Of a DNA stretch of 64,000 nucleotides, positions 1 to 64,000 are shown in pieces. Source of the DNA: Desulfovibrio sp. A2 (GTDB lineage: Bacteria; Desulfobacterota; Desulfovibrionia; Desulfovibrionales; Desulfovibrionaceae); NCBI RefSeq assembly GCF_000226255.1, contig NZ_AGFG01000008.1, positions 26,616 through 90,615 of the forward strand, written 5' to 3'. Both the position numbers and the translations under genes were made by a program. Below the pieces are notes generated by a model that did not search any database, had not been told where the DNA came from, and saw only the letters and a program-made list of their open reading frames with translations. Each line of letters begins with the position of its first letter. Within the stretch, counting starts at the first letter, position 1.

Positions 1-240
1 CCCGTGGTAGTGCTTGAGGTGTGTATACAAGGGCTCCGCATCCGGCAGTGCGGATGCTCGTCGTGGAGCCGCAGAAGAACCGTCGGACCCGCACCCGACG
101 GAACACCGGGAACACTTCTGCCTTCGGCGTCGGCCCGGCGAGGGGCCACGAAGGGCTGCACCTGTGTAGCTTACATGCATGTGGCAGTCAACGCCGCCTG
201 TGCGCACAGTGAAAATGTTGACGCGGTTTTTGTCAACTAG
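1..240 (-). other. Possible third leftward non-coding transcription unit (weak)
   Basis: No protein gene is convincing here. On the minus strand a -35 TTGACA (plus 231-236) lies 17 bases from a poor -10 TTCACT (208-213). Leftward of it, at plus 32-70, is a nested hairpin: GGCTCC/GGAGCC around GCATCCG/CGGATGC, followed on the minus strand by CTTGTATA, only a weak terminator tail. The layout resembles the two cassettes at 345-523 and 617-793, but the 3' motif shared by those two is not evident. The stretch could instead be the end of a gene lying left of the window. Confidence 0.2.
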
Positions 241-344
241 ATTCCTCGGAAATGATGCAGAGTCGGCAACTCTTCGCATCGCGCGCTGTTGAATGGTTGA
301 CCAATCCAATATGGATCGTGACTGTCGAGACAATACTGGCGTGT

Positions 345-488
345 AAAAACGAAGACGGCCCCACAGTGGGGCCGTCTCGTGAGGAGTGTTCCGTTGCTCA
401 CCTTGCGCACCGAGGAAACCGACAAACCTGTCCGGGAAAGCGTGAAGGAGGCAGGCGGAGTGCGTCGGTCCGGCTTGTTTGGCCAAGC
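345..488 (-). ncRNA. Candidate small RNA B (leftward, ~140 nt)
   Basis: Inferred from signals, not homology. A sigma70-like promoter (495-523) points left and the predicted transcript ends at a perfect 12-bp inverted repeat at 353-377 (AGACGGCCCCAC / GTGGGGCCGTCT). On the minus strand this is followed by a T-rich tail (TTCGTTTTTAC), as in a Rho-independent terminator. Just before the hairpin the RNA reads ACACTCCTC then CGAGACGG; the neighbouring candidate RNA at 617-758 carries the same motif and hairpin type, so the two look like tandem paralogues. CTCCTC is complementary to Shine-Dalgarno sequences, which would suit an mRNA-binding sRNA. It could instead be an orphan leader. Confidence 0.5.
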
Positions 489-494
489 AAACAA

Positions 495-523
495 AAGCTA
501 GCATCGCGGGGGCGGCGCGTCAA
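495..523 (-). promoter_or_regulatory. sigma70-like promoter for candidate small RNA B
   Basis: On the minus strand -35 TTGACG (plus 518-523) and -10 TAGCTT (plus 495-500) are separated by exactly 17 bases. The start of transcription would fall near 488. No protein gene follows before the terminator at 353-377. Confidence 0.45.
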
Positions 524-616
524 GGGGAGGTGGGTAGGTCGCCAGGGGGCGGACGTGCTGCTTGGGTTGGGGATAGCAGCGCTTGCGGAGAAGCATGAAG
601 GAGAGCTGTCTGGTTG

Positions 617-758
617 ATCAAACAAGACGGCTCCCATAAAAAGGGAGCCGTCTCGGAGAGGAGTGTACTGATGCCAGGAGAGCTTGCCCGGTAGGTGCAT
701 ACCGGAGGGGGATGGTGCAGATCACGCCCTTGAAGCTGACTGGGTAATCAATCAGTGC
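617..758 (-). ncRNA. Candidate small RNA A (leftward, ~140 nt)
   Basis: A strong leftward promoter (765-793) just past the 3' end of the acyltransferase gene drives a stretch with no credible frame. It ends in an 11-bp hairpin at 625-653 (AGACGGCTCCC, A-rich loop, GGGAGCCGTCT) followed on the minus strand by TTGTTTG. The sequence before the hairpin contains ACACTCCTC and CGAGACGG, matching candidate RNA B downstream. The pair looks like a duplication of one small RNA gene. No known RNA family was recognised. Confidence 0.55.
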
Positions 759-764
759 AGAGTA

Positions 765-793
765 ACTATAGTACCCCACCGTGGGGGTGTCAA
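765..793 (-). promoter_or_regulatory. Near-consensus sigma70 promoter for candidate small RNA A
   Basis: Minus strand: -35 TTGACA (plus 788-793), 17-base spacer, -10 TATAGT (plus 765-770). This is among the best promoters in the window. It points left, away from the acyltransferase gene whose stop is at 808, so it serves something between 760 and 625. Confidence 0.65.
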
Positions 794-807
794 CACTTCA
801 ACCCGCG

Positions 808-1635
808 TCAGGATGAAATGGCGCGAATTTCGTTGCGCCACTCCGCCAGGCACCCTTCGATGAAGGCGTACACGGCAGCCTGCTCGTCCTTGCCGTTGCC
901 GGTGACGGCAAGCGGCGCGGCAAAGCGGAAGTGCACGGTGCGCGCGGGGCGGATGGGGCCAAAGTCCTTGATGGGCCAGCCCGTGCCCCAGGCGTCGGTC
1001 TTCAGCGCAAAGGGCACCACCGGCACCCCGGCGCGACGGGCCAGCTTGATCCCAATGGAGTTGAAGGTTTTGGGGTCCAGCGCGTCGCTGCGTGTGGCCT
1101 GCGGAAAAATGATGATGGAAATGCCGCGCTTCAGCCGCTCCTCGCCGCCTTCAAGCACCGCCGCTAGGTCGTCGCGCGGGTTCACGCGGCCCACGGTGAT
1201 GGGGTCGCGCGTGCGCAGCACGTGCTTGAACACGGGGTAGTCGGCCAGGCTCTGCTTGACCACGTAGGTCACGTCCTTGTGCGGCTGGATGATGGCGGGC
1301 AGCACGAAGGTTTCCAGCGTGCTCATGTGGTTGCCCACGAACACGCAGGGCCCATCAAGCCGCGTGAAATGTTCCATGCCCTCGATGCGCAGGCGCACGC
1401 CGGTACGTTCCAGCGCCCGAACCACCTCCACGCTGCTGCCGACCCACGCGGACGAGGGGTATTGCCCCTGCTGCGCGGCGGTGGCGGCACGGTACACGAT
1501 GCCCGCCATCATCGGATAATAGGCCAGCGTGGGGAACAGCCGGGCGATGGGGCCCGCCGCGTCGGCAGGGGTGGTGTAGACATCGCCGGTGAAGGGGATG
1601 GGCATGTCGGGAGTGGGGCTGTCTGCGTCGGTCAT
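808..1635 (-). CDS. plsC: 1-acyl-sn-glycerol-3-phosphate acyltransferase family protein
   Basis: 275 aa, PlsC/LPLAT family, which moves an acyl chain from acyl-ACP or acyl-CoA to lysophosphatidate at the inner membrane during phospholipid synthesis. The first catalytic block is NHMSTLE near residue 102: His is present but the usual Asp of HX4D is Glu. The glycerol-phosphate block, normally FPEGTR, is FPQATRS near residue 175. VGRVNPR and a basic C-terminus also fit. The motif changes make the exact substrate uncertain; ornithine-lipid or another acyltransferase is possible. It is the last gene of a leftward run; the next 800 bases to its left lack protein genes. Confidence 0.75.
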   Translation of the reverse strand: MTDADSPTPDMPIPFTGDVYTTPADAAGPIARLFPTLAYYPMMAGIVYRAATAAQQGQYPSSAWVGSSVEVVRALERTGVRLRIEGMEHFTRLDGPCVFVGNHMSTLETFVLPAIIQPHKDVTYVVKQSLADYPVFKHVLRTRDPITVGRVNPRDDLAAVLEGGEERLKRGISIIIFPQATRSDALDPKTFNSIGIKLARRAGVPVVPFALKTDAWGTGWPIKDFGPIRPARTVHFRFAAPLAVTGNGKDEQAAVYAFIEGCLAEWRNEIRAISS

Positions 1636-1791
1636 GTGGCGTATCTCTCTGTGATCTTGCTGGCGTATGGCGGGCCTCGGCGCGGATGGTGCGGTGCGGC
1701 GTGTGCCGCAACGTCGTATATCCCGGTGGAAGCGAAAGGAAAATATCTTTTGGCGGGGGCCGTTGGAGGAGGGCGGGTTGCCCCGTCTTTT

Positions 1792-2517
1792 TCAGTATCC
1801 GGGGGGTTCCTGTTCCTTCTTCAACTGACGGAAGTTCAGGCCGCCCTCGTCCAGCCCGCGCCCGGAATCGTAGATGCCCACCAGCCGGTCGGTCACTTCC
1901 ACGCTGCGCGCCCGGCGGTGGTAGCGCACGATGTTGCGGAAATCCGCCTCGTAACGCGCGCCCTGCCAGCCGTCACAGCGGGTGACCACCAGGTCTCGCG
2001 TCAGGCACAGGCACAGCGGGTCGATGTTGCACTGGCGCACCAGTTCGCGGCCTTCCTCCGCCACCGGCAGGTACTGGGCCTTGTGCGCCCGGCTCACGTC
2101 GATGCGCGCGATGAGCATGTCCGCACCGGGGTGCGCCTCGTAGATTTGGAAGGCTTCCGGGGTCAGCGAGTTGTCGTCGTCCAGGAACACGATGCGGCGG
2201 CCGCGCGAGGCGCGCAACAGGCCGTTGCGGATGGCGTTGCCGAAATCGTTGTCGCGCGGAAAGTCGTACCAGCGCACGAATGCGTCGGGCCGCACGCGCT
2301 CGCCCTTCACGCCGTCGAAGCCCACCAGCATTTCCATGTCGCCGGGGGCCAGCCCGGCCTGTTCCGCGGCCAGCCGTACGCTGTCGATGGCAAGGCCCAG
2401 GGCTATGGGCCGGTCGCCCCGACTGGGAGTGATCAGCGAGTAGAGTGGGGTGGTTTCGGACATGCGTGGTTCCGCCGGTTTTTGCGGTGGTGCCGTTGCG
2501 GTTGCGGGGGCTGTCAT
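1792..2517 (-). CDS. Glycosyltransferase family 2-like protein
   Basis: 241 aa. The N-terminal YSLITPSRGDRP followed by a variable domain and the acidic block VFLDDDNSLTPEAF near residue 125 matches the nucleotide-sugar binding DXD region of GT-A glycosyltransferases. A predicted Trp/His-rich acceptor half follows. No signal peptide or membrane segment is seen. The acceptor is unknown. Two starts are possible: the ATG at 2517 has GAGGG four bases upstream, while the ATG at 2463 (MSETTPLYSL) has GCGGAACCACGC before it. The latter context recurs before the gene starting at 7975, so the shorter form is also credible. Confidence 0.6.
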   Translation of the reverse strand: MTAPATATAPPQKPAEPRMSETTPLYSLITPSRGDRPIALGLAIDSVRLAAEQAGLAPGDMEMLVGFDGVKGERVRPDAFVRWYDFPRDNDFGNAIRNGLLRASRGRRIVFLDDDNSLTPEAFQIYEAHPGADMLIARIDVSRAHKAQYLPVAEEGRELVRQCNIDPLCLCLTRDLVVTRCDGWQGARYEADFRNIVRYHRRARSVEVTDRLVGIYDSGRGLDEGGLNFRQLKKEQEPPGY

Positions 2518-2556
2518 TGGGCCCTCGTGATCACGACGTTGCGGCTTAGCGCGGGG

Positions 2557-3783
2557 CTACTCGGGGCGCGGCTTGCGCTGCCGGGCCAGCCTGCGCCACC
2601 AGTTGCTCAGGCGCTGTTCGTCGCCGTGTTCCTTGGGCTGGTAGAAACGGCGCTCCGTCAGGCCATCGGGCAGGTAGTCCTGCTCTATCCAGCCGTCCGG
2701 GTAGTTGTGGGGGTACTTGTATCCCTTGCCGTAACCCCAGTCCTTTTGCAGCTTGGTGGCGGCATTGCGCAGGTGCATGGGCACCGGCTGCGGGCCGTTG
2801 AGCTTTATCTCTCGCGCGGCATTGAGGTAGGCGGCGTAGCTGGAATTGCTCTTGCGGGCCAGGGCCAGGTGCACCACGGTCTGGGCCATGGGAATGAACC
2901 CTTCCGGCATGCCCACGAACTCCACGGCCTGCTGGCAGGCCACGGCCAGCGGCAGGGCCTGCGGGTCGGCCAGGCCCACGTCCTCGGAGGCGGAAAGAAT
3001 CAGCCTGCGGCAGACGAAGCGGGGGTCCTCGCCGCCTTCCAGCAGGCAGGCGAGGTAGTACAGGGCGGCGTCCGGATCGCTGCCGCGAATGGACTTGATG
3101 AGCGCCGAGGCCAGTTCGTAATGGCTGTCGCCGTCCTTGTCGTGGCGGCTGACGATTTCGGGCATGGCCGCGCGCACTCCGTCCAGCCCCCGGTTTTCGA
3201 CGGGCAGCCCGGCCACGTATTCCACCAGGTTCAGCATGGCGCGGGCGTCGCCGTGGGCCATGCCGGACAGGAAGTCCAGCACGTCGTCAGTCAGAGGGGC
3301 TTCCTGGGCAGCGCCGCCCCGGCGGCCGAGTTCCATCAGTTCTTCGCGGCCCAGCGGGCGCAGCCGCATGACGTGCAGCCGCGAAAGCAGCTGGCGGGTC
3401 ACGCTGAACGACGGGTTCTCGGTGGTGGTGGCGATCATGGTGATTTCGCCGCTTTCCAGAATGGGCAGGAAAAAGTCCTGCTGGGCCTTGGAAAAGCGGT
3501 GCAACTCGTCCAGCACCAGCACGTCCACCCCGGACAGCGAGCGGCGCAGCTGCTGCAACCCGGCCTCTGGCGCGCTGAGGCGCAGCACCTTGGTGCCATG
3601 GGCGTTGGCCAGCAGCAGGGCCAGGGTGGATTTGCCGCACCCCGGCGGGCCGAACAGCAGCAGGCTGGGCAGCCTTTCGGCGCGCAGCAGCGCGGCGATG
3701 CGCGGCGTAAGGTGGGTCTGGCCCACGAAGCCGTCGAGGGTGCTGGGCCGGATGCGCTCCGGCAGGGGCTGCTTCAGCGTCAC
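2557..3783 (-). CDS. rarA: Replication-associated recombination protein A (AAA+ ATPase)
   Basis: 408 aa from a GTG at 3783 preceded by GGAG with 8-base spacing; the frame is open far upstream but that part is low-complexity and unlike the family. RarA/MgsA is a clamp-loader-like tetrameric ATPase acting at stalled replication forks. Visible: VGQTHL near residue 18, Walker A GPPGCGKST, Walker B VLVLDELHRF, sensor ATTENPSF, and the C-terminal tetramerisation region with KSIRGSDPDAALYYLA and the HNYPDGWIEQDYLPD block. E. coli RarA is about 447 aa, so the length is slightly short but complete. It lies 40 bases before the glycosyltransferase in the same direction. Confidence 0.92.
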   Translation of the reverse strand: MTLKQPLPERIRPSTLDGFVGQTHLTPRIAALLRAERLPSLLLFGPPGCGKSTLALLLANAHGTKVLRLSAPEAGLQQLRRSLSGVDVLVLDELHRFSKAQQDFFLPILESGEITMIATTTENPSFSVTRQLLSRLHVMRLRPLGREELMELGRRGGAAQEAPLTDDVLDFLSGMAHGDARAMLNLVEYVAGLPVENRGLDGVRAAMPEIVSRHDKDGDSHYELASALIKSIRGSDPDAALYYLACLLEGGEDPRFVCRRLILSASEDVGLADPQALPLAVACQQAVEFVGMPEGFIPMAQTVVHLALARKSNSSYAAYLNAAREIKLNGPQPVPMHLRNAATKLQKDWGYGKGYKYPHNYPDGWIEQDYLPDGLTERRFYQPKEHGDEQRLSNWWRRLARQRKPRPE

Positions 3784-3858
3784 GTCATGATCTCCGGATG
3801 TCGGGCGGGCCGGTGTCGTGTTGGCGTCGGGCAGGCATGCGGCCATGCGCGAAGGATG

Positions 3859-3905
3859 CCAAACGGGAAAGGTGCCGAACAGGAAAGGTGTCAACAAGAA
3901 AAGTG
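3859..3905. repeat. Three imperfect 15-16 bp tandem repeats upstream of rarA
   Basis: The units are CCAAACGGGAAAGGTG, CCGAACAGGAAAGGTG and TCAACAAGAAAAGTG, head to tail in the 246-base gap between rsmE and rarA. They lie about 75-120 bases upstream of the rarA GTG start, in its probable 5' region. Function is unknown; they could be a protein-binding array or simple slippage products. Confidence 0.6.
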
Positions 3906-4030
3906 ATGGACCGGCCACGGCACCGGTCCTGTGTATCAGGCCCGGTGCGCAAGGAAAAGGTGGGCGCGCGGCTCGGGACCGGAAGCTCGCGGAACCAGCG
4001 AGGAGTGCGGGGTGGATCCCGCATCCAGGG

Positions 4031-4750
4031 CTATTTGCCCTGCCGTCCCCACCAGTGCAGCCCCAGGCAGAGCATGGCCGCCGTTTCCCAGCGCAGCACG
4101 CGGTCGCCAAGGCTGACCGCCGTCATGCCGGAACCCAGCAGGGTCGCCACCTCGCGGTCGGAAAAGCCGCCCTCCGGCCCCACCACGAACAGGGTGCGTC
4201 CTGGCTGGCCCAAGTCCCCCGCGCCCAGCAGCACGCCGCCGGTGTCGCCTTCCCACAGGATGAACCGCCTGGAGAAATCCCGGCTGGCCTCGGCAAGTTC
4301 GGCCACGCCGCCGGGCAGGGTGCGCAGTTCCGGCAGCCACGGGTTGCGGCTCTGCTTGGCCCCGGCCTCCATCTGGGAATGCCACGATTCGCGGGTTTCC
4401 TCCGGCACGCGTGACTGGCTGCGCTCGGCCTGCCACAGCCAGATGCCACCCGCCTCCAGTTCCACCGCCTTTTCCATCAGCCAGCCCCGCCGCACCTCCT
4501 TGCCCCAGCCGATGGCCAGCACCGCCTGCGATGCCGGGGCCGGGTGTTCGGTGACGGACAGCGGCGCAAGGCGTACCAGGGCCTTTTCCGTGGCCGTGAC
4601 CCGGAATTCGCCCTCGCGCCCCCGGCCGTCCAGCAGGCGCACCGTGTCGCCCGCGCGCACCCGCACCACCTTGACCAAGTGGCGGGCCTCCTGCCCGTCG
4701 AGCAGGTACGGTTCGGCCCAACGTTCGGGCGGCAGGAAGAAGGTGCGCAT
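4031..4750 (-). CDS. rsmE: 16S rRNA (uracil-1498-N3) methyltransferase
   Basis: 239 aa, the usual length for RsmE, which methylates U1498 of 16S rRNA with S-adenosylmethionine. It begins MRTFFLPPERW and has the PUA-like N-terminal domain (EARHLVKVVRV). The SPOUT knot follows, with VVGPEGGFSDREV near residue 190 and LGDRVLRWETA at the end. GWGKEVRRGWLMEKAVELE is the conserved central helix. About 250 bases separate it from rarA on its left and 156 from gcvT on its right, all leftward. Confidence 0.92.
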   Translation of the reverse strand: MRTFFLPPERWAEPYLLDGQEARHLVKVVRVRAGDTVRLLDGRGREGEFRVTATEKALVRLAPLSVTEHPAPASQAVLAIGWGKEVRRGWLMEKAVELEAGGIWLWQAERSQSRVPEETRESWHSQMEAGAKQSRNPWLPELRTLPGGVAELAEASRDFSRRFILWEGDTGGVLLGAGDLGQPGRTLFVVGPEGGFSDREVATLLGSGMTAVSLGDRVLRWETAAMLCLGLHWWGRQGK

Positions 4751-4906
4751 GGTGTGCTCCGAGGTGACGGGTAAAGGGAATGTGGAAAGCGGGTGGTTGT
4801 GACCACAGGTCCGGCCCGCACGAAGTGTGGACCGGACCTGAAAAAGGGGTCAAAGGGGCGACTGCCCCATTGCGGGGGGACGGGGGCAGCGCCCCCGCTT
4901 TTCCCT

Positions 4907-6010
4907 TTAGACCAGTTTAGCTCGCGCGGTCCCCTGCGTGTAAAACGGCAGCCCCACGCGGGTGGCTTCCAGCTCCACCTTGGTCGCCTTGACCACGAAG
5001 GCCGGGGCCTCGGCATGGGCGGCGGCAACGCGGGCCAGCGCCACGGCGTAGCCCAGCGAGGGGCAGAACGACCCGCTGGTCACCACGCCCGCAACGGTGC
5101 CGTCGGGCAGGGCCACCACGTCGCCGTGGCGGGCGCTGCGGCGGCCGGGGATGGACAGCGCCACCAGCGGCTCGCGCACCTCGCGGTCCGCGCCCTTGCC
5201 CACGTAGTCGGCGGGGTTGGTCAGCATGCCGCCGTAGCCCGCTTCCGCCGGGGTGTGGGTGTCGTCCAGGTCATGCCCGTACAGGGGCAGGCCCACTTCC
5301 AGGCGCAGGGTGTCGCGCGCGCCAAGGCCAGCGGGTTTCACGCGCGCGTCGGCCAGCAGCGCGGTCCACAGGGCCTCGGCCTTGTCCCACGGCAGGTACA
5401 GTTCCACGCCCAATTCACCGGTATACCCAGTCCGACTGACCAGCAGCGTCGCGCCGCCAAAGGTCACGGAGCGGAAGCCGAAGTAGGGCAGGTCGCGGAA
5501 GCTTTCGCCCAGCACCGCTTCCAGCACGTCGAAGGATTTCGGGCCTTGCAGGTCCAGCTTGGCGGTGCGGGCAGAAATGTCCTCGAAGGCTAGCGTCTGG
5601 GGCAGCCGCCCGCGCAGGGCCGCGAAATCGCTTGCGGTGCACGCGCCGTTGACCACCAGCATGTAGTCGTCCTCGGCCATGCAGTAGACGATGAGGTCGT
5701 CCAGGATGCCGCCCGCCTCGTTCAGCAGAAAGCCGTAGCGGCAGCGGCCGGGCTTCAGCGTTTCCAGGTTGTGGCTGACGGCGCGTGACAGCGCGTCGCG
5801 CGCGCCCGCGCCGCGCAGGGTGAATTCGCCCATGTGGCAGATGTCGAACAGGGCGGCGGATTCACGCGTCTGCACATGCTCGGCGATGATGCCTGTGGGG
5901 TACTGGATGGGCATGTCCCACCCGGCGAAGGGGGCCATCTTGGCCCCGGCGGCCCGGTGCCACGCGGAAAGCGGGGTTTGCAGCAGGTCCGACAAGGGGT
6001 GCTCCTTCAT
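4907..6010 (-). CDS. gcvT: Glycine cleavage system T protein (aminomethyltransferase)
   Basis: 367 aa from the ATG at 6010, which has GGAG just upstream; an in-frame upstream extension is Arg/Pro-rich and not family-like. GcvT transfers the aminomethyl carbon from the lipoyl H-protein to tetrahydrofolate, releasing ammonia. Diagnostic blocks are LSAWHRAAGAKMAPFAGWDMPIQY, FDICHMGEF, VNGACTASDFAAL, LQGPKSFDVL and SRTGYTGELGVELY, with the C-terminal barrel domain ending in KVELEATRVGLPFY. No gcvH or gcvP is adjacent, so the other subunits must lie elsewhere. A GC-rich inverted repeat at about 4878-4897 follows the gene but lacks a T tail on this strand. Confidence 0.93.
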   Translation of the reverse strand: MKEHPLSDLLQTPLSAWHRAAGAKMAPFAGWDMPIQYPTGIIAEHVQTRESAALFDICHMGEFTLRGAGARDALSRAVSHNLETLKPGRCRYGFLLNEAGGILDDLIVYCMAEDDYMLVVNGACTASDFAALRGRLPQTLAFEDISARTAKLDLQGPKSFDVLEAVLGESFRDLPYFGFRSVTFGGATLLVSRTGYTGELGVELYLPWDKAEALWTALLADARVKPAGLGARDTLRLEVGLPLYGHDLDDTHTPAEAGYGGMLTNPADYVGKGADREVREPLVALSIPGRRSARHGDVVALPDGTVAGVVTSGSFCPSLGYAVALARVAAAHAEAPAFVVKATKVELEATRVGLPFYTQGTARAKLV

Positions 6011-6256
6011 GTCTCCGTTGGGGTTGGCGCGGTCATGTGGTATGGGGGCGCGCTGCGCCGGGGCAGGGCGGTCCTGCGTCCGGCGCGGAAATTGGGGGTG
6101 CGCCGTGCGGCGCGCGCCAGAAATATCGCGAGAAGGGATTTGCGGCAACCGTGGCGCGCGCTGCATGGCCCGTGGTGGACGTGTGAACGGCTTGCGATAG
6201 CAGCGCGGAAGGCCGGGGCGTTCCGCGTGGCCGCTCCAGATATCTCTCGGCGTCGC

Positions 6257-7975
6257 CTACGCTGCGGTCTTGCGGGTGCGCTGGATGGCCCGGAACTCGT
6301 CCACCAGCGACACCAGCTTGCCGTAGTTGCGCTTGATCTCGAGGCCGCCGGGGGTCAGTTCGTCGTCGCGCTTCTCGATGTAGGTTCGCAGCAGGTAGCG
6401 GTCGTTCAGCATGTTTTCGCCAATGGCGATGACGCTGGACACCAGCGTGTCGAAATAGCTGACGATCTCGAACTTCAGCCCGTGCAGCAGCTGCACGGCC
6501 TCGGCCAGCATGCGCCGGTAGCCGATGCGCTCGCCCCGGTATTCGCGGTCCTGAATGTCTTCAAGGTAGCGCACCTTGCGGGCCTGCTGGATGTAGCTGT
6601 ATTTGGCCCAGACCTCCTGGTAGAGGTCGTGCAGGTGCCCGAAGGCCTCGTAGTTGTCCGGAGAAAGCAGGTAGTTGTCCAGCACCTTGATGACGTTGGC
6701 GAAGAATTCGTCGCTGTACCCGATGATGCGGCGCTGGTGCTTGGACAGCCACGCGTACAGGAACTTCAGGCGCTTTTCGTCCGTGTCGGTGTTCTCGACG
6801 ATCTCGTTGCGCTTGAAGATGATCCTGCCCGTGTATTCGCCTCGGGTTATGTCGTTCAGGCGCAGGAACATGTTGGTGGCGTCCTTGATGATGTTCAGGT
6901 CGCCCAGCACCTGGCCGGTCACGGGGTGGATCACTTCCTGCGCTTCCACGGACAGCGCGCGGTCCTGCCGTACGTTGTCGGGATTGAACTTGTGCTGGCG
7001 GTAGGTGACGCGCAGGATGACCACCCGCCGTTCCGCGTCCAGGAAGTAGCCCGCCTCGTCGATGGCGCGCAGGGCTTCTTCCTGGTCGGCGTCCACGCGG
7101 ACCAGGGCCAGCTTTTCCACGCGGGGGTAGGGGCGCGAATCGCCCTCGCCGATCATGGTGGTGATGGTGCGGTCCGACTGGCCCAGCACGCGGATCATGA
7201 ACCGTTCGCCCATCTTGTGCAGCCGCCGCGCGAACAGCGCGCTGGAGGTGCGCCGCTCGGACACGATGGGAAAGCCGTACAGTTCCATCAGATACTGGTA
7301 CACGAACAGGCGGTTGCGCTCGTACATCTCGTTGTCGCCCACGTCGAACTTGCCGATGCGCATGCCGAAGCGCTTGATCTCGCTGTCGAGTTCGGACGGG
7401 AACGAGGCGTACACCCCGCCAAGGTGGAAATGACCGAAGCTGTCCAGCGCGAAGACCTGCGCGCGATCCATGGCCAGCAGAAAGGGCATCAGGGCGGGGT
7501 AGTAGTCGAGCACGGAGGTGTCGAACCGCCCGAAGCGCTGGCGGAACGATTCCTGAAAGGCCTTGGGCAGGCGGGTCTGCATGGCCTGCACGTTGCGGGC
7601 GATGACCTGCGATTCCAGCGGGCACGAGGCCCCTTCCGCAACGCTGGCCGTATCCAGCACCGGGTGCAGGATGTCGAACTGGAAGACTTCCTGGAAGTAG
7701 TTGAGGGGCCGTTCAAAGGCCACCATGCTGAAGCCGGGCAACTGCTTGTATTCCCACAGGTCCGCCTCGAACGAGGGCAGCAGCTCGCGCGATTCGACCA
7801 GCGGGTAGTCGGCATGCTCGAAAAAGGGGCGCAACAGGCATTGCTTGACGTGCACCACGTCGAGAAAGCGCTTCAGCTCGGCAAGCGAGGTAAGCTCTAC
7901 CGGTTCGGACAGCAGCCCGTCTTCGCGGTAGATGAATTCGCCCTTGCTGAAGGCGTTTTTCAGGGTGATCTTCAT
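6257..7975 (-). CDS. Conserved-looking protein of unknown function, 572 aa
   Basis: 572 aa from the ATG at 7975, preceded by CGGAACCACGC. I do not recognise a family. The sequence is highly charged, with mixed alpha/beta character and no signal peptide, transmembrane segment or nucleotide-binding motif. Notable tracts are a C-terminal half rich in Tyr/Arg/Glu helices (KVLDNYLLSPDNYEAFGHLH, YRGERIGYRRMLAEAVQLLH) and a central GEGDSRPYPRVEKLALVRVD. Composition and codon usage match the neighbours, so it is a resident gene. It is the first gene of the leftward run, facing the GAF-domain gene across a 578-base divergent region. Confidence 0.75.
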   Translation of the reverse strand: MKITLKNAFSKGEFIYREDGLLSEPVELTSLAELKRFLDVVHVKQCLLRPFFEHADYPLVESRELLPSFEADLWEYKQLPGFSMVAFERPLNYFQEVFQFDILHPVLDTASVAEGASCPLESQVIARNVQAMQTRLPKAFQESFRQRFGRFDTSVLDYYPALMPFLLAMDRAQVFALDSFGHFHLGGVYASFPSELDSEIKRFGMRIGKFDVGDNEMYERNRLFVYQYLMELYGFPIVSERRTSSALFARRLHKMGERFMIRVLGQSDRTITTMIGEGDSRPYPRVEKLALVRVDADQEEALRAIDEAGYFLDAERRVVILRVTYRQHKFNPDNVRQDRALSVEAQEVIHPVTGQVLGDLNIIKDATNMFLRLNDITRGEYTGRIIFKRNEIVENTDTDEKRLKFLYAWLSKHQRRIIGYSDEFFANVIKVLDNYLLSPDNYEAFGHLHDLYQEVWAKYSYIQQARKVRYLEDIQDREYRGERIGYRRMLAEAVQLLHGLKFEIVSYFDTLVSSVIAIGENMLNDRYLLRTYIEKRDDELTPGGLEIKRNYGKLVSLVDEFRAIQRTRKTAA

Positions 7976-8553
7976 GCGTGGTTCCGATACGCGCGGGCCT
8001 TCGCCATTCCCCTCCGGCATGGCGAACCCGATTGCAGTTGCCCCATTGCGATGTTTGAGCCTATTTTTTTTTCTAAAAAAATTCTACCATAATGTGACGG
8101 GCAAGGACTCGCGCACAAGGGTTTCGGGGCGGCGGGGGGCCGCCGGGCCCGCGCCACGCGGCGCTCTGGTGGGCATGCGACTGTTGCGGGAATGCGCCCG
8201 GCTTTGTTAAAGCACCGGTTGAAACGGATCGGCCGGGCCGCGCGCCACGGTGTCGCAGCGCGCGACAGTGCGTGAACCCGCACCACAGGCTGTGGCCGCC
8301 CCGTGTCCCTACGTCCTGCGCGCGCCGCATCGGCTGCCGAATGCCGCCGCATTGCCCCGGCCTCTTGCGGGCCGCGCCACGGGGGGATAGGCTGGCTTGC
8401 GCCGCGCTTTGCCCTCTGGAAATGGGGAGCGCGCCAGCGGCCGAACAGACGCCCGTCACGGCGCCCTTGCCTGTGTTGGCGCCCGACGCCCGCGCCGCCC
8501 ACGCCATACGCCATGAACTCCGGCCACCGCACGGGGCCGGAGAGGAACCGGAT
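7976..8553. other. Divergent intergenic region with AT-rich core
   Basis: 578 bases between two outward-facing genes. Positions 8060-8095 hold adjacent T-rich and A-rich tracts in otherwise very GC-rich DNA and probably contain the promoters of both genes. The 450 bases from there to the GAF-protein start have an open frame on the plus strand but an Arg/Ala/Pro-rich, non-conserved-looking translation, so I treat it as a long leader. No RNA family recognised. Confidence 0.4.
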
Positions 8554-9657
8554 ATGAACAGCCAACGTTGCCACGAACGCATTCTTGCCATCATCTGCAG
8601 CGTGTTCGACGCGTATTCCGCCGTGCTCTTCCTGCCCGACGCCTCTGCCGGGGGCGACGGCGCGGACGATCTTTCGGCGGGCGCGGCCACGGCGGCGGCC
8701 ACCGCCGCGCTGGACCGCGACAACCAGTCGCATCGCCTTGCCGCCAGCTTCAGCCTGGGCGACATGGTGGACACTGGCACGGCCATCGCCCCGGGGCGCG
8801 GCCTGGTCGGCTGGATCATCCGCAACCGCGAGCCGCTGCTGGTCAACAACTTCGACCAGCGCCAGAGCCACCTTGGCTACTACCGCAGCAACGAGGAGGC
8901 CACCATCAAGGCCTTCATGGGCTGCCCGGTGCCGGGCGGCGGCGCGCTGTGCATCGACAGCAAGCGGCAGTACTCCTTTTCCGACAAGGACCAGAAGATC
9001 CTGCAACTGTTCGCCGACCTCATCTCGGGCGTCGAGGGCGTGGTCTGCCAGGGGGCCGGGCAGGCCAGCCTGACCCGCTACTACGCGGCGTTGCAGGTGG
9101 TCAGCGAGTTGCGCGGGCGCATCAGCCGCTGGCCGCAATTCCTGGCCGAATTCCTGCGTCTGATGGCCGAGGCCACCGGCTTCGACCACGCGCTGTTCGC
9201 CGCCCGCGACGGCGACGGGCAGAACTACATCCTGGAAGGCGAAAGCCGCCCCCTGCTGCTCGGCAAGGGCGACGCGCCCATGTACCCCATCGGCAACGGC
9301 ATCGTGGGCTGGGTGTTCCGCAACGACGCCCCGGTGTTCACCGAAGGCACCGACGGCGCGCCCATGGCCCCGCTGTTCGGCAAGGGGGCGCACATGCCCG
9401 CCTTCCAGTCGGTGATGTGCCTGCCGCTGATGATCAACAAGGTCACGCGCGGGGTGTTGTGCCTTGGCCACGGCGAGCCGCGCGTCATACCCGACGACCT
9501 GCGCGCCTTCACCCGCATGGCGGTGGACCATCTGGCGCTGTTCCTTGAGAACCTGTACCTCAAGAGCAGGCTGCGCGAACTGCTGCCAAAGGCGCGGCTG
9601 GAACGCCGCGTTCCCGCGCCCGCCCCGCACGCCGACCGCCCCGATACCGACGACTGA
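8554..9657 (+). CDS. Tandem GAF-domain protein upstream of mreB
   Basis: 367 aa from an ATG with AGGA nine bases upstream. Two GAF-type small-ligand sensory domains can be traced. The first is about residues 1-165, with GRGLVGWIIRNREPLLVNNF and ALCIDSKRQYSFSDKDQKILQLFADLI. The second is about 185-345, with GNGIVGWVFRNDAPVFTE, VMCLPLMINKVTRGVLCLGH and RAFTRMAVDHLALFLENLYL. No kinase, cyclase or DNA-binding domain is attached, so it would act as a stand-alone sensor or scaffold. It ends 24 bases before mreB and is probably co-transcribed with it, which suggests a link to cell-shape control. Confidence 0.75.
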   Translation: MNSQRCHERILAIICSVFDAYSAVLFLPDASAGGDGADDLSAGAATAAATAALDRDNQSHRLAASFSLGDMVDTGTAIAPGRGLVGWIIRNREPLLVNNFDQRQSHLGYYRSNEEATIKAFMGCPVPGGGALCIDSKRQYSFSDKDQKILQLFADLISGVEGVVCQGAGQASLTRYYAALQVVSELRGRISRWPQFLAEFLRLMAEATGFDHALFAARDGDGQNYILEGESRPLLLGKGDAPMYPIGNGIVGWVFRNDAPVFTEGTDGAPMAPLFGKGAHMPAFQSVMCLPLMINKVTRGVLCLGHGEPRVIPDDLRAFTRMAVDHLALFLENLYLKSRLRELLPKARLERRVPAPAPHADRPDTDD

Positions 9658-9681
9658 CACCGCAACCGCGAGAGCCACTAG

Positions 9682-10704
<1,023 letters not shown>

Positions 10705-10820
10705 GCGCTGCCCGGCGGCGGGGCAGCGGGCCGGGGCACGCCCGGCGACGCAGCGTGCCCGCATGCCACGCATCCGCGCCGCAGCCACAGGCGCGGCCAC
10801 GCCGCCCGCAACGAGTCATC

Positions 10821-11663
10821 ATGTCCTCCACGTCTTCATCCGTTCCCTCCGGCCAATCTTCGTCAGTTCCTGCCGACTGTGCCGCTTCCCCCTTTGCCGC
10901 GCAGCTGCCCCGCATTCTGGAGATCATCCGCGAAAGCGGCGCGCTGGTCATGGAGCACTGGCGCAAGCCGCGAAACATCCGGCTCAAGGGGCGCATCGAC
11001 CTTCTGACAGAAACTGACCTTGCCGTGGAAGCATTTCTCAAGGAGCGCTTGAAGGATGTGGCGCCCGATGCCACCTTCATGGCCGAGGAAAGCGCCACCT
11101 CGCGCGAGCCGCGCGGCACCTGCTGGATCATCGACCCCATCGACGGCACCACCAACTTCGCGCATTCGCTGCCCTTCGTGGCCACCTCGGTGGGCCTGTG
11201 GCACGAGGGCCGGGTGGAATTGGGCATCGTCAACGCGCCGGTGCTGGGGGAGTGCTTCTGGGCGGTGCGGGGCGGCGGGGCCTTTTGCAATGGCGATCCG
11301 CTGTCCGTTTCGGACCGCGCGCCGCTGGAGCAGGCGGTGGTGGCCACCGGCTTTCCCTACACCATTCAGGAAGACGTGGACACGGTGCTGGCCCGGCTGC
11401 GCAAGGCGCTGGTGACCACGCGGGGCGTGCGCCGCTGCGGGGCCGCCGCCATCGACCTGGCCTTCGTGGCCAGCGGCCGGTTCGACGCCTTCTACGAGGC
11501 GGACCTTAAGCCGTGGGATACGGCGGCGGGCTGGCTGCTGGTGGAGGAAGCTGGCGGGCGCGTGACCGGGTTTGACGGTGCGCCCTACGATTTCACCAAC
11601 GAGGGCATTCTGGCCAGCAATGGCCGGGTGCACGAGGCCATGCGCGAGGTGCTGGCGCTGTAA
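10821..11663 (+). CDS. Inositol monophosphatase family protein
   Basis: 280 aa, SuhB/IMPase fold: a Mg2+-dependent phosphatase acting on inositol-1-phosphate or related sugar phosphates or nucleotides. Metal-binding motifs are FMAEESATS (Glu near residue 90), CWIIDPIDGTTNFAHS (DPIDGTTN) and KPWDTAAGWLLVEEAGG at the C-terminus. Start chosen at 10821 (MSSTSSSVPSGQ); the ribosome-binding site is weak (ACGAG). The first 25 residues are Ser/Pro-rich. Substrate cannot be told from sequence alone; 3'(2'),5'-bisphosphate nucleotidase or histidinol phosphatase activities occur in the superfamily, but the motifs best match IMPase/SuhB. Confidence 0.85.
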   Translation: MSSTSSSVPSGQSSSVPADCAASPFAAQLPRILEIIRESGALVMEHWRKPRNIRLKGRIDLLTETDLAVEAFLKERLKDVAPDATFMAEESATSREPRGTCWIIDPIDGTTNFAHSLPFVATSVGLWHEGRVELGIVNAPVLGECFWAVRGGGAFCNGDPLSVSDRAPLEQAVVATGFPYTIQEDVDTVLARLRKALVTTRGVRRCGAAAIDLAFVASGRFDAFYEADLKPWDTAAGWLLVEEAGGRVTGFDGAPYDFTNEGILASNGRVHEAMREVLAL

Positions 11664-11730
11664 CCCGGCGACAAAACACACCAGTCATGAAGGCGGTTGG
11701 ACTCTTTCCCCGCCGCCGGAGGTTTCGCCG

Positions 11731-11810
11731 GGTCAGGCCGCATCAGGCCGCATCAGGCCGCATCAGGCCGCATCAGGCCGGAGCGGGCCGGAGCGGGCCG
11801 GAGCGGAGCG
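11731..11810. repeat. Decamer tandem repeat array (8 units)
   Basis: Eight head-to-tail 10-bp units: one GGTCAGGCCG, four identical CATCAGGCCG (11741-11780), two GAGCGGGCCG and one GAGCGGAGCG. The array sits between the stops of the convergent inositol-phosphatase and Nudix genes. Period 10 matches one DNA helical turn. No coding frame or hairpin terminator explains it. Copy number is likely to vary between strains. Confidence 0.9.
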
Positions 11811-11870
11811 GACGAGGGCGGACCGAGGCGGTCCAAGAAGGCTGGTTGGTCCCGCGGGACCGGGCGGACG

Positions 11871-12581
11871 TCAGGCCAGCCCCTCCCACGCCGCATCGGT
11901 GTCGGGGCAGGGGACGGGCATGTCGCGGAACACGTCGCCGCGTTCCGTGGCCCAGACCAGCGCGGGGGTCAGCATGTCCCGAAAATGTTCAAGCAGCGCA
12001 TTAAGTTCGTCGGCATCCACGAACATGCCGTCGGCCACCTCGTCCGGATTGGGGCGTGGGGTCTCTGCCGTTGGCCCGGCGGCATAGAGGGTAATGTGGG
12101 CGAAGCCCGTTTCCTCGGAGGCGGGCACCTCGGCCCGGCGCACCAGCCGCACGGCCGTGATGCCCAGTTCCTCGCGCAGTTCGCGCTGGGCCGCGTCCTC
12201 GCGCGCCTCGCCAGCCCGCACGTGCCCGGTGGCCGAAAGATCCCACCTGCCGGGGTAAAGGTGCTTGGTCGCCCCGCGTTTCTGCAGGTAGATGCGCCCC
12301 TTGGTGTCGTGCAGCATCACCAGCACCACCCGGTGGCGCAGGGTTTGGCGGCGTGCTTCGGTGATGGGCATGACCATCAGCGGCCGGTCGCGTTCATCCG
12401 TGATTTCAAGGTATTCGACGCCCTCTGCGGGGGGGGCGTCGTCCCTGGCGGCACGGCGCATGGCACCGCGGCCGCGTGGCCGGGGGCGCGACGTTTTGCC
12501 GTGCCCCTGGCCGGGTTGCGGCCTGGGGCGGCGCAGCCCGGCGGCATCGTCCGCAGAACGTGAAGGAGGGCGCTTGCCCAT
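11871..12581 (-). CDS. Nudix hydrolase
   Basis: 236 aa. A perfect Nudix box (G-x5-E-x7-R-E-U-x-E-E-x-G-U) is read at GHVRAGEAREDAAQ continuing RELREELGI, near residue 125. QKRGATKHLYPGRWDLSATG before it resembles the YfcD/IDI-like subgroup that hydrolyses nucleoside-diphosphate-X compounds. The first 40 residues are Arg/Pro-rich and basic. Start at 12581 has GGAG five bases upstream; a later ATG at 12461 has no ribosome-binding site. Remarkably, this start codon overlaps the start of rimI on the other strand. Substrate unknown. Confidence 0.85.
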   Translation of the reverse strand: MGKRPPSRSADDAAGLRRPRPQPGQGHGKTSRPRPRGRGAMRRAARDDAPPAEGVEYLEITDERDRPLMVMPITEARRQTLRHRVVLVMLHDTKGRIYLQKRGATKHLYPGRWDLSATGHVRAGEAREDAAQRELREELGITAVRLVRRAEVPASEETGFAHITLYAAGPTAETPRPNPDEVADGMFVDADELNALLEHFRDMLTPALVWATERGDVFRDMPVPCPDTDAAWEGLA

Positions 12582-13137
12582 GCAGTCTCCTGAGTGTCCC
12601 TGTTCCGGCGCGGCGCAGCGCGCGGCGCGGCCGGAGTTCTTCCGCCTGGGCCCCGGCGATATCGCCGAGGTGGCGGAACTGGAGCGCCAGTGCTTTTCCA
12701 CCCCGTGGAGCGAAGAGCAGTTCCGCCTGGCGTTCGAGCGCAAGGTGTTTTCGGTGTTCGGTCTGCGCGACGCGGGCCGCCTTGCGGCGTACGTGGCCGT
12801 GTACCACCTGGCGGGTGAACTGGAAATACTGAACGTGGCCGTGCACCCCGACGCCCGGCGGCGCGGGCTGGGGCGGCGGCTGCTGGCCATCCTGTTGCAA
12901 GTGGGCGCCAAAATGGGCATACATAGGGCCGTGCTTGAGGTCCGCACCGGCAATGCCCCGGCCATCGGCCTGTACACCGGGCTGGGGTTCACCCGCGCGG
13001 GCGTGCGGCCGCACTATTACGGTGACACCGGCGAAGACGCCATCATCTACGAATGCGACCTGACCGATTGGGCCAGCCGCGACCCCGGTTGCTGCCCTGC
13101 GGCGTCCACGACGCCAACGGACCCCGGCGCGGACTGA
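12580..13137 (+). CDS. rimI: Ribosomal protein S18-alanine N-acetyltransferase (GNAT)
   Basis: 185 aa GNAT acetyltransferase of the RimI type, acetylating the N-terminal alanine of ribosomal protein S18. Evidence: VAELERQCFSTPWSEEQF near the start, the acetyl-CoA loop VHPDARRRGLGRRLL (R-x-x-G-x-G), EVRTGNAPAIGLYTGLGF and RPHYYGDTGEDAIIYECDL, all typical of RimI. AAGGAGG lies ten bases before the ATG. The start codon overlaps that of the divergent Nudix gene. The 20 C-terminal residues (Pro/Thr-rich) are extra. tpiA follows 130 bases downstream. Confidence 0.88.
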   Translation: MQSPECPCSGAAQRAARPEFFRLGPGDIAEVAELERQCFSTPWSEEQFRLAFERKVFSVFGLRDAGRLAAYVAVYHLAGELEILNVAVHPDARRRGLGRRLLAILLQVGAKMGIHRAVLEVRTGNAPAIGLYTGLGFTRAGVRPHYYGDTGEDAIIYECDLTDWASRDPGCCPAASTTPTDPGAD

Positions 13138-13267
13138 TTTCCGCCGTCGGCTTCCGCGCAGCGTACCGGAGGCCGCCTGCGGGCCGCGCGCCTGCAGGGG
13201 GTTCGGGGCTGCGCAGGCATTTGCCCCGCGTTTGCAAACTTTCACGCCACACCGCCCGGAGACCCGC

Positions 13268-14023
13268 ATGAAGAAGCTCATGGCCGCCAATTGGAAGATG
13301 TACAAGACCGCCGGTGAGGCGCGCACCACCGCCGCCTCGTTGGCGGCGCTGACGGCCGACGCCCTGCCGGACGACCGCGAGGTGCTCGTCTTTCCTCCGT
13401 TCACGGCGCTTTCTTCCGTAGGCGACGCATTGCGCCACGCACCGGGTTTTTCCGTGGGCGGGCAGGACGTGTACCCGGCGGCCGAAGGGGCTTTCACCGG
13501 CGAGATTTCACCCGCCATGCTGCTGGATTGCGGGTGCGGGTGGGTGCTGACGGGCCATTCCGAACGCCGCCACGTCATCGGCGAAACCGACGAACTGGTG
13601 GGCCGGAAGACCGCGTTCAGTCTGGCCGCGGGCCTGAAGGTGGTGCTGTGCATCGGCGAGACCATCGAAGAGCGCGAGGCAGGGCGCCTGGCCGAGGTGC
13701 TGGAGCGCCAGCTGGCCACCGGCCTTGCCGGGGTGAAGGCGGACGCCGTGCCCGAAGCCATCGCCGTGGCCTACGAGCCCGTGTGGGCCATCGGCACGGG
13801 CAAGGTGGCCGGTCCGCCGGAAATCATCGACGCCCATGCCAAGGTGCGCCAGTTGCTGGTGTCCCGCTTTGGCGAGGCGGGCAGGGCAGTGCGCATCCTC
13901 TACGGGGGCAGCGTCAAGCCCGAGAACGCCCGTGAAATCATTGCCCTTGACAATGTGGACGGTGTCTTGGTAGGAGGCGCTTCTTTGCAGGCTGACTCGT
14001 TCAGCCGCATCATTTTGGCGTAA
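13268..14023 (+). CDS. tpiA: Triosephosphate isomerase
   Basis: 251 aa, standard length for this TIM-barrel enzyme interconverting dihydroxyacetone phosphate and glyceraldehyde-3-phosphate. N-terminal AANWKMYKT carries the substrate-binding Asn and catalytic Lys; GHSERRHVIGE carries the catalytic His; AYEPVWAIGTGK carries the catalytic Glu and loop 6; YGGSVKPEN and LVGGASL bind phosphate. The ATG at 13268 has GGAG seven bases upstream. secG starts 38 bases after its stop, the common tpiA-secG arrangement. Confidence 0.96.
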   Translation: MKKLMAANWKMYKTAGEARTTAASLAALTADALPDDREVLVFPPFTALSSVGDALRHAPGFSVGGQDVYPAAEGAFTGEISPAMLLDCGCGWVLTGHSERRHVIGETDELVGRKTAFSLAAGLKVVLCIGETIEEREAGRLAEVLERQLATGLAGVKADAVPEAIAVAYEPVWAIGTGKVAGPPEIIDAHAKVRQLLVSRFGEAGRAVRILYGGSVKPENAREIIALDNVDGVLVGGASLQADSFSRIILA

Positions 14024-14061
14024 GCCGCGCCACGGCGCGGAGTTTCGACAAGGAGAGTACG

Positions 14062-14400
14062 GTGCAGACCCTGATCCTGACCCTGCATGTGGTCGCGTGT
14101 CTTGCCCTGATCGTGCTGGTGCTGCTGCAGTCCGGCAAGGAAGGCATGGGCGTGATCTTCGGCGGCGGCAACACCTCGCTGTTCGGCAGCACTGGCGCCG
14201 GCGGCATGCTTGCCAAGCTGACCGCGTTTCTGGCGGTCCTGTTCATCATCACGTCGCTGTCGTACAACGTGCTCACCAGCAGCCGCAAATCCGACGATTC
14301 GGCCATTCTGGACGTGAAGCTGGAAGACGTGCAGCCCGCCCCGACTGCGCCGGCCGCTCCGGCTCCCGCTGCTCCGCAGACCGAGCAGAAGTCCAACTAG
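14062..14400 (+). CDS. secG: Preprotein translocase subunit SecG
   Basis: 112 aa small subunit of the SecYEG protein-export channel. Two transmembrane helices: residues about 3-23 (LILTLHVVACLALIVLVLLQ) and about 52-72 (LTAFLAVLFIITSLSYNVL). They are joined by the conserved loop SGKEGMGVIFGGGNTSLFGS. The Ala/Pro-rich tail is typical. Start is a GTG with AAGGAG seven bases upstream. It lies 38 bases behind tpiA and 36 bases before tRNA-Leu. Confidence 0.95.
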   Translation: MQTLILTLHVVACLALIVLVLLQSGKEGMGVIFGGGNTSLFGSTGAGGMLAKLTAFLAVLFIITSLSYNVLTSSRKSDDSAILDVKLEDVQPAPTAPAAPAPAAPQTEQKSN

Positions 14401-14436
14401 CAGTGCATGTTTCGGCGCGCCTTGCGCCAACCCCGT

Positions 14437-14523
14437 GCCGAGGTGGTGGAATTGGTAGACACGCTATCTTGAGGGGGTAGTGGGAGAAATCCTGTAAGGG
14501 TTCGAGTCCCTTCCTCGGCACCA
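14437..14523 (+). tRNA. tRNA-Leu (anticodon GAG)
   Basis: 87 nt with encoded CCA. Acceptor stem GCCGAGG pairs with CCTCGGC. The anticodon stem CTATC/GGTAG (one T-G pair) holds loop TTGAGGG, giving anticodon GAG. A long variable arm (class II) and T-arm GGGTTCGAGTCCC confirm leucine. Confidence 0.97.
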
Positions 14524-14540
14524 TAACGCACAGGCGCGCG

Positions 14541-14567
14541 GCAAAGGCCCTTTCGGGGCCTTTTCTC
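14541..14567 (+). terminator. Rho-independent terminator after tRNA-Leu
   Basis: Hairpin AAAGGCCC / GGGGCCTTT with loop TTTC, followed by TTTTCTCGTTT, ends the tpiA-secG-tRNA unit. It also faces the convergent binding-protein gene. Confidence 0.8.
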
Positions 14568-14685
14568 GTTTCTGCGGGCGGAACGGGCCTGCCGCATGCC
14601 GGGGAGTGCGACGGGCAGGTGGAGCCGGGGTGCCTTGCGTGGCGCAGGGCGTGACATCCAGGTTGCCGCCGGTGCGGGCGCGATT

Positions 14686-15510
14686 TCAAGGCACGGGCGT
14701 GTCGGCGCGGGGGCAGTTGCGCTCCTCCGGGAACGATCCGGGCGGAAAGTACGCGGCATACGGGCGCACGATGCGTGCAAGGTCGCTGCCGCCCGGCACG
14801 CCGCCGTTGCAGCGCAGGTCGTCCAGCGTGGATTGCAGACGGGCCAGCAGCACATCGTCCGCCGACGGGTTGAAGGCCATGTACAGGTCGAATCGTTCCA
14901 GCACCATGGAGACGGTGTACGCGGTACTGTCGATGTCGCCCTGCTGCATCATGTAGAAGGTGGAGTGGATGTTGAACGCCAGCACGTCCACCCGTCCGGC
15001 GGTGAGCATGCGCACGGCGTCCGCCGGGGTGGTGGCGGAGTGCAGCGATTCCTGCGGCACGCCCTTTTCGAGCAGCAGCTGTTCCCCCACCGTGTTGCGC
15101 ACCGTGCCGATGCGCAGGCCGCGCAGGTCGCTCCACTGGCGGGGGGCCATCCTGCTTTCCTTGCGGACGATGGTGCCCACGGTCACCCGCATGATGGGCC
15201 CCACCCACTTGAACAATCCTTCGCGCTCCGGAGTGCGTGCGGTGCTGAACAGCAGGGCGTCGGGCGTTCCCTGGGCCTGGTGGAACGCCCTGGCCCAGGG
15301 CAGGACGCGGATGTCCCCTGGGTTCACGGGGGTGCCGGTACGCGCCAGCACGGTGGTGACGATGTCCACTCCCGGCCCGCGCGGCAGACCGTCCTGAAGG
15401 TAGTTGAAGGGTGGCAGGTTTTCGGTGAGCAGGGTGAAGGCCCGGGAAGGGAGCGGGCATGTGAGGAAAAGTATCCAGGCGGCAAGGCCCGCCAGCAGCG
15501 CGCGGGCCAT
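14686..15510 (-). CDS. Periplasmic amino-acid-type substrate-binding protein
   Basis: 274 aa from the ATG at 15510. A signal peptide is visible (MARALLAGLAAWILFLTCPL then PSRA|FTLL). The mature part fits the SBP family 3 / PBPb fold: TLLTENLPPFNYLQDG, LPWARAFHQAQGTPDALLFS, LRGLRIGTVRNTVGEQLL, DVLAFNIHSTFYM. Such proteins feed ABC uptake systems or act as sensors, but no permease or ATPase gene is adjacent. Upstream in-frame starts at 15606 and 15630 would add a 32-40 residue polar leader before the signal peptide and have no clear ribosome-binding site. Ligand unknown. Confidence 0.75.
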   Translation of the reverse strand: MARALLAGLAAWILFLTCPLPSRAFTLLTENLPPFNYLQDGLPRGPGVDIVTTVLARTGTPVNPGDIRVLPWARAFHQAQGTPDALLFSTARTPEREGLFKWVGPIMRVTVGTIVRKESRMAPRQWSDLRGLRIGTVRNTVGEQLLLEKGVPQESLHSATTPADAVRMLTAGRVDVLAFNIHSTFYMMQQGDIDSTAYTVSMVLERFDLYMAFNPSADDVLLARLQSTLDDLRCNGGVPGGSDLARIVRPYAAYFPPGSFPEERNCPRADTPVP

Positions 15511-15674
15511 GGCGGACGCCGGGGACGGGGCGGGCGTGCGTGGCGTTTGCCGCGCAGTGGCGTTGCAGCGGGACAAGACGGTGGTGGCGTGGGCGGTGTG
15601 TGACATACCGTCGACTGCCTGAGGAAACATGTTGTCAGGACCGGGTGCGGCTGCCGGACCTGGGCGGCGATGCG

Positions 15675-15706
15675 CCGAAAAAACAGCCGTATGTAAATGG
15701 CTGTTT
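15675..15706 (-). terminator. Leftward Rho-independent terminator
   Basis: AAACAGCC (15681-15688) and GGCTGTTT (15699-15706) form a hairpin followed on the minus strand by a T6 run. It would end the transcript of the small zinc-ribbon gene at 15897-16061. The rest of the 386 bases between that gene and the binding-protein gene shows nothing else clear. Confidence 0.75.
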
Positions 15707-15896
15707 ACATATGTCTAGCGGTGCTTGGGGGACAGGTCAATGCTGGATGCCCCTGCATACGGGTGGGGGGCAATAGGGAGCGGCTGGGGGATGCCACACC
15801 CGCCCGCCGGGGATGGCCGCAGAGGTGTCCGGCGGCCCGCCGCATGAGGTGGCGACGGGCCGCGTCCGTGTACCCTCCGGGCTGCACGCGGGCAAC

Positions 15897-16061
15897 CTAG
15901 TTCAGGCGGTTGATGTCGAGGGGGGCGCCGCAGCAGGGGCAGGTGTCCACCCGCTTGCCGCTGAAGCAGGTGCCGGCGAAGAACAGGGTGCGGAACTTGC
16001 GCTCGATGGAACTGTACAGAACCCAGAGCTGGTGGCCGCAGGTGCAGAAACGCTGTTGCAT
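15897..16061 (-). CDS. Small CxC...CPCC zinc-ribbon protein, 54 aa
   Basis: 54 aa from an ATG with AGGAG seven bases upstream. Two cysteine clusters, RFCTCGHQ at the start and DTCPCCGAPLDINRLN at the end, could bind one zinc ion; between them is an aromatic, basic stretch. An isolated cysteine also occurs mid-protein. No family recognised. The promoter region (16106-16123) overlaps an 18-bp operator identical to that in front of the neighbouring CI-type repressor, so this gene is probably repressed by it and released when that repressor is inactivated. A terminator follows at 15675-15706. Confidence 0.65.
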   Translation of the reverse strand: MQQRFCTCGHQLWVLYSSIERKFRTLFFAGTCFSGKRVDTCPCCGAPLDINRLN

Positions 16062-16105
16062 GACGGTCTCCTTGGCGGTGTTGTTGTGAACGCCGCCGCA
16101 CTGAA

Positions 16106-16123
16106 TGTTTATAAAAGTGAACA
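16106..16123. promoter_or_regulatory. Operator copy 2 (zinc-ribbon gene promoter)
   Basis: TGTTTATAAAAGTGAACA, an imperfect palindrome (TGTT.A...T.AACA). It contains TTTATAAA, usable as a -10 box (TATAAA) in the leftward direction, 45 bases upstream of the zinc-ribbon start. The exact reverse complement occurs at 16986-17003. Confidence 0.75.
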
Positions 16124-16142
16124 TGGCGGACAAAAAAAATAC

Positions 16143-16901
16143 CTACCCAATCTCGCGGCACAGCCAGACAACCCGGCCGATGACGCGGAACTGCTCCAGT
16201 TCGTCGCCGCGCACCCGGATGGGCGAGTACGCCGGGTTGTCGCTGACCAGGGCAAGGCCGTCTGGCGTGCGCATGATACGCTTGACCAGCACGGCGTCTT
16301 CCAGGCCCACGGCGTACACTTGGCCGAAGCGCATTTCTTCGGTGGAGCGGTCCACCAGCACGGTGTCGCCGTCGCGGATTTCCGGTTCCATGCTGTCGCC
16401 CACCACATCCATGAGCACCATGGCGGAAGGGGTGCCCTTGCGCGACAGCCAGGCATGCGCGAAGGGCTGGCCGCCCACGGGCATGGCCTGCACCTCGAAC
16501 GAGCCGCCCCCGGCGCTGAGCCGGGCGCGCACCTTGGGCACCATGTGCACGGCGGGGGGCAGATCGGCGAGGGGAGGCGCGGGCATGGACGGACGCAGCG
16601 AAGGCGTGCGCCCGGATTCTGTGGCCAGGCCACCGGCGGAACGGGCGGCGTTGCCGGCAGCGGAAACGGCCCCGGCAAGCGGGGCGGGGCGGGCCGAGCC
16701 ACGGCCGTATTCCAGCCAGTCTGGCGAGATGCCGTACACGCGCGACAGCCGCAGAATCCACTTCTGGGGAATGGCGTCGCGGTTCTTGGCCTGGGTGATG
16801 GCGCTGCGGTTCACCCCCAGAACGCGGGCAAGGGCCTGCTGGGTGGTGATGTCCGTGCCCTGCATGACCCGGGCGAAGAAGGTGTCGAAGGCGTCCGGCA
16901 T
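16143..16901 (-). CDS. CI-like repressor with S24 self-cleavage domain
   Basis: 252 aa. The N-terminal helix-turn-helix is of the phage CI-repressor type (residues ~1-65: TTQQALARVLGVNRSAITQA, then GISPDWLEYGRG), followed by an Ala/Pro-rich linker. The C-terminal S24 (LexA/CI) peptidase domain has the nucleophile in MDVVGDSMEPEIRDGDTVLVD and the Lys base in DAVLVKRIMRTPDG. Such repressors are inactivated by RecA-stimulated self-cleavage after DNA damage. Start at 16901 has AGGA seven bases upstream; an ATG at 16931 is possible. Identical inverted operators flank the gene: 16986-17003 overlaps its own probable -10 (autoregulation), and 16106-16123 lies before the zinc-ribbon gene. No other phage genes are near. 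Confidence 0.85.
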   Translation of the reverse strand: MPDAFDTFFARVMQGTDITTQQALARVLGVNRSAITQAKNRDAIPQKWILRLSRVYGISPDWLEYGRGSARPAPLAGAVSAAGNAARSAGGLATESGRTPSLRPSMPAPPLADLPPAVHMVPKVRARLSAGGGSFEVQAMPVGGQPFAHAWLSRKGTPSAMVLMDVVGDSMEPEIRDGDTVLVDRSTEEMRFGQVYAVGLEDAVLVKRIMRTPDGLALVSDNPAYSPIRVRGDELEQFRVIGRVVWLCREIG

Positions 16902-16985
16902 GGTGGTGTCCTGCTGGAGGTGGTGCGGCATCCGTCACGGTCGCCCGCTCTGGCCGTCCTGACCATGTTTGCGTTTCGGGCGTTG

Positions 16986-17003
16986 TGTTCACTTTTATAA
17001 ACA
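16986..17003. promoter_or_regulatory. Operator copy 1 (repressor promoter)
   Basis: TGTTCACTTTTATAAACA, the exact reverse complement of the copy at 16106. On the minus strand it covers a TATAAA -10 box with a TTGCAT -35 about 18 bases upstream. Transcription would start roughly 70-80 bases before the repressor ATG at 16901. Confidence 0.75.
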
Positions 17004-17116
17004 AGATTCCGTGCGCGATGCAAGCGGAAAAAACACGGCAGCGCGAGAATTCTGTTCTTGAGTGTTATTTCAGGTGGATAGGTGGGCGCGTGATGCTCCT
17101 TTTTGCCCAGCAACGC

Positions 17117-17138
17117 GAAAGGGGCCCCGGAGGGCCCC
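17117..17138 (-). terminator. Possible terminator after lysA
   Basis: Hairpin GGGGCCC / GGGCCCC with CGGA loop (17121-17138). On the minus strand it is followed only by TTTCG, so it is a weak but plausible end of the long leftward operon that finishes with lysA (stop at 17210). Confidence 0.5.
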
Positions 17139-17209
17139 CGATTGTCGTTCGATGTCGATGACGGCGTTGCGCTGATGGCGTTGCTTCGCGCCGTTGCGTA
17201 CGCTGCCGG

Positions 17210-18460
17210 TCAGCCTTCGGCGTTCAGTTCCGGCGCGATCAGGTCGGCCAGCGTTTCGCGGCGGCGGATGCACCGCGCCGATGTGCCGTCCACCAGCACC
17301 TCGGCCGCGCGGGGGCGAGAATTATAGTTGGAACTCATGGAAAACCCGTAGGCCCCGGCAGAGAATACGGCCAGCAGGTCGCCGCGCCGCATGTCGGGCA
17401 GGATGCGGTCGCGCGCCAGAAAGTCGCCCGACTCGCAGATGGGCCCCACCACGTCGGCAGTGATTTCCCCTCGCCCGGCGGGCTTCACCTCGGCGATGCG
17501 ATGGTACGACTGGTACAGTGAAGGCCGCACGAGGTCGTTCATGGCCGCGTCCGCGATGATGAAGTTCTTGCTGGGCGTGGACTTGGTGTAGACCACCTCG
17601 CCCACCAGGATGCCCGCGTTGCCCGCGATGACCCGGCCCGGTTCGAGGATCAGCGACAGCCCCCTCCCGCGCAGCCGCGCGGACACCGCCTCGCCGAATT
17701 CCCTGGGATGGGGCGGGGTTTCCTCGCCGTAGGTAATGCCGAGACCGCCGCCAAGGTCCAGATGGGTGATGGGCAGCCCCAGGTCGCGCAGCCGCTCGTG
17801 GAAATCCAGCACCCTGTCCAGCGCCTCCAGGAACGGGGCCAGGGTGGTGAGCTGCGAGCCGATGTGGCAGTCGATGCCCACCGGGGTGACGTTGGGCAGG
17901 TCACGGGCCAGCAGATAGGCAGCCAGGGCCTGCTCCATGTCCAGCCCGAACTTGTTGTTGCGCATGCCCGTGGAGATGTACGGGTGGGTCTTGGGGTCCA
18001 CGTCGGGGTTGATGCGCACGCCGATGCGCGCGGTGCGCCCCATTTCGCCCGCCACGGCGTCGATGCGCTCCAGTTCCTGCACCGATTCGACGTTGAACAG
18101 CAGGATGCCCGCGTCCAGCGCGGCGCGGATTTCGTCGTCGCGCTTGCCCACACCGCTGTAGACGATGCGGTCCGGGGCCACCCCGGCGGCGAGCGCGCGG
18201 TGCAGTTCGCCCCCGGACACGATGTCCATGCCCGCGCCCAGTTCCGCCAGCAGGCGCAACAGGTGCACGTTGGAGTTGGCCTTTACCGAATAGCAGGTCA
18301 GGTGGGTAACGTCGGTGAACGCGCTGTCGAAGGCCTGGAAATGGCGGCGCAGCGTGGCTGAGGAATAGACGTATAGCGGCGTGCCGAAACGGGCTGCCAG
18401 TTCGCGCACCGGCACGTCTTCGGCGTGCAGTTCGCCCTCGTGGTACTGGAAATGGTGCAT
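17210..18460 (-). CDS. lysA: Diaminopimelate decarboxylase
   Basis: 416 aa PLP enzyme, last step of lysine synthesis (meso-DAP to L-lysine). N-terminal VRELAARFGTPLYVYS; PLP-binding Lys in LTCYSVKANSN; DCHIGSQL; glycine-rich phosphate loop DLGGGLGI; EPGRVIAGNAG; catalytic Cys in GPICESGDFLA; C-terminal AYGFSMSSNYNSRPRAAEVL. Start at 18460 has GGGAG nine bases upstream. It is the last gene of the leftward cluster headed by xerD. Together with dapL at 31458 it covers two steps of the DAP/lysine route within the window. Confidence 0.96.
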   Translation of the reverse strand: MHHFQYHEGELHAEDVPVRELAARFGTPLYVYSSATLRRHFQAFDSAFTDVTHLTCYSVKANSNVHLLRLLAELGAGMDIVSGGELHRALAAGVAPDRIVYSGVGKRDDEIRAALDAGILLFNVESVQELERIDAVAGEMGRTARIGVRINPDVDPKTHPYISTGMRNNKFGLDMEQALAAYLLARDLPNVTPVGIDCHIGSQLTTLAPFLEALDRVLDFHERLRDLGLPITHLDLGGGLGITYGEETPPHPREFGEAVSARLRGRGLSLILEPGRVIAGNAGILVGEVVYTKSTPSKNFIIADAAMNDLVRPSLYQSYHRIAEVKPAGRGEITADVVGPICESGDFLARDRILPDMRRGDLLAVFSAGAYGFSMSSNYNSRPRAAEVLVDGTSARCIRRRETLADLIAPELNAEG

Positions 18461-18602
18461 GCGATTCTCCCTGAAGTGGCGTGGGAACGGGCCGGGGACG
18501 GCGCATGCGGGCATGCCTGCCCAGCCTTGCCGTCCCCGGTCGTCGTGACCTTTCCCGATCGCTCTCGTCTCTGTCCGTTCCGGCGCGATCCGGCGTCCGC
18601 CG

Positions 18603-19160
18603 CTATGGCAGCACGATTTCGGTCTGCTGCTGGGGTGCGGCTTCCTCCACCGGCAGGTTGAAGCCCGGCGCGTTGGGGTCGGCCACCAGCGTCTGCACCT
18701 TGCTCAGGGCATGGGCGAAGCGGGTCAGCACGTTCACGCCCACCAGCCGCCAGCGGTAGGCCGGGGCCTTGCGGTCGGGGCACATGGTCATTTCCACGAT
18801 GGCGGTGGACTGCGGGGTAAGCTGCTTTTCCGGCCGGAATTCCTGGCGCGACGTGGCCTGGAAGGGGCAACCGGCGCAGCTGTCGCCCGCACCGTTGGCG
18901 GAGGCGTCCAGCGCCTGGATTTCCACGATGACCGAGGCCAGGTTGTCCACGTTGCCCTGGGCCTCGCCCCGCGCCACGATGCAGCCGTTGGCCGTGGCCG
19001 TTGCCGTGGCCGAACGCCAGGTGAACAGTTCGCGGTTGTCCTGCGGCACGGGCATGACCTTCTTGCCGCACGCGGCTCCCAGAACCAGCAGGCCGCACAG
19101 CGCGGCCACGGCCGCCATCCGGCGCAGGCGCGATGCCCGGGGGGCGGATGCGTCAATCAT
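18603..19160 (-). CDS. Putative lipoprotein of unknown function
   Basis: 185 aa. The basic N-terminus (RASRLRR) and hydrophobic core (AAVAALCGLLVLGAAC) lead to a lipobox-like LGAAC at about residue 30, so it is probably exported and lipidated. The rest is a soluble, possibly beta-rich domain with two cysteines in GDSCAGCPF and another in TMCPDRK; a CXXC pair could be redox-active or bind metal. No family recognised. Its ATG overlaps the end of mutS by 8 bases, with GGGAG inside the mutS 3' end, so translation is probably coupled. lysA begins 142 bases downstream. Confidence 0.7.
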   Translation of the reverse strand: MIDASAPRASRLRRMAAVAALCGLLVLGAACGKKVMPVPQDNRELFTWRSATATATANGCIVARGEAQGNVDNLASVIVEIQALDASANGAGDSCAGCPFQATSRQEFRPEKQLTPQSTAIVEMTMCPDRKAPAYRWRLVGVNVLTRFAHALSKVQTLVADPNAPGFNLPVEEAAPQQQTEIVLP

Positions 19161-22113
19161 TGTCGTCTCCCGGCGCTGCCGGGGGCTGGTCGGGAACGGT
19201 ATCTTCGGCATGGGCGGGGCCTCCCCAGAGCAGTTTCCATTCGTTGAGCAGTTGCAGCGCCCCCATGGGCGTCAGGTGGTCGGTGTCCAGGTCGCGCAGG
19301 GTGGTCAGCAGCGGGTGCGCCACCGGCATGGCCTGCCCCCCCAGCGCGGAGGGCATGACGCGCGGTTTCGCGGCCTGCTTCGGTTCCGGAATGTCCAGCC
19401 CCGGCAGTACGGCGCGCGCCGCGCGGGGGGCGTCGCCCCGGCCGTCGCGGGTCTTTTCCAGTTCGTGCAGCAGTTCCCGTGCGCGCTGTACCACCGGCTG
19501 CGGCACCCCGGCAAGCCGGGCCACCTCGATGCCGTAGCTGCGGTCGGACGGGCCGGGCACCAGACGGCGCAGGAACACGATTTCGCCCCCCCATTCGCGG
19601 ATGGCGATGTTCATGTTGTGCACGCCGGGGATGCGGCCTTCAAGCGCCGTCAGCTCGTGATAGTGGGTGGCGAACAGGGTGCGGATGGTGCCGCCCGCGC
19701 GGCGGGCCAGTTCTTCCACCACGGCCCAGGCCAGGGCCAGGCCGTCGAAGGTGCTGGTGCCGCGCCCTATCTCGTCTAGGATGACCAGGCTGCGCTTGCC
19801 CGCCTGGCGCAGGATGCGCGCGGTTTCCATCATTTCCACCATGAAGGTGGATTGCCCTTGGGCCAGGTTGTCCGATGCCCCCACCCGCGAGAACACCCGG
19901 TCGGCAATGCCCAGGCGCGCCTCGCGCGCGGGCACGAACGACCCCATCTGGGCCAGCAGGCAGATGATGGCCGTCTGGCGCAGCACCGTGGATTTACCGG
20001 CCATGTTGGGCCCGGTGATCAGCAGCAGCCGCCGTGCGTCGTCCATGCGCAGGTCGTTGGGAATGAAGTTGGCGCTGCCCTGCATGGCCTCCACCACGGG
20101 GTGGCGGCCTTCGCGGATCAGGACGTCGGTGTCCTGCGTCAGCACCGGGCGGGTCCAGTTCCAGCGGCGGGCCGTTTCCGCAAGGCTCTGCCAGTAGTCG
20201 AAGCCTGCCAAGAGATCGGCCATGAACAACACGCGGGGCCGCGCTTCGGACACGGTTTCGCGCAGTTTCTGGAACAGCTTGTACTCCAGCGACTTGCGCC
20301 GGTCGCTGGCCGAGACCAGCTTTTCCTCCAGTTCCTTCAGGCGCGGGGTGGTGAACCGTTCGGCGTTGGCCAGGGTCTGGCGGCGCACGAAATGCTCGGG
20401 CACGGTGTCCGAGGCGGAGCGCGAAAGCTCGAAGTAGTAGCCGAACACCCGGTTGAAGCCCAGCTTGAGCTTGGGCAATCCACTGGCGGTCTGTTCCTCC
20501 GCCAGCAGTTGTTGCAGCAGGTTCTCGCCGTGTTCGGTAAGGTCGAGCAGTTCGTCCAGTTCGGCGTGGAAGCTGGGGCGGAACAGCCCGCCTTCGGTCA
20601 CGAGATGGGGCGGGCTGTCCACCAGCGCACGCTCCAGCAGGTCGAAATAGTCGGACAGGTCATCCCAGCCCTTCAGGGCGGCGCGCAGGAAGGGCGGCTG
20701 GCCTTCGCCGCGTGCGTCGCCGTCGGTGGGGTAGTTGCCGGGGGCCACCTCGGGCCGTTCCAGCACGCCGCGCACCTTGGGCAGGGCGGCCAGGCTCTGG
20801 CGCAGGGCCACGTAGTCCTTGGGGGCGGCGCGGTTCAGGAAGATGCGCGTGGTCAGCCGTTCAAGGTCGTACACCTCGTTCAGGGCGGCCCGCAGGTTGC
20901 GCCGGGTGTCGTCGCGCTCGAACAGCCAGGTCACCGCCGCCTGGGTTTCCTCTATGGGGCCCATTTCGCGCCACGGGTGGCGCAGGCGCTCTTCCAGCAG
21001 GCGGCCGCCCATGGGGGTTTCGGTGTGGTCCAGCACGTGCCACAGCGTGCCCTGCCCCTTGCGGCCGTCCAGGCGGCGGAAGATTTCAAGGTTGCGTTCC
21101 GTCACCTCGTCCACGATGAGATGCCGCCCGAGGTTCAGCGGGCGGAACGGGGCAAGGTGGATGAGGTCCTGCTTCTGGGTCTGCACGATGTAGGCGAGTA
21201 ATGCCCCGCAGGCCCGGACCAGTTCATCCTTTCCTTCAAGGCCCAGCGCCCCGGTGTCGCGCACGTTCTGGGCGTGCAGCAGCCGTTCGGTGGCGGCCTT
21301 CAGGTCGAAGGGGGCGCGGCCCGGCACCCGCACCACCTGCGTGGACGTCAGCGACATGGACGCAGGCACCTGCGCGCCCTCGGGCACCAGCAGTTCGCGG
21401 GGCTGCATCTTGCGCACCCACTGCCACAGGTCCGCGGATTTCTTCGCGTGCAGGCCGGACCAGTCACCCGTGGAAAAATCGAGCCAGGCAAAGCCGCCCG
21501 CCTCTTTCTCGTCGTCCCAGTACAGCGCGCCCAGGTAGTTGTGGCCCTTGGCGTCGAGGTTGGCGTCCTCCACCACCGTGCCGGGGGTCAGCACGCGGGT
21601 GACGGCGCGCTTGACCAGCCCCTTGGCCTCGCGCGGGTCCTCTATCTGGTCGCACAGGGCCACCTTGAAGCCCTTTTCCAGCAACTGTGTGATGTACCCT
21701 TCCACCGAATGGTGGGGCACCCCGCACATGGGCACGCGCAGGTCGGCGTTGGGGTTGCGGCAGGTGAGGGCGATCTGCAGTTCGCGCGCGGCCGTTTCCG
21801 CATCGTCGAAGAACATCTCGTAGAAATCGCCCATGCGGTAGAGCAGCAGCGCGTCCGGGTGGTCTTCCTTGATGCGCAGGTACTGCTCGAACATGGGGGT
21901 GAGCTTTGACGGGTTGGCGCGGGCCATGGCCGCCGTGGTGGCCCCGGCAAGGCGCGATGCGCCGCGCGGGCTGCCGCCGGACGTGGCGGTGGACACGGCA
22001 TTACTGGACCCCGCAGAAGTGGGGCTGCACGCGCAGCCATCCCCGGCGGAGCCGTCCGGGGCATCGGCGGTTGCGTCGGACAGGGCGTGCGGAAGGGGGG
22101 AGGTGTCTGTCAT
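19153..22113 (-). CDS. mutS: DNA mismatch repair protein MutS
   Basis: 986 aa, long for MutS (about 850) because of a ~65-residue Ala/Ser-rich N-terminal leader. Mismatch-recognition domain: LTPMFEQYLRIKEDHPDALL and LYRMGDFYEMF (Phe of the FYE motif inserts at mismatches). Lever/clamp middle. ATPase: Walker A LLITGPNMAGKSTVLRQ, Walker B LVILDEIGRGTSTFDGLALA, then FATHYHEL. The C-terminal ~60 residues include the small dimer/tetramer region. Start chosen at the ATG 22113; a GTG at 22128 and an ATG at 21927 (MARANPSKLTP), which lacks a ribosome-binding site, are alternatives. No mutL is adjacent. Confidence 0.95.
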   Translation of the reverse strand: MTDTSPLPHALSDATADAPDGSAGDGCACSPTSAGSSNAVSTATSGGSPRGASRLAGATTAAMARANPSKLTPMFEQYLRIKEDHPDALLLYRMGDFYEMFFDDAETAARELQIALTCRNPNADLRVPMCGVPHHSVEGYITQLLEKGFKVALCDQIEDPREAKGLVKRAVTRVLTPGTVVEDANLDAKGHNYLGALYWDDEKEAGGFAWLDFSTGDWSGLHAKKSADLWQWVRKMQPRELLVPEGAQVPASMSLTSTQVVRVPGRAPFDLKAATERLLHAQNVRDTGALGLEGKDELVRACGALLAYIVQTQKQDLIHLAPFRPLNLGRHLIVDEVTERNLEIFRRLDGRKGQGTLWHVLDHTETPMGGRLLEERLRHPWREMGPIEETQAAVTWLFERDDTRRNLRAALNEVYDLERLTTRIFLNRAAPKDYVALRQSLAALPKVRGVLERPEVAPGNYPTDGDARGEGQPPFLRAALKGWDDLSDYFDLLERALVDSPPHLVTEGGLFRPSFHAELDELLDLTEHGENLLQQLLAEEQTASGLPKLKLGFNRVFGYYFELSRSASDTVPEHFVRRQTLANAERFTTPRLKELEEKLVSASDRRKSLEYKLFQKLRETVSEARPRVLFMADLLAGFDYWQSLAETARRWNWTRPVLTQDTDVLIREGRHPVVEAMQGSANFIPNDLRMDDARRLLLITGPNMAGKSTVLRQTAIICLLAQMGSFVPAREARLGIADRVFSRVGASDNLAQGQSTFMVEMMETARILRQAGKRSLVILDEIGRGTSTFDGLALAWAVVEELARRAGGTIRTLFATHYHELTALEGRIPGVHNMNIAIREWGGEIVFLRRLVPGPSDRSYGIEVARLAGVPQPVVQRARELLHELEKTRDGRGDAPRAARAVLPGLDIPEPKQAAKPRVMPSALGGQAMPVAHPLLTTLRDLDTDHLTPMGALQLLNEWKLLWGGPAHAEDTVPDQPPAAPGDDND

Positions 22114-22245
22114 GCCTCGTGTGTACACCGCGAACGGGTGGGGATGGAAGTACCGGCCGACGGGCCGGACGGAACAGCACCGCCAGCCACGACAACCGCC
22201 ATGCCGCGGCGTCCGGCCAGCGGGCGAAAGGCCGATGCAGTGCCC

Positions 22246-23394
22246 TCAGTCTTGCAGGGACATGCGGAACGTGGCCGAATGCCAGCTGCGGCAGCGCGGG
22301 CACACGCTGAAGGTGTGTTCGCGGCGCAGGCCGCAGGCCCCACACACGAAGCGCTTCACCTTGCGGGCGTGCTCGATGAAGTATTCCAGCTGGCTGCGGA
22401 ACACCGGCGACAGGTGCTGCTGCTCCATGGACAGCGAGAGCAACTCCAGCCGGGCGGCCCAGAAGTCGGGGCGCAGCACCATGGCCTTGGCCAGCCAGTT
22501 GCCTGCCTCTTCGCGGTTGCCGCAGCGCAGCAGGAACAGCGCGCCGTAGTATTGCAGCAGCAGGTCCGGCTCCAGCGCCTCCACGGCGGCAAGCACCGTG
22601 GCGCAGCGCTGTTCCTCGAAATCGGCCGTGCTGGACGCCCCGTTGCCAGCCCCGTTGCGGGGGGCAGGGGCTTCAAGTTCAAGCAATCCTTCAAGCAGCA
22701 GGAAACGAATGGAGGCGGGCACCCGCTCCAGGCCCTCGCGCAGCAGCTTGCCCGCGCGACGCCATTCGCCGGTGCGTGCCGCCATGACCAGCCGCGCCCG
22801 CCAGGCCTCCACCGCGCCGGGGTAGACCTTGACGGCTTTGGTCAGCAGTGCTTTCGCCTCGTCCGCGCGGCCGCAACGGTCCAGGTCTTCGGCGTGGCGC
22901 ACCATGTAATGGGCCTGCGCCGGGCGGTAGCCCAGGCGCGCGTACTGCGCGGCGGCTTCCTCGAAGGCCCCGCTGTCCGCGTGGAGCAGGGCCAGTTCGA
23001 AGGTGATCTGTTCCGGGTCGGCCCCGAGCGCCCGCGCCTCGTCAAAGGCCGCGAGCGCCCGGTCCATGACCCCGCCGCGCCGGTAGTCGCGCCCAAGTTC
23101 GAACAGGGCCCGCGCCTTGAACTGCGGGTCCAGCCCCGGCCGCACGATGAGGCTGCTGCGGATCTGCACGGCGCGTTCGATGTCGCCGCGCAGGCGGTAC
23201 AAGTTACCGAGGGCGAGGTAGATCTCCACCGCGTCCGGGTCGTTGCGCACCACCCGGCTCAGTTCCTGGATGGCCGACAGCGCATCGCGCGCGCCGGGAG
23301 ATTCGGCATCCGGCCCCATGGGCGAAAGGATGTCGGCGCGCCGGTGGCCCAGCAGCGTGCGCGCGCCCGCCTTCAGTCTGTCCAGCAGCGTCAC
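22246..23394 (-). CDS. lapB: LapB-type TPR protein with C-terminal rubredoxin-like knuckle
   Basis: 382 aa. Many tetratricopeptide repeats (for example VEIYLALGNLYRLRGDIERAVQ, KARALFELGRDYRRGGVMDRALAAFDEA) end in a metal knuckle FVCGACGLRREHTFSVCPRCRSW with two CXXC pairs, the LapB/YciM hallmark. LapB links LPS synthesis to FtsH-dependent turnover of LpxC. The N-terminal membrane anchor of E. coli LapB is not seen here; it may rely on LapA, encoded 10 bases upstream. Start is GTG with CGGAA before it. Fits the many LPS genes in the window. Confidence 0.88.
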   Translation of the reverse strand: MTLLDRLKAGARTLLGHRRADILSPMGPDAESPGARDALSAIQELSRVVRNDPDAVEIYLALGNLYRLRGDIERAVQIRSSLIVRPGLDPQFKARALFELGRDYRRGGVMDRALAAFDEARALGADPEQITFELALLHADSGAFEEAAAQYARLGYRPAQAHYMVRHAEDLDRCGRADEAKALLTKAVKVYPGAVEAWRARLVMAARTGEWRRAGKLLREGLERVPASIRFLLLEGLLELEAPAPRNGAGNGASSTADFEEQRCATVLAAVEALEPDLLLQYYGALFLLRCGNREEAGNWLAKAMVLRPDFWAARLELLSLSMEQQHLSPVFRSQLEYFIEHARKVKRFVCGACGLRREHTFSVCPRCRSWHSATFRMSLQD

Positions 23395-23404
23395 GGGGTT
23401 CCGC

Positions 23405-23800
23405 CTACCCGGCCTTGGCCGGGGTGGGCTCCGCGGCGGCCACGGGCGCGGGGGCGGGGGCGGCCACGGGTTCCGGGGCCTTGCGCGCGGCTTCCAGCGG
23501 CAGGTTGCGCAGCGAATTCAGTTCCTTTTCCAGCACGCGGATGCGCTTGTTGGCGCGGCGCAGGGCGGCACCGGCGCGCAGGCGGCTGACCATGAGCATG
23601 AGCATGGTGCACAGCGCGCCCAGCAGGAAGGCACACAGCACCATGAAATAGAACGGCAGCTCGATGGAACTCCACGCGGTGTCGAAGAACAGGTCGAGCT
23701 TCAGGGTGACGGCCTGCGACAGCACCGCGTTGTTCTGCACGAAGAACATCATGGAGATGAAGAACACAAGCACCAGAACGAGAACCTTGACGAAGCGCAT
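23405..23800 (-). CDS. lapA: LapA-domain membrane protein
   Basis: 131 aa. Two transmembrane helices (residues ~3-20, VKVLVLVLVFFISMMFFVQN, and ~48-70, PFYFMVLCAFLLGALCTMLM), a short basic coiled coil (LRRANKRIRVLEKELNSLRN), then an Ala/Pro tail. This matches LapA (DUF1049), the partner of LapB in LPS assembly. A perfect AAGGAGG lies five bases before the ATG. Gaps of only 10 bases on both sides (HIT gene and lapB) show an operon. Confidence 0.88.
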   Translation of the reverse strand: MRFVKVLVLVLVFFISMMFFVQNNAVLSQAVTLKLDLFFDTAWSSIELPFYFMVLCAFLLGALCTMLMLMVSRLRAGAALRRANKRIRVLEKELNSLRNLPLEAARKAPEPVAAPAPAPVAAAEPTPAKAG

Positions 23801-23810
23801 GTCGGCCTCC

Positions 23811-24308
23811 TTACCGTCCCGCTTGGGGCAGGCGGTCGAACAGGGGTTTCAGGGCATGATACGTGGAATGCAGATGCTCGGGAATGACCCGGGTTTCGCT
23901 CATCACCGCCATGAACGACGAATCGCCGTTCCAGCGCGGTACGAGATGGAAATGCAGGTGTTCACGGATGCCCGCCCCGGCGGCCTCGCCCAGGTTGAGC
24001 CCGATGTTGATCCCCTGCGGGCTGAAGCGCTGGCGCAGGATGGTGGTGCAGGTCTGGAGCAGGTCCATCATTTCGTGGGCCTCTTCCGGCTCCAGCGCGG
24101 CCAGGTCCATCACGTGCCGGAACGGCGTGACCATGAGGTGCCCGTTGTTGTACGGAAATTTGTTCATGATCACGAAATTGTGCCGTCCGCGATGCAGCAC
24201 GAGGCGCGCCTCGTCCTCGCCGGTGTGTTCGGGCAGGCAGAACACGCAGCTGTCGGGCTTGGGGCCCAGAATGTAGTCGAGGCGCCACGGCGCCCAAAGC
24301 GTTTCCAT
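23811..24308 (-). CDS. HIT family protein (AP4A phosphorylase-like)
   Basis: 165 aa. The histidine triad HLHFHLVPRW near residue 115, CVFCLPEHTGEDEARLVLHRG with a CXXC zinc pair, and PYNNGHLMVTPFRHV define the HIT superfamily, in the branch of bacterial Ap4A phosphorylase-like and HIT nucleotide hydrolases. It would split dinucleotide or nucleotide-phosphoramidate substrates. METLWAPWRLDYIL is the family's usual N-terminus, which supports the ATG at 24308. Lies 10 bases before lapA. Confidence 0.9.
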   Translation of the reverse strand: METLWAPWRLDYILGPKPDSCVFCLPEHTGEDEARLVLHRGRHNFVIMNKFPYNNGHLMVTPFRHVMDLAALEPEEAHEMMDLLQTCTTILRQRFSPQGINIGLNLGEAAGAGIREHLHFHLVPRWNGDSSFMAVMSETRVIPEHLHSTYHALKPLFDRLPQAGR

Positions 24309-24499
24309 GATCCGTTCCGTCTCCTGAATGCCCGTGCGCGCCACTGTTTGTGCGCATGCGCAACGTGCCGTATTTCCGATTGAAATTCCGTCGGTCTGTT
24401 GTGCTTACACCCTCGGGCCTTGCGGGGCAAGGGGGGCGGGCCGCCAGGGCCGTGTTTGCGGAGCGCGGGGGCCTGCATTTTGCCGTTGGTCAGGGGGCG

Positions 24500-27400
24500 T
24501 CATTTCGTGGTGGTGCCGTCCCTGGCCGGGGAAGCGCTGTTGTCCGGCCCGTCCGCGTCGTCCTCTCCACCCGTGGGGTCAGGCACGTCAGCCACACTAG
24601 GCGCGTCTGGGCCGCTCCCCCCGTTACGCCCGTCAATTCCGCCCGCCGCGTGCCGCCCGTTGTGCATGTCCCGCCATTCCGGCGGCCGGGAACGGCCGCG
24701 CGCCGCGCCTGCCTGGCCCTGCGCCACGCAGGCGGCTTCCGCGTCTTCGCCGTCGGCGCCCGCGCCACCAAGGGCAAGCGCCTCGCGCGCGGTTTCCTCG
24801 CGCAGCAGTTCGTGCGCCAGGTCCAACTGCGCTGCGCGGGTGCGGGCCACCCCGTCCAGCTTGGCGGCCAGCACCCGGCGCAGCACCCGGCCGTAGGCCG
24901 GGCCCGCCGGAATGCCCATGGCCAGCAGGTCGTTGCCGGTGATGTCGGGCGCTTCGCCGCGCAGGCGGGTGAGGTAGTGCGAGATGTGCTTGCGCGCGTC
25001 TTCGGTCTTGGCGCGGGCCATCAGGTACAGGATACCCTCCGGGGCGATGGGCGAGAGCAGGTTGTTCAGGCCGCTCATGGAACCGTCGCGCTGCATCCAC
25101 AGGTTGAGCAGGTTGTACGCCTCGCGCACGTTCTCGCGCAGGGTCAGGAAGTCCTGGCGCACCTTGCGCGAGAAGGCCAGCCTGTCGGTGACGGCGGCCA
25201 CGTCCAGGTATTTTCCGTTGCCGCACAGCCCCAGCAGGTAGAGCACCCATGGTTCCGGCGCGGGCGAAAGGTACAGCAGCCGGTACCAGTGCAGCACCCG
25301 TTCCAGTTCGGTCAGCACGTCCATCTTGGCCGGATTCAGCTTGAGCAGGGGGTGAACGAGGCGCAGGATGTCGAAGTCCTCCATGCGCCGGATGCACGGC
25401 AGGGGGGACTTTTCGTCGAAGATCAGCTTCAGTTCGTGGAACAGCCGCGCGCCGGACAGCTTGTCCACCATGCCCAGCTGCAGGGCGTTCTTGATGAGCC
25501 GCTCGGTCTGCGCGCCGATGCGGAAGTCGTAGCGCTTCTCGAAGCGGATGGCGCGCAGGATGCGGGTGGGGTCTTCCACGAACGACAGTGAGTGCAGCAC
25601 GCGGATGGCCTTGTCCTTCATGTCGCGCTGCGCGCCGAAGAAGTCCACCAGCCGCCCGAAGTGGGCGGTGTTGATCTGCACGGCCTGGGCGTTGATGGTG
25701 AAGTCGCGCCGGTAGAGGTCCATCTTTATGGACGACAACTCCACCGTGGGAAGGGCGGCCGGGTATTCATAGTATTCCAGGCGGGCCGTGGCCACGTCGA
25801 TGCGCTGTTCCGGCCGGGCGGCGGCACGGTGGGCCGCCTCCGCCGTGGAATCGTCGGATGCCGCGCCCCCGGCGGGCGGGGTCTGCGGGGCGTGCTCGGA
25901 CAGAGGGGCGGAGGGCGCGCCCTGGGCATCCCCTCCGTTGCGCTCGGCCGGGCCCTTGCCGCCGCGCGTCCTTTCCGATTCCCACGCGGGAAAGATGACC
26001 ACGGCGGTCTTGAACTTGTGGTGCGCGCGCATGCGCCCGCCCAGTTCGTCGGCCAGGGCGCGGGCAAAGGCGATGCCGTCGCCTTCCACCACCACGTCAA
26101 GGTCAAGGTTCGGCCGTCCCAGCAATATGTCGCGCACGAAGCCGCCCACGGCGTACACCGGCACGCCCAGCCTGTCGCCCAGTTGGCCCGCCAGTTCCAG
26201 CAGACGAAAGTGGGTGTCGGGCAGGCGTTCCTGCAACAGGGAGCGGATGTTCCTCTCCCGGCGCGATTCGGGCAGCAGCGTTTCCGGGATGCGGGCCGGT
26301 TCCTCGACCAGGGTGTTGATGAGGTCGGTGCGGGTGATGACCCCCACCACCTCGCCGGTCTCGTCGCCATCGTCGACGGCGGCCGGGGCCGGGCGGTCGA
26401 TGCCGTAGCTGCCCGCCAGATGCGGCGCGGCCACCCGGTCCACCACGGGCACCAGGCGCTGGCGCAGCCCCACGATGATTTCCATGACTTTGTACAGGTC
26501 TTCGTCCGGGGTCACGGTCTGCACGCGGCGCTGCATGTACTCGATGACGCCCATGTGCCCCAGCCCGTGCGATATGGCCCGCGCGGCGGTCTGCTGTTCC
26601 AGGTACCCCACGCACCGCCGGGTGCCCGCGGCGAACACGGGCACGGCCTTCAGGCCGTAGCGGGTCATGGTTTCCTCCGCGTCGGCGATGGAGCGGTCGT
26701 CGTCCACGCCCACCACCGGCGAGGACATCAGGTCGCGCACCCGCATCTGCGGGTTGACCGCCGAGAAGAGCAGGGCGAACAGTTCGTCGCGCACCTGCTG
26801 CAAGGTCTTGTCCTTGACCGAGGCGGAGGCCGCGTAAGGGTGGCCGCCACCGCCGAGCGATACGCACACCTGGGCCACGTCCACCTCGGGCAGGCGGCTG
26901 CGGGCCACCACCTGTACCCTGTCGCCCATGCGGCACAAGGCGAACAGCACCTTGATGTTCTCCATGTCCATCATCTTGTGGGCCAGCAGCGCGAAGTCGC
27001 CCATGTAGGTTTCCATGGACGCCTCGGCGATGGTCACCAGCGCGCCGTTGATGTCGTGGGTGGTGGCCGATTCGAGCAGGGCGTTCAGGATGCCCACCTG
27101 TTCGCTGGTCAGGTCGCGGGCGATGAGTTCGGCGATGGCGTTCAGGTCCATGCCCTGCGTCTTCAGCCAGCCCGCCGCGGCAAAGTCGTGCTCGGTGGTG
27201 GAGGCGAAGGAGAACGAGCCGGTGTCCTCGAAGATGCCGAGGCCGAGCATGGTGGCCTCGTCGCGCGTCAGGGTCAGCCCGCGTTCGCGGATTTCGGCCA
27301 CGATGATGGCCGTGGTGGAGCCCCACGGCAGCACCCGGCTGAACGCGGCGGGAATGTCCTCGTCGGTGTCGGGGTGATGGTCCCAGAGATGCACGGTGAC

Positions 27401-27697
27401 ATCGGCGCGCGCCAGCACGTTGTGCACGTGGGGCACCCGCGAGTGCTGGCGGGTATCCACGATGACCAGGGCCTGCACGCTTTCGGGGTCGATGTCGCGC
27501 GCCTGCCGGAAATTGAACATGTAGGTGGCGCTTTCGATGAAGAAATTGCGCAGGGTGCGTTCCTGGCTGCCGGGAAACACCAGCACAGCGCCGGGGTACA
27601 GCTTGCCCGCCGCCACCATGGCGGCCAGGGCGTCGAAGTCTGCGTTGGCGTGGGCGGTGACCAGCACCGGCGCGGCTATCTTGAGGGGCTGCTGCAT
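24500..27697 (-). CDS. CBS-DHH-type tRNA nucleotidyltransferase / poly(A) polymerase family
   Basis: 1065 aa multidomain protein. The N-terminal DHH phosphoesterase part has HANADFDALAAM (residue ~15), DTRQHSR, WDHHPDTDED and GGGGHPYAASA of the DHHA1 domain near residue 285. Two CBS domains follow (VRDLMSSPVVGVDDD and MQRRVQTVTPDEDLY). The polymerase-beta-like head is AVGGFVRDILLGRPNLDLDVVVEGD near residue 540, with DFTINAQAVQ and RFEKRYDFRIG. This is the architecture of A-adding or CCA-adding tRNA enzymes in Aquifex and deltaproteobacteria. A ~55-residue Ala/Pro/Gly-rich insert interrupts the nucleotidyltransferase head after VVIFPAWESER. Whether it adds CC, A or CCA cannot be read from sequence. 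Confidence 0.9.
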   Translation of the reverse strand: MQQPLKIAAPVLVTAHANADFDALAAMVAAGKLYPGAVLVFPGSQERTLRNFFIESATYMFNFRQARDIDPESVQALVIVDTRQHSRVPHVHNVLARADVTVHLWDHHPDTDEDIPAAFSRVLPWGSTTAIIVAEIRERGLTLTRDEATMLGLGIFEDTGSFSFASTTEHDFAAAGWLKTQGMDLNAIAELIARDLTSEQVGILNALLESATTHDINGALVTIAEASMETYMGDFALLAHKMMDMENIKVLFALCRMGDRVQVVARSRLPEVDVAQVCVSLGGGGHPYAASASVKDKTLQQVRDELFALLFSAVNPQMRVRDLMSSPVVGVDDDRSIADAEETMTRYGLKAVPVFAAGTRRCVGYLEQQTAARAISHGLGHMGVIEYMQRRVQTVTPDEDLYKVMEIIVGLRQRLVPVVDRVAAPHLAGSYGIDRPAPAAVDDGDETGEVVGVITRTDLINTLVEEPARIPETLLPESRRERNIRSLLQERLPDTHFRLLELAGQLGDRLGVPVYAVGGFVRDILLGRPNLDLDVVVEGDGIAFARALADELGGRMRAHHKFKTAVVIFPAWESERTRGGKGPAERNGGDAQGAPSAPLSEHAPQTPPAGGAASDDSTAEAAHRAAARPEQRIDVATARLEYYEYPAALPTVELSSIKMDLYRRDFTINAQAVQINTAHFGRLVDFFGAQRDMKDKAIRVLHSLSFVEDPTRILRAIRFEKRYDFRIGAQTERLIKNALQLGMVDKLSGARLFHELKLIFDEKSPLPCIRRMEDFDILRLVHPLLKLNPAKMDVLTELERVLHWYRLLYLSPAPEPWVLYLLGLCGNGKYLDVAAVTDRLAFSRKVRQDFLTLRENVREAYNLLNLWMQRDGSMSGLNNLLSPIAPEGILYLMARAKTEDARKHISHYLTRLRGEAPDITGNDLLAMGIPAGPAYGRVLRRVLAAKLDGVARTRAAQLDLAHELLREETAREALALGGAGADGEDAEAACVAQGQAGAARGRSRPPEWRDMHNGRHAAGGIDGRNGGSGPDAPSVADVPDPTGGEDDADGPDNSASPARDGTTTK

Positions 27698-27735
27698 GCG
27701 TGGGTGTCCGTATGGCGGTGGCGCGCGGCGCGGTG

Positions 27736-28788
27736 TCAGGAGCGTGAGCGGGGGTGATGGGCGCGGTGCACCTGGCGCAGTCGGTCGGCCTGCACGTGGG
27801 TGTAGATTTCCGTGGCCGCGATGTCGGCGTGGCCCAGCAGCATCTGCACGGTGCGCAGGTCGGCCCCGCCGTCCAGCAGATGGGTGGCGAAGGAATGGCG
27901 GAAGGTGTGCGGCGAGATGTCCTTGCGGATGCCCGCCTCGGCCACGTGCCGCTTGACCACCTTCCACACCGCCTGGCGGGTAAGCCCCTTGCCCGAGCGG
28001 TTCAGGAACAGGGCGTCCTCCACCGGGCGGAAGGCGGGCCGCCAGTCGCGGATGTAGGCCGCCAGCAGTTTCGCGGCCGTGTCATGCACCGGCACGATAC
28101 GTTCCTTGGACCCCTTGCCGAACACGCGCACGAGGCCGGTCATGGGATCGAAATCCAAAGGGCGCAGCCCGCACAGTTCGGAGACGCGCAGGCCCGAAGC
28201 GTACAGCAATTCCAGCATGGTGCGGTCGCGAAAGCCCAGGCGGTCGGAAAGGTCCGGCCGGGCCAGCACGGCGGCCATTTCATCCCTGGTGAGCACGTCG
28301 GGCAGGGTGCGCGGCAGCTTGGGATTTTCCAGGTAGCGCAGCGGATCCGCCGTCAGTTGCCCCTCGGCCACGCCGTGGGCGAACAGCCCGCGCAGGGCCG
28401 AAAGGTGGCGGGACAAGGTGCGGCTGGTCAGGCCGCGCCGCCGCAGGTCCACGATGTACAGGAACAGGGTCTGTTCCGTGGCGGCTTCCAGCGCCATGCC
28501 GCCTTGCGCGAGAAATCCGGCGAAGTCGGCAAGGTCCGCCGCGTAGGCGGCCAGGGTGTTTTCCGCAAGGCCGCGCTCGATGAGCAGATATTCGAGGTAC
28601 CCGTCCATGAGCGGATGGGTGGCGCGGGGTGCGCCATCCGCCACGGGCCGCGCGGCCGGGGCGCGACCGGCCGGTTTGGCGGATTTGCCCGGCCTGCCCG
28701 GCTTGTCATGTTTGGCGGTCACGGACGGCCTTGCGCCGCGCCGGACGGGCGCGGTTTCGGCGGTGACGGGTGAACGGCGTGGGGGCAT
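27736..28788 (-). CDS. xerD: Site-specific tyrosine recombinase XerD/XerC
   Basis: 350 aa. The catalytic set is complete: Arg in ASGLRVSELCGLR, Lys in VFGKGSKERIVPV, HTFRHSFATHLL (HxxR), LLGHADI (His), and Tyr in TEIYTHVQADRLRQVH. The N-terminal SAM-like domain is DGYLEYLLIERGLAENTLAAY. It resolves chromosome dimers at dif with a partner Xer protein and FtsK (ftsK is at 42304). The first ~60 residues are Pro/Arg/Lys-rich and not conserved; the ATG at 28788 is the best available start but lacks a strong ribosome-binding site. First gene of the cluster running to lysA. Confidence 0.9.
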   Translation of the reverse strand: MPPRRSPVTAETAPVRRGARPSVTAKHDKPGRPGKSAKPAGRAPAARPVADGAPRATHPLMDGYLEYLLIERGLAENTLAAYAADLADFAGFLAQGGMALEAATEQTLFLYIVDLRRRGLTSRTLSRHLSALRGLFAHGVAEGQLTADPLRYLENPKLPRTLPDVLTRDEMAAVLARPDLSDRLGFRDRTMLELLYASGLRVSELCGLRPLDFDPMTGLVRVFGKGSKERIVPVHDTAAKLLAAYIRDWRPAFRPVEDALFLNRSGKGLTRQAVWKVVKRHVAEAGIRKDISPHTFRHSFATHLLDGGADLRTVQMLLGHADIAATEIYTHVQADRLRQVHRAHHPRSRS

Positions 28789-28946
28789 GGAACTCGGGGT
28801 GCGCGGCGCGGTTGTGTCCGGCCCCGGCGGCCGTGCGCGGCACGCGGGACGGACGGTATCCGATGCGGCATGGTACACGGGCGCCCATCATGCGGCAAGA
28901 GCGGGGGGAGAACGCGTGACACGGCAGGGTGGCGGCGCTGCATGCG

Positions 28947-28976
28947 AAACGGGGCGCGCCGCGTGGCACGCCCCGT
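28947..28976 (-). terminator. Possible terminator after the chemoreceptor gene
   Basis: Inverted repeat ACGGGGCG / CGCCCCGT around a GC-rich loop, followed on the minus strand by TTTCG. It lies between the receptor stop (29085) and the xerD start. Confidence 0.5.
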
Positions 28977-29084
28977 ACGGGTGACATATAAGGAAGAGAT
29001 GCGTGACGGGAGCCGCACGGATGCCCCATGCAGGGGGGCGTGCGTCTTTCCCCGGTCCCGTGGCGCAGGGCCGTCGTGTAGGGG

Positions 29085-30827
29085 CTATCCCAGCTTCACG
29101 TCGGCGGCCAGCAGGGCCACCGGGTTTCCCGCGTCGTCCTCCATGGGCAGCGACACGGTGATGCATGGGGCGCCCGAGGCCTGCGAGACGTAGCTTTCCG
29201 AGATGTACAGATCGCCGATGGCCAAGGCCCCGGTAAACCACGGGCGCGACGACCAGTCCTTGCCGCAGGCCTGCGCGTCGGCCGGGGTGGCCAGAGCGGC
29301 CGGGGCGATGTTGGCGATGATCTGCCGCCCCTTGGCGTCGGTCATGTACAGCAGTTCAAGGTACGGGGCGGCGGCGATGACCTCGCGCAGTCGCCGCTCG
29401 ATGCGCTCGCGCTGCATGGAGCGGATGTCCGGCGCGTCGGCCAGCCCGCGCATGAGGGTTTGCACAGTGCCCTCGCCGATGACGTGGAACACCCGGTTCA
29501 GGGTGCCCAACCGGGCCATCTGAGCGGAAAGCGTGGCGATGTCGTCGTTGGCGCGGTGCATGCCGTCAGCCGTTTCGCGCGAGATGGCGTCCACCTGGGT
29601 GGTGATGCGGTTGATCTCTTCGCAGGTGGCGGCCTGCTGCTCCGCAGCGGTGGCGATGTTGCGCACCCCGTCGGAGGTCGCCTCCACGATGTGCACGATT
29701 TCGTCCAGCGCCGTGCCGGAATCCTCGGCCAGTCGGGTGGCCTCGTCCACCACGCGGGCGGCCTCGTCCATGTCGGCCAGGGTCTTGCGGGTGCCGCTCT
29801 GGATGGCGGTGATGACCTCGCCCACTTCGCGGGTGGCCTGCATGGTCTTTTCCGCCAGTTTGCGCACCTCGTCGGCCACCACGGCAAAGCCGCGCCCGGC
29901 CTCGCCAGCGCGGGCCGCCTCGATGGCGGCGTTCAGCGCAAGCAGGTTGGTCTGGTCGGCGATGTCGGTGATGACGCCCATGACCTGTCCGATGGATTCG
30001 GCCCGGGTGCCCAGGTCGCCCATGACGCCGCGCAGACCGGTGGTGTGCCCGTGCACGGCGGCGATGGAAGCCACGGCCTTGCCCACCACGTCGCGCCCGG
30101 CCAGGGCCTTCTGGCGCGCGGTGTCGGCCTGGACGGCGGCGTCGCCCGCGTTGCGGGCCACGGCGGTGACCGTGGAGGTCATCTGCTCCATGGCCACGGC
30201 GGTGTCGCCAGCCAGCCGTCGCTGGTTGTCCGCCCCGGCGGATGCCCTGCCCGCCTCGGCCGCCAGGCGCGCGGCCGCCTCCTGCAACGAAGTGACGGCC
30301 CGGTCAAGGGTTCGGGCGGAGTTGCGCATGGCCTGCCGGTTGGATGCCTCCGCGCGGTCACGCACCTGCGCGGCCTTGTGCCCGGCGGCGTCGGCCGAAT
30401 GGGAACATGCGTCGGCCCGTGCGGTTTCCGCCACGCCGCGCTGGCGCGCGGCCTCCAGCAGCGTCACCAGGCGCGGCACATGGCGGTCCAGCAGGGCCGG
30501 TGCGTCATCATCGAAATTCGCGGCCGGGGACGCGGCGGCAACCCCGGTCTTTTTGGCGCCGAAAGACAGCCCGCCTGAAGCGGCCCGATCGGCCGCCCCG
30601 GAATCCGTTTCGTCCCCCGGCACCGAGGCGGCCAGCCGCGCGGCCTCACGCAGCGCCGCGTGCACGCGCCATGCGTCGTACAGGCAGGCCAGGGACGCCA
30701 AGGCCCCGGCAACCACGATTCCGTAAAGCGCCCAGTCCGCCGCTCCCAGCGCGAGCGCCATGCCCGCGCAGGCGAAAAGTGCCGCCAGCAGGCCCAATCC
30801 AGCCAAAGCCCGTGTCGCCGATGTCAT
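29085..30827 (-). CDS. Methyl-accepting chemotaxis protein with C-terminal Cache-like domain
   Basis: 580 aa from an ATG preceded by GGGGG. Two closely spaced transmembrane helices (about residues 8-28 and 32-52) leave almost no periplasmic domain. A cytoplasmic coiled region follows, then the MCP signalling hairpin with [27 protein letters not shown] spanning about residues 305-335. After it comes a ~130-residue C-terminal domain ([59 protein letters not shown]) resembling a PDC/Cache ligand-binding fold, placed in the cytoplasm. So sensing is probably intracellular. No CheR-tethering pentapeptide is seen. No che genes are adjacent. Confidence 0.88.
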
Positions 30828-31266
30828 GCGATCCCCCGCGTTGTCGTGAAGCCGTGTGTGGCGTCTGATGGAGCGTGTCGTTCGTTTTGTCGTTTTCGTT
30901 ATGCCCGATGACATTTTTGACAACAAAAACTCAAGAAGTAGGGTAGGGTAGGATGCCCCTGCATATCCGTACCCGGCAACGCTTCCCCTTTCCCCGTCCC
31001 TTGCCGGGACACGCACGGAACCACGCCGCAACGGAATTTCCGGGCCTCGGGCGAGTGGAGAGGAGGGGGCCACCACTGCCCAGCGCACCGCATGAGAGCG
31101 GGCAGGGCGGTGGTGTATGCGCGTGGCTATTGCAGGATGCATACCCGTGAGTGTGGCGCTGCACCGGAGGAGAGTCCCGCAGGGGCGAGGGGGGGAGGAG
31201 GATGGTGTCCGGGCGTTTGCTCCGTCTGCGCCGCCGGGCGGGCCGACCGTCAGGAGCCATTATCAT
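30828..31266. other. Divergent region between chemoreceptor and dapL
   Basis: No gene. Positions 30880-30940 are AT-rich (TTTTTGACAACAAAAAC) and probably hold the receptor promoter. A short TAGGG-type triple repeat occurs near 30938-30951. The rest is GC-rich with no feature I can name; the dapL promoter begins at 31267. Confidence 0.4.
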
Positions 31267-31296
31267 TTGACAGGCCGGGCGGGGGGCCTGTAGATT
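31267..31296 (+). promoter_or_regulatory. Probable dapL promoter
   Basis: -35 TTGACA at 31267-31272, 18-base spacer, -10 TAGATT at 31291-31296. The start would fall near 31303, giving a ~155-base leader before dapL that contains a terminator hairpin. Confidence 0.55.
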
Positions 31297-31349
31297 TCGC
31301 GCAACCGGACGAAACCGGGTACGCGCTACCCGGACTGGCTTTACAAGGA

Positions 31350-31378
31350 ACGGGCTTCTGGCAGAGCCCTCTTTTTTT
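31350..31378 (+). terminator. Terminator hairpin inside the dapL leader
   Basis: GGGCT / AGCCC with an 8-base loop followed by seven T. It lies about 50 bases after the probable transcription start and 80 bases before the dapL ATG. Upstream in the leader is a second hairpin, CCGGGTA / TACCCGG (31315-31333). This could be an attenuator for dapL or the end of a separate small RNA; the leader matches no riboswitch class that I know. Confidence 0.65.
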
Positions 31379-31457
31379 ACCGGCGCATGGGCGCGCCGCG
31401 CCGCATGGCGAAAGGCCGCGCCCTAGGGGATCGAAACCCGCAAGGAGAGGATTCGGA

Positions 31458-32627
31458 ATGGCTGATTTCAAACTCGCGGACCGGCTGGCGACCCTGCCCC
31501 CGTACCTGTTCGCGGGCATCGACAAGGTCAAGGCCGAAGTGGCCGCCCGTGGCGTGGACATCATCAGCCTCGGCATCGGCGACCCCGACATGCCGACGCC
31601 CGACTTCATCATCGACGCCATGAAGAAGGCCGTGGAACGCCCCGCCAACCACCAGTACCCCTCGTACGTGGGCATGCTGGAATTCCGGCAGGAAGTGGCC
31701 AACTGGTATGGTCGCCGCTTTGGCGTCAGCCTTGACCCCAAGACCGAGGTCATCGGGCTCATCGGGTCCAAGGAAGGCATCGCCCATTTTCCGCTGGCCT
31801 TCGTGAACCCCGGCGACCTCGTGCTGGTGTGCACCCCCAACTACCCGGTGTACCACATCGCCACCGGCTTCGTGGGCGGCGAGGTGCAGTTCATCCCCCT
31901 GGTGGAGGAAAACGACTACCTGCCCGACCTAGACGCCATCCCCGCCGCCACATGGGACCGGGCGAAGATGATCTTCGTCAACTACCCCAACAACCCCACG
32001 GCGGCCACGGCCCCGCGCGCGTTCTACGAAAAGCTCATAGGCATCTGCAAGAAGCACAACGTGATCATCGCGCACGACACGGCCTACACCGAGGTCTACT
32101 ACGACGAGAATGACAAGCCCATGAGCATTCTTGAAGTGGAAGGGGCCAAGGACGTGACCATCGAGTTCCACTCGCTGTCCAAGACCTACAACATGACCGG
32201 CTGGCGAGTGGGCATGGCCGTGGGCAACGCATCCCTGGTGGCGGGCCTTGGCAAGGTGAAGGAAAACGTGGACTCCGGCATCTTCCAGGCCGTGCAGGAA
32301 GCCTCCATCGTGGCCCTGCGCGACGGCGACGACTTCTGCCGCGAACTGCGCGCCATCTACCGCAAGCGCCGCGACGTGGTGGTGGCCGCCCTGCAGAAGG
32401 TGGGCATCGCCTGCCGCGTGCCCACCGCCGCGTTCTACATCTGGGCCAAGGTGCCCGCCGGGTACGGCTCGTCGGCCGAATTCGTCACCGCCGTGCTGGA
32501 AAAGACCGGCGTGGTGCTGACCCCCGGCAACGGCTTCGGCACGCCGGGCGAAGGCTACTTCCGCATTTCGCTCACCGTGGACACCGACCGCCTCGAGGAG
32601 GCCGTGTCACGCATCGCGAACCTGTAA
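31458..32627 (+). CDS. dapL: LL-diaminopimelate aminotransferase
   Basis: 389 aa fold-type I PLP aminotransferase making LL-DAP directly from tetrahydrodipicolinate, by-passing the acyl-intermediate dap genes. ADRLATLPPYLFAGIDKVK and LGIGDPDMPTPDFI at the start are typical of DapL. The PLP lysine is in HSLSKTYNMTGWRVGMAVG near residue 235; YPNNPTAA and HDTAYTEVYYDE line the cofactor site. AAGGAG lies upstream. folK overlaps its 3' end. Supplies DAP to peptidoglycan and, through LysA (17210), lysine. Confidence 0.95.
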   Translation: MADFKLADRLATLPPYLFAGIDKVKAEVAARGVDIISLGIGDPDMPTPDFIIDAMKKAVERPANHQYPSYVGMLEFRQEVANWYGRRFGVSLDPKTEVIGLIGSKEGIAHFPLAFVNPGDLVLVCTPNYPVYHIATGFVGGEVQFIPLVEENDYLPDLDAIPAATWDRAKMIFVNYPNNPTAATAPRAFYEKLIGICKKHNVIIAHDTAYTEVYYDENDKPMSILEVEGAKDVTIEFHSLSKTYNMTGWRVGMAVGNASLVAGLGKVKENVDSGIFQAVQEASIVALRDGDDFCRELRAIYRKRRDVVVAALQKVGIACRVPTAAFYIWAKVPAGYGSSAEFVTAVLEKTGVVLTPGNGFGTPGEGYFRISLTVDTDRLEEAVSRIANL

Positions 32628-33196
32628 TCGCCTACGTCTGCCTGGGGTCCAACCTGCCCCCCAAAAACGTCCGAAAGGGCGTGCCGGGGGGCGACCCCGC
32701 CGACAATCTCGTCCGGGCAGTGGCGGCGCTTGCCGCCCTGCCCGGCGTTGTCGTTGGCGCGTTGTCGTCCGTGTACCGCACCGAGCCGCAGGGCTACCGC
32801 GACCAGCCGTGGTTCATCAACCAGGTGGCGCGGCTGGAATGCGGGCCGGGCGTGACGCCGGAAGGGCTGCTGGAAGACCTGCTGGCCGTGGAGCGGGCCA
32901 TGGGCCGCCGCCGGGCGTATGCCCCGGAGGATGGCCCCGGAGGGGAGGGGGGCACCCCGGATGCGTCCCTGCGCTATGCCCCGCGCACCATCGACATCGA
33001 CCTGCTGCTGTTCGGCGATGCGGTGCGCGACACCCCGCGCCTGACGTTGCCGCATCCGCGCATGCGCGAACGGGCCTTCGTGCTGGTGCCGCTGCACGAA
33101 ATCGCCCCCGAACTCGCTTTCCCCGACGGGCAAAGTCTGATACACGCCCTGAAATCGCTGACGTTCACCCTGCACGAAGGGTGCATCGGCCAGTAG
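32609..33196 (+). CDS. folK: 2-amino-4-hydroxy-6-hydroxymethyldihydropteridine pyrophosphokinase, probable ACG start
   Basis: HPPK, first committed kinase of folate synthesis (pyrophosphoryl transfer to the pterin). Conserved: VIAYVCLGSNL at the N-terminus, VVVGALSSVYRTEP, DQPWFINQVARLE, RTIDIDLLLFGD, LPHPRMRERAFVLVPLHEIAPEL. The homology begins at about 32624, yet the frame has no ATG, GTG or TTG there. The first canonical codon is a GTG at 32681, after the conserved LGSNL block. In-frame ACG at 32609 lies 7 bases after GAGGAGG, inside the end of dapL, giving 195 aa. E. coli FolK is about 160 aa. The extra loop RRAYAPEDGPGGEGG sits in a variable catalytic loop. Confidence 0.8.
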   Translation, partial: THREPVIAYVCLGSNLPPKNVRKGVPGGDPADNLVRAVAALAALPGVVVGALSSVYRTEPQGYRDQPWFINQVARLECGPGVTPEGLLEDLLAVERAMGRRRAYAPEDGPGGEGGTPDASLRYAPRTIDIDLLLFGDAVRDTPRLTLPHPRMRERAFVLVPLHEIAPELAFPDGQSLIHALKSLTFTLHEGCIGQ

Positions 33197-33358
33197 CGCG
33201 GGGCAGACGAGGAGCTGCGCCCGAGTCGGACTTTCCCAGGCTGGCCCGCGTCTGGCCCATGTCGGCCAAGTATGGCCAGATGGGCGGACGCGCTCCGGCC
33301 GGTTCCGTCTCACACCATCAACACCTCAAGGGCCCCAAGGCCCCAAAGGGAGTCTGGC

Positions 33359-33655
33359 ATGCTCAAGTGGCTCGTGCTGATCGCGGCAGGCTATTTTCTC
33401 TACCGGCTCGTGACCAACGAGTCGCGCAAGAAGGGCAAGGACGACAAGAAGCAGAAGGAAGAAATGGTGGCCACCGGCGAAATGGTGCGCGACCCCGTGT
33501 GCGGCGCGTACATCGACGCCAACGGCGGCGTTACCGTGCGCGATGGCGAGAAGACCTACCGTTTTTGCAGCTACGAATGCCGCGACACCTTCCTGAAGCA
33601 GTTGCAGGGCGGCGGCCGGGAAATTCCCGCGCGCGAGGAAAAGGACGCCGACTAG
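33359..33655 (+). CDS. Membrane-anchored YHS/TRASH-like metal-binding protein
   Basis: 98 aa. An N-terminal transmembrane helix (LKWLVLIAAGYFLYRLV) is followed by a Lys-rich linker (ESRKKGKDDKKQKEE) and a YHS-type domain: MVRDPVCGAYID then KTYRFCSYECRDTFLKQL. Cys in DPVCG and the FCSYEC pair could bind a metal. Similar small proteins occur beside metal transporters or oxidoreductases; none is adjacent here. GGGAG lies seven bases before the ATG. Confidence 0.75.
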   Translation: MLKWLVLIAAGYFLYRLVTNESRKKGKDDKKQKEEMVATGEMVRDPVCGAYIDANGGVTVRDGEKTYRFCSYECRDTFLKQLQGGGREIPAREEKDAD

Positions 33656-33850
33656 CCGGGGCGTTTTGCCGGACGACTGCGCGGCCATGGTCGCCGGACG
33701 CTCGGCTTCAGCCTACGTGCCGTTTTCTTCCGCATATCCTTTCGTGACGCCGCCGCACCCCGGTGGGGCACGCCCGGCTCATGTCCGAGGGCACATTTCC
33801 GGGATTGCACCCGCAGCGGGCGGCGGCCTGACGCAGGAGGCATCGGTTCC

Positions 33851-34495
33851 ATGCAGTTTTTCCTGGATACGGCCAACATCGCCGAAATCCGCGCCGCCAG
33901 GGCCTGGGGGCTGCTGGACGGCGTGACCACCAATCCCACGCTGATGGCCCGTGAAGGCGGCGACTGGCGCGCGGTGATGCGCGACATCTGCCGCGAGGTG
34001 GAAGGCCCGGTGAGCCTCGAGGCCGTGGGCGAGACCGCCGACGAATTCATCGCCATGGGGCTCGACCTCATGCGCAACGGCCCCAACGTGGTGGTCAAGA
34101 TTCCCATGACCCCCGAGGGGCTGAAGGCCGTGCGGGTGCTGAAGTCCAAGGGCGTGGACACCAACGTGACCCTGATATTCTCGCCCATGCAGGCCCTGCT
34201 GGCCGCCAAGGCCGGTGCCTCGTTCGTCTCGCCTTTTGTCGGTCGCCTGGACGGGCTGTCGCAGGACGGCATGCAACTGGTGGCCGACATCATGGCCATC
34301 CTGCGCAATTATGCGATGGACGCGCGGGTCATCGTGGCCAGCGTGCGCCATCCGCGCCACGTGGCCGAGGCCGCCCTGATGGGAGCCCACGTCGCCACGG
34401 TGCCGTTCGCAGTGCTGCGCCAGATGTTCGACCACCCGCTGACCTCGGCGGGGCTCGAAACCTTCAACAAGGACTGGGCAGCGCTGAACGGGTAG
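33851..34495 (+). CDS. Transaldolase / fructose-6-phosphate aldolase family (small type)
   Basis: 214 aa, the length of the FSA/TalC subfamily of class I aldolases. MQFFLDTANIAEIRAA start; GVTTNPTLMAREG; Schiff-base lysine in NVVVKIPMTPEGLKAV near residue 83; NVTLIFSPMQALLAAKAGASFVSPFVGRLDG; VASVRHPRHVAEAALMGAHVATVP. It carries out transaldolase or fructose-6-phosphate aldolase chemistry in the pentose-phosphate pathway. AGGAGG is ten bases upstream. Monocistronic, with a terminator 62 bases after the stop. Confidence 0.92.
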   Translation: MQFFLDTANIAEIRAARAWGLLDGVTTNPTLMAREGGDWRAVMRDICREVEGPVSLEAVGETADEFIAMGLDLMRNGPNVVVKIPMTPEGLKAVRVLKSKGVDTNVTLIFSPMQALLAAKAGASFVSPFVGRLDGLSQDGMQLVADIMAILRNYAMDARVIVASVRHPRHVAEAALMGAHVATVPFAVLRQMFDHPLTSAGLETFNKDWAALNG

Positions 34496-34556
34496 CGCTT
34501 TGCCGTCGGCAGGTCTGGCTGGCCGAAAATCGGCCTCACGTGCCAATATTGGTCGT

Positions 34557-34591
34557 AAAACGGGCATCATCCCTGCGGATGGTGCCCGTTT
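34557..34591 (+). terminator. Rho-independent terminator after the transaldolase gene
   Basis: Long hairpin AAACGGGCATCATCC / GGATGGTGCCCGTTT with a CTGC loop (one mismatch), followed by CTTGTGT. Confidence 0.8.
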
Positions 34592-35652
34592 CTTGTGTCC
34601 CAAACCTAAAATCGTCCAGAATTCGCTTCTGCGGCGCGTACAGGGTGTGGATGGATTCATCCCCGCATTTTGAAAAAACGGGGCGCAAATCGGGCGGTTT
34701 CGAAGCGTGATTTGCTGAGGCTCTGCGCGAAAACGCACAGGCGCACGGAAAGCATCCATGGGTGGTGCTTGGGTAAGCGGGGCTACGGGGTGGGGAGAGG
34801 GAACAGGAGTCGGATTCTGTAAACGCTGCACCTCGGAAACGTGTCGACAACCGGCCGCGCCAATGCCGAGTTCACGGCAGGCAATGCGCGCGCAGGAGAC
34901 ACGGCCGGATGAATGAATGATCGACTATGTCGATTGATGTGACGGCCAAGGTCCGAAACGGCACGCCAAGCGTTGTTGCACGTACTGCGTCGGTGCACAG
35001 TGGCAGCGTGAGGGGTCAAGGGCACACGACGGATGGGTGGGGCCTTCATGGAGGGAAAAAGTCGCACAGCATGGCCCTTTCATTTTTCTTACATGTCTCA
35101 TAATGTAAATTATGTTAACTTTTAGAATTTGAATTGCTTTTTATCCTAATGTGTTCCGAATTCATAATTTTATGTGAAACAACCGGTGGCTTTCCGATCC
35201 ACTCTCCCCGAAATCACGCCTTTCGCTGTGTCCGTTTTGAGGGGGCGCAATCGTTTTCGCGAGGTTCTGGTCGGCTTTTGCCGTTAACGGGCCGCACGAA
35301 CGGGATGCTTCGAGTGCATGCGCACCGCAGATCGATCTTGATTGGCGATTGTCGACGTGTGCGTGCGGCGGTCTTGGTCGGTTGTGAGTGATGGCGACGC
35401 ACTGCCCTTGTCATGGTCACTCGCGTTCGCTTGGCAAGAGCGTGTGGCATGCCCAGCGCTGGTGGCGTGCCTGGCGGATATTTGATTGGCTCTGTCGATT
35501 TGCTAGCGGGAGATATCTGGGGTGACGATTAGTTTGGGCGCGCAGGAAAAGACCCATGGCACAAGCTGTCGCGCGGCATGGGTGTAGCTGGGAATGGCAC
35601 CAATCGGTGGTGCCGGTCGGTCAATGACGGGGAAAGATGGAATGGGGAGCGG
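34592..35652. other. Gene-empty 1.06-kb interval with AT-rich core
   Basis: No frame in this interval looks like a protein gene. Frames present are short, Arg/Ser-rich and lack ribosome-binding sites. Positions about 35070-35200 are strikingly AT-rich against GC-rich flanks (runs such as TAATGTAAATTATG and TTTTAGAATTTGAATTG) and could hold a promoter, a non-coding RNA start or a relic of transferred DNA. I see no terminator or RNA family. Confidence 0.5.
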
Positions 35653-36678
35653 TCAGTCGTCCTGTTGCGTGTCTGGCTGACCGTCTTGCTGCGGGCGGGT
35701 CTTCCAGCGTTTGTGCATCCAGAACCACTGTTCCGGATGAGCGCGCACCGCCCTTTCCACGGCCTGGGTGTAGAACCTGGCCACGGCTTCGACCTTGTCC
35801 GCCCTGTCGCCGCCAAGAGTGGCGGTATCCAGCGGCTCGTCGATGCACAGCCGGTAGTGGTCGCCCTCGCGGATCATGAAGGCGGGCCACACCAGCGCTT
35901 CGGCGCGCACGGCCAGCAGGGCCGGTCCCATGTTCACGGCGGCGATCTCACCCAGGAACGGCAGGAAGATGGCCTCGTCGCGGCGGCAGTTGTGGTCCAC
36001 CAGAAAGCCGACGCACCCGTTACGCTTTAGCCCCTTGAGCACCGTGAACACGGCGTTGCGGTGGTCCACCACCTGCAACCCCCGCGCGCCGCGCATGGCG
36101 AAGATGAAGTCGTTGAGAGTGCGGTTGCTGTTGCGGCGCACCACCACCATGCGTGGGCGGTCCAGGTGCCACTGGCCCAGCAGCGAGGCCATGAATTCCC
36201 ATGCGCCCAGATGGCCCGTGGCCGCCACCATGGGGCGGTCGCTTTCGGATATCCTGCGCAGCAGGTCGGGCCTGTCGATGATCAGGCGCGCGCCCGTATC
36301 TTCGAAGCCGAACCGGCCTACCAGCACCAGTTCCAGGAACGACCGGGCATTGTGGGCGAAGCTTTCGCGCGCGATGCGGTTGGCCTCTTGCTGCGACACG
36401 CCGAGATGCTCGGCGATGGCCTGGGCCGCCAGCCGCCGCCTGCCCGGCAGGCAATGCCACATCAGCGCGCCCAGCGCGTTGCCGTACCGGGCGATGCCCC
36501 CGAACCCTCGTCCGGCCAGGGTACGGGCCAGCATGTGCAGCAGGCGCGCAGGCAGCCCCTGTGCAGCGGCGTCGGGGGCTGAGGTGGTATCGCCGGAAGC
36601 GCCGGCCGCGTCGAACGAGCCGGTCTCTCCGGACGGGGGGGGCGTGGGAATGTCGTCGCGTGGAGGGGGCGTCTTCAT
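35653..36678 (-). CDS. Lipid A acyltransferase, LpxL/HtrB family
   Basis: 341 aa. The N-terminal ~40 residues are Pro/Ala-rich and disordered-looking. The LpxL/LpxM core has the catalytic GHLGAWE (HX4E) near residue 155, VVRRNSNRTLNDFIF, GFLVDHNCRRDEAIFLPFLG, and a C-terminal EQWFWMHKRWKTRP, the family's usual ending. It adds a secondary acyl chain to a lipid A precursor on the inner membrane. Its start overlaps the DUF374 gene stop (ATGA), and that gene overlaps msbA the same way, so the three form an operon: msbA, DUF374, lpxL-like. Confidence 0.9.
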   Translation of the reverse strand: MKTPPPRDDIPTPPPSGETGSFDAAGASGDTTSAPDAAAQGLPARLLHMLARTLAGRGFGGIARYGNALGALMWHCLPGRRRLAAQAIAEHLGVSQQEANRIARESFAHNARSFLELVLVGRFGFEDTGARLIIDRPDLLRRISESDRPMVAATGHLGAWEFMASLLGQWHLDRPRMVVVRRNSNRTLNDFIFAMRGARGLQVVDHRNAVFTVLKGLKRNGCVGFLVDHNCRRDEAIFLPFLGEIAAVNMGPALLAVRAEALVWPAFMIREGDHYRLCIDEPLDTATLGGDRADKVEAVARFYTQAVERAVRAHPEQWFWMHKRWKTRPQQDGQPDTQQDD

Positions 36679-37340
36679 CGCAACCCCTCAAGCCGGGCTT
36701 CAAGTTCCGCGCAGGCGGCGGCCAGGGCCGCATCCGCGTTCTGTCCGCCCTCTTCCCCCGCTAACGGGCCAGCCGCTTCGACCGCATCCGGCAGCCGGTA
36801 CGGCTCGCCGAACACCACCCGCACGCGGGAAAACGGCAGGGGCAGCTGAAAGCGGTCCCAGGCGCGCTCGAACACCTTGGCGCGCTCCATGAAGATGCGC
36901 ATGGGCACGATGGGGGCCTGGGCCCGTTGGGCCAGGAAGATGGCACCCGGTTTGACCTTGTGGCGCGGGCCGCGCGGCCCGTCCACGGTTACGCACCCGC
37001 ACAAGCCTTCCTTGCGCATCTGGCGGGCCGCGCTGATCAGCGCCTTGACCCCGCCGCGTGAGCTGGAACCCCGCGCCGTGCGCAGGCCCAGCCGTTGCAG
37101 CACCTGGGCCAGGTATTCGCCGTCGCGGCTCTGGCTGACCACGGTGACGATCTCAAGGTCGCGCCGCACGTGCATGAGCGGAAAGAGTTCGTCGTGCCAC
37201 AGTGCGAAAACCATGGGGGTGCGGGCGTGCCACAGCGCGTCCACGGCGTCGCGCCCCGCCACGTCGTAGCGCAGGGTGGTGCACCATGCCTTGTACAGCG
37301 CGTACAGCGGCGGCGCGACGAGCGAGGGCGGCAGCTTCAC
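36675..37340 (-). CDS. DUF374 lysophospholipid-acyltransferase-like protein
   Basis: 221 aa. MVFALWHDELFPLM holds the HD/E pair, then VSQSRDGEYLAQVLQRLG, ARGSSSRGGVKAL, and DGPRGPRHKVKPGAIFLAQ: the DUF374 pattern, related to LPLAT acyltransferases and often encoded next to lipid A or Kdo genes. Probably acts on a lipid A or phospholipid intermediate; the reaction is not established. It overlaps msbA upstream and the lpxL-like gene downstream by 4 bases each. Confidence 0.88.
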   Translation of the reverse strand: MKLPPSLVAPPLYALYKAWCTTLRYDVAGRDAVDALWHARTPMVFALWHDELFPLMHVRRDLEIVTVVSQSRDGEYLAQVLQRLGLRTARGSSSRGGVKALISAARQMRKEGLCGCVTVDGPRGPRHKVKPGAIFLAQRAQAPIVPMRIFMERAKVFERAWDRFQLPLPFSRVRVVFGEPYRLPDAVEAAGPLAGEEGGQNADAALAAACAELEARLEGLR

Positions 37341-39157
37341 GCGGCGGCTCCGGCGGCGGGCAGCGCGGCCGCGCCCTGCTCCGTTCCCTCGGTGGCGAAT
37401 TGCATGGCGTACAGCCGGGCGTACAGGGGGCAGCGGTCCAGCAACTCCTCGTGCCTGCCCGCGTCCACGATGCGGCCCTGCTCCATGACCAGGATGCGGT
37501 CGGCCGAAAGGATGGTGGACAGCCGGTGGGCGATGACGATGCTGGTGCGGTTTTCCATCAGGTTGTCCAGCGCCTTCTGCACGATGCGCTCGGCCTCGGA
37601 ATCCAGCGCGCTGGTGGCTTCGTCCAGGATCAGCAGCGGCGCATCCTTCATGATGGCTCGGGCGATGGTCAGGCGCTGCTTCTGCCCGCCGGACAACTTC
37701 ACCCCGCGCTCACCAAGCAGGGTATCGTACCCTTCTGGCAATTCGGCAATGAATTCCCCGGCGTATGCGGAACCGGCGGCCTCGCGCACGGCGGTTTCAT
37801 CCACATGGCCGGTGAGGCCGTAGGCGATGTTGTCGCGCACCGAGAGGTTGAACAGAAAGGTGTCCTGCGACACCATGGACACGTTGCGGCGCAACGAATC
37901 CAGCGTGTAGTCGGAGACAGGGCGGCCGTTCAGGGTGATGGTGCCCTGTTGCGGTTCATAGAAGCGGGGGATGAGGTTGACGAAGGTGCTCTTGCCCGCG
38001 CCGCTCGGCCCCACGATGGCCACCCGTTCGCCTGCCCTCACCGTAAGGCTCACGTCGTCCAAGGCTGGAACGGACTTGCTGCCGTAAGTGAAGGTAACGC
38101 CTTCGAAGCGCAGCTCGCGGAAGGGCAGTTCAAAGGGCACATCGCCCCCCTGCTCCACCACCAGATCCGGCGCATCAAGGATTTCAAACACCCGCTCGGC
38201 TCCGGCCAGGGCACGCTGTACGTCCATGTTGTAGGAATTCAGCGACTTGACTGGGTCGTACATCATGGCCAACGCGGCCACGAACGAGAAGAACGTGCCC
38301 GCCGTGGTCTCGCCGGAGATGACCTCGCGACCGCCGAACCAGATGACCAGGCCGATGCCCACGGCCCCGATAAGCTCCATGACCGGCGAGGAAAGCTCGG
38401 ACACGCTGGCCTGCTTCAGGTACAAGCGGGCCAGACGCTCGTTTTCGTCGTCAAAGCGGCGCGCCTCGTGCCGTTCGGTGGCGAAGGCCTTCACCACGCG
38501 GATGCCGCTGAACACCTCCTGCAACACCACCGAGATGTCCGCCAGCTTCGACTGGTTGCGGCGGCCGTATTTACGCAGCTTGCGGCCGAACCACACCAGC
38601 GGGTACAGCGCGGCTGGCAGCACCAGCACCGCCCATACCGCCAAGTGCGGATTCTGATAGAACACCACGCCCACCAATCCCAGCATGGTCAGCAATTGGC
38701 GGACCATCATCACGATGGATGGCAGGCTGTTGCGGATCATGGTCACGTCGTTGATGATGCGCGACATGAGCATGCCCACCTGCGATTCTTCGTAGAACTG
38801 CAACGGCAGAAAGATCAATTTGTCGTAGAGTTCCGAGCGCAGCTTTTCCAGAACGCGCAAGCCGCTGTACTGCATAAAGTAGTTTTGCACGTAGCGGCCC
38901 ACGCCCTTCACCAGCGTAAGCACAAAGAACAGCATGGGCACGTACAGCAGCGCCTGCTCGTCCTTGTTGATGAAGATTTCGTCCAGGGCGGGCTTGACCA
39001 GCCAGGCGGACCCGGCCGTGCTCAGCGAAACCACGCCCATGGCCAGCATGGAAAGGAATATTTGCAGCCTGTAGGGGCGGAAATACTTCAAGCACCGCTT
39101 GAGCAAGTGCAGGCTTTGGCCCTGAGTGGGCAGGTCGTTTTTTTTGGCGTCTGCCAT
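37337..39157 (-). CDS. msbA: Lipid A export ABC transporter MsbA
   Basis: 606 aa half-transporter with fused membrane and ATPase domains, flipping core-lipid A across the inner membrane. Six transmembrane helices lie in the first ~320 residues (for example YRLQIFLSMLAMGVVSLSTA). Nucleotide-binding domain: Walker A VGPSGAGKSTFVNLI, Q-loop VSQDTFLFNLSVRDNIAYG, signature LSGGQKQRLTIARAIM, Walker B LLILDEATSALDSE, H-loop IVIAHRLST. First gene of the msbA-DUF374-lpxL-like operon. yedF diverges 112 bases away. Confidence 0.95.
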   Translation of the reverse strand: MADAKKNDLPTQGQSLHLLKRCLKYFRPYRLQIFLSMLAMGVVSLSTAGSAWLVKPALDEIFINKDEQALLYVPMLFFVLTLVKGVGRYVQNYFMQYSGLRVLEKLRSELYDKLIFLPLQFYEESQVGMLMSRIINDVTMIRNSLPSIVMMVRQLLTMLGLVGVVFYQNPHLAVWAVLVLPAALYPLVWFGRKLRKYGRRNQSKLADISVVLQEVFSGIRVVKAFATERHEARRFDDENERLARLYLKQASVSELSSPVMELIGAVGIGLVIWFGGREVISGETTAGTFFSFVAALAMMYDPVKSLNSYNMDVQRALAGAERVFEILDAPDLVVEQGGDVPFELPFRELRFEGVTFTYGSKSVPALDDVSLTVRAGERVAIVGPSGAGKSTFVNLIPRFYEPQQGTITLNGRPVSDYTLDSLRRNVSMVSQDTFLFNLSVRDNIAYGLTGHVDETAVREAAGSAYAGEFIAELPEGYDTLLGERGVKLSGGQKQRLTIARAIMKDAPLLILDEATSALDSEAERIVQKALDNLMENRTSIVIAHRLSTILSADRILVMEQGRIVDAGRHEELLDRCPLYARLYAMQFATEGTEQGAAALPAAGAAA

Positions 39158-39269
39158 GTGGTGTGGCGTCTTCTATTTGTTTTGTGAATGCGTTTGCAGG
39201 AAATGCGCGAATGTTTTCGATTTGACCGGGCCGCGCGGTGTGGTGTTCCTTCTGAAAAGGAGGCTCACC

Positions 39270-39908
39270 ATGCCAGAAATCGAACTGAACTGCCAGAATC
39301 TTCCTTGCCCCCAGCCCGTGCTGCGCTGCAAGCGCTGCCTTGACGAGCAGTCGCCCGCCTCGCTGGTGGTGGTCGTCGATAACGATGCCGCGCGCGAGAA
39401 CGTGGCGCGTTTCCTGTCCACCCAGGGCTATGCCGTGCAGACCGAGGACGCCGGTGGCGGCCTGTGGCGGCTGCGCGGCGTGAAGGGCGACACCCCTGCG
39501 TCCGCCCCCAATCCTGCCGACGACTGCGAGGTCTGCGAGGTGATGACCGAAGAACAACTGCGCCGCATGGGCGAGAAGGTCCTGGTCTTCCTGACCTCCG
39601 ACGTCATCGGCGCTGGCGATGACACCTTGGGCGCAAAATTGATGCAGAACTTTCTGGCCACCCTGCCGGAAATGGGCGCGGAACTGTGGCGTATCGTCAT
39701 GCTGAACGGCGCGGTACGCCTTTCGGCGGCGGGCAGCCCCGCCCTGCCCCACCTGAAGCGCCTGGAGGCCGCAGGGGCCACCGTGCTGGTCTGCGGCACC
39801 TGCCTTGACCATTTCGGGCTTCTGGAGCAAAAGGCCGTGGGGCAGACCACCAACATGCTCGACGTGGTCACCAGCCTGCAACTCGCCACCAAGATCATCC
39901 GGCCGTAA
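39270..39908 (+). CDS. yedF: Sulfurtransferase-like selenium metabolism protein YedF
   Basis: 212 aa. The N-terminal TusA/SirA-like domain has the CPxP motif (NCQNLPCPQPVLRCKRCLDE, reactive Cys near residue 12). The C-terminal DsrE/DsrF-like domain includes VLVFLTSDVIGAGDDTLGAKLM and VLVCGTCLDHFGLLEQKAVG. This two-domain form is tied to selenium metabolism in selenoprotein-making anaerobes. AAAAGGAGG precedes the ATG. No selD, selA or selB is visible nearby. Confidence 0.9.
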   Translation: MPEIELNCQNLPCPQPVLRCKRCLDEQSPASLVVVVDNDAARENVARFLSTQGYAVQTEDAGGGLWRLRGVKGDTPASAPNPADDCEVCEVMTEEQLRRMGEKVLVFLTSDVIGAGDDTLGAKLMQNFLATLPEMGAELWRIVMLNGAVRLSAAGSPALPHLKRLEAAGATVLVCGTCLDHFGLLEQKAVGQTTNMLDVVTSLQLATKIIRP

Positions 39909-39983
39909 CCGGCCGGGCGTGCGGCCGACCAGGGACGCGGCTTGCGTTTCTCGGCTGCGCCGCAGCTTATCGTGTCCGGGATG

Positions 39984-40025
39984 CCGTCCGGCGCGCCGCC
40001 GAAAGGGTGCGTCGGACGGTTTTCT
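39984..40025 (+). terminator. Terminator after yedF
   Basis: CCGTCCG (39984-39990) / CGGACGG (40013-40019) with a GC-rich loop, followed by TTTTCTTT. Confidence 0.7.
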
Positions 40026-40140
40026 TTGCGGGGCGACCGGGATAGACTGACCCACGTGGGCGGTCTGCATGCCTGATGTGCCGCCTTGCCCGTCCCCGCC
40101 CGTAATTTTTTGCCCGCCGGCTCTCCCGGCCCGGAACTCC

Positions 40141-41157
40141 ATGACCCAGCGCCGTTCGTCGCCACCGTCCAAGGCCACGTCCCGTCCGTCACAGCGCACC
40201 AAGGGGCACGCCGCAGCCCCCGCCCGATCCGGCGGTTCGCCCCGCCCTGCCCGTCCCCGCACCCCTGAAGATGCACGGCCCGGTGGGGGGCCTGATGACG
40301 GCGGCGACCAGCAGGCTCCCCTGCACCACGGTGCCCGGCAGAATTCCCTACCCGAGGCGGAGACTTCCGGCGCGCATGCCGGGGCGGCGGCCGATTCGGT
40401 CATGCAGCCCGGAGAGGTGCGCCTGAACAAGGCCATTGCCGGGGCGGGCGTGTGCTCGCGGCGGCAGGCCGACGACCTCATACTGCAAGGGGTTGTGCGG
40501 GTCAACGGCGCGGTGGTGGACACCCCCGGCGCACGGGTAGTGCCGGGGCGCGACCGTATCGAGGTGCGCGCCCAACTGCTGGAACTGGACGCCGCGCCCG
40601 CCACGTTCACCTACGTGATGCTGCACAAGCCGGTGCAGGTGGTGTCCACCGTGCGCGACCCGCAGGGGCGACCCACGGTGCTCGGCATCCTGCCGCCAGA
40701 CCTGCGCGGCGGGCGGCTGTACCCGGTGGGCAGGCTGGACTATTTTTCCGAGGGGCTGCTCATCCTTACCGATGACGGCGACCTGACCAACCGGCTCACC
40801 CACCCTCGCTATCACCTGCCTAAGGTCTACATGGTCAAGGTGCGCGGCCACGTGACCGAGGCGTCCCTCGCGCCCATGCGCGAGGGCATGACCCTGGCCG
40901 AAGGCGAACGGCTGGCCCCGGTGGACGTGCGCCTGCTTCAGTCAGACCGGCAGGCCAGTCTCATCGAGATGACCCTGCACCAGGGCGTGAACCGTCAGAT
41001 TCGCCGGATGTGCCGTGACCTCGGCCTGACCGTGTTGCTGCTGCGCCGCGTCCGCCAGGGACCGCTGGAGTTGGGCGAGTTGCCCAAGGGAACGGCGCGC
41101 CGCCTGACCGCCAACGAGGTGGCGGCACTGCGCCGCGCCGCCGGGCTGGAAGCGTAA
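40141..41157 (+). CDS. rRNA/23S pseudouridine synthase, RsuA/RluB/E/F family
   Basis: 338 aa. The first ~90 residues are Pro/Ser/Arg-rich and unstructured-looking. The S4 RNA-binding domain follows (VRLNKAIAGAGVCSRRQADDLILQG). The catalytic domain has the nucleophilic Asp in PVGRLDYFSEGLLILTDDG near residue 225, YHLPKVYMVKVRGHVTEASL, and QGVNRQIRRMCRDLGLTVLLL. RluB (23S U2605) is likeliest by length, but RsuA or RluE cannot be excluded. Start at the ATG 40141 (CCCGGAACTCC before it); an ATG at 40069 is possible. Confidence 0.85.
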   Translation: MTQRRSSPPSKATSRPSQRTKGHAAAPARSGGSPRPARPRTPEDARPGGGPDDGGDQQAPLHHGARQNSLPEAETSGAHAGAAADSVMQPGEVRLNKAIAGAGVCSRRQADDLILQGVVRVNGAVVDTPGARVVPGRDRIEVRAQLLELDAAPATFTYVMLHKPVQVVSTVRDPQGRPTVLGILPPDLRGGRLYPVGRLDYFSEGLLILTDDGDLTNRLTHPRYHLPKVYMVKVRGHVTEASLAPMREGMTLAEGERLAPVDVRLLQSDRQASLIEMTLHQGVNRQIRRMCRDLGLTVLLLRRVRQGPLELGELPKGTARRLTANEVAALRRAAGLEA

Positions 41158-41187
41158 GTTTCTTCCTGTTCCCCGGCTTTGGATGCA

Positions 41188-41228
41188 AACAACGCCTCTC
41201 GCGGCTGCGCGGGAGGCGTTGTTGTTTT
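41188..41228 (+). terminator. Strong bidirectional terminator
   Basis: AACAACGCCTC / GAGGCGTTGTT around a CGCGGCTGCGC loop, followed by a TGTTTTTG tail. It ends the pseudouridine synthase gene and faces lolA from the other side. Confidence 0.9.
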
Positions 41229-41375
41229 TGAACTTCAAGCTGAACTTGAAGCAGGACAGCATGGCTGTCCGCAAGGAAAGCGGGCCAGCTTCTGATAGGC
41301 ACATGTCCCTCTGGTATTCAGCCAGAAGGGCTGGCGATGCCAGACGCCGTCAGCGGCCACACGCATCGCTCGCGC

Positions 41376-42077
41376 CTAATTGAACAGCTGCTTCTCGGGC
41401 GAGCCCTGCTTGGTCCGGTCCTCCACGTCCACGCCCTTGGGCGGGGCGAAGCGGAAGGCGCTGTCCTGCACCCCGGCGTCGGTGGCCAGGCTATTCAGGG
41501 TAATGTCGTTTTCGTTGCCGTAGAAGTCGATGATCTTGGCCCGGCGGATGAGGTTGGTGGCCGGGTCCACCCACAGGAAGGCCTCGGTGAGCTGGGGGGT
41601 GGGTTCCTTGGGGTACATGTGCAGGCGGGCCATGCCGCTGTCGTCGGCTTCCTCGGCCACGTCGAAGTCCTGCTCCAGTCTGGCCTGGCCGGTGATGACC
41701 TTGATGATGGACCGCGAATCCTGCACCAGTTCCACGGGGTACTTGTAGGCCACCTCTTCGTCCGGCAGGAAGTTCCAGATTTCGCTGGCCGTCACCACCA
41801 GCAGTTCGGCGTGGGGGGCCTTGGTCTCCCAGCGCACCAGCAGCGGCTTGCGGAATTGCAGGGTGCCCTGCCGGGTTTCCTTGGCGCCGCTTTCGCGGTG
41901 CAGCAGCACCTGGGTGAAGTCCGCCTTGAGGGTGGTGGTGGCGTCGTAGCGTTGTTGCAGCCGGTTGGTCAGTTCCCCGGCGGCCTGGGCCGGGGCGGCC
42001 GCCAGCAGCGCGGCAAGGCAGAGCGCGTCAAGCCCGCAGAGGCGGGAGAGGGCACTGAGGGAGAGGGGGCGCTTCAC
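41376..42077 (-). CDS. lolA: Outer-membrane lipoprotein carrier protein LolA
   Basis: 233 aa from a GTG with AGGAGG five bases upstream. Signal peptide: KRPLSLSALSRLCGLDALCL, then AALLAAAPAQA|AGELT. The mature protein has the LolA pattern: LTNRLQQRYDATTTLKADFTQ, LQFRKPLLVRWETKAPHAEL, IWNFLPDEEVAYKYPVE and FLWVDPATNLIRRAKIIDFYGNENDITL. It ferries lipoproteins through the periplasm from LolCDE to LolB. It lies 226 bases downstream of ftsK in the same direction, the same order as in E. coli (ftsK-lolA). Confidence 0.93.
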   Translation of the reverse strand: MKRPLSLSALSRLCGLDALCLAALLAAAPAQAAGELTNRLQQRYDATTTLKADFTQVLLHRESGAKETRQGTLQFRKPLLVRWETKAPHAELLVVTASEIWNFLPDEEVAYKYPVELVQDSRSIIKVITGQARLEQDFDVAEEADDSGMARLHMYPKEPTPQLTEAFLWVDPATNLIRRAKIIDFYGNENDITLNSLATDAGVQDSAFRFAPPKGVDVEDRTKQGSPEKQLFN

Positions 42078-42303
42078 GGAATCCTCCTGTGAGGGCTTGC
42101 TGTCGGGATGGAGTGGCTTCAGGGCGCGCCTTGCGGCGGTGCCCCGCAGGGGGGGACATGGCAAGGCGCGCATGGCCGCGCCATGGGGGCTGCGCTAGCA
42201 GGACTGCCCGGCCACGTCAACTCGCGGCGCGCTTTGGCCCGTGGCGGGATAGGAGCGCGGGGGCGGAGGGCAATGGTCCTGTCCCCCTGCCCCGCGCCGC
42301 CCG

Positions 42304-44931
42304 CTACCTGATGACCATGCGCGGCTTGCTGCCGTCCGAAGGACCGATGATGCCGTCGTGCTCCATCTGCTCCACGTAGCGCGCCGCCCGGTTGAACCCG
42401 ATGCGGAAGCGCCGCTGGATCTGCGAGATGGACGCCTTGCCTTGGCCGATGACGAATTCCACGGCCTCGGCGTACATGGGGTCGTCCGAAAGGTCGCCCC
42501 CGCCGTTGCCGTTGGGGCCGTCACCCGTGCCGTCGTTGCCCCAGTCGGCGAAGTCCACCGTGTAGTTGGGGGTCTGCTGGCGCTTCCAGAACTCCACCAC
42601 GGCGGCCACGTCGTCGTCGCCCACGAAGGCCCCGTGCAGCCGCTGCAGCTTGCTGCCGCTGGGCTTGAAGAGCATGTCGCCCTTGCCCAGCAGGTGTTCC
42701 GCGCCCACGGTGTCGAGAATGGTGCGCGAATCGTGCTTGGAGGTGACCTGGAACGAGATGCGGCACGGGAAGTTGGCCTTGATGAGCCCGGTCACCACGT
42801 CCACGCTGGGGCGCTGGGTGGCCAGGATCATGTGGATGCCCGCCGCGCGCGCCAGCTGGGCCAGACGCACGATGCTGGTTTCCACTTCCTTGGCGGCGGT
42901 GAGCATGAGGTCGGCCAGTTCGTCGATGACGATGACCAGGTACGGCATGCGCTCCAGGTCGGACAGTTCCGGCGGCAGGTCCGCGCCAAGGTCGGCCAGC
43001 TTCTGGTTGTACCCGGCGATGTTGCGCACGGCCAGGCGCGCCATGGCCTGGTAACGGCGGTCCATCTCCTGCACGGCCCAGTCCAGCGCGTTCTTGGCCA
43101 GGGCCATCTCGGTGACCACGGGGTGCACCAGGTGCGGCAGATCGGCGTACACGGCAAGCTCGATGCGCTTGGGGTCCACCAGCAGCAGTTGCACGTCTTC
43201 GGGGCGCGCCTTGTACAGAAAGCTGAGCAGGATGGAGTTCAGGCACACGCTCTTGCCCGCGCCGGTGGCCCCGGCCACCAGCAGATGGGGCATGCGGGCC
43301 AGGTCCGCCACGGTGGCGTTGCCCGCGATGTCCTTGCCGATGGCCATGGTGAGCATGGACGGAGCCGAGCGGAAGGTTTCCGAAGCCAGCAGTTCCTTGA
43401 AGCACACGTTTTCGCGCACCTCGTTGGGAATCTCTATGCCCACGGTGTCGGTGCCGGGGATGGGGGCCTGAATGCGCACGGCGATGGCTTTCAGCGCCAG
43501 CGCCAGATCGTCGCTGAGGTTGGCGATGCGGCTCACCTTCACGCCGGGGGCCGGGCGCACCTCGAACATGGTGACCACCGGGCCGGGGGTGATGCGGGTC
43601 AGTTCGCCCTGCACGCCGAAGTCGGCCAGGCAGGTGATGACGCTTTGCCCCTTGGCCTCCAGCACCTGGCGGGCGGGCTTGGCGTCGCCGCCAGCCACCG
43701 AGTGCAGCAGGTCCAGGCCGGGCAGCTTGCTGCGCGCCTTGCGCGGGCGCGATGGCCTGGCGGGCGTGGTCCCCTGCCCTTCACGGGCCGGTTCGTCGCC
43801 AAAGGCGCCTTCCAGCCAGGTGGGGCCTGCCTCTCCGGCGGCGTAATCCACCAGGTCTTCGGGCAGGCTGCCAGCGGGTTCGTCGCCCATGAGATCGTCG
43901 TCAAGGCCCATGGACCCCGGTCCGAAGTCTCCCCCGGCGAAGGGGTTGCCGACGCTGGCGGGCGCGCCTTTGTCACGGGGGCCGCCGACCGAGGCATCGG
44001 CACTGCCACGGCCCGAGCGGCCGTTCTGCAGGGCGGCGTCGTGAACCGCGTGGGCGTAGGCGTCGTCGTCTTCCAGAATATGGGAGGAAGCATCCGGCCC
44101 GACATCTTGCGGGCGATACGGCCGGGGCGTGCCCTGCACGTTGCGCCCCGCGGGCAGCGAAGCGGGAGTGACGTCGAGCACCTGGCCCTGCTTCCCCCCC
44201 CGTTTGCGGTTCCACAGGAACAGGAACACGCCCATGCCGGGCAGGCGCAGCCAGCGGGAGGGGCGGCTTGCCCCGGCCGCGGCGGCGGGGTCGGGCAACG
44301 GTTCGTCCCCCGCCACGATCATAGGACGGGTCGGGACAGGTGCCGCCACGTTGCGAGGCGCGGCGATTTCCAGTTTTGCCGAGGGCTTTGCCTTTGGCGT
44401 CAATCCTTCATGCAGTCCTTCAAGAATGCGTCGTCCCATGGCCGCCCAGGAAAGGCCCAGCACCAGTTGCACCGAGATCAGGAACAGGAACAGCCACACC
44501 AGCGCGGAGCCGCGCGGGCTGAAGTAGCGGGCCGCGAAATTGTGCAGCACCACGCCGAAAAAGCCGCCGCCGCCCACGTCGCCGATGGCCAGGTTCCAGC
44601 CCGCGCCCATGGTGGCCACGCACGCGCCGAGCAGGATCAGCCCCATCCAGCGCCACCACGGCACGTCGAAGGGGATGACCACATAGCGCGCGCCAAGGCC
44701 CATGAAGCCCAGCGGCCACAGGAATGCGGAAAAGCCGAACAGGTCCACCAGGATGCCGCCAAGGTACGAGCCGAACAGCCCGGCGCTGTTGCGCACCTGC
44801 GCGGCGTTGCTGACCACGTGGTTCAGGCTGGGGTCGCGGGCGTCGAACGTGGCGAGGCTGAGCAAGAGCAGCAGCCCCCAGAAGATGAGGAAGAGCCCGA
44901 AGAGTTCGCGGGCCAGTTTGTTGCCGTCCGT
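42304..44931 (-). CDS. ftsK: DNA translocase FtsK, probable ACG start
   Basis: 875 aa. Four to five N-terminal transmembrane helices (from ELFGLFLIFWGLLLLLSLAT at residue ~8 to ~165), an Ala/Pro/Gly-rich linker, then the motor. Walker A is LVAGATGAGKSVCLNSILLS and Walker B LVIVIDELADLMLTAAKEVE. The gamma winged helix (MYAEAVEFVIGQGKASISQI then QRRFRIGFNRAARYVEQM) reads KOPS and activates XerD. No ATG, GTG or TTG suits the start: a TTG at 44985 lies in a terminator tail without a ribosome-binding site. The ACG at 44931 has a perfect AGGAGG 8 bases upstream. It pumps DNA at the septum; xerD is at 27736. Confidence 0.9.
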   Translation of the reverse strand, partial: TDGNKLARELFGLFLIFWGLLLLLSLATFDARDPSLNHVVSNAAQVRNSAGLFGSYLGGILVDLFGFSAFLWPLGFMGLGARYVVIPFDVPWWRWMGLILLGACVATMGAGWNLAIGDVGGGGFFGVVLHNFAARYFSPRGSALVWLFLFLISVQLVLGLSWAAMGRRILEGLHEGLTPKAKPSAKLEIAAPRNVAAPVPTRPMIVAGDEPLPDPAAAAGASRPSRWLRLPGMGVFLFLWNRKRGGKQGQVLDVTPASLPAGRNVQGTPRPYRPQDVGPDASSHILEDDDAYAHAVHDAALQNGRSGRGSADASVGGPRDKGAPASVGNPFAGGDFGPGSMGLDDDLMGDEPAGSLPEDLVDYAAGEAGPTWLEGAFGDEPAREGQGTTPARPSRPRKARSKLPGLDLLHSVAGGDAKPARQVLEAKGQSVITCLADFGVQGELTRITPGPVVTMFEVRPAPGVKVSRIANLSDDLALALKAIAVRIQAPIPGTDTVGIEIPNEVRENVCFKELLASETFRSAPSMLTMAIGKDIAGNATVADLARMPHLLVAGATGAGKSVCLNSILLSFLYKARPEDVQLLLVDPKRIELAVYADLPHLVHPVVTEMALAKNALDWAVQEMDRRYQAMARLAVRNIAGYNQKLADLGADLPPELSDLERMPYLVIVIDELADLMLTAAKEVETSIVRLAQLARAAGIHMILATQRPSVDVVTGLIKANFPCRISFQVTSKHDSRTILDTVGAEHLLGKGDMLFKPSGSKLQRLHGAFVGDDDVAAVVEFWKRQQTPNYTVDFADWGNDGTGDGPNGNGGGDLSDDPMYAEAVEFVIGQGKASISQIQRRFRIGFNRAARYVEQMEHDGIIGPSDGSKPRMVIR

Positions 44932-44983
44932 GGCGGCACCCTCCTGATTGTCGTGGAATGCGTATTGGCGCGGGGCGGCCCGC

Positions 44984-45020
44984 AAGGAAAAGGGATATGA
45001 CCGTATCGGCCATATCCCTT
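44984..45020 (-). terminator. Terminator between efp and ftsK
   Basis: AAGGGATATG (44990-44999) / CATATCCCTT (45011-45020) with an inner CCG/CGG pair; a near-perfect 31-base palindrome. On the minus strand it ends in TTTTCC. It closes the aroQ-efp transcript, leaving ftsK to an own promoter or read-through. Confidence 0.85.
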
Positions 45021-45128
45021 ACCGTACTCGAGGATTTCCGTCCACACGGCCCCGCCGCTCCGGCCTGCCGTGTCCCGCAGAGGCGGGCACACGGGGCTGT
45101 CTCGCAGCGCGCCGCGCGCGGAACCGGG

Positions 45129-45686
45129 CTATTCGCGGCCCAGGTAGTCGCGGGTGCGGGTGTCGACCTTCACGCGGTCGCCGATGTTCACGAAGATCGG
45201 CACCCCGATGACGATGCCGGTTTCCAGCGTGGCGGGCTTGGTCACGTTGCTCACGGTGTCGCCCTTGGCGCCGGGCTCGGTGTCGGTCACTTCCAGCACC
45301 AGGGACACGGGCAGGTCGATGTCCAGCGGCTTGCCGTTGTACAGCAGCACGCGCACCTGCTGGGCTTCCTTCAGGAAGCCAGCCTTGCCGTCGGTGGAGT
45401 CCTCGGCGATGTGCAGCTGTTCGTAGGTGGTCAGGTCCATGAACACGAGGTCGTCGCCTTCACGGTACAGGTACTGCATTTCGCGGGTTTCCATGTCGGG
45501 GCGGCCCACCTTTTCGCCAGAGCGGAAGGTGTTGTCCACCACGCGGTCGTTCAGCAGGTTGCGCAGCTTGGTGCGCACCATGGCCCCGCCCTTGCCGGGC
45601 TTGAAATGCTGGAACTCGACGATTTCGAAGGGGGTGCCGTCGATTTCGATCTTCAGGCCCTTCCTGAAATCGGTGGTCGAATACAT
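45129..45686 (-). CDS. efp: Translation elongation factor P
   Basis: 185 aa, standard length. Three beta domains; the tip loop [14 protein letters not shown] has a lysine near residue 32 that is beta-lysylated by EpmA in many bacteria. C-terminal [31 protein letters not shown] matches the family. EF-P relieves ribosome stalling at polyproline. It follows aroQ by 39 bases and ends in the terminator at 44984-45020. No epmA/epmB gene is visible nearby. Confidence 0.96.
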
Positions 45687-45725
45687 GAAGCCTCCGGGGT
45701 GATGTTCTGATTGAGATATGCGGCG

Positions 45726-46208
45726 CTACACCGGGGTCGCGGCGGCCGTTGGCCGGGCGTCCAGATGCAGGACCAGCGACTGCACGGCGAGGGCATAGCT
45801 GGTGATGCCGAACCCGGCCACGACGCCGATGACGTGGCGGCCGATGTAGCTCTTCTGGCGCAGCGGTTCCGACCGCGCCAGCACGTTGCTGAGATGCACC
45901 TCGACGCAGGGCAGGCCGATCCAGGCCAGGCAGTCGGCCAGGGCAAGACTGGTGTGGGTGTACGCGCCCGCGTTCAGCGCCACGCCGTCCACGCCGTCGC
46001 GCCGGGCCTGCTCCAGCCGGTCGATGAGCGCGCCTTCGCCGTTGGTCTGGAAGAACTCCAGTTCAACGTCTCCGGTGCGCGCGCCCAGCACCTGGGCCAC
46101 CAGGCCGGGCACGGCGTCCATGCCCGCGCTGCCGTAGATGTCGGGCTGGCGCACGCCCAGCGCGCCCAGGTTGGGGCCGTTCAGCACCAGTATGCGGTAG
46201 CGGGCCAT
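45726..46208 (-). CDS. aroQ: 3-dehydroquinate dehydratase, type II
   Basis: 160 aa dodecameric shikimate-pathway enzyme (dehydroquinate to dehydroshikimate). [21 protein letters not shown] carries the catalytic Arg/Tyr lid; [57 protein letters not shown] with the catalytic His. Begins MARYRILVL. The divergent gene is engB, 232 bases away. Confidence 0.95.
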
Positions 46209-46440
46209 GCGGCGTCCTTACGGTTGGCGGTTGGCATGTTCGGATGAAGGCGGGGTGCGGCACGGCGGTCGGACTGGACACCATGCGCCCGCATCGGGTA
46301 ACAGAATATTTTTTCCCAACGGCGGCCTCTTGTCAACACCAAGCCGTGCCGCCCCGCCATCCCGGCGTTTTCCCCCGGCGCAGCCTGCCCGGGCATACTC
46401 CAAAGCAATACGGCGCGTCGCGCGCCAGCCGGATACCATC

Positions 46441-47160
46441 ATGCAACCAGTGCTTGAACTTGAAGCCACCGTCTACACCCTGGAGCAGATGCGCGCCTTC
46501 GACGCGCCGCAGATAGCCTTTGCCGGGCGCTCCAACGTGGGCAAGTCGTCCCTCGTCAACTCCCTGGCCCGCCGCAAGGGGCTGGCCAAGATCAGCGCCA
46601 CCCCCGGCAAGACGCGCTCCATCAACTACTACCGCGTGAAGCCCGACGGCTTCTACGTGGTGGATCTGCCCGGCTACGGCTACGCCAAGTGCAGCAAGGA
46701 GGAACGGCAGAAGTGGGCCACGCTCATAGAGCGCTACCTGACCACCTGCCCCACGCTCAAGGCCCTGGCCGTGCTGCTGGACAGCCGCCTGGACCCGCAG
46801 CGCCTGGACCTGGATCTTACCTCGTTCGCCCGTAAGAGCGGCATCACCCTGTTGCCAGTGCTGACCAAGGCCGACAAGTGCACCCAACGCGAACGCGCGG
46901 AGCGTCAGCGCCAGTGGCGGGACATCCTGGGCGGCATCGCCCCGCTGGTGGTGTCGGCCAAGACGGGCCTTGGCGTGGACAACCTGTGGGCGGCGCTGCG
47001 CAAGGTGGTCACCGTGGGCGAGGTGCAGGGCTCCGCCCTGCTCGACCCCTTCGGCAGCGCCAAGCGCGACGTGCCTCTGGCGGGGTCCCCCGTGGGCGAT
47101 GCCAGCGCGGCGGAGCTGCCCACGGACCAGGATGGGGACGCCCCCTCCACATCCGGATAG
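46441..47160 (+). CDS. engB: Ribosome biogenesis GTPase EngB (YihA/YsxC)
   Basis: 239 aa. G1 [20 protein letters not shown] near residue 28, G2 [12 protein letters not shown]3 [10 protein letters not shown]4 LTKADK, G5 VVSAKTG. EngB is a small GTPase for 50S subunit assembly. The ~40 C-terminal residues after TVGEVQ are Asp/Ser/Ala-rich and extend past the family's usual ~200 aa. ATG at 46441; the ribosome-binding site is weak (CGGATACC). Terminator follows at 47188-47228. Confidence 0.94.
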
Positions 47161-47187
47161 CCCCTGCCCTTCTTCTCCGACATGCGA

Positions 47188-47228
47188 AACGCCCCGCCAT
47201 GCAGTGCATGACGGGGCGTTGTTTTTTT
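47188..47228. terminator. Bidirectional terminator between engB and lptG
   Basis: AACGCCCCG / CGGGGCGTT with a loop containing GCA/TGC pairs, then GTTTTTTT on the plus strand. Shared by the convergent engB and lptG. Confidence 0.9.
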
Positions 47229-47252
47229 GCTCATCCGCTCGGCGTGGCCGCG

Positions 47253-48338
47253 TCACACTGCCTTGAAGCGGGGCTTCAGGAACCACGCCAGGCGGGCCAG
47301 GGCAATGCCCAGGATCAGCGCGTCCGCCCCCCAGGCGGCCAGGGGCGGCGAGACGATGCCCTTCTGCCCCAGCGTCCCCCCCACGGTGAACATGCTGTAA
47401 AAGATGAAGGTGATGACCAGGGCAAGGCCGATGCACAGGTAGATGTTGTCCCGCCAGGTGACCATGGCGGCGGCCACCAGGGCCATGACCACCAGCGAGG
47501 CGGCATAGGCCAGCTTCATGTGCCAGGCGGTGCGCACCCCTTCCACGTTGGAGCCGGATTCGGACAATCGCTCGATGGCGTCCCCGAGCTGCCACAGGGG
47601 CAGCCGCGAGGGGTCGGCGTTGCGCGCGGTGACCAGAAAGGCCTGCACGTCCTGCCGCAGCGGCAGGGTCAGGATGTCGTGGCTGGTGCTGAGATAGCCG
47701 GAAGGATCGAACACGGTCACGCCCTGGAGCGTCCAGCCCGCCCGGTCGGCCGTGAAGGTGGCGGCACGGATCACCCGCGAAATCGCCTGTCCGTCGGGGG
47801 ACAATTCATAGGCGGCAAGGTTGCGCCCTTCGCCCTTTGCCGGGACCACCTCGGCCAGATTGACCACGTAGGGGCCGTCGGTGAACCACACGTTGCGCAG
47901 GGTGGCCGTGGCCGCGGTCTTGCCGCGCACGTCCTCGCTCCAGATGCGCGCGGCCTCCAACTCGCCCGAAACGCCGAGCACCTGGGAAAAGCCCAGTTGC
48001 ACCACGGCCCAGGCCATGCCGCACACCACCAGCGCACGGGCCACGCGCCCCAGCGACACCCCGCCCGCCTGCAACGCGATGAGTTCGCGCCCGCGCGACA
48101 TGAGGCAGAGCTGGGCCAGGGTGGCCAGCAGGAACACGGCCGGCAGTATCTGCGAGACGATCAGCGGCGTCTTGGCCACGAAGTACCAGGCGGCAATGCG
48201 AAAGCTGACGCCCGCTTCCAGGAAGTCGTCCAGGCGGTCGAACAGGTCGGACAGGATGTACAGCCCCGTGCCGATGGCCAGGGTGGGCAGGATCAGCAGC
48301 AGGTTGTTGCGAAACAGGTAGCGGAACAGCAGGCTCAT
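47253..48338 (-). CDS. lptG: LPS export permease LptG
   Basis: 361 aa, YjgP/YjgQ family. Transmembrane helices at both ends: residues ~13-30, 55-80 and 98-118, then four helices after residue ~270 (AAYAASLVVMALVAAAMVTW, DNIYLCIGLALVITFIFYSM). A ~150-residue periplasmic beta-jellyroll lies between them. SRGRELIALQAGGVSLGRVARALVV is the coupling helix contacting LptB. With LptF and LptB it extracts LPS from the inner membrane. Its ATG overlaps the lptF stop (ATGA). lptB is not in view. Confidence 0.92.
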   Translation of the reverse strand: MSLLFRYLFRNNLLLILPTLAIGTGLYILSDLFDRLDDFLEAGVSFRIAAWYFVAKTPLIVSQILPAVFLLATLAQLCLMSRGRELIALQAGGVSLGRVARALVVCGMAWAVVQLGFSQVLGVSGELEAARIWSEDVRGKTAATATLRNVWFTDGPYVVNLAEVVPAKGEGRNLAAYELSPDGQAISRVIRAATFTADRAGWTLQGVTVFDPSGYLSTSHDILTLPLRQDVQAFLVTARNADPSRLPLWQLGDAIERLSESGSNVEGVRTAWHMKLAYAASLVVMALVAAAMVTWRDNIYLCIGLALVITFIFYSMFTVGGTLGQKGIVSPPLAAWGADALILGIALARLAWFLKPRFKAV

Positions 48339-49522
48339 GCGGATGCCCTCTTGCGCCGCAGGACCAGACGGCTGTGCGCGAACAGGCTGACGAAGGCCGG
48401 AGTGCGCTCGTGCGCGGCCATGCGCAGGCCCCACAGCCCGGTGGCCAGGAACAGCGCGTTGGGCGCCCACAGGCCCACCATCGGCGGAATAGTGCCCGCC
48501 TCGCCCGTGGTCAGCCCGAACGAGAGCAGGCTGTAGTAGACCAGGAACATCAGCAGGGCCAGCACCACGCCGAACTGGCGGTGCAGCCCCTCGAAGGCGC
48601 AGGCCAGCGGCATGGCGAACAGCCCCAGCACCAGGCACGCCGCCGGGAACACCCAGCGCTTGTGCAGTTCCACGGCTACCTTGCGCAGATACTTGTCGCC
48701 CAGTTCGGCCTTGGCCTCGTCCAGGGGCAGCGCGCGCAACTGCGACCACGAGAGCTCCTTGGGCTTCACCTCACCGAGGTCGAGCCCCTTGAACATCTGC
48801 CCAAGGTCGATGCGCACCACGTATTCCCCGAAGCCCAGCACCGAAACCTGCTGCCCTTCCGTCTTGTACAGGCGGCCGTTCTGCAGGCGGAACAGCAGTT
48901 CGCCGCGCGCCTCGTCGGTGGCGATGGCCCCGGTGGGCGCGAGGATCGTCAGGGTGGCGTCCTTGCGCGAGCGGTCCTCCACGATGACTTGCGACAGGCG
49001 GCTGTCCGCGGGGTCCACCTGGCGGGCGAACAGGGTCAGCCCCGGAATGTCCTTGTTGAACACCCCGGGCTGCACCACCACGCGGGCGCGGCTGTTGGCG
49101 ATCTCCATGACCGTGGCGCGAAAGTTGGACATGCCCCAGGCCAGGCCCTGCAACGAAATGCCCAGGGTCAGCAGGGTGCACAGCACGCAGAACAGCACGG
49201 GGGCCGCCAGCATCTGGTACAGGCTGACGCCGCCCGCCTTCAGCGCGATGAGTTCGCGGTCGGTGCTCATGCGCAGGAAGGTCAGGAACACGCTGAGCAT
49301 GCAGGCCACCGGCACCACCAGCAGCATGAAGAACGGGGTCAGGTAGACGAACAGCAGCACGGCGTCCGCAAGGCCGAGATCTAGCCCCAGGAACAATTCG
49401 CGCAGTTGAAGGCCGCGGCCTATCAGCACCAGCGTGAGCAGCGAGCCCAGGCAGAGCAGGAACAGGTGCAGCAGTTCGCCGAACAGCTGGCGTTGCAGCA
49501 GGGTGTTGAGTGGAAGGCGCAG
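48335..49522 (-). CDS. lptF: LPS export permease LptF, probable CTG start
   Basis: 395 aa. N-terminal helices FGELLHLFLLCLGSLLTLVLIG and FFMLLVVPVACMLSVFLTFL; the coupling helix STDRELIALKAGGVSLYQML; a periplasmic jellyroll; C-terminal helices from WVFPAACLVLGLFAMPLACA. The first canonical start, GTG at 49429, would cut through transmembrane helix 1. Reading further upstream gives RLPLNTLLQRQLFGELLHLF, matching the LptF N-terminus, and an in-frame CTG at 49522 lies 6 bases after AGGGAT and 4 bases after the stop of the preceding small gene. So initiation at CTG is inferred. Confidence 0.85.
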   Translation of the reverse strand: MRLPLNTLLQRQLFGELLHLFLLCLGSLLTLVLIGRGLQLRELFLGLDLGLADAVLLFVYLTPFFMLLVVPVACMLSVFLTFLRMSTDRELIALKAGGVSLYQMLAAPVLFCVLCTLLTLGISLQGLAWGMSNFRATVMEIANSRARVVVQPGVFNKDIPGLTLFARQVDPADSRLSQVIVEDRSRKDATLTILAPTGAIATDEARGELLFRLQNGRLYKTEGQQVSVLGFGEYVVRIDLGQMFKGLDLGEVKPKELSWSQLRALPLDEAKAELGDKYLRKVAVELHKRWVFPAACLVLGLFAMPLACAFEGLHRQFGVVLALLMFLVYYSLLSFGLTTGEAGTIPPMVGLWAPNALFLATGLWGLRMAAHERTPAFVSLFAHSRLVLRRKRASA

Positions 49523-49526
49523 AGGA

Positions 49527-49724
49527 TTATCCCTGTGTATGGTCGTTGTGGCAGGTGCGGAACAGGTCGAGCAGCATCTCGGTTTCCATGGGGCCGAGGT
49601 TGAACCGCGCGCCCGCCTCGTCCACGATGTCGCTCAAGGGGCGGGACGGTTGCTCGGCCCGGCGTTCGGCCACCCAGGCGGCGGCGCGCTTCACCAATTC
49701 GCTGTGCGGAATGACGGTGGTCAT
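49527..49724 (-). CDS. Small conserved-looking protein upstream of lptF
   Basis: 65 aa from an ATG preceded by GGGGGAACC. All-helical, acidic/basic mixed: HSELVKRAAAWVAERRAEQP, LSDIVDEAGARFNLGPMETE, MLLDLFRTCHN. No known family. It ends 4 bases before the lptF start and is surely in the same transcript, so it may belong to LPS transport or be translationally coupled to lptF. Confidence 0.65.
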   Translation of the reverse strand: MTTVIPHSELVKRAAAWVAERRAEQPSRPLSDIVDEAGARFNLGPMETEMLLDLFRTCHNDHTQG

Positions 49725-50191
49725 GGTTCCCCCTGGCGGCGTGCTGGAGCGGGTGTTTCGGCGCGACGTGTTTTGGCTGTATGGTGGCTTCAGGCGCGCT
49801 GCCTCGCCAGCGCCGCCCTGCCCTGGCAGGTCAGCTGGCACAGGTCAGGCAGGTCGCGCAGATCGACAGGCCGGACCGGGTACGCTGGACCGGGCGGAGG
49901 CAACCCGCAAGGGCTGACGCTGCATGGCCACCACACGGGGCAGCCGTTCGCGCGGCGTGCAATTTACAACAACCACGGCGGGGTTGCAACTCGACGTGCC
50001 ATGCGGTATCCCCGCGCAATCCGGTCTGCCCGCCTGCCCGTCTGTCTGTTTAGATATGCCCGGCCTGCCTGACCGCCCGGCGCACATGCACGGCCGGGAG
50101 CGCGGCCGCACGGCTTTTCCCTATTCGCGCGCGGCGTCCCAGTCCATCATCCACCCCAGCCGTCCGGCCGTTCCCGGCCGAAAGCCACCCC
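49725..50191. other. Divergent region between lptF operon and uppP
   Basis: 467 bases, presumed to hold both promoters. A slightly AT-richer patch lies at 49968-49995 (GCAATTTACAACAACC). No RNA family, repeat or hairpin terminator stands out. Confidence 0.4.
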
Positions 50192-50989
50192 ATGCACGAC
50201 ATCCTCTCCGCCGTCATCCTCGGCATCGTCGAAGGGCTCACCGAATTCCTGCCCGTATCCTCCACGGGGCATCTGATCATCGTCGGCGACCTGCTGGGCC
50301 TTTCCGGGCCCAAGGTGGCAACCTTCGAGGTGGCCATCCAGCTTGGGGCCATCCTGGCCGTGGTCGTATTGTACTGGGACCGTTTCTGGGGGCTGCTGCG
50401 CCCGAAGCCTTACGTGCGTTTCGCCGGGGTGCGCGGCATCGTGCTGCTGGGCATCACCTCGCTGCCTGCCAGCCTGCTGGGGTTGGTGGCGCACGGGTAC
50501 ATCAAGGAGCACCTGTTCAGCCCGGCCACGGTGGCCGTGGCGCTGGTGGTCGGCGCGGCGGCGATGCTGCTGGTGGAACGCCGCAAGATGCGCCCCGCCT
50601 ACATGGGGCTGGACGACATGACCCCGGCGCTGGCGCTGGGCATCGGCCTGTTCCAGTGCCTGGCCCTGTGGCCGGGGTTCTCGCGCTCGGCCGCCACCAT
50701 CATGGGCGGCATGCTGCTGGGCGCGCGGCGCGGCCTGGCCGCCGAATACTCGTTCATCGCGGCGGTGCCCATCATGTTCGCCGCCACGGGCTATGACCTG
50801 CTGAAGAGCCATGCGCTGTTCACTACGGCCGACATCCCCTTCTTCGCCACCGGGTTTGTGGTGTCGTTCCTGTCCGCGTGGGTGGCGGTGAAGGTGTTCA
50901 TCGGCCTCATGGGTCGGGTGACCCTGGCCCCCTTTGCCTGGTACCGGCTGGCCGTGGCTCCGCTGGTGTTCTGGTTCATGGTCAACTGA
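50192..50989 (+). CDS. uppP: Undecaprenyl-diphosphatase (BacA type)
   Basis: 265 aa integral membrane phosphatase recycling the lipid carrier for peptidoglycan and O-antigen. Catalytic motifs: ILGIVEGLTEFLPVSSTGHL near the N-terminus with the (E/Q)XXXE pattern, and LWPGFSRSAATIMGGMLLGA (PGxSRSxxT) near residue 170. About seven hydrophobic segments. Its loss or excess alters bacitracin sensitivity. No operon partner. Confidence 0.95.
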   Translation: MHDILSAVILGIVEGLTEFLPVSSTGHLIIVGDLLGLSGPKVATFEVAIQLGAILAVVVLYWDRFWGLLRPKPYVRFAGVRGIVLLGITSLPASLLGLVAHGYIKEHLFSPATVAVALVVGAAAMLLVERRKMRPAYMGLDDMTPALALGIGLFQCLALWPGFSRSAATIMGGMLLGARRGLAAEYSFIAAVPIMFAATGYDLLKSHALFTTADIPFFATGFVVSFLSAWVAVKVFIGLMGRVTLAPFAWYRLAVAPLVFWFMVN

Positions 50990-51150
50990 TGGCAGGCGGG
51001 ACGGCGGCAGCGCTGGCTTCAGGCGCTTGCCCGGCGCGGCTTGCGCGGGCTTTTTCCGAAAGGTGCCAAAAAACGCTTGCCAAGGCCCCCCGTGTCCGGT
51101 AGAGAAACCATCCGTCGCAACGGGAACGAACCCTGCGCGGCATTGGACTT

Positions 51151-51227
51151 GGCAAGGTAGCTCAGTTGGTTAGAGCATGCGGTTCATACCCGCAGTGTCG
51201 GGGGTTCAAGTCCCTCCCTTGCTACCA
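51151..51227 (+). tRNA. tRNA-Met (anticodon CAT)
   Basis: 77 nt with encoded CCA. Acceptor GGCAAGG pairs with CCTTGCT (one G-T pair at position 1). D-arm GCTCAGTTGGTTAGAGC. Anticodon stem TGCGG/CCGCA with loop TTCATAC. T-arm GGGGGTTCAAGTCCCTC. The paired first base and the D-arm favour elongator Met over initiator; a lysidine-type tRNA-Ile2 also has CAT and cannot be fully excluded. Confidence 0.93.
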
Positions 51228-51236
51228 AGACGACGA

Positions 51237-51264
51237 AAGGCCCTGTGAAAGCAGGGTCTTTTTT
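51237..51264 (+). terminator. Terminator after tRNA-Met
   Basis: GGCCCTG / CAGGGTC with loop TGAAAG followed by TTTTTT. Confidence 0.85.
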
Positions 51265-51600
51265 CGTTTTCACCGTGTGCGCCGTGCTTTTTCCTGCTTG
51301 CGCCGAAAAGTGCCGTCAGGCGCGCCTGGCACCCTCCCCCAGGATGGGGACACGCATGTCCGCGTGGTGCCCGCCATGCCGCGCGAGCGCCTCTTGCCGC
51401 GTGAACCGGTTTTCGGTTAGAGCTACGCGTCGCTGGTGGTGTGAAGCCAGCGGCAGCCTTGCCTTTCATGTCCACGTCCAAACGTAACGGGCGACACCTT
51501 GACCTACGATAATTTACGTCCGGAGCGCGCGGGCCGTTCCAACATTCCTGACGGCCGCGATGCGCCCGTCGGCCCGGACGACAGGGTTCCCGGAAGCCCC

Positions 51601-52116
51601 ATGCACAAGTGGATTCGCCTAGCCTTCGAACTGCTGCCGTTGCAGGTCTTCGCCATCGCCACGCGCCTCGCGGGCGACGCGCCTGACCGGGCGCTGCTGC
51701 CCTACGGCCTCGGGGCGCTGTGCGCCGCGCTGTGCATGGCCGTGCTGCTGTGGCGGCGCGTGCTGCTGGACCGGCTGCTGCTGGGGGTGAACATTTCCAT
51801 CATGCTCGGCGGGCTTGGCCTGTACACCGGCACGCCCGGGCTTGCGCACATGCTGGGCGACCTGCGCGCGGCGGGCGTGTTCGTGATCATCCTGCTCACG
51901 GCGGGCGTGACCTACCTCGCGCGTCCCAGCGCCCTGCTGGACATGCCCCGCGGCAACGTGGAGCCGTGGGACCGCTACATGCTCTACGCCACCTTCGCCG
52001 CCTTTCTGCTGGCCTTCGCCACCCGTTCGCAGCCGCTGATTTCCGGCATGCTGCTGGCGGGTCTGTTCATCGTGCGTGGCAGCCTGCAGCAGGCCGCCCA
52101 CAACGCGCGCGACTGA
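51601..52116 (+). CDS. Multi-pass membrane protein of unknown function
   Basis: 171 aa from the ATG 51601 (CCGGAAGCCCC upstream). About five hydrophobic segments: LAFELLPLQVFAIATRLAGD, GLGALCAALCMAVLLW, LLLGVNISIMLGGLGLYTG, AAGVFVIILLTAGVTYLAR and YATFAAFLLAFA/LISGMLLAGLFIVRG. No conserved polar motif points to a function. A TTG at 51499 would extend it by 34 polar residues. Terminator at 52178. The 373 bases before it hold only the tRNA terminator. Confidence 0.7.
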   Translation: MHKWIRLAFELLPLQVFAIATRLAGDAPDRALLPYGLGALCAALCMAVLLWRRVLLDRLLLGVNISIMLGGLGLYTGTPGLAHMLGDLRAAGVFVIILLTAGVTYLARPSALLDMPRGNVEPWDRYMLYATFAAFLLAFATRSQPLISGMLLAGLFIVRGSLQQAAHNARD

Positions 52117-52177
52117 CCGAGTTTGATCGGGTTCTGCCGGGTTCCGCCCGGCCTTCGGCTCTGGTTCCACCGACGTT

Positions 52178-52205
52178 CAGGCCACCCTTCGGGGTGGCCT
52201 TTTTC
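52178..52205 (+). terminator. Terminator after the membrane protein
   Basis: AGGCCACC / GGTGGCCT with loop CTTCGG and a TTTTT tail. The 215 bases from here to the lactate permease terminator show no gene. Confidence 0.9.
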
Positions 52206-52419
52206 GTGCGTGCCCTATCTCCAGTTTGGCCATATCCGCACCAGGCGCGCCGCTCACGGCGTCGGAGCTGCGGACGAGCAGAGGAAGGGCATGGCGCTGC
52301 CACTTCTAAAATCACCAGCCGCGCCCCTTCTCGTGCGCTTTCCGCACACACGCCGAGCGGACTGCGCGGTAAACAGGCTGAGCGCTGTTCCGTTTGCCCG
52401 CCGTGTCTGTCTGCATCCG

Positions 52420-52455
52420 GAAAACGAAGAGGGGGCGTCCGAAGACGCCCCCTCC
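52420..52455 (-). terminator. Terminator after the lactate permease gene
   Basis: Perfect GAGGGGGCGTC (52429-52439) / GACGCCCCCTC (52444-52454) stem with a four-base loop; on the minus strand it is followed by TTCGTTTTCC. Confidence 0.9.
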
Positions 52456-52476
52456 AGGGTTGGCGGATTGCCGGTC

Positions 52477-53997
52477 CTACAGCAGGTGCAGGTACGGAAT
52501 GGCCACGTAGACCAGGGTGCCGAGCACGAGGACGTACCCCGCGCACACGGCCAGGGTGCGGTTCATGATGCGCCCTTCGTAGCCGGTGAGGCCGGTGGCG
52601 GCGGTAGCCACGGCGATGGATTGGGGCGAGATCATCTTGCCCGCGGTTGCTCCGGCGGCGGATGCGGAGACGATCCAGGTGCTGTCGATGCTGATGCGGT
52701 TGGCCACTTCCATCTGCAACTGGCCGAAGAGCACGTTGGACGAGGTGTCGCTGCCGGTGACGAAGGTGCCCAGCGCGCCCAGCAGCGGCGAGATGAACGG
52801 GAAGTAGCTGCTGGTGGAATCGGCCACGGCGATGGCGATGGTGTTGATCATGCCGCTGGTGGCCATGACCTTGGCCAGCGCCACGATGGAAACCACGGTG
52901 ATGCCCGAGTACACCAGCTTCTTGGCGGTGTTGCCGAGCACGCCGGTGATCTCGCGTACCTTCACGCCCTGAATCATGCCGCCGATGTAGGTTGCGATGA
53001 TGATCAGCGCGCCGGGGGTGGCTATCCACTTGAAGGTGAAGGGATTGTCGCCGTAGATGCGCACGGTGGTCTTCGCTGCGCCCAGGGCGTCGCGGATGGC
53101 CGGGAACAGGTTGCTGCACAGGATGATGAAGGAGAACACCAGAATGTACGGCAGCCAGGCCTTCACCTTTTCGGCGGCGGGAATGGGGGCCACCTCGGCG
53201 GCGGTGTCGCGGTGGAACAGGCGCGCCCAGACGATGGTGGCGATCATGCTGCACACACTGCCGATAAGGCACGGCAGTTCGGCGCCCATGTACTTGGCGG
53301 TGTACAGTTGGGGAAAGGCGAAGGCGAGGCCCGAGACAAGGGTGGCCCAGAATACGCCCTTGATGCCCTTGAACCCGGCGGTCAGGATGACCAGCAGGTA
53401 GGTGATCAGGATGATGAACACGAACAGCTGCAACGCGGTGTAGTAGCTGATGGTCTCCACCGGCAGGCCGGTGACGCCGGCCATGGTCACGATGGGAATG
53501 CCGATGGCCCCGAAGGCGGTGGGCACGGTGTTGGCCACTAGGCAGATGACTGCGGCGAAAACGGGCTGAAAGCCCATGGCGGCAAGGATGCTGGCGGGAA
53601 TGGCCACGGCGGTGCCGTATCCGGCCACGCCTTCAAGAAAGCCGCCGAAGCCCCAGGCCACGATGAGCACCAGCAGGCGCTTGTCAGTGGTGATGGACGA
53701 GAGCATGCGGGTGATCACGTCCATGCTGCCGGTGTGGCGGGCAAGGTTGTAGGTGAACACGGCCGCGATGATCACGATCATGATGGGCCACAGGGCCATG
53801 GCGGCACCTTCGAGCGCTGCGGAAAGGGCCATGACGGCCGGCATCTTCCACCAGCCGAACACGGCCAGGGCAAGGGTGCCGACCAGGGTCAGCGCACAGG
53901 TGCGATAGGCGGGCAGCTTGAGCACGACGAGCGAGAAAATCAGCCAGACGATGGGGGCGAGCGCTGCCGCCAGTTGCAGATAATCCATGGACGCCAT
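52477..53997 (-). CDS. lctP: L-lactate permease (LctP family)
   Basis: 506 aa with 12-14 hydrophobic segments across the whole length, the LctP/LldP pattern: WGFGGFLEGVAGYGTAVAIP, NTVPTAFGAIGIPIVTMA, GALGTFVTGSDTSSNVLFGQLQ, SASAAGATAGKMISPQSIAV. It imports lactate with protons; lactate is the main electron donor of many sulfate reducers. Start at ATG 53997 with GGAGG 11 bases upstream (GTG 54009 and ATG 53988 are alternatives). No lactate dehydrogenase gene is adjacent. Possible operators lie upstream at 54017-54079. Confidence 0.93.
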   Translation of the reverse strand: MASMDYLQLAAALAPIVWLIFSLVVLKLPAYRTCALTLVGTLALAVFGWWKMPAVMALSAALEGAAMALWPIMIVIIAAVFTYNLARHTGSMDVITRMLSSITTDKRLLVLIVAWGFGGFLEGVAGYGTAVAIPASILAAMGFQPVFAAVICLVANTVPTAFGAIGIPIVTMAGVTGLPVETISYYTALQLFVFIILITYLLVILTAGFKGIKGVFWATLVSGLAFAFPQLYTAKYMGAELPCLIGSVCSMIATIVWARLFHRDTAAEVAPIPAAEKVKAWLPYILVFSFIILCSNLFPAIRDALGAAKTTVRIYGDNPFTFKWIATPGALIIIATYIGGMIQGVKVREITGVLGNTAKKLVYSGITVVSIVALAKVMATSGMINTIAIAVADSTSSYFPFISPLLGALGTFVTGSDTSSNVLFGQLQMEVANRISIDSTWIVSASAAGATAGKMISPQSIAVATAATGLTGYEGRIMNRTLAVCAGYVLVLGTLVYVAIPYLHLL

Positions 53998-54016
53998 TGT
54001 GGGATGCACCTCCGAA

Positions 54017-54079
54017 GTGAACGTTCACGCTATCCGGCATATCCTCACGCCATGCCGAATGTATTGGTTGATCAAGCAA
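54017..54079. promoter_or_regulatory. Palindromes upstream of the lactate permease gene
   Basis: Two dyads: perfect GTGAACGTTCAC (54017-54028), about 20 bases before the start codon, and imperfect TTGGTTGATCAAGCAA (54064-54079), about 67 bases before it. The second loosely resembles GntR-family operators, a class that includes lactate regulators, but no regulator gene is nearby. The rest of the 390-base gap up to phoU contains only the phoU terminator. Confidence 0.35.
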
Positions 54080-54279
54080 TGAGCGGGGAGGTAGCATTTC
54101 GACCCGCCAGCGTCAAGATTCGGAGCAGGTATTTTCATGGAATTGCAGCGCGTGCGCGGGGTGTGGTGGCGCACTCATCATGCGGTGTGCGCGCTGTATA
54201 AGCGCCACTCCAAGCATTTCTTGAAAAAGACAGATGCAAATACCTGAAGTGAATGTTCTGCCGCAGGGAAATTCATCGC

Positions 54280-54319
54280 AAATAAGAACGGCTTCGGATC
54301 ATGTGTATCCGAAGCCGTT
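54280..54319 (-). terminator. Terminator after phoU
   Basis: AACGGCTTCGGAT (54288-54300) / ATCCGAAGCCGTT (54307-54319), a 13-bp stem; on the minus strand followed by CTTATTTG. Confidence 0.85.
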
Positions 54320-54388
54320 TCATGTTGACTGTCATGCTGTGTATCGTCGGCGCAATTGGCGCATGATGCGGGGTGTCTTGTGAAGGCA

Positions 54389-55072
54389 CTATGCCTGTTC
54401 GTCTTCCTCGAAATGGCTGTGCTTGGCGTTGACCCCGCGCACGGCGAAGTACACGCTTTCGCCGATGTTGGTGGAAAGGTCGCCGATGCGTTCAAGTCTG
54501 CGGCAGATGATCAGGAACGACAGTGCCGCCTCCATCCTGTCCGGGTTGGCCTTCATGTACTGGACGACCTTCAGGGTGATCTGGCGCAGGCCGCAGTCCA
54601 CCCCTTCGTCCAGTTCGGCCAGGCTGCGGGCGAGGTCCGCGTCCATGTCCACCACGCATTGCACGGCCTGGTGCACCATGTTGCGCACCAGGGGGACATA
54701 GGCCTTGAAGTCGTCGTCGAAGGGCAGCGGCGGCAGGGCCACCAACGGCATGGTGCGCTCGGCGATGTTGGCGGCCTCGTCGGCCATGCGCTCTATGTCG
54801 TTGGCGATGCGCATGGTGGCCAGCACGGTGCGCAGATCCTGGGCGAGCGGGCTTTCCCGGGCCAGCAGGCGCATGCCCATCTCGTCGATGCAGGTTTCCA
54901 TCTCGTTGATGGCGTGGTCATGCGAGGCGACGGTCCAGGCCCTGGCCTCGTCGCGTTGGCAATAGGCTTCGATGCAACTGTCGATGGCCTGCTCCACCGT
55001 GGCGAGCATGGCCAGCAGCTTGTGACGCAAGGCGTCAAGCCGATCGGTGGTCAGGTTCTTGGCGGGGGCCAT
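54389..55072 (-). CDS. phoU: Phosphate signalling protein PhoU
   Basis: 227 aa, two three-helix bundles with acidic metal-binding motifs: SHDHAINEMETCIDEMGMRL in the first, and NDIERMADEAANIAERTM and RRLERIGDLSTNIGESVYFA as the (E/D)xxxD repeats. PhoU couples the Pst phosphate transporter to the PhoR/PhoB system. AAGGAG lies six bases upstream of the ATG. No pst or phoBR gene is next to it, so it stands alone here. Confidence 0.93.
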   Translation of the reverse strand: MAPAKNLTTDRLDALRHKLLAMLATVEQAIDSCIEAYCQRDEARAWTVASHDHAINEMETCIDEMGMRLLARESPLAQDLRTVLATMRIANDIERMADEAANIAERTMPLVALPPLPFDDDFKAYVPLVRNMVHQAVQCVVDMDADLARSLAELDEGVDCGLRQITLKVVQYMKANPDRMEAALSFLIICRRLERIGDLSTNIGESVYFAVRGVNAKHSHFEEDEQA

Positions 55073-55278
55073 GATGCACTCCTTCCGTTGCCGGGCCGCG
55101 TGCTGGACGGCGGCCCGCATGTGCTTTCTTTCACGTGGATCATGCCATCTTTCTCGCCGGGGCGAAAGCCCCCCGCCGCGTCGGTTTTCCGGGCGGGCAT
55201 GCCCGCGCCTGTCGGCTGCCGAAACAACGACGCCCCGGCGGGGCCGGGGCGTCCGTATCGGCCAGGGGCTGCCGCGCG

Positions 55279-55761
55279 CTAGCGGCGCGTGCCCTCGAAT
55301 TCTATGGAGATGATTTCGTAGCTGATGCGGCCGCGCGGGGCCTCGACCACGATCTCGTCGCCTTCTTCCTTGCCCAGCAGCGCGCGCGCCACCGGCGACA
55401 GGACGGAAATGGTGCCCTGGGCGTAATCGGCTTCATCGGGGCCGAGCAGCGTGTAGCGCTTGGCTTCGCCGCTCTCAAGGTCCTCGATGGCCACCGTGGC
55501 GCCGAACATCACTTTGTCGCCGGACAGGGAATCCAGATCTATGATGTTGAACTGGGCCATGCGCGATTCGATGTACGTGATGCGGGCTTCGAGCATGCCC
55601 TGCCGTTCGCGGGCGGCGTCGTAGCCTGCGTTTTCTTTCAGATCGCCTTCTTCGCGGGCTTCCTTGATGGCCTGGATGACCGCCGGGCGCTCCGACTTCA
55701 GGCGTTCCAGTTCCTTTTTCAGTCGTTCGTAGCCTTCGGTGGAGATGGGAATGCTGCTCAT
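55279..55761 (-). CDS. greA: Transcription elongation factor GreA
   Basis: 160 aa, family length ~158. ISTEGYERLKKELERLKSER starts the antiparallel coiled coil; its tip EEGDLKENAGYDAARERQGM carries the acidic residues that stimulate RNA polymerase transcript cleavage. C-terminal FKBP-like domain: VAIEDLESGEAKRYTLLGPD and ISVLSPVARALLGKEEGDEI. AAGGA is six bases before the ATG. Confidence 0.96.
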   Translation of the reverse strand: MSSIPISTEGYERLKKELERLKSERPAVIQAIKEAREEGDLKENAGYDAARERQGMLEARITYIESRMAQFNIIDLDSLSGDKVMFGATVAIEDLESGEAKRYTLLGPDEADYAQGTISVLSPVARALLGKEEGDEIVVEAPRGRISYEIISIEFEGTRR

Positions 55762-56076
55762 GCTCGTTCCTTGCGATATCTGGGCATGGTCTGTTGGTAG
55801 GCAAAAAGAAAGTGTCCCGCTGCCGGGGCAAAACCCGCGCAGCGGCACAGTACGGGGCCGCCATTGGGCGGCATGTATGACAATATAGGGCAGCCCGGCG
55901 GCCCGGTCAAGCTGCCAGCACCGACGCGGCCGGGTGGAGCATCGGCCCCGCGTCCCGTGTTGACCGCGACGGAAACCTGCTGCATCGTCAGGATGGACCG
56001 TTTCTCCATGCACCCTTCCAGGCGTGATCGTCAGCGCTTCGTGGAAGGGGGCAGCAGTGCAATCCCGGAGGTCGCC
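55762..56076. other. Divergent region between greA and a zinc-ribbon gene
   Basis: 315 bases with no gene. An ACAATATAGGG stretch near 55879-55889 looks like a rightward -10 region (TATAGG); no confident -35 was found. No RNA structure recognised. Confidence 0.3.
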
Positions 56077-56271
56077 ATGCCCGAGTACACCACCACCCTG
56101 CTGATCCGTGGCGAGGAATGCGACTATGACCCCGAAGGGCACATGGCCCGCATTCCCTGCGAGAACTGCGGCCACGTCAACGAGGTTGAGGTCTGGACCG
56201 ACGATGCCGGGGCGGCGGACTTCTCCGGCTTCGCCTGCGAGAATTGCGGGCACTGGAACGGGCCGGGCTAG
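56077..56271 (+). CDS. Small double CxNCGH zinc-ribbon protein, 64 aa
   Basis: 64 aa from an ATG with GGAGG five bases upstream. Two near-identical motifs, PCENCGHVNEV and ACENCGHWNGPG, supply four cysteines and two histidines for one zinc ribbon. N-terminal EYTTTLLIRGEECDYDPEGH. No partner domain. It could be an adaptor or RNA/DNA-binding protein; function unknown. Confidence 0.7.
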   Translation: MPEYTTTLLIRGEECDYDPEGHMARIPCENCGHVNEVEVWTDDAGAADFSGFACENCGHWNGPG

Positions 56272-56373
56272 GGTTCGTCTTCCGCGTGCCCTTTCCCCGG
56301 TTGGCGGCGCGGCGGGCGAGTGCCTTTCCGGTTTCGCCCTGCCGCTGCGGGTTCAGCCCGTCCGCCCACCCCT

Positions 56374-56766
56374 TCAGGGCATGGTGACCTCGCGGTTGTA
56401 CTCGCGCACGGCCCGGTCGATCTTGCCCTGGATGATTTCTATATCCGCGCGGGCGCGGCGCACGTAGGCGTCCACGCAGGCCCGGTAGGCCCCCATCTTC
56501 TGGCGGTACAGTTCCCACTCCCACGCCTTGTCCCCGGCAAAGGGGCGCAGGGGCGAGGTGCATTGCGCGTCTGGGTAGTCGCCCCCTGGCAATTGCGAGC
56601 CCTGCGCCTGTGCCCGCGCTGGCGCGGGCAGGCCGCCCAGGGCAGCAAAGGCAACGGCGGCGCACAACAACGCCGCCGCCATCAGGCGTCGCCCGCCATC
56701 CCTGCCATGAACGGCCCTCGTTCCGTATCCGGCGTCGCCGGGGCGTCCGGCATGTCTGTTCTGCAT
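56374..56766 (-). CDS. Small secreted protein of unknown function
   Basis: 130 aa from an ATG with AGGAG six bases upstream. A long Arg/Gly-rich n-region (about 28 residues) precedes a hydrophobic core (LMAAALLCAAVAFAALGGLP) and a likely signal-peptidase site APARA|QA. The mature ~75 residues are helical with two cysteines (DAQCTSPLRPF and YRACVDAYVRRA) that could form a disulfide. The long n-region is unusual and might suggest a later start, but no closer ATG has a ribosome-binding site. Confidence 0.6.
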   Translation of the reverse strand: MQNRHAGRPGDAGYGTRAVHGRDGGRRLMAAALLCAAVAFAALGGLPAPARAQAQGSQLPGGDYPDAQCTSPLRPFAGDKAWEWELYRQKMGAYRACVDAYVRRARADIEIIQGKIDRAVREYNREVTMP

Positions 56767-56977
56767 GGCGCTCTCCTGCCGGTGCCCGCTGTTGGCGACA
56801 GCCCCGGACTTTCCGCCAGATTCCGGCAAAAGGCCCATGGCTGTCAACGCGCTTTGCCCGACTGGCCGTTGGCATTTTTAGCCCCCTGCCCTACCGCCTG
56901 CCCGGCAGGCTGGCACCGATCTTGCTCATTTCCAGCCCAGACACGGGAAGGGAAATTTCTGCACGACGGAGGCGGGC

Positions 56978-57604
56978 GTGGCCATAGACGGCATCTACAA
57001 CAATCTCGGCAGCATGATGGTCGTCCACCGCACCACGGGGCAAGATGCCGATGCGGGGCGCGCGGCGTCCGCGTCCGAGCAGCCGCAGGCGAGCGACGGC
57101 GGCCTTGCCCGCCTGACCGACAGCGCCAGCCTTTCCGCGCTGAGCCCCAAGCTGCGTTCGACGCTGGAAGATATTTCCGAGCGGGGCGGCAACGTGCTGG
57201 AAACGCTGGAGCAGAACGTCTCCGATCTGCAAGAGGGATTTCTGGACGCCTTTTCCGAGCGCATGGACGCCGCCGGTGTGTCGCTGGACGAAAAACTCAC
57301 CCTGTCCATGGACGATGCGGGTTCGCTCTCTGTGGTGGGCGACCACCCCGACAAGGCGCGCATAGAACAGGTCCTGGCCGATGCCCCGGAGCTGTCCTCC
57401 GCGTTCGGTGAACTGGCCACGCAGTCCGAGATCATCCGCGACATCCGCAGCCTGCGCCGCGTGGTCACCGCCCGCGTGGGCGCATCTGCCTACGACGCCG
57501 TGGACGCCGCGACCCAGGAAAGCGTCGCCGAAAGTTCCACCTCTGCCTATCGGGTCAGCCTGAAGGGGGCCATGTCGCACTTCTACTTCGGCAGAAACGC
57601 CTAA
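56978..57604 (+). CDS. Protein of unknown function, coiled-coil-like
   Basis: 208 aa from a GTG with GGAGG five bases upstream. No signal peptide. An acidic, helical middle (LRSTLEDISERGGNVLETLE, QNVSDLQEGFLDAFSERMDA) is followed by LTLSMDDAGSLSVVGDHPDK, which resembles short domains in proteins with C-terminal repeats near flagellar or adhesin genes, but I cannot assign it. The C-terminus ends YRVSLKGAMSHFYFGRNA. Convergent with nothing; ssrA lies 402 bases downstream. Confidence 0.6.
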   Translation: MAIDGIYNNLGSMMVVHRTTGQDADAGRAASASEQPQASDGGLARLTDSASLSALSPKLRSTLEDISERGGNVLETLEQNVSDLQEGFLDAFSERMDAAGVSLDEKLTLSMDDAGSLSVVGDHPDKARIEQVLADAPELSSAFGELATQSEIIRDIRSLRRVVTARVGASAYDAVDAATQESVAESSTSAYRVSLKGAMSHFYFGRNA

Positions 57605-57904
57605 CCCTGCCCCTTGCGGCGTTGCCCGGCGGTGTTGCCCCGGCCCCGCGCGTTCATGCCGTGCGGTGCATCCGCCGGAAGCGCACCGGGCCATGTGGAT
57701 CTGGCGCCCCCTTCCCACGTTCTCCCACCATTGAGAAACGACTTTTCCGCCCGGCCATGGCACGACGCCCCGGTACGGGCGTCTTGCGTTGCAGCCCCCG
57801 CGCGGCGCGGATCGCTTGCCACAGGCCGCAAAAGCCCGTATAGCCCCTCTTCCGGCAAGGTCGGGGGCTGGGTATCGCGCCAGATGCGGTTGGCCCGGCG
57901 CGCC

Positions 57905-57932
57905 TTGCCTTTGCCGGAGACGGCATTATACT
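57905..57932 (+). promoter_or_regulatory. Probable ssrA promoter
   Basis: -35 TTGCCT (57905-57910), 16-base spacer, -10 TATACT (57927-57932). The transcript would start near 57940, leaving a ~65-base 5' extension removed by RNase P. The rest of the 57605-58006 gap has no gene. Confidence 0.55.
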
Positions 57933-58006
57933 ATGCAAAGCGGGATGGTGGCCCGCACCGCATTACGGCACGACACGCCGTTCACGCCGGACACCGCCGT
58001 ACACAC

Positions 58007-58359
58007 GGGGGCGCCCTGGTTTCGACGGGGATGTGGAAGCCGGAACTGCAGGCCGAGGCGCCGCTGGCCTCGTAAAAAGCGGCACCAAAAGTAATTGCCA
58101 ACAATTACGAATACGCACTGGCTGCCTAATTAGTGGCCACGCCGAACCGATCGACGCCCGATACGTCGGCGAGGTGTAACTTCATCGGGCTGGCATCCAA
58201 GGGCGCTCGCCGCTGCGGGTGTGAGAACTACAGGTGAGCTGGTCTAGGGCCGCCCGGTCGGGGGCCAAGCCCGTGACGACAATTGTTCCCGACATAAGCC
58301 TGTAGACGTTTCGCGTGGAATGTTCTCGGACGCGGGTTCGATTCCCGCCGCCTCCACCA
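58007..58359 (+). ncRNA. ssrA: Transfer-messenger RNA (tmRNA)
   Basis: 353 nt. 5' end GGGGGCGCCCTGGTTTCGAC and 3' end GGGTTCGATTCCCGCC then GCCTCCACCA form the tRNA-like domain: GGGGGCG pairs with CGCCTCC, with the alanine-type G-U at position 3-70, and CCA is encoded. The tag frame at 58097-58129 reads ANNYEYALAA then stop, ending in the ALAA degron recognised by ClpXP. Rescues stalled ribosomes with SmpB. The 3' end (about 58335-58359) is the likely attachment site of the element whose integrase follows. Confidence 0.97.
58335..58359 (+). other. Presumed attL at the ssrA 3' end
   Basis: Integration into the T-arm/acceptor part of tmRNA is inferred from the integrase gene starting under 100 bases away and from the foreign-looking DNA beyond. 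The matching attR repeat of the ssrA 3' end was not found up to 64000 and must lie further right. Confidence 0.55.
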
Positions 58360-58368
58360 ATTTGGAAG

Positions 58369-58414
58369 AAAGCCTTACTTTTCAGCAACGTGCTGTTAGG
58401 TAAGGCTTTTTTCT
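58369..58414 (+). terminator. Terminator after ssrA
   Basis: AAGCCTTAC / GTAAGGCTT with an inner CAGCA/TGCTG stem and a TTTTTT tail. It lies on the element side of the presumed attachment site, so the element supplies the tmRNA terminator. Confidence 0.9.
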
Positions 58415-58457
58415 TTGGTCTGCTCCACCCATGTGTTACAGTGGAGGTATGGAAACG

Positions 58458-60236
58458 ATGCCCAAACACCCCCGCTTGTTCCGCCGTGGAGCCACCTACT
58501 ACCACCGTGCGGTCGTGCCCCAAGACATAAAGGCGACCTACCCCAAGACCGAGGAAACCTTCTCCTTGCGGACCACCGACTACAAGGAAGCACTCCGGCG
58601 CGTTCGTATCGCCGCCGTTGAGGTAGACCGCCGGTTTGAGGCCCATCGCCGTATGCTTGCCGAGAGCGGCAGCAAGGCCCCGCTCAAGGAACTGGCAGAC
58701 TCCGACATTGATCGCGTGGCGGCGGCATACTACGCCCATCTACTTGAGGAAGATGAAGAAATACGAATCCAAGGATTCACCGACGACGGCGTTGAGGACC
58801 AGAAGCTAACCGCCATCGTCCAGACCGATGACCCGGAAGTGATCAACCGGCTTCTCGCTGCCCGTCTGCAAGAGAGGCCATCGTTCACGGACCACCAAGC
58901 AGCAACAAGCATGGTCGTGGACAATACGAAGCACGGCTATGCCCGTGGCCGTGTTGATGCGTTCATCGCAAACGAAGCCGAAGATGTCCTGAACTGGGAC
59001 AACATCAACATACGCCTTGAGCCATCGTCACCCAGTTGGCCGAGGCTGGCCCGAGCGTTACAGGCGGCCACCCTCAAGGCATACGAGGCCATCCGGCGCA
59101 GGGATGAAGGCGAGGTCATCGAAACACCGAAGGCCGCCGGGGTGCCCCCTGAATCCAGAACGCCCCTGCTGTCGATGGCTGTCGAGGAGTGGATCGCGGA
59201 GAAGTCCCGCACCAGTTGGGTGCCCAAGACAGAGAAGGAGCATCGCGTCTGGATGGACCACTTCATCTCGCTGACTGGTGATCGTCCCCTCGATTCATAC
59301 ACCAAGGCCGATGCCAGAGCCTTCAAGGCCGTACTACTGCGCCTGCCGCCAAACTGGGTCAAGGTTGCAGAACTCCAGGGGCTGCCCATCGAGAAGGCCG
59401 CAGACAAGGCCAAGAAGCTCGGCCTTGCTCCCATGTCAGACCACAACGTGAACAAGCTGATGCGGTACGTTGGCTCGTTTTGGACGTGGGCACAGGGGCA
59501 CTATGACGAAGCCACGGCCCACCCATTCAACGGCCTCCAGATAAAACTCAAGAAGAACGTGAGGGATGAGCGCGACCCGTTTACCACGGATGAACTACGC
59601 ACGATCTTCAACGCCCCGATCTACACAGGGTGCAAGTCGGCTGAACGGTGGCACAAGGCCGGATCGGTAATCCCGATTGAGTCGGCCTATTACTGGGTTC
59701 CGCTGATCAGTCTCTACACCGGGGCGCGGCTTGGCGAGATTATCCAGTTGTATACGTCAGACATCCGGGAAGAGGACGGCATCACCTTCTTCGACATCAA
59801 CGACGACGGCGAAGACAAGCGCCTCAAGACAACCTACTCACGCCGCACCATCCCCGTTCATCAGGCGCTGGTGGACATGGGCTTCATGGACCTTGTCGCC
59901 AGACGCCGCAGTGAAGGGCATCACCGCCTGTTCCCCGATACTGAAATGGGCAAGGATGGGTACTACTCGTCGCCCTTCTCCAAGCGGTTCAGCAGATTCC
60001 TGAAGTACACAGGAATCAAACACAAGACAAACGCCTTCCACAGCTTCCGCCATTGCTTCGAGGATGCGTGCCGCGACTCCGACATCTCGACCGAGATTAT
60101 GAACGCCTTGCAAGGGCACAGTGAAAAGGGGATGGCTGCGCGGTACGGCAAGGGATTCGCCTTGAAGAAGCTTGCCGAAGCGATGGGACAACTACGCTTC
60201 CGTGGTCTTGATCTGTCGCACCTCATGCGCCGCTAA
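58458..60236 (+). CDS. int: Tyrosine integrase of the ssrA element (intact)
   Basis: 592 aa from the ATG 58458, ten bases after GGAGG (an ATG at 58449 is only one base after it). The N-terminal DUF6538-like segment is LFRRGATYYHRAVVPQDIKA; a core-binding SAM-like domain sits around residues 240-370. The catalytic domain has Arg in SLYTGARLGEIIQLY (~residue 430), HSFRHCFED (HxxR, ~535), ALQGHSEKG and Tyr in AARYGKGF (~565). All tyrosine-recombinase residues are present. Proteins of this class integrate genomic islands and prophages at tRNA or tmRNA genes. Lower Arg/Ala bias than chromosomal neighbours. Confidence 0.92.
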   Translation: MPKHPRLFRRGATYYHRAVVPQDIKATYPKTEETFSLRTTDYKEALRRVRIAAVEVDRRFEAHRRMLAESGSKAPLKELADSDIDRVAAAYYAHLLEEDEEIRIQGFTDDGVEDQKLTAIVQTDDPEVINRLLAARLQERPSFTDHQAATSMVVDNTKHGYARGRVDAFIANEAEDVLNWDNINIRLEPSSPSWPRLARALQAATLKAYEAIRRRDEGEVIETPKAAGVPPESRTPLLSMAVEEWIAEKSRTSWVPKTEKEHRVWMDHFISLTGDRPLDSYTKADARAFKAVLLRLPPNWVKVAELQGLPIEKAADKAKKLGLAPMSDHNVNKLMRYVGSFWTWAQGHYDEATAHPFNGLQIKLKKNVRDERDPFTTDELRTIFNAPIYTGCKSAERWHKAGSVIPIESAYYWVPLISLYTGARLGEIIQLYTSDIREEDGITFFDINDDGEDKRLKTTYSRRTIPVHQALVDMGFMDLVARRRSEGHHRLFPDTEMGKDGYYSSPFSKRFSRFLKYTGIKHKTNAFHSFRHCFEDACRDSDISTEIMNALQGHSEKGMAARYGKGFALKKLAEAMGQLRFRGLDLSHLMRR

Positions 60237-60341
60237 AGAGCTGGCAATGTGCTGCGGTCTATTTCCATCAAGCAGCATTGGATCAAATCATCGTCTATGG
60301 CACCCATGATTCAACCACCAACACAACACGGATCATCAACC

Positions 60342-60767
60342 ATGAACACGACACAGACAGAAACCACCACTTCCATCGCCCCCTCCTCTTCCGCAGCCGC
60401 CCTGCTCTGCGACTGTCTGTCCTACTGCCTGTCCGCCGTCCATGCCGTGGATCGGATAGCCTCCCTGCTGGGCCTCCCGCCGTCCACCGTGGCTAACCTG
60501 CTGGCCCCGGTCATGGGCAACACGGAGCACGGCAAAGGGCCGGACATCGCCCGCCTCGACACCCTGCTCCACACCGCCAAAGCCTTCGGACTGATCGAGG
60601 AGTATGCCATCTGGGAGGCCCCTGCCGCCACCGAAGGCCCGGACATCGGAGCACCCCGGATCACCGTCGAGGCCGCAGACGCCCAATGGCTGGAGTACCG
60701 GATCGTCCTGCCGGGCGCGGAGGTCGTGCTTGCCCTCCCCGGTGCGGGTGAGGCGTTGATGAACTGA
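60342..60767 (+). CDS. Small unknown protein of the element, 141 aa
   Basis: 141 aa from MNTTQTETTTSIAPSSSAAA; the ribosome-binding site is weak and earlier ATGs at 60249, 60297 and 60306 are possible. The N-terminus is Ser/Thr-rich. The middle LSAVHAVDRIASLLGLPPST, VANLLAPVMGNTEHGKGPDI looks helix-turn-helix-like, and the end LEYRIVLPGAEVVLALPGAG is beta-rich. No family recognised. A remnant of its last ~25 codons recurs at 63209-63260 after the second integrase, so the integrase and this gene moved or were duplicated as a unit. Confidence 0.55.
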   Translation: MNTTQTETTTSIAPSSSAAALLCDCLSYCLSAVHAVDRIASLLGLPPSTVANLLAPVMGNTEHGKGPDIARLDTLLHTAKAFGLIEEYAIWEAPAATEGPDIGAPRITVEAADAQWLEYRIVLPGAEVVLALPGAGEALMN

Positions 60768-60942
60768 CCGGCCTACCCCGCCGGAATCGCGCGAGGTTGG
60801 CGTATCCGACCTGATCCTGTCCGGGCATGGCCAACGATCTACCCGGACAGATTCACCCCCGAACTTGCACGAAAAAAGGCCCGCTGTGTTCTGATGACGC
60901 AGCGGGCCTTTTCGCGTTCTGGGGCAGGAGACTGACGACCAT
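60714..60942. repeat. Element repeat, copy A (with terminator)
   Basis: About 230 bases spanning the end of the small gene, a spacer, a strong hairpin and the following GGGGCAGGAGACTGACGACC block. Recurs, diverged, at 63209-63474 (copy B) and in part at 63667-63738 (copy C). Confidence 0.85.
60872..60914. terminator. Bidirectional terminator in repeat copy A
   Basis: AAAAGGCCCGCTG / CAGCGGGCCTTTT, a perfect 13-bp stem with A- and T-runs on both sides. It ends the int-small gene unit. Confidence 0.9.
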
Positions 60943-61063
60943 GCGGGTCCGGATCAATATCCAGGCATCGTCGTTGATTTCAGGCCATTACCGGCTTGAT
61001 GCCACCCCCGAACAAAGGGAACCTCAAGCTTGCTCTTGTTTCTTTGGACTACCCTTGGTCAGG

Positions 61064-61633
61064 TTAGTCCTCTTTCGAACTTTCAATCGCAATCTTGCGG
61101 GATTCGGTTTCAATAGCCTTGTTTCTCGGCATGGTGATTCGCAGCACGCCCTTGTTCAACTTGGCGTTTATGCCTTCCTTGTCTGCATCATCAGGGACAT
61201 TGAGTACCCGACGGAAGGAACCGTAAGAGCGCTCAACGCGGTAGTACCCCTTTTCTTCCGTTTTCTCCTCATGCTTCTTTTCGGCAGAGAGAATCAACAC
61301 ATCATCTTTCAGCTCAACAGACAAGTCGTTCTCTTCAATGCCGGGAAGGTCAACTTCAACAACGTACTCTTTGTCTGTGCCGTAAATATCGACCTTCGGC
61401 TTGATGACAGACTTGCCAAGCACCGGGCTGGCTGCGTCGAGCCAGCGGCGCGGCGAAGGCATTCCAAAGCCAGAGAACATTGAATCAACCATACGGTCGA
61501 ATTCGGCGTGGAAGTGGTCAAGCGGAGAAGCGTATTCCCGTGCTCCCCGTTCCGCCTGCTTAACCGGAAGGGTCTTTTCCTGTTCGCTTTCCCTCTTAAA
61601 CCAGTTCCATGGATTCAGCTTAGAAACCATCAT
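61064..61633 (-). CDS. Hsp20 / alpha-crystallin small heat-shock protein
   Basis: 189 aa from an ATG with AAGGAGG five bases upstream. Alpha-crystallin domain: PKVDIYGTDKEYVVEVDLPG, IEENDLSVELKDDVLILSAE, GYYRVERSYGSFRRVLNVPD, ADKEGINAKLNKGVLRITMP. It holds unfolding proteins as an ATP-independent chaperone. The C-terminal IxI-like KIAIESSKED may aid oligomerisation. It sits between the two integrase copies, on the opposite strand, and its AT-richer, Lys/Glu-rich coding differs from the chromosome, so it is probably element cargo. Confidence 0.92.
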   Translation of the reverse strand: MMVSKLNPWNWFKRESEQEKTLPVKQAERGAREYASPLDHFHAEFDRMVDSMFSGFGMPSPRRWLDAASPVLGKSVIKPKVDIYGTDKEYVVEVDLPGIEENDLSVELKDDVLILSAEKKHEEKTEEKGYYRVERSYGSFRRVLNVPDDADKEGINAKLNKGVLRITMPRNKAIETESRKIAIESSKED

Positions 61634-61674
61634 AGCGTCCTCCTTGAAGTGTTTAAATTGTGGTCAGCGTAGCA

Positions 61675-61711
61675 TGAATAAATCAAGAGAAGGCGGTGTC
61701 AAGACATGGGG
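61675..61711 (-). promoter_or_regulatory. Hsp20 promoter region
   Basis: Minus strand: -35 TTGACA (plus 61697-61702), 16-base spacer, -10 TATTCA (plus 61675-61680). Just upstream, CCCCATGT (plus 61704-61711) resembles a sigma32 -10 box with a poor -35 (TTACGAAA). So heat-shock sigma control is possible but not clear. No CIRCE or ROSE element seen. Confidence 0.5.
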
Positions 61712-61797
61712 GGAATGATTTCGTAACATGCTAATAACAAAATACAAAACATGGCTGGCAGGGTGTTGGGCACACCACCGCCACGGCGCGAGAGGTC

Positions 61798-63196
61798 TTG
61801 CAGCGGGCGGGCTATCCGGCCACCGTGTCACAGCGGGCCGATTTCGAGGGAAAAAGCCCACCGAACGACGGCACCCCAACGAATGACCCGACCGGAACCG
61901 AATCGCCGCTCTCCGGCCATCCTCGTGCGTCGGAAGATGTCCTCACGAACAACGATGGATCGCGGTCCCCTGTCTCCCCCCTTCAGTTCCTCAAGCTCTG
62001 TGATGCCGTGCTTCTGGCACAGGCTGCCGTCATCGAGTCGGCATCGCGCCCAACGTTCGCCGGGGAACTGACTGCCCGGCCCGACTACCGGCTTTCGGCA
62101 GTGCGAACCATCATGGACGCCCCTGGATGGCAGGCCCCGGCCACGGCACCGCATCCGGCCCCTGACTCCGCCCAGGCATCGACTACCACCGCCACCACCG
62201 GGGCAGCACAGTCCATCACCCTGTCGGCGGCGGTCGAGAAGTACATCGAAGCGAAAGCCCCCGAACTGGCGGAGGGCAGCAAGCGCAACGTCTACGTCAA
62301 CGTCCGCCAGTTCGCGGAGGCCATCACGGAAACGCGAGGCCGGGACATCACCTTGTCCGAGCTCGACCGGGACACGATTCGGGACTATGGCCGCCTCATG
62401 GCTGCCCAGCCTGCGGACCCGAAGAGCAGGGAGTACGCCGGTAAACGCCTGCATGCTCTCGCCGCTCTCGACCTTCCGGCGGAAAAACGACTGTCCGCAA
62501 AGACGCTGAACACGAAGTTCAACATGGTCCGTTCGCTGCTGAACTGGCTGGAACTGGAATACGGGATCATCGCCAAACCCCTGAATGCCGCCTTTGTGAT
62601 CCCGAAGGCGCAGGGGAAGGCCCGCTCATCCCGACGCCCGTTCACCACCGAAGAACTGCAACGGCTCTTCAACCCTCGTCCCTACCTCGCCGCTACCGAG
62701 CAATCCCCGGCCTACTTCTGGACGCCCCTGATCGCACTGTTCACCGGCATGCGCATTGAGGAGATTGCACAACTCCTCGTGACCGACATCCGGCAGGACG
62801 ACGGCGTGTGGTGCATCGACGTGAACGAGGCCGGAGACGGGAAGCACGTCAAGACCGAGGCGGGGGTCAGCTTGGTGCCCCTCCCCCCCGTTCCTGATCG
62901 ACGGCCTTGGGTTCCTGCGGTTCGTCGTGGAACAGAAGGCCGCCGGACATCATCGTCTGTTCCCCGACCTCAAGCGCGAGACGCGCGGCCACATCGGCGG
63001 CCCCATCACCACATGGTTCACCCGGTACCGGCGCAAGCTGGGTATCGGCGGGACGGACGGCGAGGAGGTTGTCGGGCACCGGCTAAAGGCCGGAGACATT
63101 GGCATACCCGAGCGGTGCAGCGGAAAGCATCCCACGGCCACCTTGCGAGATGAGGTGATCGCCGTTCTTCCGTGGGTGCCCCTCCCATCCTTTTGA
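61798..63196 (+). pseudogene. Second tyrosine integrase, frameshifted and decayed
   Basis: Diverged paralogue of the integrase at 58458. Intact up to about 62870: core-binding domain (ITLSAAVEKYIEAKAPELAE), FTTEELQRLFNPR, and the Arg box ALFTGMRIEEIAQLL. At a run of seven C (about 62884-62890) the frame shifts by one base; the proper sequence continues in another frame (FLIDGLGFLRFVVEQKAAGH, HRLFPDLKRETRGHIGGP). The HxxR box expected before EEVVGHRLKAG is absent, and the segment aligned with the catalytic Tyr reads PERCSGKHP, with Cys. The protein would be inactive. The N-terminus is also unclear: no plausible start precedes MQRAGYPATVS. Confidence 0.8.
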
Positions 63197-63208
63197 CATG
63201 ATCTTCAC

Positions 63209-63474
63209 GGCGCGGAGGTCGTGCCTGCCCTCCCCGATGCGGGGGAGGTGGCTCGAACGAGAAGCACCCGACCGCCCCTGACGCCGGGCTGAACTGACCA
63301 GCTGAATCCCTCGAAAATCGCGCGAGGATGCCCTCTCCGGCGTGATCTTGTCCGGGTATGGCCTAAGACCTATCCCGGCCTGATTCACCCCAAAACTTGC
63401 ACGAAAAAAGGCCCGCTGTGTTCTGACGACGCAGTGGTCCTTTTCGCGTTCGGGGGCAGGAGACTGACGACCAT
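63209..63474. repeat. Element repeat, copy B
   Basis: Matches copy A: first the remnant of the small gene's end (GGCGCGGAGGTCGTGC at 63209), a ~30-base insertion, then the spacer, GCACGAAAAAAGGCCCGCTG and the GGGGGCAGGAGACTGACGACC block. The hairpin stem now has one mismatch (CAGTGGTCC). Confidence 0.85.
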
Positions 63475-64000
63475 CCAGAGGCTGGAGTAAAGCCTGTCTA
63501 TCGTAAATGATTACAGACTATTGTCGATTATGTCCCACTCTCGGGCAAAGGGCCGCCTTAAGCCAGACTGAAAGGGACCACCTACTGGGGCTATAAACAA
63601 GATGAACTACGACTGACACCCTAAGCCCACCTGCGGCTCACCTAACGCCAACCAAAGGCATACTACCACGGGTCCGCTGTGTGTTGCCGACGCTGCGGGC
63701 CTTTACGCGTTCTGGAAGGGGGGGCAGATTGACGACGTGTCATTTTCAAAGATTCTAGAATGTTATCGATTATGGGCCACTATCGGATATAAGCGCCAAT
63801 TTCCAGAGCGACCATCAGTCAGTGAAGTTGAATGTTTTCAGGGTGATGTCAATTACCGTGCACTCTCGGGGAAAGACCACCCAGCACGACCTCAAGCCCA
63901 CCTCAAGCACTCACCAGAGGAGCAGCTATAGCTCCCCTATAAGATATACTTAAAGAGAAGAAATAAGAGATAACTATAGACGACTACTCCTAGAGTAACT
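63475..64000. other. Gene-free tail with short reiterated blocks
   Basis: No convincing gene. Blocks recur between 63475-63660 and 63739-63920: TCGATTATG, CACTCTCGGG-AAAG, and CTAAGCCCACCT / CTCAAGCCCACCT followed by CTCACC. So the unit ending in the terminator module is longer than the hairpin itself. From 63934 the DNA becomes AT-rich (CTATAAGATATACTTAAAG) and contains AACTATAGACG near the end. Confidence 0.5.
63667..63738. repeat. Element repeat, copy C (degenerate)
   Basis: CCGCTGTGTGTTGCCGACG, CTGCGGGCCTTTACGCGTTC and GGGGCAGATTGACGACG align with the terminator module of copies A and B, but the A-run and several stem bases are lost. It is probably no longer a terminator. Confidence 0.7.

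Follow-up and report, generated by a model that had tools for sequence, protein, structure and literature searches.

The region described here lies within a window of 64,000 nucleotides, the whole stretch of DNA analysed, from contig NZ_AGFG01000008.1 of Desulfovibrio sp. A2. It contains a gene for an S24 repressor, a downstream gene for a small cysteine-rich protein on the same strand, and two copies of an 18-bp sequence that are referred to as operators 1 and 2 in view of their proposed function. The features, in window coordinates, are:

15897..16061, minus strand: zinc-ribbon protein gene, 54 aa, ATG start, stop included, encoding a CxC...CPxCG protein
16068..16073, minus strand: AAGGAG, probable ribosome-binding site of the zinc-ribbon gene, its GGAG unchanged in all seven rows of the genus alignment
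16106..16123, minus strand: operator 1, covering the probable -10 (TATAAA) of the zinc-ribbon gene, the motif also being found in relatives
16143..16901, minus strand: S24 repressor gene, 252 aa from the conserved start, both domains above cut-off
16281..16283, minus strand: predicted catalytic Lys217 codon, invariant in 124/124 aligned rows and aligning with the LexA lysine
16392..16394, minus strand: predicted catalytic Ser180 codon, invariant in 124/124 rows and aligning with the LexA serine
16509..16514, minus strand: predicted scissile Ala140–Gly141 codons, invariant in 124/124 rows
16986..17003, plus strand: operator 2, covering the probable -10 (TATAAA) of the repressor gene

The S24 repressor

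The longest ATG-initiated repressor frame reaches 16931 (262 aa), but the start that is conserved in the genus alignment is the ATG at 16901 (MPDAF...); residue numbers used here follow the 262-aa form. The protein joins an N-terminal helix-turn-helix domain of the phage CI family (PF07022, 38.5 bits, cut-off 22) to an S24 peptidase domain (PF00717, 83.8 bits, cut-off 23.3), and a search of PDB sequences matched its catalytic part to LexA and UmuD with E values of 1e-5 to 1e-3. A preliminary description of this DNA had pointed to a Ser/Lys pair suited to self-cleavage; that pair is present, accompanied by a scissile Ala–Gly, and all of these residues are invariant in an alignment that joins the window's own repressor to 123 of the 124 from modules (all but the fragment L032), 122 of the sequences being distinct. 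On these residues the repressor looks capable of cutting itself, as a prediction from sequence.

Among named records, the repressor is closest to proteins from Nitratidesulfovibrio and unclassified Desulfovibrio. The genome of the window has eight S24 matches, including a UmuD-like one, this repressor, three phage-type repressors and one further HTH–S24 protein. Also noted was L027, another HTH–S24 protein of the same genome, which carries an SAGGGS stretch resembling the cleavage region and sits on a very long tree branch.

Two operators in the window and in the genome

The 18-mer TGTTCACTTTTATAAACA occurs as two exact copies in the window, at 16106-16123 on the minus strand and 16986-17003 on the plus strand, one at the probable promoter of the 54-aa gene and the other at that of the repressor, just as the preliminary description had placed them. 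In 100 shuffles of the window with dinucleotides preserved there was no match to it at up to three mismatches, and at the same tolerance the whole genome (4,148,832 bases in 83 contigs) has it at these two places only, so a search for additional members of a regulon, which had been proposed as a check, yields no further copy. The copies had also been called inverted, which holds in that the plus-strand letters of operator 2 are the minus-strand letters of operator 1; the 18-mer is, however, an imperfect palindrome of the form TGTT-N10-AACA, and the inversion therefore amounts mainly to two unequal half-sites being swapped. More symmetrical versions occur in relatives, such as TGTTTATATAAATAAACA in a Desulfohalobiaceae record.

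Each operator contains TATAAA, plausible as a -10, in keeping with the earlier proposal that the sites overlie the likely -10 elements. The assignment of the -10s is nonetheless one that we infer, since a simple sigma-70 scan of 15650-17200 gave no promoter-like site. Both sites stand out by conservation in the genus alignment: all 18 columns of operator 2 are invariant across six rows, against 67 of 190 flanking columns (35%, a figure that takes in the conserved coding start), and 17 of the 18 columns of operator 1 are invariant across seven rows, against 34 of 119 flanking columns (29%).

Other palindromic or shared sites were seen in passing. A different palindrome, about TATGTAAATGGCTGTTTACATA, lies at 15691-15712, upstream of a minus-strand gene (14686-15630) whose product is periplasmic solute-binding protein-like by eye. 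Four congeners (L285, L286, L287 and L288) have a further common site, TGTTTATGTGAGTAAACA, in one of them with a mismatch, near positions 2539, 2468, 2519 and 1469 respectively; in two of the four it precedes a minus-strand membrane-protein-like ORF by about 230 bases, and it is not among the matches in the window's genome.

The zinc-ribbon gene and its pairing with the repressor

The small cysteine-rich gene of 54 codons reported earlier was borne out, the cysteines of its product being arranged as C6-x-C8 and C41-x2-C44, as in a C4 zinc ribbon. No Pfam or NCBIfam cut-off was reached by the protein and a comparison for the zinc-ribbon fold gave no match; its relatives have in common the pattern MQxRxCxCG...CPxCGxxLxIxxL, and CxC..CxxC is present in 128 of 129 matched stretches, the exception being an 8-residue fragment.

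A profile search of the order (Desulfovibrionales) found the zinc ribbon in 127 of 297 genomes and 28 of 55 genera, as 129 copies counted after removal of 11 duplicate loci. A relative of the repressor lies upstream on the same strand at 124 of these 129 places, at a distance of 48-602 bases (median 174), and the five copies with no repressor within 700 bases are L062, L076, L102, L227 and L237. Conversely, other Desulfovibrio-like records contain four repressor orthologs (L006, L008, L009 and L012) that have no zinc ribbon in the stretch examined; loss of the zinc-ribbon gene is suggested in these, because they nest among the module rows in the repressor tree described below. The best reading of this distribution is that the zinc ribbon is the usual co-regulated partner of the repressor.

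One of the unpaired copies, L102 in genome G230, is a second and divergent zinc ribbon in a genome that has the usual pair as well. Distant relatives of the zinc ribbon also occur in two other families of the phylum (L271-L276), none of them beside a repressor, and at three of these six loci a methionine sulfoxide reductase-like ORF (by eye) lies directly downstream.

Association with umuDC in relatives

At 10 of the 129 zinc-ribbon copies, umuD and/or umuC follows on the same strand, beginning 159-392 bases after the zinc-ribbon start. These loci (L053, L061, L062, L063, L064, L073, L074, L076, L079 and L168) belong to nine genomes of families f2, f3, f4 and f5; none is in the window's own family, f1, where umuD is located elsewhere in the genome. 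Two of the ten, L062 and L076, have no repressor, and there the zinc ribbon has a tie to umuDC independent of it. Its constancy beside the repressor, taken together with this separate tie, makes a co-regulator or a partner of Pol V the most likely role for the small protein.

A second kind of association is through shared sites. In G203 the sequence TGTTTANNTNAGATTGACA, at up to two mismatches, matches exactly twice, before umuDC and before the zinc ribbon, and its backward control matches nowhere. The same sequence is less selective in three other genomes: two of seven matches in G127 and two of six in G151 fall at umuDC (exact in each case) and at the zinc ribbon, with one and three backward-control matches respectively, and one of two in G099 falls at umuDC, with two in the control. 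For the three together this puts 5 of 15 matches at one or other of these places, while the backward control has 6 matches in all. A pattern of the type found in g8, applied to eight genomes at up to one mismatch, produced seven matches, of which five are umuD places already known and two lie elsewhere; none came from G160 or G129, and the backward control matched once.

The umuD promoters were also scored with a motif trained on the regions upstream of the zinc ribbon. With the genera grouped after the result had been seen, 21 of 25 promoters in g8, g13, g36 and g45 (10/11, 9/12, 1/1 and 1/1) contain a stretch whose score no more than 2 of 50 shuffles match; eleven other genera have such a stretch in 2 of 26 promoters, both in g51 and with low scores. 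In five g13 genomes (G099, G151, G171, G175 and G179) the top-scoring stretch before umuD differs from the operator seen by eye; in G099 and G151 the operator at umuDC was recovered by the pattern. A long two-part palindrome, TGTTTATGTTTTACAACATAATGTTGCACAGCATAAACA, was noted upstream of umuD at L140 (G244).

In the window's own genome the umuD promoter has no site (score -9.3, with 24 of 50 shuffles as high), and none was found for recA, either by eye in its upstream region or within three mismatches genome-wide, so that the link to DNA damage is here one of kinship only. The preliminary description had taken the locus for a stand-alone module with the small protein as its sole obvious output. 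For this genome that holds, since no other site lies within three mismatches; elsewhere the circuit would include the Pol V genes, and the module is probably a narrowed form of that wider circuit and not an isolated oddity.

That no damage gene is seen under a site in the window's genome also gives some room to the idea that the circuit is real but answers to a trigger other than RecA and DNA damage, for example redox state, heat or a partner protein, with the zinc ribbon sensing or relaying the signal. The LexA-like regulator IrvR is described, in the available text of one source, as departing from the rule of RecA dependence (PMC7101444), and a partner rich in cysteines might be responsive to metal or redox conditions. 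We consider such a trigger unlikely, given that the scissile Ala–Gly and the Ser–Lys dyad are kept without exception in all 124 rows and that the umuDC link recurs in other families and genera. A trigger through RecA is the reading carried forward below.

The operator motif across the order

The motif was derived by expectation-maximisation with a palindromic model and seeded starts from 127 distinct regions before the zinc ribbon, and reached a log-likelihood of 486 with an estimated 96% of the regions holding a site; six dinucleotide-shuffled sets, each given the best of the same six seeds, reached 72-93. When TGTT-Nd-AACA was counted with at most one mismatch, d = 10 was the commonest spacing both before the zinc ribbon (48/129, against 12.8 in shuffled sequence) and before the repressor (52/123, against 13.6). 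The spacings N4-N6, N9 and N11-N15 are raised too before the zinc ribbon, and less so before the repressor, which we attribute to drift and to half-sites that are repeated. Between genera the operator sequence drifts, and it has low scores before some zinc ribbons.

These additional spacings could also be taken to mean that the palindromes belong to another regulator, Rex-like or Crp/Fnr-like, with the repressor gene as just one of its targets, and the trained motif has what we take to be a resemblance to a Rex-type sequence. A Rex site has a spacing of N8 in this notation. N8 is not enriched, at 17/129 and 14/123 against 13.9 and 12.1 in shuffled sequence. Moreover, the sites are confined to the repressor and its neighbour in the window's genome, and the G203 pattern to the zinc ribbon and umuDC, a distribution that suits a local regulator. 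Control by an outside regulator is accordingly improbable, and binding by the S24 repressor itself is the reading we prefer.

Probable phage ancestry and relation to LexA

The earlier statement that there are no other phage genes nearby stood up to a second look, none of the ORFs between 10000 and 23000 being phage-like by eye. The repressor itself does have phage relatives, matching 408 phage records, and its best phage match is to Desulfovibrio phage ProddE (39.5% identity); the zinc ribbon matched neither phage records nor viral contigs. A tree of 61 proteins, which has no row for L122 or L022, separates the module repressors from LexA (100/100) and from a clade of 12 other repressors (99/99) that holds ProddE, viral contigs and the three phage-type repressors of the window's genome, although the module rows do not form one side of a branch (three label changes) and two long branches are unsure. 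A prophage remnant, that is a repressor and operators left behind by a lost phage with no host use beyond immunity to a relative, would account for the CI-family N-terminus and the phage matches, but is very unlikely given the lack of phage genes seen by eye beside the repressor, its placement apart from the ProddE clade, the absence of the zinc ribbon from the phage and viral sequences, and a pair kept in 124 places across an order. The better account is of a phage-type repressor in the service of its host.

Canonical LexA was considered as an identity for the repressor and ruled out: the protein scores 38.6 bits with TIGR00498, far below the cut-off of 110.95, its DNA-binding domain differs from that of LexA, and no site was seen at recA. 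Across the order TIGR00498 exceeds its cut-off in 11 of 297 genomes, the window's genome not among them, although a diverged LexA could be missed by this test, which passed the cut-off in only 6 of 14 control genomes (9 gave some signal). Six of the 11 positive genomes are among the 127 with the zinc ribbon.

A proposed SOS-like circuit

The explanation that we favour, to which we give a probability of roughly three in four, is that a phage-type CI/S24 repressor has been co-opted as a small SOS-like regulator, which would bind TGTT-N10-AACA, be cleaved when triggered by RecA, and control itself and the zinc ribbon and, in relatives, umuDC.

On this proposal an ancestor of the order would have captured the repressor, whose binding to palindromic TGTT-N10-AACA operators would, in the window's genus, cover the -10s of its own and the zinc-ribbon promoters and shut both. 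Following DNA damage, RecA filaments would cause the repressor to cut itself between Ala140 and Gly141 by means of Ser180 and Lys217, whereupon the zinc ribbon and new repressor would both be made, and self-repression would reset the switch once the damage had gone. In parts of the order the circuit would also govern umuDC, encoding Pol V, either in one gene run with the zinc ribbon or, in another layout, through an operator copy at a separate umuDC operon; this umuDC branch is no longer seen in the window's genome. For the zinc-ribbon protein the most likely role would be in damage tolerance, alongside Pol V or the repressor, perhaps that of a co-regulator. Because relatives of the pair adjoin, or share control sites with, the genes of an error-prone DNA polymerase, the module looks like a stand-in, assembled by the lineage itself, for some of the standard DNA-damage response of bacteria.

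A bolder version is tentative and somewhat less likely than not: the co-opted repressor and zinc ribbon, as a nearly constant pair, may have originally controlled Pol V in an order-wide, LexA-independent damage response of sulfate reducers, the zinc ribbon acting directly with UmuD2C or the repressor, as polymerase manager or co-repressor, and being the sole output left after umuDC made its exit in the window's genus.

Comparison with known systems

Damage regulators of the S24 type other than LexA are known already, namely HdiR, UmuDAb, those of the Bacteroidetes and FddR, as covered in the available text of PMC8565304 and PMC13148647. The account of FddR from Francisella, as available in PMC13148647, describes an S24 regulator traced to phage repressors that binds a palindrome in its own promoter and controls its own gene and an uncharacterised neighbour, with a paralog and divergent dinB in some species. 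The module shares with it a phage-type S24 regulator, a palindrome at the regulator's own probable promoter, a neighbouring gene and, in relatives of the window, a tie to a polymerase. By contrast, the targets of FddR are divergent and its motif is GTG-N11-CAC (PMC13148647), whereas the window's genes are co-directional with TGTT-N10-AACA, and FddR is described for one genus, whereas the module is order-wide, its partner a zinc ribbon and the polymerase linked to it in relatives UmuDC.

In Acinetobacter, which lacks LexA, the S24 repressor UmuDAb is reported to govern itself, umuDC and a small clade-specific protein (PMC7273328, PMC11332147, PMC4807011 and PMC3978071, in their available parts). 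The small protein DdrR acts as a co-repressor with UmuDAb according to the available part of PMC7273328, and by analogy could be a precedent for a small clade-specific partner such as the zinc ribbon. UmuDAb differs, as far as it is described there, in being a relative of UmuD with an added DNA-binding part, the window's repressor having a phage CI N-terminus. HdiR of Lactococcus and Streptococcus is likewise a phage-like S24 repressor, of itself and umuC-type genes, but belongs to another phylum and has no zinc-ribbon partner in the available description (PMC8565304). The same available text describes Bacteroidetes S24 regulators that have a CI-like N-terminus and an S24 domain with Ala–Gly and Ser–Lys and that take over SOS; these govern a conventional SOS set (PMC8565304), whereas the set recognised here consists of the zinc ribbon and the repressor, with umuDC added in some lineages. 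To canonical LexA the likeness is in the S24 domain, the dyad and a self-repression that we infer for the window's repressor, and the differences are the missed TIGR00498 cut-off, the other DNA-binding domain and the lack of a site at recA.

Within the available text of PMC8565304 and PMC13148647 on non-LexA S24 damage regulators there is no word beginning with 'Desulfo', and a search of the literature on Desulfovibrio LexA, SOS, umuDC and RecA found nothing on the repressor–zinc ribbon pair. The clade, the zinc-ribbon partner and the several circuit layouts side by side thus appear to be new, the clade and partner being undescribed in the literature searched.

Should the proposal be true, it would represent a further case in which a phage repressor was captured independently to run damage-induced mutagenesis, here in a lineage with few canonical LexA proteins as judged by the TIGR00498 test. 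It would also mean that network layouts coexist within the order, from a repressor with one gene, through a gene run with umuDC, to an operator spread to a distant umuDC, and the zinc ribbon would provide a named gene for testing the control of Pol V in these anaerobes.
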